A DNA stretch of 39,426 nucleotides, from contig JAQUJJ010000019.1 of assembly GCA_028681035.1 (NCBI GenBank), forward strand, positions 1-39,426. Reading direction: 5' to 3'. The position numbers and the translations under genes are program-made. Each line of letters opens with the position of its first letter. Positions within the stretch are counted from its first letter, which is position 1. Source of the DNA: Candidatus Cloacimonadota bacterium (lineage in GTDB: Bacteria > Cloacimonadota > Cloacimonadia > Cloacimonadales > Cloacimonadaceae). Below are positions 1-39,426 of this stretch, piece after piece. The notes under the pieces are model-generated. The model was given only the letters and a program-made list of their open reading frames with translations, was not told the origin of the DNA and ran no database searches.

Positions 1-377
1 TTTCCTTGCCTTCTAATACCGTTAACCCCCAAGGCTTGCAGTGCACTAGATACGAATTCTAGGTTCGAACTGAATGCTTCCTCGGATTTAGGCAGGGTAT
101 CATCGACTAATATCTTTGAATATACAACGCAATTAGGGGAAAGAAATACTGCCTCCCCACCGCTAAGCCTTCTAAAAACTTCTATCCCGTCGGAGAGACA
201 ATCAATTACATTTACATTGGTTTCAAGCTTGTTACTGGCACCCAAGGAAACATAAGAGCTTTTTGGGACAAAGGCAGAAACGTAGCTTGCGGGCGCAGGT
301 TTCGCCTTGTAAACGGTGGCTTGGGCTAAACCCATATTAATATAGCTGAGATCAAGAAGCGGGTAGGAGGCAAGCAT
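1..377 (-). CDS. Lipoate-protein ligase-like protein (3' truncated by window edge)
   Basis: About 125 residues are visible, starting at the ATG at 377-375; the gene runs off the window at base 1. Reading the minus strand gives MLASYPLLDLSYINMGLAQA at the N-terminus and later RRLSGGEAVFLSPNCVVYSK. The RRxSGG-AV block followed by a short strand is the signature of the lipoate/biotin protein ligase fold (LplA/LipM, PF03099), where it contributes to the lipoyl-AMP site. Canonical members read GGGAVxHD; here the third Gly is Glu and HD is replaced by LS, so activity may differ. The ATG overlaps the stop of the upstream AI-2E gene by one base (TAATG), indicating translational coupling. It could instead be an octanoyltransferase-type relative. 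The C-terminal part is not visible. Confidence 0.72.
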   Translation of the reverse strand, partial: MLASYPLLDLSYINMGLAQATVYKAKPAPASYVSAFVPKSSYVSLGASNKLETNVNVIDCLSDGIEVFRRLSGGEAVFLSPNCVVYSKILVDDTLPKSEEAFSSNLEFVSSALQALGVNGIRRQG

Positions 378-1435
378 TAGCTGCTTATCAAAGCGGAGAT
401 AACGTTGTCCGGATCAATCTGCTTTAAAATAATATTAATTGCAGAGGTGAGAGGGACACAAATCAACATACCTACAATTCCCCATAACCAACCCCAGAAG
501 ATTAACGAAATCAACACCACAATAGGTGCTAAATTAAGTCTTTGTCCCTGTAGCTTAGGCTCTAGAATATTGCCAAAAAACATCTGAGTAGCGATGATAA
601 AAATGCTAAACAAAGCCATTTGGAAACAGAAACCCCTTTGCATAAACAGGATAAGAACGGGAATGGTTGAAGCTATAATAGACCCGATATTGGGGATAAA
701 GTTAAGAACAAAAAATAGTATGCCGCAAACAAGAATAAAATCTACTCTAAACAATAACATCAAACCCATACCAACTATTGCAGTGGCGAGACTAATCAGG
801 GTCTTAACGATTAAATAGTTCTGGATTTGAGTCCGAATATTCTTAAAACTTGATATGGTATCGCTCCTGCTTTGTTTGCTCATTGCTTTTTGGAATCGAG
901 GCTCTATTCTATCTGCCTCAAGGAGCATAAAGATCATGAATATCAAGATCAAAAAGAGATTCCAAATAACATCCATAATAGAATTCATGGCATTACTAAT
1001 AGTAGTTGTGATAGAAAATGAACTCCCTGATAGTAGTGTACTCAAATCCAGCAACGGGAAACTCTTAGCTGCCACATCGATCCGATTGGAGAAATCCGTC
1101 AAATATTGAGACCCTTCAGTTACAAGCTGTTCAAATCGTTGCTGATAATTTGGCAAACTAGAAATTAAATTGTTTGAAGCGGCATATACGATAAAGACAA
1201 TTATACTAAATGAAGCTGCTAATATCACAAGCGTAAGCAGTATAATCAGCCATAAAGGTACATGCCGCTTCTTAAGATATGCGGTTAATGGAGCAAATAC
1301 GAAAGTAAGAAAGATAGCGAATATCAGGGGTATGAAAATATCCTTTAGCGTTTTAAGAATAATTACAACAATCGGCAATGCAATTATTGTCAGCAGTATT
1401 CTAATCCATCTTAGTTCTTTGCTTGCTTCAATCAT
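377..1435 (-). CDS. AI-2E family transporter (PerM/YdiK-like permease)
   Basis: This is a 352-residue integral membrane protein. Two hydrophobic segments near residues 12-55 are followed by another at about 60-85, a soluble stretch (about 90-145), and then a membrane segment and a cluster of C-terminal ones. This is the usual PF01594 (AI-2E transporter) layout and length. The C-terminal run contains LNFIPNIGSIIA and the segment EPKLQGQRLNLAPIVVLISL, both typical of the family, whose consensus includes P-x-G and P-x-(V/I)-V near these positions. Despite the name, family members export varied substrates (signals, ions), and nothing here shows autoinducer-2 specificity. It sits between an unknown membrane protein (14 bp upstream) and a lipoate-ligase-like gene (1-base overlap), all on the minus strand, so they are probably co-transcribed. 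Family assignment is firm; substrate is unknown. Confidence 0.88.
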   Translation of the reverse strand: MIEASKELRWIRILLTIIALPIVVIILKTLKDIFIPLIFAIFLTFVFAPLTAYLKKRHVPLWLIILLTLVILAASFSIIVFIVYAASNNLISSLPNYQQRFEQLVTEGSQYLTDFSNRIDVAAKSFPLLDLSTLLSGSSFSITTTISNAMNSIMDVIWNLFLILIFMIFMLLEADRIEPRFQKAMSKQSRSDTISSFKNIRTQIQNYLIVKTLISLATAIVGMGLMLLFRVDFILVCGILFFVLNFIPNIGSIIASTIPVLILFMQRGFCFQMALFSIFIIATQMFFGNILEPKLQGQRLNLAPIVVLISLIFWGWLWGIVGMLICVPLTSAINIILKQIDPDNVISALISS

Positions 1436-1449
1436 TACAAGGTCTCAGT

Positions 1450-2112
1450 TTAAACTTCTTTGTTTATATTCTCTTCTACTTGTTCAATGTCTTCACTGTC
1501 GTCAACTTCGGTATCGGTGAATTCTGTCTCCGGTAAATAATCTTCCGGTAGAACTGCCATGGGATCTATAAACTCAGCATCGGCTGAAAGAGGTATTGCT
1601 AAAGGCTCTTCTTTCTTTTTTATACCTAGAAACAGCGATATGAGAGCACCGCCCAAGAATGCAGCATTGGCAACCCAAAAGCCATAAAGTGGGCTAACTC
1701 TTAACATCTTTGAGAGGTCTAATGCGGATCCCATGCCAGTATCAGCTTTAGCTAGCATTGCTGCCATGCCACCTTTTAGCAAATATAGAAATACTACGCC
1801 CATAATGCTAAATATTACCGGCACAAAGTACATTTTCCGGGGGAGTAAAAAAGAGGACAACAAAGCAAGCACCGCAACAGCTATTGCGATAATCGCCAAA
1901 GGATGGGCACTAATTTTTTGGGGTTTCTGCTCTTTTTCAGAGTTATCACCCATTCCTGCAAAGAGATTATCCACTTTAAGCTCAGATTTGCCTCCGGTAA
2001 CAAGCTGAATGCCCTTAATGGTCATTAGCTCAGTCTTTTCACAACTCACCATAAAAAATGGCATAAAAAACGATATAATTACTATTGCATACATCAATGC
2101 GGATATTTTCAT
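1450..2112 (-). CDS. Hypothetical four-TM membrane protein with acidic tail
   Basis: I do not recognise the family. The 220-residue product begins MKISALMYAIVIISFFMPFF with VSC shortly after, so the N-terminus is either an uncleaved membrane segment or a signal. Three more hydrophobic segments lie near residues 70-90, 92-112 and 140-165. A short polar loop between the first two segments contains TIKGIQLVTGG. The C-terminal 50 residues are strongly acidic (EFIDPMAVLPEDYLPETEF, then a D/E-rich run) and probably cytosolic and disordered. The start is supported by GGAGGATA immediately upstream of the ATG at 2112 and by a promoter-like TTGACA/ATATTA pair. It is the first gene of a minus-strand unit with the AI-2E permease and lipoate-ligase-like gene; its role is unknown. 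Confidence 0.75.
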   Translation of the reverse strand: MKISALMYAIVIISFFMPFFMVSCEKTELMTIKGIQLVTGGKSELKVDNLFAGMGDNSEKEQKPQKISAHPLAIIAIAVAVLALLSSFLLPRKMYFVPVIFSIMGVVFLYLLKGGMAAMLAKADTGMGSALDLSKMLRVSPLYGFWVANAAFLGGALISLFLGIKKKEEPLAIPLSADAEFIDPMAVLPEDYLPETEFTDTEVDDSEDIEQVEENINKEV

Positions 2113-2135
2113 ATATCCTCCTTTTCTTCAGTCGT

Positions 2136-2164
2136 TAATATTCACTTACGGTGTTAACTGTCAA
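2136..2164 (-). promoter_or_regulatory. Sigma-70-like promoter for the 2112-1 gene unit
   Basis: On the minus strand TTGACA (2164-2159) is followed after 17 bases by ATATTA (2141-2136), and the first ATG lies 24 bases further at 2112. The bases just before the -35 read GATTTATC, so the full string is GATTTATCTTGACA, an element that recurs upstream of two plus-strand transcripts in this window. Confidence 0.55.
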
Positions 2165-2260
2165 GATAAATCAAATTATCAGTAATCACAGCCGCCTCGG
2201 ATGTGGGCAGTTGGGGCGAATGCCATTACGGTACTATGCCCCCTCCAATTTGTATTGCTC

Positions 2261-2366
2261 CTTGCTAAAATATCAGGTTAATCCAGGGTGATTCCCATGT
2301 GATTCCCACGTCGCCACGTGGGGGTCGCATGGGAATCACCTGAAAAATACCTGAGAATTTAGCAAG
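2261..2366. repeat. Long nested palindrome in the 2113-2593 intergenic region
   Basis: Two 39-bp arms (2261-2299 and 2328-2366) are inverted copies matching at 30 of 39 positions. The outer 9 bases (CTTGCTAAA) and the inner 13 (GGTGATTCCCATG) match exactly. Inside lies a second perfect hairpin, CCCACGT (2305-2311) with ACGTGGG (2316-2322). The left inner part contains two tandem 11-base units, GTGATTCCCAT at 2288 and GTGATTCCCAC at 2299. No coding capacity is seen. The hairpin has no T-tract, so it does not look like an ordinary terminator; a non-autonomous repeat element is more likely. Confidence 0.8.
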
Positions 2367-2412
2367 TAAGGATTAATGAACACTGTTGTAAAACCTAACT
2401 ATAAAGCCAATC

Positions 2413-2431
2413 AGATAGATTTATATTGACA
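2413..2431 (+). promoter_or_regulatory. GATTTATNTTGACA-type motif upstream of the beta-barrel gene
   Basis: The sequence around 2413-2431 ends in GATAGATTTATATTGACA and matches the motif before tmRNA at nearly every position. No convincing -10 hexamer lies 16-18 bases downstream, and the next gene starts 163 bases away, so a promoter call is tentative. The rest of 2367-2593 shows nothing else I can interpret. Confidence 0.35.
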
Positions 2432-2593
2432 AGATAAAGAGACAAATCAGAGTGTGTACATGCTTTTTTACCTAATAGATTCGTTATAAAAAGGGGATTG
2501 TTAGTTAGATGTGTTTGCGATTGTCTCAAAAGAGTTTAGGTTTCTATATTGTAAAGTTTGCTGTTAAGAACGACTTGCTGTTAAGGAGAAATT

Positions 2594-3454
2594 ATGTATA
2601 AAATGACTATTGCACTATCTGTAATGGCTTTGGCATTCTGTTGTTTGTGGTCTTATGGGGTCGATTGGGGTGTTAAGTATGGCATGGGAACTTCTAATAT
2701 TTATGGAGATGATGCACATTACATTATTGATTATAGTATTTCCACTGTGGTTTCCGGTGCTGCCAGCGAGTTTGGATACCTCAGATTAGAATCTATTGAT
2801 AATGAACATGGGGTGTCGCACAACTTGGGCGTTTATGGCTCAATAAAGCTAACTAACAATCATGATTCCATCAGGCTTCAATCGGAGATGATATGGCAGA
2901 GATATCGTTATACTCAAAAGTTTGAGGGAAAAACTCTAAACACCAACAACATGTTTCTTGCAACTGAATTTGCAGATACATTAAGCGGGAAAATTGAGCG
3001 AACCCAAGATTATTTGACCATACCAGTTTTAATCCGTTTACAGCAAGAAGTAGCTTCCGCAGTTAGCGGAGGTTATTATACTGGTGCATTTGTGTATGCA
3101 GGTCCCTCAATATCTCTGCTTCTAAGCAATAAATCAGATAAATATAAGGGTATTAAAGCTCTTGATGATGATATAAATGAATTTGTAAGCAATAGCCAGA
3201 CAGATAGTGATCTTAGCCAATACTACAAGAGCCAATACCATGATAATGGTGCAGACAAACTACTGCCCTACAAGTTTGATATTGTTATGGGATTTGGTTT
3301 CGGGCTGAAGGATTTGTTTAGATTTGGTTTTGGCAAAGATGCGTTTATCTTAGACTGCCGATTCACCATGGGGATAAATCCTGTAGGGGATGCCCCATAT
3401 CAGACTGAGTTTAAACTTAGGTCTGTGGTCTTTTCATTGGGCATGAAGCTGTAA
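2594..3454 (+). CDS. Outer-membrane beta-barrel protein (porin-like fold), function unknown
   Basis: The 286-residue product has a clear signal peptide (MYKMTIALSVMALAFCCLWS, then YGVDWG) and alternating hydrophobic/polar beta-strands. Examples are YGSIKLTNNHDSIRLQSEMIWQRY, a segment YLTIPVLIRL, a segment AFVYAGPSISLL, and a closing strand VVFSLGMKL that ends in a hydrophobic residue. The 'YLTIPVLI...GPSISLLL' pairing is typical of PorT/outer-membrane beta-barrel families (PF13568-like) of about 200-300 residues. A poorly conserved, Asp/Ser-rich loop at about 185-220 is probably extracellular. The start is supported by AAGGAG at 2582-2587. It is followed after 51 bases by the FGE lipoprotein gene on the same strand, suggesting a shared surface role. 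Specific function cannot be assigned. Confidence 0.8.
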   Translation: MYKMTIALSVMALAFCCLWSYGVDWGVKYGMGTSNIYGDDAHYIIDYSISTVVSGAASEFGYLRLESIDNEHGVSHNLGVYGSIKLTNNHDSIRLQSEMIWQRYRYTQKFEGKTLNTNNMFLATEFADTLSGKIERTQDYLTIPVLIRLQQEVASAVSGGYYTGAFVYAGPSISLLLSNKSDKYKGIKALDDDINEFVSNSQTDSDLSQYYKSQYHDNGADKLLPYKFDIVMGFGFGLKDLFRFGFGKDAFILDCRFTMGINPVGDAPYQTEFKLRSVVFSLGMKL

Positions 3455-3505
3455 TGTGCAGATATCTCACCTTAACATTTGAACCAAAACATTGAGAGGA
3501 TTACT

Positions 3506-5080
3506 ATGAGAATGATTATAAAGATTTTAGTGGCAGTGCTTCTTGGTATAGCTTTGTTTTCGTGTAGCAGTAAAACTACTACCCAGAATGATGAACAAAT
3601 AGCCACGCCAACATTTTCTCCAGCCGGGGGTACTTACGACGAACCTGTTGACGTACTCATATCATGCTCTACTTCTGGAGTAAATATCCGATACACCACA
3701 GATGGTGCCGACCCAACAAATGAATCTCAAGCTTATAGCGGATTTGTGCATATTACCGCAAGCAGCACCCTTAAAGCTAAGGCTTTTAAGTCTGGATGGA
3801 TATCAAGCGCAGTTCAAACTGCCAATTACATATATACAACAATGGCACGTCCCAGCATCTCACCTTCAGGAGGCGTGTTTAACGCTCCACGAACAGTAAC
3901 AATATCATGTACAACTCCTGGAGCACTGATACGCTACACTGTGGACGGAAGTGATCCAGTAGCAACATCTACCTTATATTCTGTCCCATTTCAGATCAGC
4001 AGTTCCACTACCCTGAAAAGCAGAGCGTTTCTTGAAGGAAAGCCTCCCAGCGAAGTTACTACGGCTGTTTTTGTAATGCAATTACTGAAACCAATATTCA
4101 CCCCCCCAAGTGGACATTATGCAATTGGGCAGACAGTTAATATCTCCAGTTCCACTAGTGGAACTCAGATAAGACATACAACAGATGGTACAGAGCCTAC
4201 AGAAGAATCAAATCTATATTCCAATCCTCTAAATGTTTCATCCAATATGGTAATTAAAGCTACAGCCTTTAAAAGTGGTTGGCAGCCTAGCCAGGGAGAA
4301 ACATCCTATTACATTATCAATCTTGCCGACCAGATGCAATTGGTAAATGCAGGAACATTCAACAACGGTAGTTCAAATGTTACCCTCTCACCTTATTATA
4401 TTGGCAAACGCGAGGTAACTGAGCTGGAGTGGCATTATATCATGCCGATTAGTGGAGAAATTGACATTGAAAATGAAAAACCCATCACTGGACTCCATGA
4501 AGAGACAACCGAAGCAGTAACATGGGGTAAAGCAATAGAGTATTGTAATCGGAGAAGCTTAGTTGAGGGATACCAACCATGTTACAACTATGATAATCTG
4601 GGCGTTAATCCTGATTTGTGGCCTGTTGGATGGAATTCTGCCGTTAATCACGTATTGTTAACATGCAATTGGAAAGCTAATGGATATAGACTGCCCACTG
4701 AGATGGAATGGATGTATGCGGCACAAGGCGGTATTCCATCCAGCACTTATACATACAGTGGCTCCAATGCTATTGATGAAGTAGCTTGGTATAATGGTAA
4801 TGCAACTACCGTGAACAATGTAGGTACTAAATTGCCAAACGAATTGGGTCTTTACGATATGAGCGGTAATGTGTGGGAGTTCTGTTGGGATATCTATAAC
4901 TATCAGTACTCTACAACCGACGTGCTTAACCCTGTGGGACCCAGTACTGGAAGTCATAGAGTATTGCGTGGCGGAAGCTGGAGCAGCGATCCCAGCAATT
5001 GCACTAATGCCCGTAGATTTTACACCGATACGAACATAGAAAGTAATTTCAGTGGATTCCGTGTAGCAAGAAAAGGATAA
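3506..5080 (+). CDS. Lipoprotein with three chitobiase-C-like repeats and an FGE/SUMF1-type domain
   Basis: The 524-residue product starts best at the ATG at 3506, preceded by AGAGGA at 3495-3500; an in-frame TTG at 3479 would add nine residues before the signal peptide. The lipoprotein signal is MRMIIKILVAVLLGIALFSC (lipobox LFSC). Residues about 30-270 hold three repeats of the chitobiase/beta-hexosaminidase C-terminal type, each with 'PxxxG-Y/F' and IRYTTDGADPT-like blocks. Residues about 285-524 are a formylglycine-generating-enzyme/sulfatase domain (PF03781): GYRLPTEMEWMYAA, then ELGLYDMSGNVWEFCWD, and RVLRGGSW...GFRVAR at the end. Such surface proteins use this C-type-lectin-like fold for binding; enzymatic FGE activity is not implied. 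The C-terminal 35 residues resemble diversity-generating-retroelement variable regions (see findings). Confidence 0.88.
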   Translation: MRMIIKILVAVLLGIALFSCSSKTTTQNDEQIATPTFSPAGGTYDEPVDVLISCSTSGVNIRYTTDGADPTNESQAYSGFVHITASSTLKAKAFKSGWISSAVQTANYIYTTMARPSISPSGGVFNAPRTVTISCTTPGALIRYTVDGSDPVATSTLYSVPFQISSSTTLKSRAFLEGKPPSEVTTAVFVMQLLKPIFTPPSGHYAIGQTVNISSSTSGTQIRHTTDGTEPTEESNLYSNPLNVSSNMVIKATAFKSGWQPSQGETSYYIINLADQMQLVNAGTFNNGSSNVTLSPYYIGKREVTELEWHYIMPISGEIDIENEKPITGLHEETTEAVTWGKAIEYCNRRSLVEGYQPCYNYDNLGVNPDLWPVGWNSAVNHVLLTCNWKANGYRLPTEMEWMYAAQGGIPSSTYTYSGSNAIDEVAWYNGNATTVNNVGTKLPNELGLYDMSGNVWEFCWDIYNYQYSTTDVLNPVGPSTGSHRVLRGGSWSSDPSNCTNARRFYTDTNIESNFSGFRVARKG

Positions 5081-5091
5081 AACTTTAACTG

Positions 5092-5170
5092 TCGTAGGGG
5101 CGGTCTCTGAACCGCCCTAAAAACCGCCACACAACTTGTCATAAGGGCACTTCGGAGAGTGCCCCTACGA
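5092..5170. repeat. Small palindromic element with terminal inverted repeats
   Basis: A 79-bp segment is bounded by TCGTAGGGGC (5092-5101) and its exact reverse complement GCCCCTACGA (5161-5170). Inside are two hairpins: GGGCGGT with AACCGCCC near 5098-5117, and GGGCACT-tcgg-AGAGTGCCC near 5144-5164. The 'CGTAGGGGC...GCCCCTACG' form is a common dispersed intergenic repeat type in many bacteria. It lies just after the FGE gene and could also act as its transcription end. The remaining bases to 5325 hold no gene that I can support. Confidence 0.7.
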
Positions 5171-5326
5171 ACTCGCTTATCCTTCATCCGCAACTTGGGC
5201 GTGTAACCCTTAAAAGTATCCACCCAAGAATCACTGCCTCCTTATTTTGTGTAACCCGAGGCAAGCGCAAAACCTGCTAAATATCGAACTGAGATTTAAA
5301 CAGTCTCTAAGGGATATTGCGAAACC

Positions 5327-5367
5327 TGATAGATTTATGTTGACACGGAAGTAACTCCCAATATATT
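5327..5367 (+). promoter_or_regulatory. Probable ssrA promoter
   Basis: TTGACA at 5340-5345 is followed after 16 bases by TATATT at 5362-5367; the mature tmRNA would begin about 30 bases downstream at 5398, leaving a short 5' leader to be processed. The preceding bases give GATTTATGTTGACA, the same extended -35 string seen at two other places in the window. Confidence 0.6.
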
Positions 5368-5397
5368 GGATAGTATAGATCTTTAACTAAGCGTATA

Positions 5398-5751
5398 GGG
5401 GGTGAAATGGTTTCGACAGGGAACCAGGGTGTGAGTGATGCATGTCGGAGACGCTTTTTCCACTCCGTTAACAAGAGAGCACACAAAATTAATTGCAAAT
5501 AACAATTACTCCTTAGCAGCATAAGCTGCTTTCGTTCAACCTCTTCGTGCCGTCGGGAGGGGATTGGGCGTCGAAACAGTACGGATGCTGCGGAAGCGAT
5601 TGCCGATAATTTCCGCTTAAGACTATTGGCTGGGCTTTCGGGGGTCTGATTGTCTTTACCCCAAAAGCTGAGACTTAAACGACAACTAAACATGTAGATT
5701 TGCTTGCAATCGGTTTTTTGGACGCGGGTTCGATCCCCGCCACCTCCACCA
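5398..5751 (+). ncRNA. ssrA: Transfer-messenger RNA (tmRNA)
   Basis: The 354-base gene begins GGGGGTGAAATGGTTTCGAC, a canonical tmRNA 5' end, and finishes with a T-arm (GGGTTCGATCCCC) and an encoded CCA at 5749-5751. The 5' GGGGGTG pairs with CACCTCC near the 3' end to form the acceptor stem (one G-U). The tag reading frame starts at the resume codon GCA at 5495 and reads ANNNYSLAA before TAA at 5522. This is nine encoded residues, one fewer than in E. coli, with the proteolysis signal LAA retained. tmRNA with SmpB rescues stalled ribosomes and tags the nascent chain for degradation. It is one-piece, not permuted. An 8-bp repeat array begins only 7 bases after the CCA, and no ordinary terminator is seen. 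Confidence 0.97.
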
Positions 5752-5758
5752 GGTTTGG

Positions 5759-5930
5759 GTTAGCGGGTTAGCAGGTTAGCAGGTTAGATGGTTAGCAGGT
5801 TAGCAGGTTAGCGGGTTAGCGGGTTAGCAGGTTAGCGGGTTAGCAGGTTAGCGGGTTAGCAGGTTAGATGGTTAGCAGGTTAGCAGGTTAGCAGGTTAGC
5901 AGGTTAACGGGTTAGTTAGAAGGTTAATGG
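5759..5930 (+). repeat. Left array of an 8-bp tandem repeat (GTTAGCRG)
   Basis: Starting at GTTAGCGG (5759) there are about 18 head-to-tail 8-mers, mostly GTTAGCAG or GTTAGCGG with GTTAGATG variants at regular places. The array closes with a diverged unit that is the left half of a perfect 29-bp inverted repeat (5902-5930). The partner array lies beyond the four-helix-bundle gene in opposite orientation. Confidence 0.95.
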
Positions 5931-5961
5931 CTTTTAGCGAAATATGAGATGAGAGTTTTTT

Positions 5962-6315
5962 ATGATGCACACAGAATTGGAAGTTTACAAATCCAGTATG
6001 CTCTTGGTTAAAGAGATTTATGCAATTACAAGTGAATTCCCCAAAGACGAGTTATGGGGTTTAACTTCTCAAATGAAAAGAGCAGCGATTTCCATTCCTT
6101 CAAACATAGCAGAAGGTTGTGGCAGAAAGACACCTAAGGAACTACTCAATTTCCTCAATATTGCCCTTGGCTCTCTGGCAGAATTACAAACTCAGCTTGA
6201 TATTGCGCTAATGTTAGGCTTTATTATTAATCAAGAAAAAGCAACTATTTGCAAGAACTTATCACTATCCGTAAAGCGGCAACTCTTAGGACTTATCAAA
6301 GCAAACACCCATTAA
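5962..6315 (+). CDS. Four helix bundle protein (23S rRNA intervening-sequence protein family)
   Basis: The 117-residue product matches the PF05635 family (S23/IVP; TIGR02436). Visible family features are 'LEVYKSSMLLVKEIYAIT' at the N-terminus, the conserved block QMKRAAISIPSNIAEGCGRK at about residues 38-57, then a helix with NIALGSLAELQTQLDIAL. The all-helical fold forms pentameric barrels, and the family is related to the Avd accessory proteins of diversity-generating retroelements. The biochemical role is not established. ATG at 5962 (MMHTELE) follows a T-run with only a weak GAGATGAGAG upstream as ribosome site; a second ATG at 5965 is equally possible. The stop codon lies within the right inverted repeat. 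It has no operon partner on either side. Confidence 0.93.
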   Translation: MMHTELEVYKSSMLLVKEIYAITSEFPKDELWGLTSQMKRAAISIPSNIAEGCGRKTPKELLNFLNIALGSLAELQTQLDIALMLGFIINQEKATICKNLSLSVKRQLLGLIKANTH

Positions 6316-6453
6316 CCTTCTAACTAACCCGTTAACCTGATAACACATAAGCAATCCAACTATAAGCACCCCGCCTAACCCGTTAACCTGCTAACCATCT
6401 AACCTGCTAACCCGCTAACCTGCTAACCATCTAACCTGCTAACCCGCTAACCC
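6309..6453 (-). repeat. Right array of the 8-bp repeat, inverted
   Basis: The right half begins with the 29-bp perfect inverted partner (6309-6337), which contains the stop codon of the four-helix gene. About 39 unrelated bases follow, then about nine units of CYGCTAAC/CATCTAAC from 6377 to 6453. Read on the minus strand this reproduces the left array, including the position of a GTTAGATG variant every four units. Confidence 0.93.
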
Positions 6454-6465
6454 AAAAGAAATCCC

Positions 6466-6493
6466 TTTACAAAATCTGCCCCACATAAATAAT
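6466..6493 (+). promoter_or_regulatory. Possible rpsO promoter
   Basis: TTTACA at 6466-6471 and AATAAT at 6488-6493 are 16 bases apart and lie 30-57 bases before the rpsO start. This is a reasonable but unverified sigma-70-like pair; the position directly after the repeat array suggests rpsO is transcribed independently of the element. Confidence 0.35.
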
Positions 6494-6522
6494 GACCTTA
6501 CTAAAATCATCTGGAGGATGAA

Positions 6523-6792
6523 ATGCCGTTAACACCTGAGGCTAAAACAGCTATCATGGTAGAGTTTAAACTCCATGAATCAGACACTGGCTCACCGGAA
6601 GTGCAAGTTGCGATGCTCACCCGTAGAATCAAAGATATTACCGAGCATCTAAAATTGCATGCGAAAGACTTTTCCACCCGGCGTGGTCTATTGAAACTGA
6701 TCGGGCAACGCAGACGCCTTCTTGATTATTTGAAGCGGAAGGAAATAAATCGTTACCGCGAAATAATCAAGGCACTTGGTATCAGAAAGTAA
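6523..6792 (+). CDS. rpsO: 30S ribosomal protein S15
   Basis: The 89-residue product is full length for S15, which binds 16S rRNA in the platform early in 30S assembly. Family signatures are clear: '[22 protein letters not shown]', '[28 protein letters not shown]' and a basic C-terminus ending LGIRK. The start ATG follows TGGAGGATGAA (GGAGG at 6511-6515). It lies upstream of pnp in the widespread rpsO-pnp arrangement, separated by a strong stem-loop at 6820-6860 which may divide or process the transcript. No anomalies. Confidence 0.98.
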
Positions 6793-6819
6793 CAAACTCG
6801 CCAAGATATTATGACTAAC

Positions 6820-6860
6820 AAGGAAAAGTGGATCAGCAGAACTGGTGATCCACTTTCCTT
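6820..6860 (+). terminator. Stem-loop between rpsO and pnp (terminator or RNase III-type site)
   Basis: AAGGAAAAGTGGATCA (6820-6835) pairs with TGATCCACTTTCCTT (6846-6860) with a single bulge and a 10-base loop. Only a weak T-rich stretch (ATTTACG) follows, so termination may be partial. In enterobacteria a comparable rpsO-pnp hairpin is cut by RNase III and used by PNPase for autoregulation; that such control exists here is inference. Confidence 0.75.
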
Positions 6861-6975
6861 ATTTACGCTAAAATCAAACTGCTACGGGAGTAATTAGCAA
6901 TAAGCTAAGAAGTTGTAACAAACTTTTCAGCCTATTGCTTCTTCTCCCCGCAGTGAAAACAAATAAGGAGAAGTT

Positions 6976-9198
6976 ATGCATAACTTCAACATTACCCGCC
7001 GTGAAATGGATTTTTGCGGTCGCCATCTTATCGTAGAAACTGGCAAAATGGCTAAACAGGCAAATGGCAGTGTTTTTATCCAATATGGTGAAACCGCTGT
7101 ACTAGTTACCGCCACCATGTCTAAAGAAGCCTCTTTGAACCAGGATTTCTTTCCTTTAACCGTAGATTACATTGAAAAGATGTATGCTGCTGGTAAAGTC
7201 CCCGGTGGTTTCTTCAAGCGTGAAGCTAAGCCTACCACAGATGCCACTTTGATGGCACGTGTTATCGACCGTTCCATCCGCCCTTTATTTCCCGATGGAT
7301 TCCGTAATCAGGTACACGTTGTTTTAAACGTGCTTGCCTTCGATGGTGTTACTGATGCAGCCACACTAGGTGTGTTTGGAGCTTCTTTAGCTCTTTCCAT
7401 TTCGGATATACCTTTTCATGGACCTATTGCCGGAGTTACCGTAGGGTACATTGATGGTGAATACGTTGTAAATCCCATATTCAATGAAATAGCAGAGAAA
7501 TCTAAGATGAATCTCACCGTAGCTGGTGGACGTAAATCTATTGTAATGATAGAATCTTCCGCTCACGAATTGAGCGAAGAGATTATGCTTGATGGCGTTT
7601 ACGCAGGGCATGAAGAGATTAAAAAGCTTGTTGCTTTGCAAGACGATTTTGTAGCAACATGTGGCAAAGCTAAAGTTGATGTTATACTGCCGATTATGCC
7701 CCAAGAAATAATGGACAAAGTGGAAAACACCTGTGGTGCTAAAATCGCTACTGCTGCTATCATTCTTGGTAAGCAGGAACGTCAGGATGCCTTTGATGCT
7801 GCTGAAGCTGAGATGGTGGAGAAATATACAGCCGAGAATGAAGAAGAGTTCTTGGAGAATGAAAAGACATACAAAGCAGCTTTTGAAGAATTATTACGTC
7901 GTTATGTTCGTGAATCTATCCTCACCAAGCACCATCGTGTTGATGGGCGCGGTCTGGATGATATCCGTGATATCACCTGTGAAATAGATATTCTCCCCCG
8001 TGTACATGGTTCAGCCTTGTTCACACGTGGCGAAACCCAATCTTTAGGCACTGTTACCCTAGCAGGTGGCACTGCCGAGCAGGTTATAGACGGGCTTGAA
8101 AGTGAATATAAGAAAAGCTTTTATCTGCACTATAACTTTCCTCCTTTCAGCGTTGGCGAAGCCGGAAGAATGGGACCCACAGGTCGCAGAGAACTAGGTC
8201 ATGGCAACCTTGCTGAGCGCGCATTAAAAGCAGTTCTTCCAGATAAGGAACTCTTTCCCTATACCATGCGGATTGTAGCCGAAACATTAGAATCAAACGG
8301 TTCTTCATCTATGGCTTCCATCTGTAGCGGATGCTTAGCAATGATGGCGGGCGGAGTGCCGATTAAAGCTCCTGTAGCTGGTATTGCCAACGGACTTATT
8401 ATGGAAGGCGAAAACTTCGTAGTGCTCACAGACATCATGGGCTTGGAAGATCACCTTGGCGATATGGATTTCAAGTGCGCCGGTACCAGAGATGGCATCA
8501 CTGCCATGCAGATGGATATCAAGATTGAAGGCATCACCAAACACATTATGCGCATCGCTCTGGAAAAAGCCAGAGTAGCACGCAATAGCATATTAGACAT
8601 CATGGCAGATTGTATCGCCGAACCCAGAGAAGACCTATCGGCAAGTGCACCCAGAATCGAATCCTTCAAGGTTCCTATCGAGAAGATAGGCGAGATTATC
8701 GGGCCTGCTGGAAAGATGATTAAATCTATCATCGAAAGTTGCCAAGTGCAGATAGACATCCAAGATGACGGCACCGTGCGCATCCTTTCACCAGACAAGA
8801 TTTCAATAACTAAAGCTAAAGACATTATCAAAGGCATAGCTATTGATCCTGAAGTTGGTGAATTGTTCGAAGGTCCCGTTACCAGGATAGAGCCTTATGG
8901 AGTATTTGTTAAAATCAACGGTAGCAAGGAAGGCATGGTTCACGTGTCGCAAATGCACACCAGCCGCATTAACCATCCTTTGGATATGGTTAAGATGGGT
9001 GATATTGTACATGTGAAATCACTTGGAATGGACAAAGGAAAGCTTTCACTTACCATGAAAGGCGTGGAAGGGAACCCAGAGCCAGACCCCAATGCTCCCA
9101 AAGACCGTCCCCAAACTTCATATCCGCCCCGCCGCGATGACCGCGGTGGAGATCGTGGACGCCATGATGGTGGAAGAAACGATAGATTCCGTAGATAA
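6976..9198 (+). CDS. pnp: Polyribonucleotide nucleotidyltransferase (PNPase)
   Basis: This is a 740-residue 3'-5' phosphorolytic exoribonuclease of mRNA decay. Domains in order: RNase PH 1 (about 12-145, with GKMAKQANGSVFIQYGETAV), a helical linker, RNase PH 2 (about 325-535, with RVHGSALFTRGETQSLGTVT and the catalytic-site block SNGSSSMASICSGCLAMM), KH (about 555-615, with IGEIIGPAGKMIKSI) and S1 (about 620-690, with GPVTRIEPYGVFVKING). The C-terminal 40 residues are a low-complexity tail rich in Pro, Arg, Gly and Asp (RRDDRGGDRGRHDGG), longer and more RG-rich than in many homologues and possibly an RNA-contact extension. The start is supported by AAGGAG at 6964-6969. It follows rpsO by 183 bases. 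Confidence 0.98.
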   Translation: MHNFNITRREMDFCGRHLIVETGKMAKQANGSVFIQYGETAVLVTATMSKEASLNQDFFPLTVDYIEKMYAAGKVPGGFFKREAKPTTDATLMARVIDRSIRPLFPDGFRNQVHVVLNVLAFDGVTDAATLGVFGASLALSISDIPFHGPIAGVTVGYIDGEYVVNPIFNEIAEKSKMNLTVAGGRKSIVMIESSAHELSEEIMLDGVYAGHEEIKKLVALQDDFVATCGKAKVDVILPIMPQEIMDKVENTCGAKIATAAIILGKQERQDAFDAAEAEMVEKYTAENEEEFLENEKTYKAAFEELLRRYVRESILTKHHRVDGRGLDDIRDITCEIDILPRVHGSALFTRGETQSLGTVTLAGGTAEQVIDGLESEYKKSFYLHYNFPPFSVGEAGRMGPTGRRELGHGNLAERALKAVLPDKELFPYTMRIVAETLESNGSSSMASICSGCLAMMAGGVPIKAPVAGIANGLIMEGENFVVLTDIMGLEDHLGDMDFKCAGTRDGITAMQMDIKIEGITKHIMRIALEKARVARNSILDIMADCIAEPREDLSASAPRIESFKVPIEKIGEIIGPAGKMIKSIIESCQVQIDIQDDGTVRILSPDKISITKAKDIIKGIAIDPEVGELFEGPVTRIEPYGVFVKINGSKEGMVHVSQMHTSRINHPLDMVKMGDIVHVKSLGMDKGKLSLTMKGVEGNPEPDPNAPKDRPQTSYPPRRDDRGGDRGRHDGGRNDRFRR

Positions 9199-9213
9199 AT
9201 AATAATCTGATAT

Positions 9214-9245
9214 TGAGGTCATGGGTATGTAAATCCGTGACCTCA
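9214..9245 (+). terminator. Hairpin after pnp
   Basis: TGAGGTCA (9214-9221) and TGACCTCA (9238-9245) form an 8-bp stem with a 16-base loop, followed by TTT only. It sits 15 bases after the pnp stop and 23 bases before ahcY, so it could give partial termination or mark the pnp 3' end while allowing read-through to ahcY. Confidence 0.55.
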
Positions 9246-9268
9246 TTTAGCTATAATAGGAGATACTA

Positions 9269-10669
9269 ATGGAATGCCGTATTGCTGATATAAAACTCGC
9301 AGCATGGGGACGCAAAGAAATAGAACTAGCAGAAGTGGAAATGCCAGGTCTTATTGCATTAAAAGAACGCTATGGTAGTACTAAGCCTCTTTTGGGTGCA
9401 AAGATTACAGGCAGCCTGCACATGACGGTTCAAACAGCCGTACTTATGGAAACCCTGGTAGAACTTGGTGCTTCGGTGCGTTGGGCAAGCTGCAATATAT
9501 TCTCTACTCAGGATCATGCTGCCGCTGCAATGGCAGAGCGTGGCATCCCTGTTTTTGCTTGGAAGGGTGAAAACTTGGAAGAATACTGGTGGTGCACCTT
9601 ACAAGCACTATCTTGGGATGATGCCCCGGATCTGATTGTTGACGATGGGGGAGATGCAACCCTAATGGTACATGAGGGATTCAGATTAGAAACCCTTTAT
9701 GCAGCTAATGGTGTACTGCCGGAAGCAGATGCCACAGTTGAAGAAATGAGACTGGTGCAAAAGCTGATTATCTCCGGTATTATTGAAGACCCCACAAAAT
9801 GGCATCGAGCAGCGAAGAAAATAAAAGGCGTAAGCGAGGAAACTACAACTGGTGTAAATCGCTTGTATCAGATGTTTTCCACAGGGGAATTACTATTTCC
9901 AGCTATCAATGTGAACGATTCTGTTACGAAATCTAAGTTTGATAATCTTTATGGCTGTCGCGAATCCTTGGCTGATGGCATTAAGCGCGGGACAGACATC
10001 ATGGTAGCCGGTAAGGTTGTAATGATTTGCGGTTATGGGGATGTGGGCAAAGGCTGTGCACAGTCTATGCGTGGTTTCGGAGCAAGGGTTATTGTCAGCG
10101 AGATAGACCCCATTTGTGCATTACAAGCAGCTATGGAAGGATTCGAAGTAAATACTTTGGATAACATGATTGAAGTGGCAGATATATTTGTAACTGCTAC
10201 AGGCAATTGTGACGTAATACGCGTTGACCATATGATGAAGATGAAAGCAAACGCTATCGTGTGTAATATCGGACATTTTGACAATGAGATACAAGTTTAT
10301 AAGCTATACGAAATGGAGAATGTGGAAAAAGTAAACATAAAGCCCCAAGTGGATTTAATAAAGCTCCCCAATGACAAAGCGATTATCTTGCTATCAGAAG
10401 GACGCTTAGTGAACCTTGGCAATGCCACAGGGCACCCTTCATTTGTAATGAGCTGTTCTTTTAGTAACCAAGTCTTGGCTCAGATGAATCTTTGGGAAGA
10501 GAAACACGAGATTGGTGTTTACACCATACCTAAATATTTAGATGAAGAAGTGGCGAGATTGCATCTTGATAAGCTTGGTGTTCAGCTTACAACGCTGTCT
10601 AACAAGCAAGCCCAATATATAGGTGTCTCCATAGAGGGTCCTTACAAAAGTGAGCACTACCGATATTAA
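9269..10669 (+). CDS. ahcY: Adenosylhomocysteinase (S-adenosyl-L-homocysteine hydrolase)
   Basis: The enzyme splits S-adenosylhomocysteine to adenosine and homocysteine using bound NAD, regenerating the methyl cycle in the cytosol. The 466-residue length fits bacterial SAHH. Visible motifs are '[14 protein letters not shown]', 'DDGGDATLM', '[13 protein letters not shown]', the active-site '[13 protein letters not shown]', the NAD-binding [20 protein letters not shown], and the C-terminus KSEHYRY matching the family's K-x-x-HYRY end. The ribosome site is GGAG at 9259-9262. It is followed after only 3 bases by the NusG-like gene, so it probably leads an operon with that gene, the epimerase and ugd. 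Confidence 0.98.
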
Positions 10670-10672
10670 ACT

Positions 10673-11248
10673 ATGGCGACACATACTCCCGTTCTAATTG
10701 ATGAATTATATGGTGAATTGAAACTCCCCGAAGGAGATTCTAGATGGGTGGTGATTCACACTAAGCCTCGCTGCGAAAAGAAACTTGCGGAATATGCTAG
10801 GCAAAATGGGATTACTTACTACCTGCCACAGTTTACTGCTACCAGGATATACCAACGCCGTAAGGTAAACTTTGCCAACGTGATGTTTCCCGGTTATCTG
10901 TTTGTTGTAATAGACATCTACCAAAAGACGACCTTAAACATATCGGGCTATGTTGTAAGCTTTATTAAGGTAGTGGATCAAAATGAATTGCTGGATGATA
11001 TGATAAACCTGAATAAAAGCAAGAGTAAAAAGGTGGATGTACTGCCGGGCTTTTGGTTATCAAAAGGACTAGAAGTGGAAATTACAGCAGGAGCTTTTAA
11101 GGGAACAAAGGGCATCGTTGAAAGCCATGAGAAGATATCAGAAGTTCATTTGCAAGTGAATATGCTGCATCAGGCGGTATTGGTTAAGATAAACCCCAAA
11201 GATGTGAAAGTTTTGGGTGAGTTTGAGATTGTGGAGGGAGAGAAATGA
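10673..11248 (+). CDS. NusG-family specialised transcription elongation factor (UpxY/RfaH-like)
   Basis: The 191-residue product has an N-terminal NGN domain: 'WVVIHTKPRCEKKLAEYARQ' at about residues 25-44 and MFPGYLFVVID near 80. A KOW domain follows at about 130-165 (GLEVEITAGAFKGTKGIVES). The WxVxxTKPRxEKK and FPGYLFV strings are hallmarks of NusG paralogues such as RfaH, UpxY and LoaP, which bind RNA polymerase and promote elongation of particular, often polysaccharide, operons. Housekeeping NusG normally sits with secE and rplKA, so this is probably a paralogue. It lies in ahcY-(this)-epimerase-ugd, starting 3 bases after ahcY and overlapping the epimerase by ATGA. No ribosome site of its own is obvious, so translation is likely coupled. 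Whether it acts on its own operon is unknown. Confidence 0.85.
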   Translation: MATHTPVLIDELYGELKLPEGDSRWVVIHTKPRCEKKLAEYARQNGITYYLPQFTATRIYQRRKVNFANVMFPGYLFVVIDIYQKTTLNISGYVVSFIKVVDQNELLDDMINLNKSKSKKVDVLPGFWLSKGLEVEITAGAFKGTKGIVESHEKISEVHLQVNMLHQAVLVKINPKDVKVLGEFEIVEGEK

Positions 11249-12186
11249 AAATACTTATTACCGGTGGTGCAGGGTTCATTGCCTCACATGTTGCCGATGC
11301 CTATTTGGAAGCAGGACACAAGGTTGCAATTGTTGATAATCTTAGTACCGGACAACTCCGTAATCTAAACCCCAAAGCTACTTTTTATCAAATGGATATC
11401 TGCGACCCAGCTATTGGGCAAGTGTTTGAAGCCGAACAACCAGATATAGTAAATCATCATGCAGCTCAGGCTAGTGTTCCGCTCTCGATAGCTAATCCTT
11501 TATACGACGCTGAAGTGAATGTGAAAGGCGTGATTAATGTTCTTGAGAATTGCGTGAAATACAAGCTTAAGAAAGTTATCTATATCTCTTCAGGCGGTGC
11601 CATGTATGGAGAGGCAGAAGAAACTCCTACTACAGAAACTTACCCTCCCAAACCGCTATCTGTTTATGCTATTCATAAGCTGATGGGTGAAAGATATCTT
11701 GATTATTACCATCATCAATATGGGCTAGATTTCACTGTCTTGCGCTATGCTAATGTATATGGACCCCGGCAAGTTGCTCATGGCGAGGCGGGAGTTGTAT
11801 CTCTCTTTGTAGAAATGTTACTTTCCGGTAAGACACCCACTATATGCAAATACGCAGACCAACCCAGAGGGATGATACGCGATTATGTGTTTGTAGGAGA
11901 CGTTGTAAGGGCTAATTTAGCAGTTCTTAGCAAGGGAGATAATCAAGCTTTCAATATCGGAACATGTGTAACTACGCACACAGAAGATTTGTACAATGAA
12001 ATAGACAAGCAATTACATACTAATATTACTCCTACTTTCAGTGATGCCCGCAAGGGCGACCTAAGAGTTTCCTTGTTAGATATATCGAAAGCAAGTGCTA
12101 TTTTAGATTGGGAACCAAAGACTAACCTCAAAGATGGTTTGGAACAAGTTATTGATTACTTTAAGGACATTCATAGCAAAGGATAG
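11245..12186 (+). CDS. NAD-dependent nucleotide-sugar epimerase/dehydratase (UDP-glucose 4-epimerase-like)
   Basis: The 313-residue extended short-chain dehydrogenase has the N-terminal Rossmann motif TGGAGFIAS (GxxGxxG type) and 'VDNLSTG', a common GalE signature. It also has the catalytic pair Tyr141/Lys145 (SVYAIHK) with the upstream Ser cluster ISSGGAMYGE. 'LRYANVYGPRQ' and 'RDYVFVGDVVRA' are typical of UDP-glucose/UDP-glucuronate epimerases. Pairing with the adjacent UDP-glucose 6-dehydrogenase suggests UDP-glucuronate to UDP-galacturonate as one option; UDP-Glc to UDP-Gal is the other. The sequence alone does not decide. The start overlaps the stop of the NusG-like gene (ATGA) and ugd begins 3 bases after its stop. 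Confidence 0.92.
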   Translation: MKILITGGAGFIASHVADAYLEAGHKVAIVDNLSTGQLRNLNPKATFYQMDICDPAIGQVFEAEQPDIVNHHAAQASVPLSIANPLYDAEVNVKGVINVLENCVKYKLKKVIYISSGGAMYGEAEETPTTETYPPKPLSVYAIHKLMGERYLDYYHHQYGLDFTVLRYANVYGPRQVAHGEAGVVSLFVEMLLSGKTPTICKYADQPRGMIRDYVFVGDVVRANLAVLSKGDNQAFNIGTCVTTHTEDLYNEIDKQLHTNITPTFSDARKGDLRVSLLDISKASAILDWEPKTNLKDGLEQVIDYFKDIHSKG

Positions 12187-12189
12187 ATT

Positions 12190-13527
12190 ATGAAATTAGC
12201 AGTTATTGGCAGCGGATATGTAGGGCTAACAAGCGGTGCTTGTTTTGCAGAGATGGGTAGCAATGTTATTTGCGTGGATAAAAACGAAAGCAAAATAAAC
12301 ATGCTTAATTCTGGCAAAATACCTATTCACGAACCGGGTCTGGAAGAAATGGTAAACCGGAATGTTGCTGCGGGAAGACTGTCTTTCACTACCGATATGA
12401 AAACTGCGGTTGATGAATCCCGCATAATCTTCATCGCTGTAGGCACTCCCCCAGATGAAGACGGTTCTGCTGATTTGCAATATGTACTAGCAGCAGCAGC
12501 AGAAATAGCTGCATTGATGAACGCACCAAAGATTATTGTAAATAAATCTACGGTACCTGTGGGAACTGCTGACCTAGTGCGAAATAGGATTTTAGCAGTG
12601 CTGCAAGAAAGAGGGTTTGATATCCCATTTGATGTGGTGTCTAATCCGGAGTTTCTTAAAGAAGGCTCTGCAATTGACGATTTTATGAAACCTGATAGAG
12701 TGGTCATTGGCACCGATAACGTGGAAGTGGGCGAAACGATGAGAGCCTTATATGCATCTTTTTGCAGGACAAGGGACAGAGTGTTGGTAATGAACATTCG
12801 TTCTTCTGAAATGACCAAATATGCAGCCAATGCACTTCTCGCCACAAAGATATCATTCATTAACGAAATATCTCGGCTATGTGATGAATATGGTGCAGAT
12901 GTAAGCGAAGTTCGCAATGGCATCGGAAGCGACACTAGGATAGGCTACAACTTCATTTATCCTGGAGTTGGCTATGGGGGGAGCTGTTTCCCGAAGGACA
13001 TCAAGGCACTTATTCACATGGCTGACCAAAAAGGTTATGATTCCCTTATTTTAAAGGCAGTTGAAGAAGTGAATGCAAGACAAAAGATGATTCTCGTACA
13101 GAAAGTGCAGAAACACTTTGGCACCAATCTTAGCGGTAAATGTTTTGCTATTTGGGGTTTAGCCTTCAAACCTCAAACTGACGATATGCGTGAAGCACCT
13201 TCTGTCGTGATTATCAATGAACTTATTGCCCTGGGTGCTACCATTAAAGCTTTCGATCCGGTTGCAATGAATGAAGCAGCTCGTATATTTAGCAACAATT
13301 CTAAGGTGATATTATGCGAAAGTGAGTATCAAGCTCTGGAAAATGCCGACGCACTTTTACTAATTACGGAATGGCATCAATTTCGCTATCCTGATTTTAC
13401 TAAGATAGCGGGGCTTATGAAGAGCAAGGTGATATTCGACGGGAGAAACCTATACAATCCTTCTGTAGTTCGAGAGATGGGCTTCAATTATTATGCAATA
13501 GGCAGACCGATTCCTCGCATACTGTAA
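12190..13527 (+). CDS. ugd: UDP-glucose 6-dehydrogenase
   Basis: The enzyme performs the two-step NAD-dependent oxidation of UDP-glucose to UDP-glucuronate, a precursor for acidic surface polysaccharides. The 445-residue product starts with the Rossmann motif IGSGYVGLTSGACFAEMG. It contains 'VGTPPDEDGSADLQYV', 'NKSTVPVGT', 'NPEFLKEGSAIDDFMKPDRV', the catalytic cysteine Cys266 in GYGGSCFPKD, and 'WGLAFKPQTDDMREAPS' in the C-terminal nucleotide-binding domain. All key residues are present and length is normal. It is the last gene of the ahcY operon, 3 bases after the epimerase, and is closed by two hairpins. Confidence 0.97.
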   Translation: MKLAVIGSGYVGLTSGACFAEMGSNVICVDKNESKINMLNSGKIPIHEPGLEEMVNRNVAAGRLSFTTDMKTAVDESRIIFIAVGTPPDEDGSADLQYVLAAAAEIAALMNAPKIIVNKSTVPVGTADLVRNRILAVLQERGFDIPFDVVSNPEFLKEGSAIDDFMKPDRVVIGTDNVEVGETMRALYASFCRTRDRVLVMNIRSSEMTKYAANALLATKISFINEISRLCDEYGADVSEVRNGIGSDTRIGYNFIYPGVGYGGSCFPKDIKALIHMADQKGYDSLILKAVEEVNARQKMILVQKVQKHFGTNLSGKCFAIWGLAFKPQTDDMREAPSVVIINELIALGATIKAFDPVAMNEAARIFSNNSKVILCESEYQALENADALLLITEWHQFRYPDFTKIAGLMKSKVIFDGRNLYNPSVVREMGFNYYAIGRPIPRIL

Positions 13528-13528
13528 C

Positions 13529-13570
13529 AGCACTCGCCTCGAGTGCTAACAGCCGAGGGCGGTTGTTTTT
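13529..13570 (+). terminator. Tandem hairpins ending the ahcY-ugd operon
   Basis: The first hairpin is AGCACTCG-cct-CGAGTGCT at 13529-13547. Directly after it, AACAGCCG-aggg-CGGTTGTT (13548-13567, one G-T pair) is followed by a T-run, giving a good intrinsic terminator. It lies 2 bases after the ugd stop and between convergent genes. Confidence 0.85.
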
Positions 13571-13595
13571 ACAATATCAGGAACAGCGTCCTACG

Positions 13596-14312
13596 CTACA
13601 CCATAGCAGTCCATTTCTTCACCAACGAAGGAAGGATTGTTCCAGATTTACCTTGATGGAACTCGTCAATAAAGGATAGATTATCTGGTGCATCCAGATT
13701 TATCGCTATAGTTTCTGCTCCCATGAGCTTTGCAGTCATTACAAAACCTGCAGCAGGATACACAGAACCACTAGTACCGATGATGATAAACACGTCACAC
13801 TTTTTTAGGCTATTCTCAATTTCGTATAAGTAATAAGGGATTTCTCCAAACCACACAATATCAGGTCTTAGGTAGGCACCACATTTTGGGCATAAGGGAA
13901 TTGCCACATGAGCATCTGTATCTTTCATATCAAACTTGGCTCTGCATGAAGTGCAATAACAATAATTCAAGTTTCCATGCATCTCAAGTGGATTTATACT
14001 GCCAGCAATACGATGTAACCCGTCAACATTTTGAGTTATCAAACAGAAGTGTTGTGCGAAATACTTCTCCATATCCACAAGAGCATAATGAGCTGCATTA
14101 GGTTTGGTGGCGTTACTATCTTCCCATCTTTGGCGATAGAACTTCCATACTAAGGCGGGGTTCTTTTCAAAACCGCTCCACGTTGCTACATCTTCAACTT
14201 TATGATTTTCCCACAAGCCACCGGAATCACGAAAAGTGCGAATACCTGATTCAGCACTGATGCCAGCACCAGTAAGAACAACTACTTTATCATTACGAGA
14301 TAGTTTCTTCAT
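13596..14312 (-). CDS. NAD-dependent protein deacylase, sirtuin (SIR2/CobB family, class III type)
   Basis: The 238-residue product removes acyl groups from lysines using NAD. The NAD-binding motif is GAGISAESGIRTFRDSGGLW at residues 15-34, then TQNVDGLH (93-100), catalytic His112 in EMHGN, and a zinc site with cysteine pairs Cys120/Cys123 and Cys141/Cys144. Tyr59 and Arg62 (FYRQR) match the Y-x-x-R pair that class III sirtuins such as SIRT5 and CobB use for succinyl/malonyl-lysine, so desuccinylase activity is plausible. 'IIGTSGSVYPAAGF' is the usual nucleotide-binding segment. The start codon overlaps the stop of the upstream C25 peptidase gene (ATGA at 14312-14309), suggesting coupled translation. 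Confidence 0.95.
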   Translation of the reverse strand: MKKLSRNDKVVVLTGAGISAESGIRTFRDSGGLWENHKVEDVATWSGFEKNPALVWKFYRQRWEDSNATKPNAAHYALVDMEKYFAQHFCLITQNVDGLHRIAGSINPLEMHGNLNYCYCTSCRAKFDMKDTDAHVAIPLCPKCGAYLRPDIVWFGEIPYYLYEIENSLKKCDVFIIIGTSGSVYPAAGFVMTAKLMGAETIAINLDAPDNLSFIDEFHQGKSGTILPSLVKKWTAMV

Positions 14313-17300
14313 TTCATCATTAACATTTTCTTGGTTTTAGTGCCCAAAGGAGTGATTATCCGATAGTAATAAACTCCACTGGATACTGTGTGATTGTTCG
14401 CATCAGAACCATCCCATACGACATCATGGTGACCTTTGCTTAGCGGGGTATCAAGCAATCTGCGGACAAGCTGTCCTTTTACATTGTAGATATCCAGAGA
14501 GACTTGCAAATCAGTTGGTAAGCTAAAACGCAGGGTAGTAGTAGGATTAAAGGGATTGGGGAAGTTATCTGAAAGCTGAACTTCTTTTACAGTTATCACT
14601 TCATCTTCATTAGCCGAGCCTGTGCCGACTATTTTAACATCATCAATATACCAGCCTTCACCGCTAACGGCACCATCGCTTCCAAATATCCAGCGGAATT
14701 TAGCAGTGCCATTCACATTGCCAAGCTCGAATGTAGCCTCAGTCCAATCAAAGTTCCCCGAATAAACATAGGTATTGGTAGCAAAAGGTGATGCCGGATT
14801 GCTATAAATGCGGTAGGGATAATTTCCGACGGGGGTGATTTGTGTCCAAGTTCCACCATTTAATTGCATTTGTACTAAGCCCCCATCCCAAGCATAAGCA
14901 GCACTTGTATCATGATTTTCTGCTTGCATCCAATGATAAAACTTTAGCTGACAGTTGGGGTACACATCCAGCGCAGGACTTTCCAGCGCACCGTAAGCAC
15001 TCCCAGAATATTGTGCTGAGCCGGTTCCACCGAATTTCATGGAATAAGTACCGTTACTAGTATGATTGCGGGTGCTGGAGCGATGCCATTGATTTGTAGA
15101 AGTTGTATTGAGATTCACACTCTCCCATCCCTGAAAATCGGGTTCAAAACTAAAACTAAGTTCTCCGATGTGCACGATGAAAGAGCCTTCAATGGTATTG
15201 CCATTCTCTGCGAATAATATGTAATTGATAACTAGGTTGGTATCTATGGGCGTGTTTAAGCTAATGTGCAATGTAAGCGCATTTTCCAATGATAGTGTGC
15301 TATTATGTTCAAGAGCCGAAAAGAAAAGCTCTGTTTCTGAAAGTGTTACATAATTTGATTCTGGCATTAAAATCAGCATGGGACTACTCGCATTGCCGCT
15401 ACCTAGGTTGGCAAAATTTATAGCAAGGGTAGGGCTGTCTCCTGGCATAATAGCTGAGGCATTGTTATTCACTTGATAAGAAACAATATGCAAATCCGGA
15501 GCATTCAGCGGAAGATAAATCACAGATTGTGATGTATGATTATCATAGTTTGCAGTGAAGATTAATTTCGCTTGTGATGCATCAACGAAGTTTCCCACGA
15601 TTTTAAACTGGAAGGCAGTTTGAAGAGCAAGAGAATCTCCTGTTGCGATGCTATTTAGTGCGGTAGTTCCATTTAGAATCTGTATATTCTGAGAAGAAGA
15701 ACTAAGGGTTATGGTTCCTGGAGTGTTTAGATCAAGCAAACCAACATTCTTGGCATAGAAACTAACCGTAAGCTCTTCGCCGGTGTGATGTAATCCATCT
15801 GCATCGTTAAACTGATAATTGTTGCAGACAATGTACGGGGTTTGTGTCGCTGTTACGGTTATCGCAGTTTCATAGGTGTAGAAATTAGGAGCGTTGATGT
15901 AAATCTGGTAAATGCCAGGAGTAAGGTTGCTAAACATATTCACCGTTATCAGCCCGCTTGCATTGGCATAAGATTGATAGATGGTATCAGCTCCATTTTT
16001 AAGAATAAACTCTCCATAAGGTGCGTTGGTAAAGATTTGATAATGATTTAGCCCCACCATCCATTCTGAGGGGAGTGTTGTTGTTACAATCTGGGGTTGA
16101 TCTGTCCATAGCATCATTGCCGGATCGCCGAAAAGGTTGGTTTCGTAATCTACCCAGTGCATTACGGCAGTGCCAGTGATATAAGGGATATTATCAATCT
16201 TAGAATCTACAAGAGTATAGCCAAGCTCGTGGATGTTTTCGCCAAAGATGGCATCAATATACTCTCTGTGTAAATACTGTGAAGCACCATCAGTGCTCCC
16301 CTGGACACCCCATCCATATCTGGAGTGGGATATCATAGCTGCTGCTGCGGTAGAAATGGAAGTGAATTTCTCTGAGATACAATCATTGGTGTAGCTGCCT
16401 GCCTCTGTATCACGGTTATCAAAAGAACCTGCATAACAACCCTGCGTGAAATAGATAGAAAAGTTGTGATTAGAGCCATTATTGCTAATACTTGTGGAAC
16501 TTACTTGGTTATTGGATAGCCTCATATTATAGGTTGTGTTAGAGTGACCAAGATGGTTTACAAAGTTTGCACCTTGAGATAGCATAGGGCGTATCTGGCT
16601 AGCTCCCCAAGAATCAGCGGATCCAAAAGTACGGTCGTATAAAGTGGAAATATCCCATGATGTGGGAACTCCAATAGTTGTGTAACCATTTGCTGAGCTA
16701 CCCGCAATCATTTCGTCCATGTAATCGCCAGCCCAGGTAGGTCCATCCCAAAGCCATTCACCGGCAAAGAAAGCAGTTTTAATCTCATTTTCCACAGGAG
16801 CAAGCATATATATCATAACCTTGTTCAAGAAGTTAGCTATTTCCGTATCGCTGTTGTAACAGAATCTGCCGATTGCTAGTTCCGGAGCTAAATCAGCTTC
16901 AACATATTCACCCCAAAAAGCATCTCCATCTGTATTCCAATTACCATCAAGGCAGGAATAATACATATCCGCCGGGATATCATCGTCAATATAGCCATCT
17001 TCTGAACCCATATTAACATACATTCCACGGTGAGGTATCACATCTGTATCACCCGCTAGGAATACATAACGCAGTGGATTTGCACTATAAACACTGATTA
17101 TGTAGTTACGTATTTTGTCTTGAGTGTCAATCCCGGTATTATTGGCGATAATCTCTGAAACGGGTTTAATCAGCACATTCAGCCCTCTGCTTTCGTACAG
17201 GTCTTTAAGGGGTTGCCAATTACTAAGCTTTTCCTGGTCTATTATCATCAGGTAATTATAGCCGGTGGTTCTAGTCGCAGTAGTATTTGTAGTAATATCT

Positions 17301-17899
17301 GTTGCATTATCTACAGTTTGGCGCAAACGCATAGCAGTAAAGGCATCTTGTTTTAACAAACTGGAAGCATCTATGGCTCGTGCGCTTTGCTTGTAATCCA
17401 CATCTACGGATATTGTACGATAAAAGGTAAGTTTATTGGTTTTAGGCGAGTATTCAAAAGGGCTTACCGCTGTAAAAGCTATGGGGTTGCCACTTAGAAA
17501 ATATGTGCTAAGCTCGTTATATGTTTTAGTAGGAAAAGCCACAGCAGATTGGTATATGCCCGCATTAGGTTCTATTCTTGGTTCCGTAACCTTATGAGAA
17601 AAAGGATATTGTTGCTGAATTGGTGATATGGGGGATTTGAGATCATAGTAAACAGGATTATAGCGTTTTATGTTAAGTGTTGAAGCTTCTGTGCCAACGG
17701 GCAACAAGAGCTTTACACCAAGCCAAGGAAGATCAGGGTTGCCAGGTTCTCCCCAGCTTTGTGCATTAGCCAGTTTTACATCTGTGTAAGTACCTTGGCT
17801 ACTTATTATAGGACTATCAAGTGTATAAGTGTAACTTACACCAGCGCAGAGCGTTGATGCAAGAACCATCAATATTAGAGTCAATGTGCTAAATTTCAT
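14309..17899 (-). CDS. Secreted C25 (gingipain-like) cysteine peptidase with FlgD-like C-terminal sorting domain
   Basis: This is a 1196-residue secreted protein. The signal peptide is MKFSTLTLILMVLASTLCAG. A propeptide region (about 20-200) precedes the peptidase C25 domain (about 215-610), with 'YLMIIDQEKL', 'YVFLAGDTDVIPHRG', catalytic-type His in NHLGHS (about residue 450) and Cys in QGCYAGSF (about 487). Ig-like/CARDB-type repeats span about 680-920. A MAM/jelly-roll-like carbohydrate-binding segment (about 930-1095) ends GWYIDDVKIVG. The last 85 residues are a FlgD-Ig-like domain with NFPNPFNPTT and a basic KKMLMMK end, as used for surface export in Cloacimonadota, Fibrobacterota and Marinimicrobia. 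It is coupled to the sirtuin gene. The ribosome site is weak (GGCTGG). Substrate is unknown. Confidence 0.93.
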   Translation of the reverse strand: MKFSTLTLILMVLASTLCAGVSYTYTLDSPIISSQGTYTDVKLANAQSWGEPGNPDLPWLGVKLLLPVGTEASTLNIKRYNPVYYDLKSPISPIQQQYPFSHKVTEPRIEPNAGIYQSAVAFPTKTYNELSTYFLSGNPIAFTAVSPFEYSPKTNKLTFYRTISVDVDYKQSARAIDASSLLKQDAFTAMRLRQTVDNATDITTNTTATRTTGYNYLMIIDQEKLSNWQPLKDLYESRGLNVLIKPVSEIIANNTGIDTQDKIRNYIISVYSANPLRYVFLAGDTDVIPHRGMYVNMGSEDGYIDDDIPADMYYSCLDGNWNTDGDAFWGEYVEADLAPELAIGRFCYNSDTEIANFLNKVMIYMLAPVENEIKTAFFAGEWLWDGPTWAGDYMDEMIAGSSANGYTTIGVPTSWDISTLYDRTFGSADSWGASQIRPMLSQGANFVNHLGHSNTTYNMRLSNNQVSSTSISNNGSNHNFSIYFTQGCYAGSFDNRDTEAGSYTNDCISEKFTSISTAAAAMISHSRYGWGVQGSTDGASQYLHREYIDAIFGENIHELGYTLVDSKIDNIPYITGTAVMHWVDYETNLFGDPAMMLWTDQPQIVTTTLPSEWMVGLNHYQIFTNAPYGEFILKNGADTIYQSYANASGLITVNMFSNLTPGIYQIYINAPNFYTYETAITVTATQTPYIVCNNYQFNDADGLHHTGEELTVSFYAKNVGLLDLNTPGTITLSSSSQNIQILNGTTALNSIATGDSLALQTAFQFKIVGNFVDASQAKLIFTANYDNHTSQSVIYLPLNAPDLHIVSYQVNNNASAIMPGDSPTLAINFANLGSGNASSPMLILMPESNYVTLSETELFFSALEHNSTLSLENALTLHISLNTPIDTNLVINYILFAENGNTIEGSFIVHIGELSFSFEPDFQGWESVNLNTTSTNQWHRSSTRNHTSNGTYSMKFGGTGSAQYSGSAYGALESPALDVYPNCQLKFYHWMQAENHDTSAAYAWDGGLVQMQLNGGTWTQITPVGNYPYRIYSNPASPFATNTYVYSGNFDWTEATFELGNVNGTAKFRWIFGSDGAVSGEGWYIDDVKIVGTGSANEDEVITVKEVQLSDNFPNPFNPTTTLRFSLPTDLQVSLDIYNVKGQLVRRLLDTPLSKGHHDVVWDGSDANNHTVSSGVYYYRIITPLGTKTKKMLMMK

Positions 17900-18036
17900 T
17901 TACAGCCAGCCTTATATTATTATTATTAATTACTAGCTATAGCAAGCAAAGGCTGTTCCAAAATAAGTTGTAATAGTATAGAAAACAGGTTCTAATCCAT
18001 TTTATATCAATAATCACGAACAGCACACCTGCAAGC

Positions 18037-18102
18037 ATTGCCCTATCATTGCCCACCTAATGCTCACCTCAAGGGCAATGGGTGGGCAATGATAGGGCAA
18101 TT
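18037..18102. repeat. 66-bp palindrome made of six 11-bp units
   Basis: Arms 18037-18057 and 18081-18101 are perfect 21-bp inverted copies. The left half is three 11-mers: ATTGCCCTATC at 18037, ATTGCCCACCT at 18048, AATGCTCACCT at 18059. The right half is three inverted 11-mers at 18070, 18081 and 18092. It lies in the 17900-18262 gap between the alpha-2-macroglobulin and C25 genes; no T-tract adjoins it. Confidence 0.85.
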
Positions 18103-18157
18103 CAAGCAAGGAAGAAGCCACGTTGTTATGCCCAATCCGAGAAACGGTTTTTAACTC

Positions 18158-18216
18158 ATAAAGTGGCGATAAAGTAAATCGTAAGTTTTTAGGCGAAGAT
18201 ATAGACGCCACTTTAT
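18158..18216 (-). terminator. Inverted repeat downstream of the alpha-2-macroglobulin gene
   Basis: ATAAAGTGGCG (18158-18168) and CGCCACTTTAT (18206-18216) are perfect inverted copies with a 37-base loop, 46 bases beyond the alpha-2-macroglobulin stop. The loop is large and the following T-tract is weak (GAGTTAAAAA on the minus strand), so a role in termination is only possible. Confidence 0.4.
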
Positions 18217-18262
18217 AAGCCAAAACTCCCTATATGTTAAAACCTCTGCATGTTTAACAGCT

Positions 18263-21200
18263 TTATTTCACCAATACACGGATACCTTCCGAGTGAGCAG
18301 TGAATTCCGGGGCATACATGCACTGAATGGAAGTGATACCATTGGAGAAATCTCCCTTATTGGTAACCCACAGAGGATACTCGAAAACATAAGTCCCTTT
18401 GCGAAGATACTCGATAAAGAAGTTTGTGGCTGCGTCGCCGGTGGCTTCGTAATAAACTAGCCCATCCTGCCATTTGGTTCTGGATAAAACGTTAATAGGC
18501 TCAAAACCGGCACTGCGCATGTCTTTCATATGTACATATTCCATGTCTCTATCGCTTCGTAGCTCAATACGCACGATAACTCTATCTCCTATGCTCAATT
18601 GTGATTTGTCGTTAACAGGGTCAAGGACTTTGCCCGTATCGGTTATCCTCTCTATGAACAGCTTTTTATTCAGTTTCAGAGGAGTCTCTGCGGGAGTTAT
18701 CTTATCCAGATTCTCAAAGTACTGCCAGTATAATGCACCCCAGCTTGATACCCGGTTCGGGTTGCTAACTGTAACCTGCGCCATTTGGGGGGAGATGTCG
18801 CTGCCAGACCATGAAGTTTTAAAATAGCCCGTTCCGGCTTCTACAGATGCTCCATCCAACTTATAAGGATCCAGCTTGCTGCCACCGATGGTGATTTCTG
18901 CCAACTCTTCCGTATTCAGCCATTCGGTGCCAGAAATTAGCAGAGCATAACAGGCTTCCGCTGTGGCTTTGGTGGTTTTCCAATTGGTAGTCTGCTTCTG
19001 CTTCAGCAGCCAGGTGCGCATTTCGTCCACAGAAGCTGTATTAGAGCCAATCTCACTGAAAGCTTCGATCATTAAGGATTGTGTTTCAATTGGTGCCTGA
19101 TACCAAAACCAGCCTCCATCGTTTTTCCACCACATACCCATTTCTTCATTATGCAGGGCACATTCTTTAAGGGAAGCAATTATCTTAGCCGGGGTTACCT
19201 TGTTGCCGTCCCTATGCCTGGCAAGGGCTATCAAACCCTGACCGAAATTGTCCTTATTCTGCCAGAACTTATCCGCTTGAGTTTGGAAATATTGCACTGC
19301 CACCCTTACGTCTTCCGGGATTGCAACATCCTTAAAAAAGCTGCGCGTATAAAGATAGTGCATTTCCATGTAGCCCAAATGATCTAAATCAAGGTCGCTG
19401 TGTTTCTTAAGATATTCGTAATCTAGCAGAATCTGCTTGTCTAAATATCGTATTGCGGGTTGCACCATAGCCCATACTTTGGGGTCGTTCCTTATGGCTT
19501 TTACACCCAGTTTATCAAGATGCCCAAAGCCTTCCACTATGTATTGGGTAACCCACCAGGAATCCTGCATACCTTGCCACCAAGACCAGGCACCGCTGGT
19601 ATTCTGGTTCTTCTGTAGTTTGGCAAGGGCAGAGCTGTATTGATTCGCCATAGTATTCAGATCAAACAACAAGCCTATTCTCTGTTTGCTTTGGGATTCA
19701 TTCTTTGCATCCATTACCCAGGGTGTTTCCTGTAATAGCACGGCTTTCAGCTCTTGATTCTTTTCCAGATTGGAGAGTAGAGCAGTGGAATTTGGTGTGT
19801 CTCTCCAGGACTCGAACACCTTTTTAATGCGGGGATTGGAATTGGCGATGTGGGTAGCCAGACTATTGGCATAGAATCGGCTGAATATCTGTTCGTTACA
19901 TTCGTAAGGATACTCCATCAAATAGGGCAAAGCCTGCACTGCATACCAGGCAGGATTGGAGGTGTATTCCAAAGTAAGCTTGTGGTTCTTGATAGTGGAG
20001 GAACTGCCACTATCCTTAAGTTTCTTAAACTCGAATGACTTGGTAGAGTTACCGCTAACCGGCAAAGGCAGGCTTTCAGTTACAAGCATACGGTTGCTGA
20101 GGATGGGCAAGGTGCTCTCCTCGCCGTCGGAGAAGTCCCCGGCTTTGGCAACTACTCTGTAGGTCACGGCACTGATGTCGAAAGGGATGCTCAAGTTCCA
20201 GCTAAGCACTGTGCTTTCGCCTTTTTTAATTGTGAATGGCTGCTGTGCATTGTTTAGCCCAAAGCTTTTATCCACAGGTTCCATGCTTAACGCATCAAAC
20301 AGAAATAGCTGGCAGTTGCCGGAGATATCGGTATCTTCCAGACAGCTTAGCTTGCTGCTGAATGTGATCTTGTCTCCCTCACGGAAAAAGCGCGGGGCAT
20401 TGGGAATAACCATTAAAGGTTTCTGCGTTACGGTAGTGTTCTCGGTAGTCCCGATCTGGAAATCCTTGCTTAGAGCCAGCGCACGGAACTTCCAGCGGGT
20501 TAGTGCCTCCGGAACCGTAAAGACAAAGCTAACTTCACCATTTTCGTCGGTACGCAATTCCGGATAGAAGAATGCTGTCTCAGCAAAATTAGTTCGTGCC
20601 TGAACGGTGGAGAGGTTTTCCTGCGGGAGAGGATGGGGTGTGTTACCCAATCCGGGAACAGCAGGTGGTGTATCGTAAGGGACGAAGTTTAAGGGTCTGT
20701 CATCCAGCGTGGCAGAGAGACGTTGACTACTTGTAGAATATATATTACCAATCTGGCTTATAGCTTTATCATATGCTACCATATCAACTTCATCAGTACC
20801 TAAATTATCACTCATATCCATCTGACGGGCAGAGCCTATTCTGTCCTTTTGTACCATTCTTGATCTGTAATATCCCACATTGTAGTAATAACTGTACCAA
20901 TTAAACGAATCATACCTTCTCTCTGGAATACCAGAATAGTAATACGGATACGCAAACACACGAAGACCTATAGTCCGGGAATAAGCTCTGTTAGACCACC
21001 CACAAGTCTTGGAAACCTTGCCGTACACACTGGCAGTCCATTGGCTGTTGCGAAAAGCGTCCAGGGAAGCATCATACATGGATGACAGAACTTCGGCTGT
21101 TACCTTCCCCCCCGTATGGTCATTCAGTTTAAGTCGCCATTCCTCTTTCTGTCCCGGCAGCAGCTTGTTGCGGAAGGTCATGTATTCTATTGTCAATTGT

Positions 21201-24200
21201 TTATTAGTCCAGGGAACTGTGATCTCCTGAGCGTGAGTGTATAGTCTGTTATCTCTCACAAAGGTAAAGTGAACATAAAAACTGCCCCTGTCTTTCTCTT
21301 CCACAGGGATGGTGATTAAACGTTGATTTCCGTTTAGGCTAATGCGCTTACTCTCCACTATGGCATGATCTTTTTCCACTTCATAGAGCACTGATACGCC
21401 CGAATACCCGCTCCCAATCAGAATTACTGCATTCTCTCCCGGTTCGCAAGTAGTTTTTACGGGAACAAACCAATCCGTTTTAGGATAGGGCAGCATATGG
21501 GATGAAGAGTTGTAAACCGTGAAGTATTTGCTTACCTTCACTTCCTGTTGTTTGTATGTGGCAGTAGCTTCCAAAAGGTAAGTCCCCGGTTTCCAAGTTC
21601 CAATATCACTGATAACTAGGGGTTCACTATTCTTAGTGTTAAAGCTGCTGCTATGGACGGTTCTCAATACCTGCCAGGTGCTAATATCCCCTTCTTTGCC
21701 ATATATATCATTGGGGAACAACTTCTGATATTCAGATTGCTCAAGGTAATTGCGGTCGGGGGCATCCCACACACGTTTCCTCTGCATGTTTGCCGGAGAT
21801 TTAAGCTGCTTAATAGCGATAGTTCCTTTTACGGCTATGGGTTCGTTGCTAAGATTAGTGGTTTTAATAGGTATAGCTAGCCGCCGCTTGCTGGAATCTA
21901 TATTGTCCGCCAATTCGGGATTAAGGATAAGCTCCTGCTCTCCAATGTTTAAGGCGAGTACCCTACTGCGTGTTTCCCCATTAATATCGGTTACGTCCAC
22001 ACTTACAGTATAAGTGAAATAGGGATTGTACTTAAAGAGAGCACTTTCATCTCCACTCGCAAGGAAGGTGAGACTGAAATCTCCATTGCTATCTGTTACA
22101 GCCTTTCCCTTGGCTATTTCCTTTTGTGGCGTATCAGGGCTTGCTCCCCACCACCAATACCAATAGGGGTACTTAGGCTGGCGGTATATTCTGTAGCTAA
22201 CAGTTGCATTATCTACGGGAACCCCAGCATAGGAAAGTGCCTTACCCTTCACTGTAACATACTGATTCAGCTTATAGCTTTCCTTTGGTTTATCCAGGCT
22301 TACCTCAAACTTTGGACGCTTGTATTCCTCCACGCTAAAGCTAGCAGAGCCAGATTGGGTTTGAATGGTCATGTTCCCTGTCAGAACGCCTTGTGGTGCC
22401 GTAAACATACAATTGAAAGTGCCATACTCGTTAGTTTTCAGGCTGTGCCTTGCTATTTCCTGTTGATTTGCATCGCGTAAACTTACATAAACATCCACAA
22501 TCGGCAGCAATTTATTGTGCTTTCCCCCATTGGTTTCGTAGAAAACCCCCTTTACATATATGCTTTGTCCCGGACGGTAAAAAGAGCGATCTGTAAAAAG
22601 CAAACACCGTGAGGTGGGATAATTAGAGGTCTGAGAAGTTTGAGCATAATAGTCTAATATCTGCAGGGTGTCTGCTCCGCTGCTTATCGACATTCTTAAA
22701 TAACTACCCACATCTTTATAATCAAACTTGATGATCCCCTCTGGATTAGAGGTTCCAGACCAGTATAACTGATATGTATAATCTTTCATCGTGCGTGTCT
22801 GATTGTAAACCAGAATCGTAGCTCCCCTAATCGGTAAACCGGTATTCCGGTTAGCGATGAGAATGGATTTATCAGCCTTGTTGGGGGCAAGATATGATAT
22901 CTCTGTGCTGTTAAACAAGCTATAGCCAAGAATTGAGTTGTGAGCAAGCGGTTCGTCTCCATCATTTGCCGCGATGATGATATAGTTCCCCATTGGCAAG
23001 GCTGTTACCGGAAGTTCATAGGAATGCACTCTATAATCTCCTTCGTTGTTTATGGGAAAGGAATTACTCCAATAAGGCTCATCATCCATCAGTTCTTTCA
23101 CCTTCTGCTGTCCATTCCTATCCCACAGATATTCAAGACTATATTCTTTAGCCAGTAAAGAGGGATAAGGAATCTTGTAAACACTCAGCTTAACCCCGCT
23201 TAGGTTCTTTACGCTAAGCAGCACTTTATTGGGCGTTTGGGGAAGGACAAACTGCTCCATTACCATATTTAGCACCGGGATAGTAATCTGTTTGTCTAGG
23301 GCAATACACGATTGCCCGCCAAAGCTGTTAGGAAAAGCCGTTACGGCTTCCCTGCAAAGCTCGGTACTTAGTTTATAATGCCATCGGTAATCTTCAGATT
23401 CGGTTGGCTTGTATTTTCCTGCCAGGCTGTAATAAAGTGAAGCCAGCTTGAAGGTTGCATACGCCGAAGCAGGATTAGTAGAATCCTTACTTTGCTTCAG
23501 CCTCAGAGCAGCCTCATAATACTCATCCCGATTGGGTAGCTTACAATTATAACAAACAAAATCCAAACGATCCAGATCAACTTCTATCAAGGCAGAAGGG
23601 TCTGCATCGTCCAGATGAAAGCTGATCAAATCCTGATATAGCAAGGCAGCCTGATACTTTAACGATAAAGTATCGGGGGTGGAGATAATCATATTCACAA
23701 AACCTGCAGCAGGCTGGAAGTACTTGGTGTCGGTAATGCTAAATTCCTCCGGGGGCAAAATTAGTCCGGATTCGTCATTTACGTAGAAATCAAGGGCACG
23801 GTGAGCAAGGAAATCGTATAAAGTTGGACGTAGCAGCCTTTCAACTGCACCACCGTTGAATACAAGAGCGGGGTAATCGGCAATATTGAACTTCTGCAAT
23901 TCCAGGGGCTCTCGCAAGGACAACTGATACTGTCTGATAGACTCTGTTACTATGGTATCCAGATCCCAGGTTGCAATATCATCCCGCACATAATTTATGG
24001 TTGCGCTGCGCTGGCTGTAACGCCAGCGATTCCCCTGATAATAACCCCAGTATAGCTGTGCCAGCATGCTGTGCATAATCGCGGCTGCGGGCAGAGAAGC
24101 CTCTGCTAACTTAGCCTGCACCAATGTTATTGCCTTTTGAGAGGAGAATTCCTCTATCTGTTGTTGAATAGTTAATTTGTAAACAAGGGCTTTAATCTGC

Positions 24201-24397
24201 TGATCGATCTTCTTATCTATAATAGCAGCTTCATACAGGGAATCTACCTTAGTTTCCATCGATTTGGGTAATCTGTCATTCTGCAGTTTGCCGATTTCCT
24301 TCCAAGCAGTTTCATAATTGAATGGATTAGGGGTAACAGCAAATAGACAGGCGGTAAGCCCGCAAACCAAGACTAACAACATCATTTTGATACTCAT
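18263..24397 (-). CDS. Alpha-2-macroglobulin family protein with intact thioester
   Basis: The 2044-residue envelope protein is of the bacterial A2M type (YfhM-like), thought to trap foreign proteases. The signal is MSIKMMLLVLVCGLTACLFA; LTAC fits a lipobox, but signal-peptidase I cleavage after LFA is also possible. A helical N-terminal part (about 25-370) resembles TPR-like regions. Macroglobulin domains follow, including 'RSFYRPGQSIYVKGVFYE' and 'FSVEEYKRPKFEV'. A bait-like low-complexity stretch (about 1145-1260) contains a tyrosine-rich segment (YSYYYNVGYYRSR). The A2M core has 'TRWKFRALALS', and thioester Cys1500 lies in YECNEQ (CxEQ intact), then the TED domain with GAWSWWQG. No pbpC partner is adjacent. 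The ribosome site is AAGGAG. The neighbouring C25 protease is notable. Confidence 0.95.
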   Translation of the reverse strand: MSIKMMLLVLVCGLTACLFAVTPNPFNYETAWKEIGKLQNDRLPKSMETKVDSLYEAAIIDKKIDQQIKALVYKLTIQQQIEEFSSQKAITLVQAKLAEASLPAAAIMHSMLAQLYWGYYQGNRWRYSQRSATINYVRDDIATWDLDTIVTESIRQYQLSLREPLELQKFNIADYPALVFNGGAVERLLRPTLYDFLAHRALDFYVNDESGLILPPEEFSITDTKYFQPAAGFVNMIISTPDTLSLKYQAALLYQDLISFHLDDADPSALIEVDLDRLDFVCYNCKLPNRDEYYEAALRLKQSKDSTNPASAYATFKLASLYYSLAGKYKPTESEDYRWHYKLSTELCREAVTAFPNSFGGQSCIALDKQITIPVLNMVMEQFVLPQTPNKVLLSVKNLSGVKLSVYKIPYPSLLAKEYSLEYLWDRNGQQKVKELMDDEPYWSNSFPINNEGDYRVHSYELPVTALPMGNYIIIAANDGDEPLAHNSILGYSLFNSTEISYLAPNKADKSILIANRNTGLPIRGATILVYNQTRTMKDYTYQLYWSGTSNPEGIIKFDYKDVGSYLRMSISSGADTLQILDYYAQTSQTSNYPTSRCLLFTDRSFYRPGQSIYVKGVFYETNGGKHNKLLPIVDVYVSLRDANQQEIARHSLKTNEYGTFNCMFTAPQGVLTGNMTIQTQSGSASFSVEEYKRPKFEVSLDKPKESYKLNQYVTVKGKALSYAGVPVDNATVSYRIYRQPKYPYWYWWWGASPDTPQKEIAKGKAVTDSNGDFSLTFLASGDESALFKYNPYFTYTVSVDVTDINGETRSRVLALNIGEQELILNPELADNIDSSKRRLAIPIKTTNLSNEPIAVKGTIAIKQLKSPANMQRKRVWDAPDRNYLEQSEYQKLFPNDIYGKEGDISTWQVLRTVHSSSFNTKNSEPLVISDIGTWKPGTYLLEATATYKQQEVKVSKYFTVYNSSSHMLPYPKTDWFVPVKTTCEPGENAVILIGSGYSGVSVLYEVEKDHAIVESKRISLNGNQRLITIPVEEKDRGSFYVHFTFVRDNRLYTHAQEITVPWTNKQLTIEYMTFRNKLLPGQKEEWRLKLNDHTGGKVTAEVLSSMYDASLDAFRNSQWTASVYGKVSKTCGWSNRAYSRTIGLRVFAYPYYYSGIPERRYDSFNWYSYYYNVGYYRSRMVQKDRIGSARQMDMSDNLGTDEVDMVAYDKAISQIGNIYSTSSQRLSATLDDRPLNFVPYDTPPAVPGLGNTPHPLPQENLSTVQARTNFAETAFFYPELRTDENGEVSFVFTVPEALTRWKFRALALSKDFQIGTTENTTVTQKPLMVIPNAPRFFREGDKITFSSKLSCLEDTDISGNCQLFLFDALSMEPVDKSFGLNNAQQPFTIKKGESTVLSWNLSIPFDISAVTYRVVAKAGDFSDGEESTLPILSNRMLVTESLPLPVSGNSTKSFEFKKLKDSGSSSTIKNHKLTLEYTSNPAWYAVQALPYLMEYPYECNEQIFSRFYANSLATHIANSNPRIKKVFESWRDTPNSTALLSNLEKNQELKAVLLQETPWVMDAKNESQSKQRIGLLFDLNTMANQYSSALAKLQKNQNTSGAWSWWQGMQDSWWVTQYIVEGFGHLDKLGVKAIRNDPKVWAMVQPAIRYLDKQILLDYEYLKKHSDLDLDHLGYMEMHYLYTRSFFKDVAIPEDVRVAVQYFQTQADKFWQNKDNFGQGLIALARHRDGNKVTPAKIIASLKECALHNEEMGMWWKNDGGWFWYQAPIETQSLMIEAFSEIGSNTASVDEMRTWLLKQKQTTNWKTTKATAEACYALLISGTEWLNTEELAEITIGGSKLDPYKLDGASVEAGTGYFKTSWSGSDISPQMAQVTVSNPNRVSSWGALYWQYFENLDKITPAETPLKLNKKLFIERITDTGKVLDPVNDKSQLSIGDRVIVRIELRSDRDMEYVHMKDMRSAGFEPINVLSRTKWQDGLVYYEATGDAATNFFIEYLRKGTYVFEYPLWVTNKGDFSNGITSIQCMYAPEFTAHSEGIRVLVK

Positions 24398-24427
24398 GAT
24401 AGCTCCTTATACCTAACAGGACTCTTG

Positions 24428-24462
24428 AGAAAAGAGGTTGAACTGGTATTACAGCTTCAACC
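24428..24462 (-). terminator. Intrinsic terminator of the lysC-guaD operon
   Basis: On the minus strand GGTTGAAGCTG (24462-24452) pairs with CAGTTCAACC (24445-24436), with a 6-base loop and one bulge, followed by TCTTTTCTC. It lies 64 bases past the guaD stop and 31 bases upstream of the alpha-2-macroglobulin start, so it separates the two transcripts. Confidence 0.8.
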
Positions 24463-24525
24463 CACGTAACAGTTTAAGTTATCATCATATTTTTACAGAC
24501 TTGTTCTTGTTTGGGATAGTTTGGG

Positions 24526-25749
24526 TTAGGGTAAATGATATACGCTTCTACCTGCTACCAGAGTTTCTATAACCTGATATTCATCACCAAAGAAGAGCAA
24601 TTGTGAGAGGCTTTGTTCGTTTACGGGGTAATCAACAGGCGGTTTCAGGAATACTATATCGGCTTCTTTGCCTGTTTGTAGCGAGCCAATATGTGCATCC
24701 ATACCGAGGAGTTTTGCACTGCCCAAAGTGATGTGATACAGGGCATTGGCAGGCAATACAGAATAGGCACTCTGGCGATAGTTCATCATCTTGGCATGGT
24801 GTAGCATGTTCAATGTTGTCCCCGCGCCCACATCGCTGCCCAAGCCATAGGCGATGCCCGCTTCCCGTATGCGCTGCATAGGGTATTCTCCGCTCTTTAG
24901 GAAGAAATTGGAATCCGGACAGTGGGCTATTTTGGCATCGTTAGCTTTTAAGATAGATAGCTCTTTTTCGCTTAAATGGATGCTATGCCCAAAAATACTG
25001 CGGGGAGTTACTAAGCCTGCTTTTTCGTACACCTCTGTGTAGCTCTCCATGCCAAACAATTCTTTTACCCATTGCAGTTCATCGGGATTCTCCGAAAGAT
25101 GCGTTTGAATCCAAGCACCATGAGATTTAGCAAATGTCCCTATTTCCTGCATAAGCTGCATAGAACAGGTGGGGGCAAAACGGGGGGCAAAGAGATAGTC
25201 TAATAACGGGCTTTTGCCATGCCACTCTTCATAAAGTCTAAAGCTGGTTTCTAGAGAGTTGGCAGTGGTTTGCTCCAAATCCTTGGGAGAATTCATATCC
25301 ATCATCGTCATGCCAATCATGGCTCGCATCCCCATATCTTGCGCAACCTTAAAAGCTGTGTTACAAGCAGTCTCATAGGGGGCTGTATAGATTAGGGAAG
25401 TGGTGGTGCCAACCCTACACAATGCGTTAAAGAAGCGTTTAGCAAGGGCAGAGGCATAAGCTTCATCATGGGAGCGTGCTTCTTCCGGGAACACATATTT
25501 GTTTAGCCAAGGAAGCAGAGCAGGCTCATACATGCCCCGCATCTGGTATTGGCTGAGGTGCACATGCAAATCTATAAAGCCCGGCAAGGCAATATAATCA
25601 CTATAGTCTTCATAATCTGCCTTGTCATCATTAGCTGCGGGGCGAATGCTTACAATAGTTCCTTGTTCAATGCTGATAATATGCTTGGGTAAATAGGCGT
25701 AACTTTCAGCAGAAAGGGGACTTATAATGTTACAAAGAATGTTTCTCAT
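24526..25749 (-). CDS. guaD: Guanine deaminase (amidohydrolase superfamily)
   Basis: The 407-residue zinc hydrolase would convert guanine to xanthine and ammonia in the cytosol. The first metal site is His62/His64 in PGFIDLHVHLSQY. Guanine-deaminase-type motifs follow: 'VGTTTSLIYT', 'MTMMDMNSP', 'APRFAPTCSMQLM', the metal-binding THLSENPDELQWV, 'FGHSIHLSE', 'AHCPDSNFFLKSGEYP' and the catalytic Asp in LGSDVGAGTTLNML. The RFAPTCS and SDVGAGT strings distinguish guanine deaminases from related chlorohydrolase/SsnA amidohydrolases, so the assignment is fairly firm. The start overlaps the stop of the preceding VCBS/ASPIC gene (ATGA), and the gene ends the lysC operon before an intrinsic terminator. 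Confidence 0.9.
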   Translation of the reverse strand: MRNILCNIISPLSAESYAYLPKHIISIEQGTIVSIRPAANDDKADYEDYSDYIALPGFIDLHVHLSQYQMRGMYEPALLPWLNKYVFPEEARSHDEAYASALAKRFFNALCRVGTTTSLIYTAPYETACNTAFKVAQDMGMRAMIGMTMMDMNSPKDLEQTTANSLETSFRLYEEWHGKSPLLDYLFAPRFAPTCSMQLMQEIGTFAKSHGAWIQTHLSENPDELQWVKELFGMESYTEVYEKAGLVTPRSIFGHSIHLSEKELSILKANDAKIAHCPDSNFFLKSGEYPMQRIREAGIAYGLGSDVGAGTTLNMLHHAKMMNYRQSAYSVLPANALYHITLGSAKLLGMDAHIGSLQTGKEADIVFLKPPVDYPVNEQSLSQLLFFGDEYQVIETLVAGRSVYHLP

Positions 25750-28409
25750 GGTTTAAACCTTTTTATTTCTAATACCTTGCTGTTGCCAATACCAAAGTGT
25801 AACTCCGCAACGTTTTGAGATGCAGTTCCCTTTGCGCTGCTAAGTTCACGGATTAGCTGGTATTCTTTGCCTTGGGCGTTCTTTAGTTTTACTATCAACC
25901 TTGTGCCATAGGCAGGGGACTGAGGGACTGTTTTAAACTTAGATGGGTCTGATACCAGGGCAATGCTGCCTTCTTCCCAAACGGGTTTCACAAAGATAGC
26001 TTTGTTGGCGGTTATAGTGCGGTTATGCAGTATCTTAGCTCCGTTTCCGCTGCCTACTACTAAATCTACTAAGCCATCTCTATCCAAATCGCCAGAGGCA
26101 TTCCCCCAGCCGTTATAAACTCTTGCTCCGGCTAACCAGGTAACATCTGTAAAAGTGCCATCTCCATTGTTATGATACAGATAGGAGCGGTCATTTTGGT
26201 AAACCGAGGTGATAAACAAATCCAGGAAGCCATCGTTATCGGCATCGAAGAATAGGGGGTCGGAATGAAGCTCGTCGTAAGTAATCCCTGCTTGTTCGGT
26301 AATGTTGGTAAATTGCCAATAGTAAATGCTATCTCCTTCCACAACCCGGTAAGTTAAGCCGTCATTGCGTAACAACATGCTCTTATCGGAGATATCCAAA
26401 AACCTGGGGTGAGCAAGATTGGCAACAAACAAATCAAGATCGCCATCGTTATCAAAATCGCCCCAGTCTGCACCGATACTATGCCCATAATAGCCATTCT
26501 TGTAAGTGCCGGCAAGTCCATAGAGGGCGGCTACATCTACAAATAGCGTATCAGCTTGTTTCCAGCAGAAGTTGCGGTTCAAGCGATAGTTGGTTACCAA
26601 TATCTCTTGCTTGCCATCGTTATCAAAATCAGCGGGAGCTATGCCCCTGCCAGCCTGCCCAGGTTTATCGGTATATTCTGGAGCTAAGAATCCGGCACTT
26701 GCGCTCTTATCGGCAAAATAACCCTTGTCGTTGTGCCAGAAGAAATCAGGATAACCCACCCGTTTTTGCCACTTTTCGTAATTTGCGATGTATAAAGAAG
26801 GATAGCCGAAGCCATCGGTATCCACCCAGGCAGCAGCCTCAGAAGGATACTTGTCGTCTATATCTCCGGCGCGTTCGTTCACACTAACAAAGCGAGAACC
26901 ATCCATGTTTTTCATCAGTCGCTCGCCATTGCCATCTTCTGCGGAGCTGAAGCTCACCATATCAAGCAAGCCGTCTTTATTGAAATCTGCAAATAAGCCA
27001 CCGTTGCTATTGAGATTAGCTAAATTGGCAGCAACCGTGCTATCTTCAAATGCCATAGACCCTTTGTTCGCATACAGATTAGAGCCAGAAAACAGAATAT
27101 CTATCAAGCCATCTGCATTGTAATCTGCCAAAGCCACACGTGAATAAGCTTTATCTGATAGCCCGGATGCAGCACCAACATCTTCAAACATAATGCCCTT
27201 ATAGCCCATAAGTTCGCGCATCCAATCCATAGGGGTGCTTTTAAGCTTTAGGTCTTTGTGAATTGCAAGGATGGCATCCCAAGCCTCGTTGTCATACTTC
27301 TTACGGGGAGAACCATAGCGTAGGCTTTCGCCAAAGTTGCGAGCAGCTTCCGTCTTACGCGCTGCATCCAAGCCGCAAATACGCCCTAACCAATAGTACT
27401 TCTCGGAAAGCTCACCTCTGTCGTTATTAATAAACTGAATGCTTTGCAAACGCTTTATCAGCTCAGCTAGTTTCTTATCATATGTCTTTGATAAATATGG
27501 TATTTCCTTTTCATCGCCATAGCAGCCCAGGGTACTTAGAAGCTCATAATAAGCTATCTTAACTTCCTGTAGCTTAATCCTGTTCTGCCAATCGGCAGGA
27601 CTGTAGCTATCATACAGCAAAATCTGCTCCTTATCCGAAAGAGCTTTCTGCAAATACTCCCGCGCTTCTATAAGCGGCTGTGCGCTATTCGCCAACATTT
27701 TGCGGTAAGTAGGTGAAATAAGATATAGCGCGGAGATATAGGAGAACACAGGATTGGAGCCACCTTTCTCGGCTATCACATCAGAGAATTTATGCCAATC
27801 TTTCTGGCTACTCAAGTGATATAACTGGTAATAATAGGCTATTTGCGCGTATTTGCTGTTGGGGAAACCTCTGTAAAAATCGTCTATTAATCCTAAAGCC
27901 AAGCTGTCATTCGGCTGCACACTAATCTCGTCGCTAATCTCTTTTGCCATGGTTTCCACCACTTCGTTATATTCAGACGCTGTGGCGATGGCTAAGGTTA
28001 TATCGCTATCCGTGCCTTCGAAAGCATAATAATTGAGCACTGCGGCATCCAAAGGATTGTGAAAGGCTTTGATAATTTCGTTCACTTCTTCCAGCCAGGA
28101 AGTGCTATCCACCTCACTATTTTGGGTTAAGGAAAGCCACTGCAAGGCAGCATCCATAGAGCTAAATTCAGTTGCAAGCCGCTTGTTACACAGGATAGCA
28201 AGCCCCGGCTGAGCACTGCGCAAGGCATAGGAAAGCACGGTTTCCACATCTTCTTTGTTGCCATTATAGGCTTTTGCTAAGATGCTATCTGCATGTTTCA
28301 GGGCAAGGGCATACTGTTCCTTATCTACCAGGAAGTTAAGGTCGTCGTTGCTGATGGCAAACAAGCTTAATATAGTTAGAGCGAATATGGCTAATGCTAT
28401 GTATTTCAT
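25746..28409 (-). CDS. Secreted TPR-like/VCBS (FG-GAP) repeat protein with ASPIC/UnbV C-terminus (CRTAC1-like)
   Basis: The 887-residue product has a signal peptide (MKYIALAIFALTILSLFA). Residues about 25-395 are helical and TPR-like. From about 405 to 830 there are repeated FG-GAP/VCBS calcium-binding blocks of the D-x-D-x-D-G type: 'VALADYNADGLIDILF', 'FADFNKDGLLDMV', 'PADFDNDGKQEILV', 'GDFDNDGDLDLFVAN', 'FDADNDGFLDLFI', 'GDLDRDGLVDLVV'. These suggest a beta-propeller. The end (YGTRLIVKLKNAQGKEYQL...LHFGIGNSKVLEIKRF) is an ASPIC/UnbV domain. Such proteins are extracellular or periplasmic with unclear function. It begins 8 bases after hslO and overlaps guaD by ATGA, so it is co-transcribed with cytosolic enzymes, an odd grouping. 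Confidence 0.88.
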   Translation of the reverse strand: MKYIALAIFALTILSLFAISNDDLNFLVDKEQYALALKHADSILAKAYNGNKEDVETVLSYALRSAQPGLAILCNKRLATEFSSMDAALQWLSLTQNSEVDSTSWLEEVNEIIKAFHNPLDAAVLNYYAFEGTDSDITLAIATASEYNEVVETMAKEISDEISVQPNDSLALGLIDDFYRGFPNSKYAQIAYYYQLYHLSSQKDWHKFSDVIAEKGGSNPVFSYISALYLISPTYRKMLANSAQPLIEAREYLQKALSDKEQILLYDSYSPADWQNRIKLQEVKIAYYELLSTLGCYGDEKEIPYLSKTYDKKLAELIKRLQSIQFINNDRGELSEKYYWLGRICGLDAARKTEAARNFGESLRYGSPRKKYDNEAWDAILAIHKDLKLKSTPMDWMRELMGYKGIMFEDVGAASGLSDKAYSRVALADYNADGLIDILFSGSNLYANKGSMAFEDSTVAANLANLNSNGGLFADFNKDGLLDMVSFSSAEDGNGERLMKNMDGSRFVSVNERAGDIDDKYPSEAAAWVDTDGFGYPSLYIANYEKWQKRVGYPDFFWHNDKGYFADKSASAGFLAPEYTDKPGQAGRGIAPADFDNDGKQEILVTNYRLNRNFCWKQADTLFVDVAALYGLAGTYKNGYYGHSIGADWGDFDNDGDLDLFVANLAHPRFLDISDKSMLLRNDGLTYRVVEGDSIYYWQFTNITEQAGITYDELHSDPLFFDADNDGFLDLFITSVYQNDRSYLYHNNGDGTFTDVTWLAGARVYNGWGNASGDLDRDGLVDLVVGSGNGAKILHNRTITANKAIFVKPVWEEGSIALVSDPSKFKTVPQSPAYGTRLIVKLKNAQGKEYQLIRELSSAKGTASQNVAELHFGIGNSKVLEIKRFKP

Positions 28410-28417
28410 AATATATC

Positions 28418-29293
28418 CTATAGCAGTTTAATCAGGTTTATCATATCATCATGGCTAAATGTATAAGTAGTATTGCAATAGTGGCATACAGGCTCTATCC
28501 CATCCACCATAGTAGAGAGTTCTTCTTTGCCCAATAGTTTCAGAGCGTTGGCAAAGCGTTCACGGGTGCAAGTGCAGCGAAACTCTATCTCACGCTCATC
28601 AGTTTGCAGCCATGGAATGCCCTTAAACACGAACTTATCCAGAATATCTCTAATAGTATAGCCCATATCCATCAGGTCACTTACATTGGGAGTAGCTTGA
28701 ATATTGGCACGAATCTGCTCTGCTTCCTGCTCGTCGGCAAAAGGCAGTTGTTGAATGATGAAGCCACCGGAAGCGCGTATTTTAGCGTCTTTATCAATAA
28801 GAATACCCAGATTCACCGCCGTGGGTATCTGTTCGGATTGCAGGTAATACTCCGCCAAATCCTCTGCTATTTCTCCGCTAACCAACTGGCATGTGCCGAT
28901 ATAGGGCGTTTTAACTGCATCATTCCTGATGGTGGTAAGAGTTCCTTTGCCCAGGTATTTGCCGGTAAGAAAGTTGTCCTTTGGTTCATCAAGGAAGAGG
29001 GAAGGGTTATGCGCATAGCCTCGCAGCTTAGCATCTGCCGTGCAAATTGCCACTGCGCCCAGTAGCAAGCCATCTCCATCTACTCTCAAGGTTATCTCTG
29101 CCTTGGGGTTCTTCAAATCCCAGCTCATCATTGCCGCTGCGGAAAGCAAGCGTCCCAATAGCAGCGTGGCAATAGGGGAGAGGTCATGCAGGTCTCTGGC
29201 TTTTTGCACCGCAGCCGTGTTCTGCACCGCAAAGACACGGAAATGCTCGTTATACGCCATGCCTCTAAGGATATAATCTTTATTCATCTTCAT
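28418..29293 (-). CDS. hslO: Redox-regulated molecular chaperone Hsp33
   Basis: The 291-residue product is the usual Hsp33 length. The N-terminal domain has 'RVFAVQNTAAVQKARDLHDLSPIATLLLGRLLSAAAMMSW', a family signature. The C-terminal redox switch holds the four zinc cysteines, CTC near residue 240 and CHYC near 270, in the order CxC...CxxC. In oxidising, unfolding conditions these cysteines form disulphides and activate the holdase; in a likely anaerobe this points to occasional oxidative stress. The start (MKMNKD, ATG at 29293) overlaps the spoIID-like stop by one base (TAATG); the internal ATG two codons later is an alternative. It sits in the middle of the lysC operon. Confidence 0.96.
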   Translation of the reverse strand: MKMNKDYILRGMAYNEHFRVFAVQNTAAVQKARDLHDLSPIATLLLGRLLSAAAMMSWDLKNPKAEITLRVDGDGLLLGAVAICTADAKLRGYAHNPSLFLDEPKDNFLTGKYLGKGTLTTIRNDAVKTPYIGTCQLVSGEIAEDLAEYYLQSEQIPTAVNLGILIDKDAKIRASGGFIIQQLPFADEQEAEQIRANIQATPNVSDLMDMGYTIRDILDKFVFKGIPWLQTDEREIEFRCTCTRERFANALKLLGKEELSTMVDGIEPVCHYCNTTYTFSHDDMINLIKLL

Positions 29294-30813
29294 TATTCTG
29301 CATCTATAAAGATGCTTTTAGGTGTTGCTGCCATCCAGCTACAGTCTGTAATCGTTCCCGGATAGTACAGGTCTAAAATCTCTGTGTATGTTTTACCCTG
29401 CCTCGCCATGCGCAGCGCACCCACTTGGCACATCCCAACCCCATGCCCTGCACCTTTACCTTTTAGTTGGATAGTTCCTTTAGGGCGTATTACAGTTACG
29501 CCGTCGGATGTCTGGTAGCCTCCCTTAATATAGAAAAAGGAAGAGAGCAGGCTTCCGAAGGCAACTCTTATTTTATATTCATTATCCAAGCGTAGTTCCT
29601 TATTGCCCTTTAAAAGCATAGAGGTTATCCTGCCAGACCTTCCCCTGGAAAGTATCTCAATTTTGCTGATGTAAGTAAGTCCCAGATTCGCAGCCAGCTT
29701 CTCTTTAGTGATGCTCTTTTCCCAGCTTAATGCACCTCTTTCCCAAGAACTCATGCCTGCGGTTTCTGTCTTGCTATCTATCCACCCTCTGGCACCTGCT
29801 TCGCTGCTGAAATCCAAAGAATCAGCCTCGCTTATGCAAGTTACTCCGTTCAAGTGTGCGATGGGTTTGCCTTTCCAGATTACGCTGGAGGCATCTGTCT
29901 TACCCCCGCAGCTACTGTGATAGGTAGCATCTGCAAGATTAGTGCCAATGAACAAGGCTTCTCCCTGGCAATCGTGCACCGCAGACAAGATAGTATCATT
30001 CATCAGGTGTTTGCCCTTGTAAACCTGGCAATGGGTGCTACTGCAAAGATCGTAGCCGTCCGCTTTATGCCGATTATTTAGTAGCAAGGACAAGGCATGG
30101 GTGCGAGCAGCCACCGCTTGTGCTTTTAAGGCTTCAAGGGGCGAATTATTCCCAATCTCGTTAGGTATAACACCTTCAATATACTGCTCCAAGGGCAGGA
30201 AATGGTTTAATACCAGCTTACGATTCACCGTTTTAAGCACAAAGCTGCCATCAAAGCCAAAGCTGCTACCATTTATCTTTATAGCTTTGGCGCAGCTTAT
30301 CTTTAGCGGTGTTTCCAGATACATCGTTTCCCCGTTATCGCTGCTCACTTTAACCGTGGAATTAATCAGCGGCACTTCCATAATCTTAGCTAGGGAGATA
30401 TGATTCTGCGAGGCATATTGCTCCGCTGTGGCAAGGCTGCTAAAGCTCTGATTGGAGAAATAGAGTAGTTCATATTTTATCACCAACTGCTGGTTTTCCC
30501 AAGCAAAGAAATCACGTGTTACCACGAGGCTATCATCAACAGCCGCGCTTGCTATATCCTTATGTTCCAGAATGCTGTAATAGGTCAACGCTTCCTGATT
30601 GGCGAACGATATTGTAACCGTTCCCTTCAGAGTTCGCATAAACAAGCCATCTTGCTCGGATAAAACTATATCCGTATTCGCTGCCAATGGTTTAAGTTGA
30701 ATTTGCGTTTCCGCAGCCAGGTTTATCTCCAAATATAGCTGTCCATTTTGATACTCTGCTGCCCCCAGGCTAAATGACACCAAGAGCAACAGAGCAATAA
30801 CCAAGCCACGCAT
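29293..30813 (-). CDS. SpoIID/LytB domain protein
   Basis: The 506-residue product has a cleavable signal peptide (MRGLVIALLLLVSFSLGAAE). The C-terminal half is a SpoIID/LytB domain (PF08486): 'FLPLEQYIEGVIPNEIGNNSPLEALKAQAVAARTHAL', a Cys-containing 'CSSTHCQVYKG', 'YHSSCGGKT' and 'GAGHGVGMCQVGALRMARQG'. In sporulating Firmicutes SpoIID is a lytic transglycosylase; homologues in non-sporulating diderms such as this one are thought to act on denuded glycan or to stimulate amidases during division. The N-terminal part (about 20-190) is beta-rich and not assigned. It lies 20 bases after metG and overlaps hslO by one base. Confidence 0.93.
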   Translation of the reverse strand: MRGLVIALLLLVSFSLGAAEYQNGQLYLEINLAAETQIQLKPLAANTDIVLSEQDGLFMRTLKGTVTISFANQEALTYYSILEHKDIASAAVDDSLVVTRDFFAWENQQLVIKYELLYFSNQSFSSLATAEQYASQNHISLAKIMEVPLINSTVKVSSDNGETMYLETPLKISCAKAIKINGSSFGFDGSFVLKTVNRKLVLNHFLPLEQYIEGVIPNEIGNNSPLEALKAQAVAARTHALSLLLNNRHKADGYDLCSSTHCQVYKGKHLMNDTILSAVHDCQGEALFIGTNLADATYHSSCGGKTDASSVIWKGKPIAHLNGVTCISEADSLDFSSEAGARGWIDSKTETAGMSSWERGALSWEKSITKEKLAANLGLTYISKIEILSRGRSGRITSMLLKGNKELRLDNEYKIRVAFGSLLSSFFYIKGGYQTSDGVTVIRPKGTIQLKGKGAGHGVGMCQVGALRMARQGKTYTEILDLYYPGTITDCSWMAATPKSIFIDAE

Positions 30814-30833
30814 GAAGCTTCGTTTGCAGTGCG

Positions 30834-32852
30834 TTACTGCACTACCGAGCCGGGGCTTCCTTCGCCATCGGGAACCATCACTTTTATCTCGCCATTGGTG
30901 TGAGCAGCCAAAATCATACCCTGAGACATCACACCCCGTATCTTACGCGGTTCAAGATTTACTAGCATGGTAATCACTTTACCCACCAAGTCTTTAGGCT
31001 TATAGCTTTGTGCAATGCCAGCAACCAGATCTCGTGTTTCGCTGCCAATATCCACTTTTAGTTTAATCAGTTTATCTGTCTTAGGCACAGCCTCCGCTTC
31101 TAACACTTTGGCAAGCCTGATATCTAGTTTAGCAAAATCTTCGTAACTGATACTTTCCTTGATTGCTGCGTATTTTACCGCCGATGCTTGAACAGAGCTT
31201 GCCTTTAGCAGTTCCAGTTGTTTGTCTATTTCTTCATCTTCCAGCTTACGGAACAGCGGCTTCGTCTCACCAAGCTGGATATTAGTTACCAACAGAGGAT
31301 AAGCCTCTGCAAATATGGGTGTTGCGGAAAGGTTCATCATCTGCCTAAGTTGTTGCATATGTTTGGGCAGAATCGGCATCATGGCAATAGAAAGCTTGGC
31401 AAGCAGATTTACGCACACATACAAGGTCTCATTCACCTTAGTGCGGTCTGATTTAATCACGCTCCAAGGCTTACGTTCATCAAAATATTTGTTACCCAAG
31501 CGCGCAATATCCATAATCAGCTTGGTATTCTTTTTCACTTGGTATTCCTGATATCCTTTCTCAATCTCGTTTAGCAGCGCATCCGTCTCGTTTAGCACCG
31601 CCCAACTCTGTGCATCAAGCTCACATGCTTTAACTAAGCCATCAAAGTTCTTTGCTGCAAAGGCAAACACTCGGTTGGCAAGATTACCCAGGGTATTATT
31701 CAAATCGCTATTCACACACATCTGGAAGCCCTTGAAGCTGAAATCCGAATCCTGCTTTTCAGGAGCGTTAACTGCCAGGTAATAGCGCAGATACTCGCCA
31801 TCAAAATCCTTCACGAATTCATCTACCCAGATAGCCCAATTTTTAGAAGTGGATATCTTTTCCCCTTCCAGATTCATAAACTCATTGGCAGGAATATCGT
31901 GTGGCAGGCAATAGCCCGCATCTTGTCCCATCAGCATCGCAGGCCATATCAAGGCATGGAAGATGATGTTATCTTTACCGATAAAGTGGATTAATTGGGT
32001 ATCTGGAGCCAGCCAATAATCTTTCCACAGCTCTGGTTTCCCTTGTTTTATCGCCCATTCCATGGTGGACGAAATATAGCCGATAGGCGCATCGAACCAC
32101 ACATACAGCACTTTCCCTTCGGCATCGGGCAAAGGAACAGGCACTCCCCAGCTAAGGTCGCGGGTGATGGAACGCTCTATCAAGCCTTGTTCCAGCAAGC
32201 CCATCATGAAGTTCAGCACATTCTCTTTCCAATAATCTTTGGTAGAAAGCCAATTCTTAAGCCGATCTCTAAAGCTATCCAAATGAATGAACCAATGCTT
32301 CGTTTCTCTTATTACAGGCGTATTCCCACATATCTTACAGGCAGGCTCTACCAGGGTGGTGGTATCGTAAATCTGTCCGCATTTATCGCACTGATCTCCC
32401 CTTGCACCTGTGGCACTGCATTTGGGACATATACCTTCCACGTATCTATCTGGTAAATAGCGTTTATCGTGCTCACAATAGAATTGCAAAGTCACCTTAC
32501 TCTGGATATTCCCTTTCTTAAAAAGCTGCGTAAAGAACTCTTGTGAGAGCTTATGATGCGGAGGGCGGGCAGTACCCGAGAAATTGTCAAACTCTATCCC
32601 TACCCCATCAAACGCTGCTTTAATAGACGCATGATAGCGGTTCACCACATCTTGCGGAGAAATACCTTCCTTATCCGCCGAAATGGAGATAGGTGTGCCA
32701 TGCTCGTCCGTGCCACAGATATAGATTACATCTTCTTGTTTTAAACGCAGATAGCGCACAAAGATATCCGCTGGCAAGTAAGCTCCCGCCACATGTCCCA
32801 CATGAAGTTTGCCATTGGCATAGGGAAGAGCGCTGGTAACGATATATCTCAT
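30834..32852 (-). CDS. metG: Methionyl-tRNA synthetase
   Basis: The 672-residue class I synthetase charges tRNA-Met. The HIGH motif is HVGH (residues 17-20, in YANGKLHVGHVAGAYLPADI). The zinc-binding insertion carries two knuckles, CPKCSATGARGDQCDKCG and CKICGN. The KMSKS equivalent is KISTSKNW near residue 333, a common variant. An anticodon-binding helical domain follows. The C-terminal 110 residues (FAKLDIRLAKVLEAEAVPKT...GVMSQGMILAA) are an EMAPII/Trbp111-type tRNA-binding domain found in dimeric MetRS. The ATG at 32852 comes one base after the lysC stop, so the two are tightly linked. No truncation is seen. Confidence 0.97.
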   Translation of the reverse strand: MRYIVTSALPYANGKLHVGHVAGAYLPADIFVRYLRLKQEDVIYICGTDEHGTPISISADKEGISPQDVVNRYHASIKAAFDGVGIEFDNFSGTARPPHHKLSQEFFTQLFKKGNIQSKVTLQFYCEHDKRYLPDRYVEGICPKCSATGARGDQCDKCGQIYDTTTLVEPACKICGNTPVIRETKHWFIHLDSFRDRLKNWLSTKDYWKENVLNFMMGLLEQGLIERSITRDLSWGVPVPLPDAEGKVLYVWFDAPIGYISSTMEWAIKQGKPELWKDYWLAPDTQLIHFIGKDNIIFHALIWPAMLMGQDAGYCLPHDIPANEFMNLEGEKISTSKNWAIWVDEFVKDFDGEYLRYYLAVNAPEKQDSDFSFKGFQMCVNSDLNNTLGNLANRVFAFAAKNFDGLVKACELDAQSWAVLNETDALLNEIEKGYQEYQVKKNTKLIMDIARLGNKYFDERKPWSVIKSDRTKVNETLYVCVNLLAKLSIAMMPILPKHMQQLRQMMNLSATPIFAEAYPLLVTNIQLGETKPLFRKLEDEEIDKQLELLKASSVQASAVKYAAIKESISYEDFAKLDIRLAKVLEAEAVPKTDKLIKLKVDIGSETRDLVAGIAQSYKPKDLVGKVITMLVNLEPRKIRGVMSQGMILAAHTNGEIKVMVPDGEGSPGSVVQ

Positions 32853-32853
32853 C

Positions 32854-34041
32854 TTATTTATCCTCTATAAAGGCTTTATGCAAGGTGCTAACAGCCGTTT
32901 CAAGATACTGCGAAGGCAGAAGCAATTCCACACTGCGTTCGGTATTGATGCTACGCAGCACACCAAAAGGAGCGCAAAGCTGCAAACATTCTGCCAGGAA
33001 AGCGGCATCGTAGCCCAAGCCCAGTCCAATCAGATTCACAAAGCACAGATCAATTTCTTTGGCGATGTTTTCTATATTATGCGTCTTTAGTACATGGTCT
33101 ATCTCAGTTTCGTATTTTTCTTCTACAAACAGCTCTAGAATACCTTTATCCAAGGCGTATTTATAAACCTCATGTGTCCAGCTTTTCAGCAAGCTCTGCA
33201 AAGTCTCGGTATTGGGTAAGCGATAACACAGCAGCTTATCTTTGTGTGCTATAGCGGTTACAATGCGTTCTTCCATTTTTCTATCCTTGTATAAACTATT
33301 CTTTTCGGAGGTCATCAGCGAGCCCGGCGCAAAGGTAAAGGACGATTTCACTTCCACTTGTACACCATACTTACAAGCAAATTCCACAGCGCGGGGATGT
33401 AGCACCTTAGAGCCATTATAGCAAAGGCTTAGCATCAGTTCTGATGATATTTCTTTTAGCAGCTTGGGATGCTTTACAATACGCGGATCGGCGGTATAAA
33501 CACCATCCACATCTGTATAAATCTCGCATTTGTCAGCATTTAAATAACAAGCCAAAGCTACTGCGCTGGTATCCGAACCCCCACGTCCCAAGGTAGTTAT
33601 TTCCTTTGCGGTACTAACCCCCTGAAAACCTGCCACAATCACCACCTTCCCTTTGGCAAGCTCTTCGTGAATACGAAAGGCATTCACCTTCAAGATACTC
33701 GCATTACCGTGTTTATCATCGGTGATAATCCCGCTTTGGCTGCCGGTGAAGGAAATGCACGCAACCCCTTCCTCTATCAATGCCAGGGAGAGGAGGCTCA
33801 TGCTGATGCGTTCGCCAGCGGTAAGAAGCATATCCATCTCCCTGCGGGAGGGATGCGGGGAAATATCAAAAGCCAGGCTTGATAGCTCGTCTGTGGTCTT
33901 TGCCATGGCAGATACTACCAATACCAGCGCATCTCCGGCATGATATTCTGCGGCTATCTTATGTGCGATATTGCGGATTAGATCGGTGCTACCCACCGAG
34001 GTACCGCCAAACTTTTTAACTATTATTGCCATATGTATCAT
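32854..34041 (-). CDS. lysC: Aspartate kinase
   Basis: The enzyme phosphorylates aspartate, the first step to Lys, Thr and Met. It has 395 residues: an amino-acid-kinase domain (about 5-230) with KKFGGTSVGSTDLIRNIA near the N-terminus, 'VSAMAKTTDELSSLA', 'TLGRGGSDTSAVALA' and 'EIYTDVDGVYTADPRI', then paired ACT domains (about 255-395) that usually give feedback inhibition. No homoserine dehydrogenase is fused. The annotated ATG at 34041 gives MIHMAIIVKKFGG; the ATG at 34032 (MAIIVKKF) fits homologues better and neither has a strong ribosome site. It is first in a six-gene operon; a TTGACA at 34069-34064 lies too close to the start to be an ordinary -35. Confidence 0.96.
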   Translation of the reverse strand: MIHMAIIVKKFGGTSVGSTDLIRNIAHKIAAEYHAGDALVLVVSAMAKTTDELSSLAFDISPHPSRREMDMLLTAGERISMSLLSLALIEEGVACISFTGSQSGIITDDKHGNASILKVNAFRIHEELAKGKVVIVAGFQGVSTAKEITTLGRGGSDTSAVALACYLNADKCEIYTDVDGVYTADPRIVKHPKLLKEISSELMLSLCYNGSKVLHPRAVEFACKYGVQVEVKSSFTFAPGSLMTSEKNSLYKDRKMEERIVTAIAHKDKLLCYRLPNTETLQSLLKSWTHEVYKYALDKGILELFVEEKYETEIDHVLKTHNIENIAKEIDLCFVNLIGLGLGYDAAFLAECLQLCAPFGVLRSINTERSVELLLPSQYLETAVSTLHKAFIEDK

Positions 34042-34093
34042 CGTCTTTCAGATTTAGGGCGTTTGTCAAGAGGAATCTGCAACCCCACTAAGC

Positions 34094-34266
34094 TTGGAGT
34101 TCAAAGTGCCACCTCAATCATTAGCTTAACTGCTTACTACAAGGTACTTTGGACTTCAAGTGGCAATTGCCATTTGCGCTTGAGGGGAAGCCCGCTTTTT
34201 GAAGTCCAACCCGCCTTGAAGCTAGAAGAAAAGCCTGAAACTGGGAAAGGCGGCTTGAACTCCAAA
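34094..34266. repeat. Cluster of direct and inverted TTGGASTTCAA repeats
   Basis: In the gene-free region 34042-34844 upstream of lysC, copies of TTGGASTTCAA followed by a GC-rich tail occur at 34094 and 34149 on the plus strand. Inverted copies occur at 34191-34209 and 34249-34266. The outer pair and the inner pair are nested, so a branched hairpin could form. It could be part of the lysC leader or an intergenic repeat element. I see no riboswitch consensus in it. Confidence 0.7.
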
Positions 34267-34297
34267 GCTAACCATCTGGAATTATTTTGACTTATAT

Positions 34298-34351
34298 AAT
34301 CGGCGAGAGCATCTTCGAGATAAACCACTACCAGCTACAACCTCGCCGATT
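34298..34351. repeat. Inverted repeat AATCGGCGAG / CTCGCCGATT
   Basis: A perfect 10-bp inverted repeat (34298-34307 and 34342-34351) has a 34-base spacer. It is one of several hairpins in the non-coding block between lysC and the split lipoprotein gene; no T-tract adjoins it. Confidence 0.6.
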
Positions 34352-34408
34352 TATGAGTTAAAAGAGAAAGCTGCGTGGCTGTGTTCTGTGGCAGTATTAC
34401 CCTATTCT

Positions 34409-34484
34409 GTTTAACTCACAATTACGCTGATTGGTATCAAGAAGGCTTTTAGGTAGCTTTTTGCAGCGTAATTGTAAGTCAAAC
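34409..34484. repeat. 21-bp inverted repeat in the non-coding block
   Basis: Positions 34409-34429 and 34464-34484 are inverted copies with 19 of 21 matches, sharing ACAATTACGCTG exactly, around a 34-base loop. Further small hairpins follow (ATCATC/GATGAT near 34600; AAGTGC-aatttaa-GCACTT at 34683-34701). I see no ORF or known RNA family in 34352-34830. Confidence 0.65.
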
Positions 34485-34844
34485 AGCCGGCTGTGGTTAC
34501 GAATCAGCCGCGGCGGAATGCTGCTCTACACCTTTTAAGACGTACAGGCTTATCTGATGAGATAAACAGGCAATTATCAGGTAAAGCCTGAACATCATCT
34601 GATGATCGCCTACGCATGTCTTTTCCGTGAAGCATAGACCAGTAAGGAAGTTATCACATGGCAGCCAGGGAGGAAACCATGGAAGTGCAATTTAAGCACT
34701 TGAAGCCGCTATGACAAATCGGAGCAAGCCAACCCAATGCGCTTTGCTACATGAAAACAAAAGATTGTGCAGTAGCTCATACTTTGCCAATTATCGGAAA
34801 AATTTATGCACGTAGTTGCAAGAATACAATTATTGGAGTTAAAG

Positions 34845-35654
34845 ATGAAGAATTGGCTCGGCTTAGCGTTGTTGGTGGCATATCTGCTATATTTATCGGG
34901 ATGTGCGGTGCTCGATCTTAGTTCTATGGAAAATGCGGTGCCGCTGAAACCGAAGCAAGTGGAAGCATCTTTGTATATTGCAAATTCATTAAGGGGGGAT
35001 TCTGTGGCTGATACCGAGATCGACCACCCCCATTACCCGTATTACCAAACTGATGATCTGCCTGCGAGGGCTGGCATTATTGGTGGATTAAAAGTAAATA
35101 TTGGCTTAACTCCCAAATGTGAACTGATGGCAAGATATTATCCTGGACACTGGGATGATGATATGGATAGAGATGATAATACTTCCTGGGATTCTAATGC
35201 TGGCAAGTTGGGGCTGAAATATCTTTACTATTAACACGAGAATATATACCTATCCCTTGCGCCCTCTGCACATATGATGCAAGCAAAACAGGAAGAGTCG
35301 TTAGGAGATTGGTATTATACTGAATTGGGATGGTATCAATATAATGTAGAACATCGGACTAACAAATATAGTGCCTATGGCTATGAATTGCAGTTGCTTA
35401 ATTCTATATTGATAAACAAACACTTTACCCTCACAATTATCGGAAGGACAAACGTTAGCCACTACAAAGAAGACTATCGCAACGATAAAGGCGGACGATG
35501 CACGATACATAATTCGGGGGTGAGGGCTAATATGATGATGAGCTTTGGCAAAGTGTTTTTTATTCCAGAGTTTGGGGTGGAATATGTACCGGTAGCTCAT
35601 GGTGAGAATACCTGGTGCCCGGCGATGAGTATGGGGCTGGGGTTGCGCTTATAA
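34845..35654 (+). pseudogene. Outer-membrane lipoprotein/beta-barrel gene split by an in-frame stop
   Basis: The start is the ATG at 34845, preceded by GGAG at 34835-34838; an upstream ATG at 34806 lacks a ribosome site and would place extra residues before the signal. The N-terminus is a lipoprotein signal, MKNWLGLALLVAYLLYLSGC, with lipobox LSGC. Codon 130 is TAA (35232-35234), but the same frame continues without another stop to 35654. It reads on through HENIYLSLAPSAH and beta-strand-like segments to GLGLRL, a typical barrel-closing end. The strands before (KLGLKYLYY) and after the stop are what one intact about 269-codon gene would give. A nonsense mutation is the simplest reading. Sequencing error or read-through are alternatives. 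The following hairpin serves as terminator. Confidence 0.75.
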
Positions 35655-35659
35655 AACAA

Positions 35660-35683
35660 AGGCAAGGCTGTTACACCTTGCCT
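35660..35683. terminator. Hairpin between convergent genes
   Basis: AGGCAAGG (35660-35667) and CCTTGCCT (35676-35683) form a perfect 8-bp stem with an 8-base loop. A-rich sequence lies on the left and CTATAA on the right. It sits between the split lipoprotein gene and the ABC permease gene, which converge, so it can serve both strands. Confidence 0.7.
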
Positions 35684-35703
35684 CTATAACAGGGATCGGG
35701 TGC

Positions 35704-36558
35704 TTAGCTAAGTTCGCGGGTATTATAGAGCCAGGAACCTGCAAGGAAGAATACTGCGCTGAGGACAACCCGTTGCAGAGTATAAGCATCCAGCAAGTAT
35801 TTCCATCTGCCTTCAACGGCGTTGCTAAAGATTCCCAAGTCTTTCAGGTAAAGGCTGAGATCCATATGAAGCTGCACGGTGGAAAGCTTCACAAGATAGC
35901 TAATCAGCGAAGGAATATGCATATTGGCGGTGTAATTCAAGATGCTGATGGCTATTTGAATCGCAAAGACCAGCAGGGTGCCCATCACAAAAGACTTGCG
36001 TTTGAACAGCCCGGCAAAGAGCCAATATAGCGAGCTGACAAACAGCACAGTAAAGCATACCTGCACAAAGGTTTGTGCCCAAGCAACGATGCCGAAGTAC
36101 AGGTGTGCGCCAGAGTTGATATTAAAGAACACAGAAAGCACCATGCTATTTACAAAGCTGACAATCGCCAGGAGCAGCATCGTTCCCAGGGTCATAAATA
36201 AGTATTTGGCAGCGATGATCTTAAACATGGAAACCGGCTGCGAGAGATGCAGGATTTCGCATTTACGCTTAAATCCACCATTTATCAAGCTATCTGCAAG
36301 AATAATAGAACTTATCATCGTTACGAAACCCAAGGCGATTACAAAACTTGCAGAAGAAGAGAATAAAAACAGCTCTTTCATGTTTGGCGGCATATTTAAA
36401 GTGGAAAAAGCCGCAACCATCTTGTTGCCTTTGATGAGGTTGATCAGGAATCCCAGAATCACGATTGCATATCCACCGCCGATAAACCACAGAGGAATAA
36501 GAAAGGTATGCTTGTTTGTTTGCCATTCTTTCTTTAATAAAGCTCTAAACTGTTTCAT
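35704..36558 (-). CDS. ABC-2 type transporter permease
   Basis: The 284-residue membrane protein has a short cytosolic start (MKQFRALLKKEWQTNKHTFL, the family's 'LLKKEW' opening). About six hydrophobic segments lie near residues 20-40, 60-85, 110-135, 145-175, 180-200 and 260-278. This is the membrane half of an ABC exporter whose ATPase is encoded immediately upstream; the start overlaps the ATPase stop (TGATG) and a GGAGGT lies just before it. With a YtrA-type GntR gene heading the operon, the best comparison is Ytr/BceA-like exporters induced by cell-wall stress in Firmicutes. The real substrate is unknown. Confidence 0.85.
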   Translation of the reverse strand: MKQFRALLKKEWQTNKHTFLIPLWFIGGGYAIVILGFLINLIKGNKMVAAFSTLNMPPNMKELFLFSSSASFVIALGFVTMISSIILADSLINGGFKRKCEILHLSQPVSMFKIIAAKYLFMTLGTMLLLAIVSFVNSMVLSVFFNINSGAHLYFGIVAWAQTFVQVCFTVLFVSSLYWLFAGLFKRKSFVMGTLLVFAIQIAISILNYTANMHIPSLISYLVKLSTVQLHMDLSLYLKDLGIFSNAVEGRWKYLLDAYTLQRVVLSAVFFLAGSWLYNTRELS

Positions 36559-37403
36559 CAGTTACCTCCCACTATGGCAAGGAAAATATCGGCAAGATTA
36601 GGCCGGTTATAGATGGCGTCTTTAATCTCCACCGTGGAAGGCAACACTGCACTTATAAAACCAAGGGTTTTGGAGATAAGCTTGGGTTGGAGCGCATCAA
36701 GCTCTGCGGCGCGGTCGATAGGCAGGGTAATAACATGAAAGCGAGCTTTGAGGGATTCCACTTCTTCGTGTATGAGGATGCTACCGTTGTCGATAATAAT
36801 GATTTCCTGTAGCATATCTTCCACCTCTTCCACTTCGTGAGTGGAGATGAGGATGCTCTTGCTTTCGTCGAAGAACTCACCTAAGATGATGTTAAAGAAC
36901 TCTTTACGGTAGGCAATATCCAAGCCTAAAGTCGGCTCGTCCAGCAGCAGGAAGTTTACATCCAGCGATAAAGTAATAAGCAGATACAGCTTGGTCTTCA
37001 TACCTTTGGAGAGCTTGCTTACCTTCTTGTTAAGAGGCAGATTGCTGATGCTGAATAGCTTATCGGCAAGGGTATCGTTCCAGCGGGGATTGACGTTTTT
37101 GATGTAATCCATGGTCTGTTTAACGGTGAGGCGATCATCAAGTCCGCTCACATCCGGTATGAAGGCAACTTGCTCGAATACACGATGATCACGATGGTGA
37201 ATGATGTTTTCATTCAGCACCACATCGCCTTCATGGGACAAAAAACCAAGCATGCAGCGCATGAGAGTAGATTTGCCTGCGCCATTCTTGCCGAGTAAAC
37301 CGATGATTTTACCCGGATTAAGGGTTAAATTAATGCTATCGAGCGCTTTGAACTTGCCGTAATGTTTGCTGACATTGCGTATTTCGTAACTGGGACTATT
37401 CAT
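36558..37403 (-). CDS. ABC transporter ATP-binding protein
   Basis: The 281-residue ATPase has all motifs: Walker A GLLGKNGAGKST, signature LSKGMKTKL, Walker B LLLDEPTLGLD and the switch His in STHE. The start is placed at ATG 37403 (MNSPSYEIRNVSKHYG) because a GGAGGT at 37413-37408 lies four bases upstream; the ATG at 37415 (MEVT) lies just upstream of it and would leave no site of its own. With this start it overlaps the end of the GntR gene by 8 bases. The C-terminal 60 residues beyond the ATPase core are a small accessory domain common in exporters of this type. It energises the permease encoded next. Confidence 0.93.
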   Translation of the reverse strand: MNSPSYEIRNVSKHYGKFKALDSINLTLNPGKIIGLLGKNGAGKSTLMRCMLGFLSHEGDVVLNENIIHHRDHRVFEQVAFIPDVSGLDDRLTVKQTMDYIKNVNPRWNDTLADKLFSISNLPLNKKVSKLSKGMKTKLYLLITLSLDVNFLLLDEPTLGLDIAYRKEFFNIILGEFFDESKSILISTHEVEEVEDMLQEIIIIDNGSILIHEEVESLKARFHVITLPIDRAAELDALQPKLISKTLGFISAVLPSTVEIKDAIYNRPNLADIFLAIVGGN

Positions 37404-37770
37404 TGTTACCTCCATAAATGGTATCTGTGATTTCTATAATTTGCTGTTTGGGGATGTCGAGCTGCTGCGCCGAACGGATAATCGGCTCCAGAGTCTCACT
37501 AATAAAATCTTTGCTGCGCATCTTGATGATGAGCTTACGGGCACCGGCGGCAACAAAGATGCCAAGTCCCCGCTTTTTGTATAACACTCCTTCATCCACC
37601 AATGCGCTAAGGGCGTTGCTAACGGTGATGGGGTTCAGGCTGTAATCCCGTGCCATAGACCTAAGCGAAGGGATAGCCTCTTCATCGCCAAGAATACCGC
37701 TTAAGATGCGCTCTTCTATGTGCTTGCGCAGTTGCAGGTATAGTGGCGAATCCTGGTTGAACATTGTCAT
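37396..37770 (-). CDS. GntR-family transcriptional regulator, YtrA type
   Basis: The 124-residue product has the GntR winged helix at about residues 10-75: 'SPLYLQLRKHIEERILSGIL', 'AIPSLRSMARDYSLNPITVSNALSALVDEGVLYKKRGLGIFVA'. Only a short helical C-terminus (about 50 residues) follows instead of a large ligand domain. This size and layout define the YtrA subfamily, which usually represses an adjacent ABC exporter operon. It is the first gene of such an operon here, overlapping the ATPase gene. A perfect inverted repeat, TACTGTAA-N18-TTACAGTA, lies upstream at 37804-37837 and is the likely operator. Effector is unknown. Confidence 0.92.
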   Translation of the reverse strand: MTMFNQDSPLYLQLRKHIEERILSGILGDEEAIPSLRSMARDYSLNPITVSNALSALVDEGVLYKKRGLGIFVAAGARKLIIKMRSKDFISETLEPIIRSAQQLDIPKQQIIEITDTIYGGNNE

Positions 37771-37803
37771 AAGAACCTCTTTGCATCGTTTTCAGTTCGC
37801 GAT

Positions 37804-37837
37804 TACTGTAACGGTGTAGTAGTCATGTATTACAGTA
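37804..37837 (-). promoter_or_regulatory. Likely operator of the GntR/ABC operon
   Basis: TACTGTAA (37804-37811) and TTACAGTA (37830-37837) are perfect 8-bp inverted copies separated by 18 bases. They lie 33 bases upstream of the GntR start. A TTGACC at 37852-37847 on the minus strand sits just outside, so a bound repressor would cover the promoter. The site also covers the first ATG of the HRDC ORF on the other strand. Confidence 0.65.
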
Positions 37838-38499
37838 GGCTATATAGGTCAAGGAAAATCTTCATTTATTTGCATATTTATTGTCTTCAGCATAAGTTCC
37901 CACCAAAGTTGCATGGCAGTTATAAAGTCTCACTGAAAATTGCAAATCCTTTCAACAAATTCTGCGAAGAGCACAGCATTATTAAGATAGAGAAGGAAAC
38001 CTTGCACGTAGAAGGTAATATCTTCTATTCCTTTTTTATAGAGTATCTGGTGCTCAAACCCAAATATGGCAAGCTTGATTTGACAAGCCTTAGCGATAGT
38101 GAATTGAGCCAGTATAACCGTTTGCGGGATTGGCGTAATGAGTTGGCAGCCTCTGAAGGATTACCAGCCTATATCATCATGTACAATTCCCAAATCTTGG
38201 ATATCATCAATAAGCAACCCAAAGCAAAGTCAGATTTTGCCACGATCAAAGGGATGAAAACCAAAGGCGATAAATATGGCGAGCAGATCATCAAGCTGAG
38301 CCTCATCGGAACATCATTTCATAGAGAAGCCCAACAAACAGCTTCCAAGCTGAGTCCCAGCGGGACGTTATTTCAGATAGAAACCATGACCAACCCAGAC
38401 CGAGTCCCTACAGGACTCATTATGGTGGTTGCGTTCTTGTGCTATCTGAAATGGCGTCCCGCTGGGACTCGTACTACGCAAAATGAATCATATAAGTAA
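37825..38499 (+). CDS. HRDC-domain ORF, ends uncertain
   Basis: The open frame codes for up to 224 residues. An HRDC (helicase and RNase D C-terminal) domain is clear at about residues 95-155: 'QYNRLRDWRNELAASEGLPAY', 'ILDIINKQPKAKSDFATIKGMKTKGDKYGEQIIKL'. HRDC domains bind nucleic acid in RecQ and RNase D and also occur alone, including as accessory genes of diversity-generating retroelements. Both ends are suspect. The only upstream ATG (37825) lies inside the GntR operator with no ribosome site, and a TTG near 37909 is a possible alternative start. The last 50 codons are encoded by REP-like repeats beginning at 38352, so the original end was probably replaced by insertion. Residues before the HRDC domain are unassigned. 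It may be a remnant. Confidence 0.55.
   Translation: MYYSRLYRSRKIFIYLHIYCLQHKFPPKLHGSYKVSLKIANPFNKFCEEHSIIKIEKETLHVEGNIFYSFFIEYLVLKPKYGKLDLTSLSDSELSQYNRLRDWRNELAASEGLPAYIIMYNSQILDIINKQPKAKSDFATIKGMKTKGDKYGEQIIKLSLIGTSFHREAQQTASKLSPSGTLFQIETMTNPDRVPTGLIMVVAFLCYLKWRPAGTRTTQNESYK
38352..38470. repeat. Left REP-like cluster of the IS200-type element
   Basis: Three palindromic units are seen. GAGTCCC-agc-GGGACG followed by TTATTTCAGATAG lies at 38352-38380, a bare GAGTCC-ctaca-GGACTC lies at 38402-38418, and an inverted full unit CTATCTGAAAT...GGGACTC lies at 38442-38470. The same arrangement and inter-unit sequence recur at 39221-39300, so both flanks of the transposase gene carry homologous repeats. 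Confidence 0.85.
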
Positions 38500-38510
38500 A
38501 GGAGAACAAA

Positions 38511-38975
38511 ATGCCCAACACCTATACCCAAATATATATCCACTATGTTTTTGCCACTGAGATCAGATTACGGCATCTGAGCGAAGAGAGGCAAAAAGAG
38601 CTCTATGCCTACTCTGCTGGAATTATCAAAGAGCTAAATTGTTTTCTGCAATGTATAGGCGGCATGGAAGATCACATCCATATTCTGGTAGGTTTACATC
38701 CCACGCTTTCGGTTTCAGAATTCGCTCAAAAGATCAAAGCAAATACAAGCCGTTTTATCAACGAAAAAGGCTGGGCTTATGGTAAATTTAAGTGGCAAAA
38801 CGGTTTTGGGGCTTTTTCCGTATCACAAAGTGGATTGGAAGCAACGAGGAATTATATCAAAAATCAAAAAGAGCACCATCAAGGGCAGTCATTTGCCAGC
38901 GAATATGAAACACTCTTGACCAAGTATAGCATCGAATATGACAAGCAATATGTATTTTACGAACCGGAGGATTAG
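38511..38975 (+). CDS. tnpA: IS200-like HUH transposase (Y1 type)
   Basis: The 154-residue product is the normal length for IS200/IS605 TnpA. It carries the family opening YTQIYIHYVFAT, the HUH metal-binding motif in MEDHIHILVGL, 'KANTSRFINEKGW', 'KFKWQNGFGAFSVSQS' and the catalytic-type tyrosine in RNYIKNQKEHHQ. These enzymes move single-stranded DNA by recognising hairpins at the element ends. No tnpB partner is present. The flanking inverted REP-like units resemble the substrates of REP-associated tyrosine transposases, so the gene may be a mobile IS or a domesticated repeat-spreading transposase. The ribosome site is AAAGGAG at 38498-38504, just at the end of the HRDC ORF. Confidence 0.93.
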   Translation: MPNTYTQIYIHYVFATEIRLRHLSEERQKELYAYSAGIIKELNCFLQCIGGMEDHIHILVGLHPTLSVSEFAQKIKANTSRFINEKGWAYGKFKWQNGFGAFSVSQSGLEATRNYIKNQKEHHQGQSFASEYETLLTKYSIEYDKQYVFYEPED

Positions 38976-39005
38976 ATATAAAACCCTGTACCAGATTGTC
39001 GAATT

Positions 39006-39139
39006 AGTCCCATCGGGACGCTATTTCAGATAGAAACCAACGCCCAAATACCACTAAGAGTCCCATCGGGACGCTATTTCAGATAGAAACCAACGCCCAA
39101 ATACCACTAAGAGTCCCATCGGGACGGCATTTCAGATAG
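39006..39139 (+). repeat. Three direct REP-like units with 53-bp period
   Basis: Units at 39006-39033, 39058-39086 and 39111-39139 share AGTCCC-atc-GGGACG and ATTTCAGATAG. The first two are followed by the same 24-base spacer, giving a tandem 53-bp duplication. The identical spacer argues against a CRISPR array. Confidence 0.9.
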
Positions 39140-39220
39140 GCAGAAAGATGTGCACAAAAGGATGAACCCCATAGAGAAATCATATTGCCATATCGTGGTA
39201 AAATGTTATTGCTAAATTTG

Positions 39221-39300
39221 TATCTGAAATGCCGTCCCTACAGGACTCATTCTGGTGATTGCGATTGGGTGCTATCTGAAATGTCGTCCCTACGGGACTC
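39221..39300 (-). repeat. Two inverted REP-like units on the right flank
   Basis: Units at 39221-39248 and 39272-39300 are in the opposite orientation to those at 39006-39139. The sequence between them (starting ATTCTGGTGATTGCG) matches that between 38419 and 38441 at most positions. They probably mark the right end of the IS200-type element. Confidence 0.88.
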
Positions 39301-39313
39301 AGGCTGTTGACAA

Positions 39314-39392
39314 ACCTCGATAGAGGTGGAATACCTTAGCCTGAGGTGTGAACCTCAGGTATGAATAGGAGTATCAAACAAACCCCATGGGG
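39314..39392. repeat. Short hairpin series at the window end
   Basis: Three small palindromes follow one another: ACCTC-gata-GAGGT (39314-39327), CCTGAGGT-gtga-ACCTCAGG (39340-39359) and CCCCATGGGG (39383-39392). They differ from the REP units to the left and may be another intergenic repeat family. No gene is visible in 39301-39426. Confidence 0.6.
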
Positions 39393-39426
39393 GTGACACA
39401 ATAACTGGCAACAGATTGCTATAATG

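Follow-up and report, generated by a model that had tools for sequence, protein, structure and literature searches.

Inverted arrays of short units enclose PF05635 genes: a candidate free-standing variant of rRNA intervening sequences

Introduction

A gene of the PF05635 family, located between the genes of tmRNA and ribosomal protein S15 in a Cloacimonadota genome, is enclosed in a long hairpin the arms of which are built from inverted arrays of one short unit, and complementary flanks accompany most of the family members scored in Cloacimonadota and Cyanobacteriota. That PF05635 genes in inverted-array hairpins form a real class is practically certain. The explanation we prefer, at a probability of roughly 0.55, sees in the element an array-armed, free-standing variant of the intervening sequences (IVSs) of 23S rRNA, i.e. 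a small mobile and probably selfish module carrying the PF05635 gene in the loop of its stem. The S23p/PF05635 proteins are without known function (PMC4990558). Our search of the literature, which covered open-licence PMC papers, returned no link between PF05635 genes and inverted short arrays, and the accessible parts of PMC4692102 and PMC4990558 draw none.

With genes found mostly within self-complementary, lineage-following arrays, the PF05635 family gains a concrete candidate ligand, its own stem, and rRNA intervening sequences become tied to a wider class of mobile elements, widespread and little described. The same elements represent a natural system where two separate arrays stay complementary during sequence turnover, and part of the unexplained short-unit arrays in several bacterial groups may be accounted for by them.

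The hairpin between tmRNA and rpsO

The window, i.e. the whole stretch of 39,426 nucleotides that was analysed, contains a tmRNA gene at 5398..5751 on the forward strand (ARAGORN; Rfam RF00023, 180 bits; tag ANNNYSLAA) and, downstream and co-directional with the PF05635 gene, rpsO for ribosomal protein S15 (6523..6792, +), both lying outside the element. The left (5′) array occupies 5757..5906 (+), its G-rich strand being the coding one; read from 5759, its 18 octamers GTTAGNNN comprise 16 GTTAGCRG and two GTTAGATG units and are followed by GTTAACGG. An inner left arm (5900..5930, +) forms a perfect inverted repeat of 31 bp with an inner right arm (6309..6339, −), which holds the stop codon (6313-6315) of the 117-aa four-helix-bundle gene (5962..6315, +), and about nine complementary octamers make up the right (3′) outer array at 6375..6453 (−). 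The original prediction had the 18 GTTAGCRG-type units, the start of the array seven bases past the tmRNA CCA, the nine or so complementary units beyond the gene and the stop codon within the right arm, all of which were confirmed; the inverted repeat is perfect as claimed and measures 31 bp instead of 29. Growth by 32-bp blocks, proposed from a supposed recurrence of GTTAGATG every four units, fails, since these are units 4 and 14 of the left arm, ten apart, and the four-unit spacing holds in one right-arm interval only (units 3 and 7).

The 22-mer GGTTAGCRGGTTAGCRGGTTAG, with up to two mismatches allowed, has 25 matches, all within the arrays (mean 0.00 in 100 shuffles), and the longest perfect inverted match in the stretch compared extends over 34 bp (5851-5884 / 6414-6447). 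Folded as RNA, positions 5752-6456 yield −301.5 kcal/mol versus −183.6 ± 6.3 for 20 shuffles, with the ORF enclosed by the stem. The PF05635 gene is the sole ORF of at least 90 aa between the arms, and an Rfam scan of 5000-7000 gave tmRNA as the only match, placing the element outside any 23S rRNA gene. Elsewhere, the window encodes a PNPase with 93% identity to the HGW-Cloacimonetes-3 enzyme, and an ORF of 2044 aa is present at 18263-24397 (−).

The encoded protein matches PF05635 (23S_rRNA_IVP) with E 2.9e-34 (117.9 bits, cut-off 33.8) and TIGR02436 with 116.6 bits (cut-off 24). Its solved relatives by sequence are 2gsc (E 9.6e-24), the structure of the Xanthomonas campestris protein XCC0516 (PMC4990558), and 2rld (E 0.0013). 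Resemblance of PF05635 to Avd, the accessory protein of diversity-generating retroelements (DGRs), has been described (PMC10053308); for the window protein the Avd models stay below cut-off (bAvd 20.4 of 40 bits, NF033474 20.9 of 80 bits), and no reverse transcriptase was detected among the ten window ORFs scanned. Its assignment as a DGR Avd was rejected on these scores.

Complementary flanks of PF05635 genes

PF05635 is present in 15 of 17 related genomes, in 101 of 124 Cloacimonadota genomes with up to 30 copies each, and in 94 of 194 genomes sampled from the phylum Cyanobacteriota. To assess the arms, each upstream flank was aligned locally with the reverse-complemented downstream flank, the threshold being a score of at least 14, and the genes taken were mostly the best-scoring family matches rather than a random draw. 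In a first set (30 genes from related genomes, the window gene and L001) 26 of 32 reached the threshold, as counted off the list, with a median of 20.75 for own flanks against 8.5 for swapped partners, and none of 215 length-matched control ORFs did so. With flanks of 400 bp the threshold was reached by 60 of 79 Cloacimonadota genes (three skipped, short flanks) and 41 of 49 Cyanobacteriota genes (one skipped), compared with 12 of 574 control ORFs, all of them from Cloacimonadota. Exclusion of the near-copies of one cyanobacterium (G249) and of the twin L095 leaves 59/78 and 31/38, respectively, or 92/118 together with two genes of an unplaced bacterium, and the expectation that other members of the family would be flanked by inverted arrays is borne out in most cases. 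Against the main explanation stand the 19 of 79 and 8 of 49 genes below 14, some having weak arms and others none.

Three of the 12 high-scoring controls turned out by position to be PF05635 genes themselves (L017, L021, L224). Eight of the other nine were read: two overlapping ORFs belong to a single locus that has a GxxExxY-like gene (by eye), one is another GxxExxY gene, one a Y1 transposase, and four are others. Inverted complementarity was chosen as the measure because detection of tandem arrays alone is too strict on short or degenerate arms; it finds an array on either side of 40/79 and 27/49 genes and of 21/574 controls.

Plasmid-borne genes behave likewise, scores from 15 to 31.5 being obtained for Gemmatirosa and four cyanobacteria (five of six examined, out of 24 records). 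On the Pseudanabaena plasmid pPg_01 (L358, 1486-1845) a PF05635 gene with 7-mer arrays is situated between cas6 and cas4. An Azospirillum plasmid copy (L355) resides inside a 23S rRNA gene (RF02541, 2461 bits); it scores 10 with the first ORF start and 23.5 over 36 columns with the search started further in, and its arms are of the same short-unit kind as those of the free-standing elements, thus making a bridge from these to classical intervening sequences. For comparison, the 23S IVS of Coxiella is excised by RNase III, its stem measures 28 bp, and variable heptamer repeats precede the start of S23p (PMC4990558). The family match and the array-armed Azospirillum IVS uphold the view of the window element as a free-standing relative of 23S rRNA intervening sequences, and we regard this kinship as very likely.

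Array units, protein lineage and recurrence at new sites

The array units, mostly 7-9 bp long, follow the protein lineage. Over 91 arms the 4-mer cosine is about 0.10 for proteins less than 45% identical, 0.53 at 65-80% and 0.88 above 80% (Mantel r 0.27, 0/2000 permutations); unlike units in close proteins, L089/L105 (72% identity, cosine 0.04) and L204/L205 (77%, 0.17), are exceptions counting against the main explanation. Pooled 5′ arms are poor in C (A 31.6, C 9.7, G 34.2, T 24.4%), and arms are far more alike on the same strand than on the reverse one, implying that the structure has polarity relative to the gene.

One genome (G014) contains two copies with 96% identity across 429 bp whose flanks are unrelated. 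Among 23 similar pairs compared many share homologous flanks, which denotes the same insertion, and ten lack homology in both flanks (L080/L095, L080/L082, L082/L114, L167/L174, L165/L187, L152/L162, L084/L172, L202/L203, L101/L103 and L086/L096); the arm cosines of the first eight of these range from 0.59 to 0.94. It is therefore highly probable that array and gene move together, recurring at unrelated sites as one mobile unit. Neither a target-site duplication nor an exact insertion junction was established, which counts against the main explanation. Near-identical copies in two cyanobacteria, G249 and G317, have additional inverted ends in common, which lie further out and look MITE-like, suggesting that another transposon may carry the module there; the G249 near-copies seem to be spread by these ends, so that mobility in this genome need not be the module's own. 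Of these near-copies (L138, L189-L197, L199, L200) most lie within a MITE-like element with the ends TAACTGACGTTACGCA / TGCGTAACATCAGTTA (by eye), and in several of them the PF05635 gene harbours another MITE-like element bearing inverted 7-mer arrays. Downstream (3′) of the gene at L095 (G014:C4), several CCTAACACCT array blocks are interleaved with GGCCGACGCAGTCGGCC palindromes.

The tmRNA-rpsO site in related genomes

Screening of the relatives L001-L060 with ARAGORN placed tmRNA close upstream of rpsO in L001, L002, L003, L005, L008, L010, L011, L014, L017, L019 and L021; in L004 it is 2.9 kb away from rpsO, and no tmRNA was called in the rest of these loci. One call, 4918-5437 in L001, was dropped as having a mis-called end after the sequence had been read. 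Of the 12 sites obtained with the window included, five carry the gene in inverted arrays (window, L001, L017, L019, L021), two a gene-less hairpin of short units (L002, with 7-mers, and L003), and five neither gene nor hairpin by eye (L005, L008, L010, L011, L014). The empty sites anticipated by the original prediction, as well as gene-less ones, do exist in related species. In L011 (5095-5408) the tmRNA-rpsO spacer contains a direct duplication of 157 bp (152/157 identical), which is single in its near relative L014.

The five tmRNA-site proteins fall into one group in the tree of 121 PF05635 proteins (100% of 200 bootstraps; ultrafast bootstrap 100 and SH-aLRT 52 for an alignment with few columns), so that probably one old insertion took place; apparently it was then inherited, lost or cut down to a gene-less hairpin. 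The PNPase tree requires three changes for the occupied sites and pairs L017 with L021, in disagreement with the PF05635 tree, which sets L017 closer to the window, so that some exchange between lineages may have occurred. Since the five genes are one group stemming probably from one insertion, and the other PF05635 genes retrieved are not tmRNA-site members of it, the suggestion of tmRNA as a mechanistic partner found no support. Array units differ among the species occupying this site (by eye GTTAGCRG, GGTTAACA-like, GATTAGCA, GGGTTAAT and GTTAATGA), and no fixed element ends were seen by eye across them. When the five pairs of arms were swapped in all combinations, the own partner was best in only 3/5 rows and 4/5 columns, which also counts against the main explanation.

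Arrays without the gene

That arrays can persist after loss of the gene or occur independently of it follows from L002, L003 and one genome with a 2.25-Mb chromosome (G018); these gene-less arrays, like the two in the PF05635-free genome G045, count against the main explanation. In 1.2 Mb of the latter 34 arrays of period 9 were found, 23 of which, read off the list, share the GGTTGAGAR/GGTTTAGAR unit of its PF05635 locus at 767.6-768.1 kb; two of the 23 are this locus itself, and of the arrays in this genome many are unpaired and others belong to large gene-less palindromes. Counting periods 7-9, it has 41 arrays in 0.8 Mb (51 per Mb), compared with 3.7 per Mb in samples of PF05635-free Cloacimonadota (two arrays, 535 kb), 4.5 per Mb in samples of 20 PF05635-bearing genomes (one array, 222 kb) and 4.9 per Mb in a third set (three arrays, one being the L019 PF05635 locus). 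The contrast between PF05635-free and PF05635-bearing samples was dropped, the events being too few; arrays are rare outside G018, which makes this genome exceptional. Palindromes longer than 1 kb on C1 of this genome (592380-593800 and 1605200-1606650) combine inverted 9-mer arrays on the outside with REP-like repeats nested within (AGCCCGNNAGGGCGA...GCGTAAGCCCCTCG) and yielded no PF05635 gene; nested inverted repeats also surround a Y1 gene of G018. Of the 17 period-11 arrays in 1.2 Mb, 15 belong to two 11-bp families, AACACTTCCGT and AAGCAATGGGT (e.g., at 295918 and 364457 of C1), neither of which was seen at the PF05635 loci read.

Such arrays invite a reading as passive repeat decoration, in which slippage and template switching would grow inverted arrays between genes and the PF05635 gene would be a bystander. 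The solo and paired arrays of G018 in places free of PF05635, the gene-less hairpins at the tmRNA site, the two arrays in the PF05635-free genome G045 (L272) and the published dispersed, often inverted heptamer arrays of Xanthomonas (PMC4692102) speak for it; yet arrays are rare outside G018 and complementary flanks are found at most PF05635 genes, the units track the protein lineage and reappear together with the gene at new positions, and control ORFs are almost never complementary (0/215, 12/574). We consider this reading quite improbable.

Another gene occurs in comparable hairpins. In Cloacimonadota, 22 of 33 PDDEXK_3 (GxxExxY) genes (one more skipped, short flank) score at least 14, with arm units such as CACRGAGAR (by eye). 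The loci concerned are L304-L333, L288 (8707-9097, −) and L225 (13828-14197).

Orientation, arm mismatches and gene counts

A simple rule was used to call the neighbouring ORFs. The PF05635 gene shares the direction of its upstream neighbour at 91 of 113 loci and that of its downstream neighbour at 95 of 113; at loci with both neighbours in one direction, it lies in sense 82 times and antisense 9 times, same-site relatives being kept in. The bias agrees with expression driven by host transcripts, the situation in 23S IVSs, where the stem is removed by RNase III (PMC4990558). It is also in line with an element acting purely at the RNA level, where selection for a long, RNase III-removed RNA stem would keep the arms complementary with no DNA copying; the very stable RNA fold of the window element, the 23S copy of Azospirillum with the same arms and the published case of an IVS being excised by RNase III (PMC4990558) agree with this as well. 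Upkeep of RNA pairing would, however, predict an excess of G-U-compatible mismatches between the arms, and there was none at 92 loci, where 131 G-U-compatible stand against 168 incompatible transitions (84 vs 111 in Cloacimonadota, 47 vs 56 in Cyanobacteriota; p 0.037 in the opposite direction), so that copying at the DNA level is favoured and RNA-level compensatory selection was set aside. The gene-less hairpins (L002, L003) and the long unpaired arrays of G018 are, besides, arrays outside an IVS role, and the RNA-level alternative appears unlikely.

Since the genomes are related, their assemblies incomplete and up to three zeros possibly genomes left unsearched, it is only a lead that PF05635 counts per genome correlate, over 121 genomes, with those of Y1_Tnp (rho 0.57; 0.52 after genome size) and PDDEXK_3 (0.51; 0.44) and show no such relation to RVT_1 (0.10; size-corrected −0.02) and DDE_Tnp_1 (0.10); with three omitted genomes restored (n = 124) the values are 0.57, 0.50, 0.13 and 0.10, respectively. 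The Y1 correlation is weaker (rho 0.30) in the 63 genomes up to G063, near G001, and shared ancestry or one kind of mobile load may be behind it. General mobile load was dropped, DDE_Tnp_1 counts being uncorrelated. One might think of a REPtron-like system in which the arrays are dispersed by a Y1 (HUH) transposase that acts on hairpins of single-stranded DNA and the PF05635 gene is cargo or cofactor. PF05635 counts following Y1_Tnp instead of DDE_Tnp_1 or reverse transcriptase, the array family dispersed alone in G018 with the unit of one PF05635 locus, and the Y1 gene within nested inverted repeats of the same genome would suit it; the element itself is devoid of a Y1 gene and the genomes behind the correlation are related rather than independent, which leaves this option improbable.

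A retroelement is more improbable still. Here the Avd-like protein would bring the hairpin RNA to a reverse transcriptase supplied in trans, and fold-back priming would copy one arm into the other; matched arrays would be explicable in this way, and the sense bias and the resemblance of PF05635 to Avd (a weak bAvd match; PMC10053308) are compatible with it. Reverse transcriptase in trans was dropped given the uncorrelated RVT_1 counts, and 50 of the 101 PF05635-bearing genomes, including G116 (30 copies) and G121 (22 copies), both of which were searched, have no RVT_1 match, their assemblies being possibly incomplete. Of the original suggestion that mobility proceeds "through RNA or replication slippage", the route by reverse transcription finds no backing, with PF05635 counts unrelated to RT counts and no wobble bias among arm mismatches, and slippage is still plausible for array growth.

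Discussion

According to the explanation we prefer, the IVS-like module would settle in transcribed spaces in sense orientation and be expressed from host transcripts, and RNase III could cut off the stem, as it does in 23S IVSs, leaving the insertion harmless; for such predicted processing the chances seem about even. The arms would be kept complementary by DNA copying from arm to arm on folded-back single-stranded DNA, slippage lengthening an array and hairpin-templated correction matching its counterpart, and not by RNA selection on every base pair; the absence of wobble bias makes DNA-level copying rather likely. The PF05635 protein, Avd-like and arranged as pentameric four-helix bundles in a solved relative, may bind its own hairpin and aid persistence or movement, although the putative binding could equally prove wrong. 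Help from a Y1 (HUH) transposase supplied in trans is conceivable and rather doubtful.

These observations can be joined in a broader and more tentative picture, to which we give somewhat less than even odds. Inverted-array hairpins would represent a general class of bacterial mobile DNA having 23S IVSs as one special case, with PF05635 and the unrelated PDDEXK_3/GxxExxY nuclease fold as alternative genes; the arms would renew themselves by hairpin-templated copying while their unit diverges toward lineage-specific "addresses", and they would spread by a single-stranded DNA route of the Y1/HUH type, leaving gene-less hairpins behind.

Comparison with known systems

Intergenic 7-mer arrays have been described for Xanthomonas, where dispersed heptamer arrays are often inverted (70 and 75 inverted pairs in two genomes), for Nostoc, where only a few are paired (PMC4692102), and for Beggiatoaceae with their TAACTGA arrays (PMC4679880). 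They are like the arrays reported here, the difference being that the accessible parts of PMC4692102 and PMC4679880 do not tie them to PF05635 genes. Likeness to Avd of diversity-generating retroelements is remote (bAvd 20.4 bits, NF033474 20.9 of 80 bits), the scores being far under cut-off and the ten window ORFs scanned containing no reverse transcriptase.

REPtrons consist of a RAYT Y1 transposase gene flanked by inverted REPs. They resemble the present elements in placing a gene between inverted repeats and, as regards the one genome G018, in the repeat being also dispersed alone, and differ in that here tandem 7-9-mers take the place of REP hairpins and a PF05635 gene that of the Y1 transposase; with no Y1 gene between its arms, the window element was rejected as a REPtron. 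Complementary arms of 7-mer repeats are also known from the P6b of cyanobacterial tRNA-Leu introns, which forms hairpins of heptanucleotide repeats; there, they belong to a group I intron that has no PF05635 gene.

The closest relation is to the rRNA IVSs, e.g., of Coxiella and Leptospira. With them the window element shares the PF05635/S23p gene and the position of the ORF within stem-forming inverted repeats, i.e. in the loop of a long stem. In contrast to them it is located between genes and has arms of up to about 150 bp made of a tandem unit, and in free-standing elements the units vary by lineage and many copies accumulate in some genomes. Being outside rRNA, the element is IVS-like and not an rRNA IVS, and we class it as a variant of the intervening sequences rather than a member.
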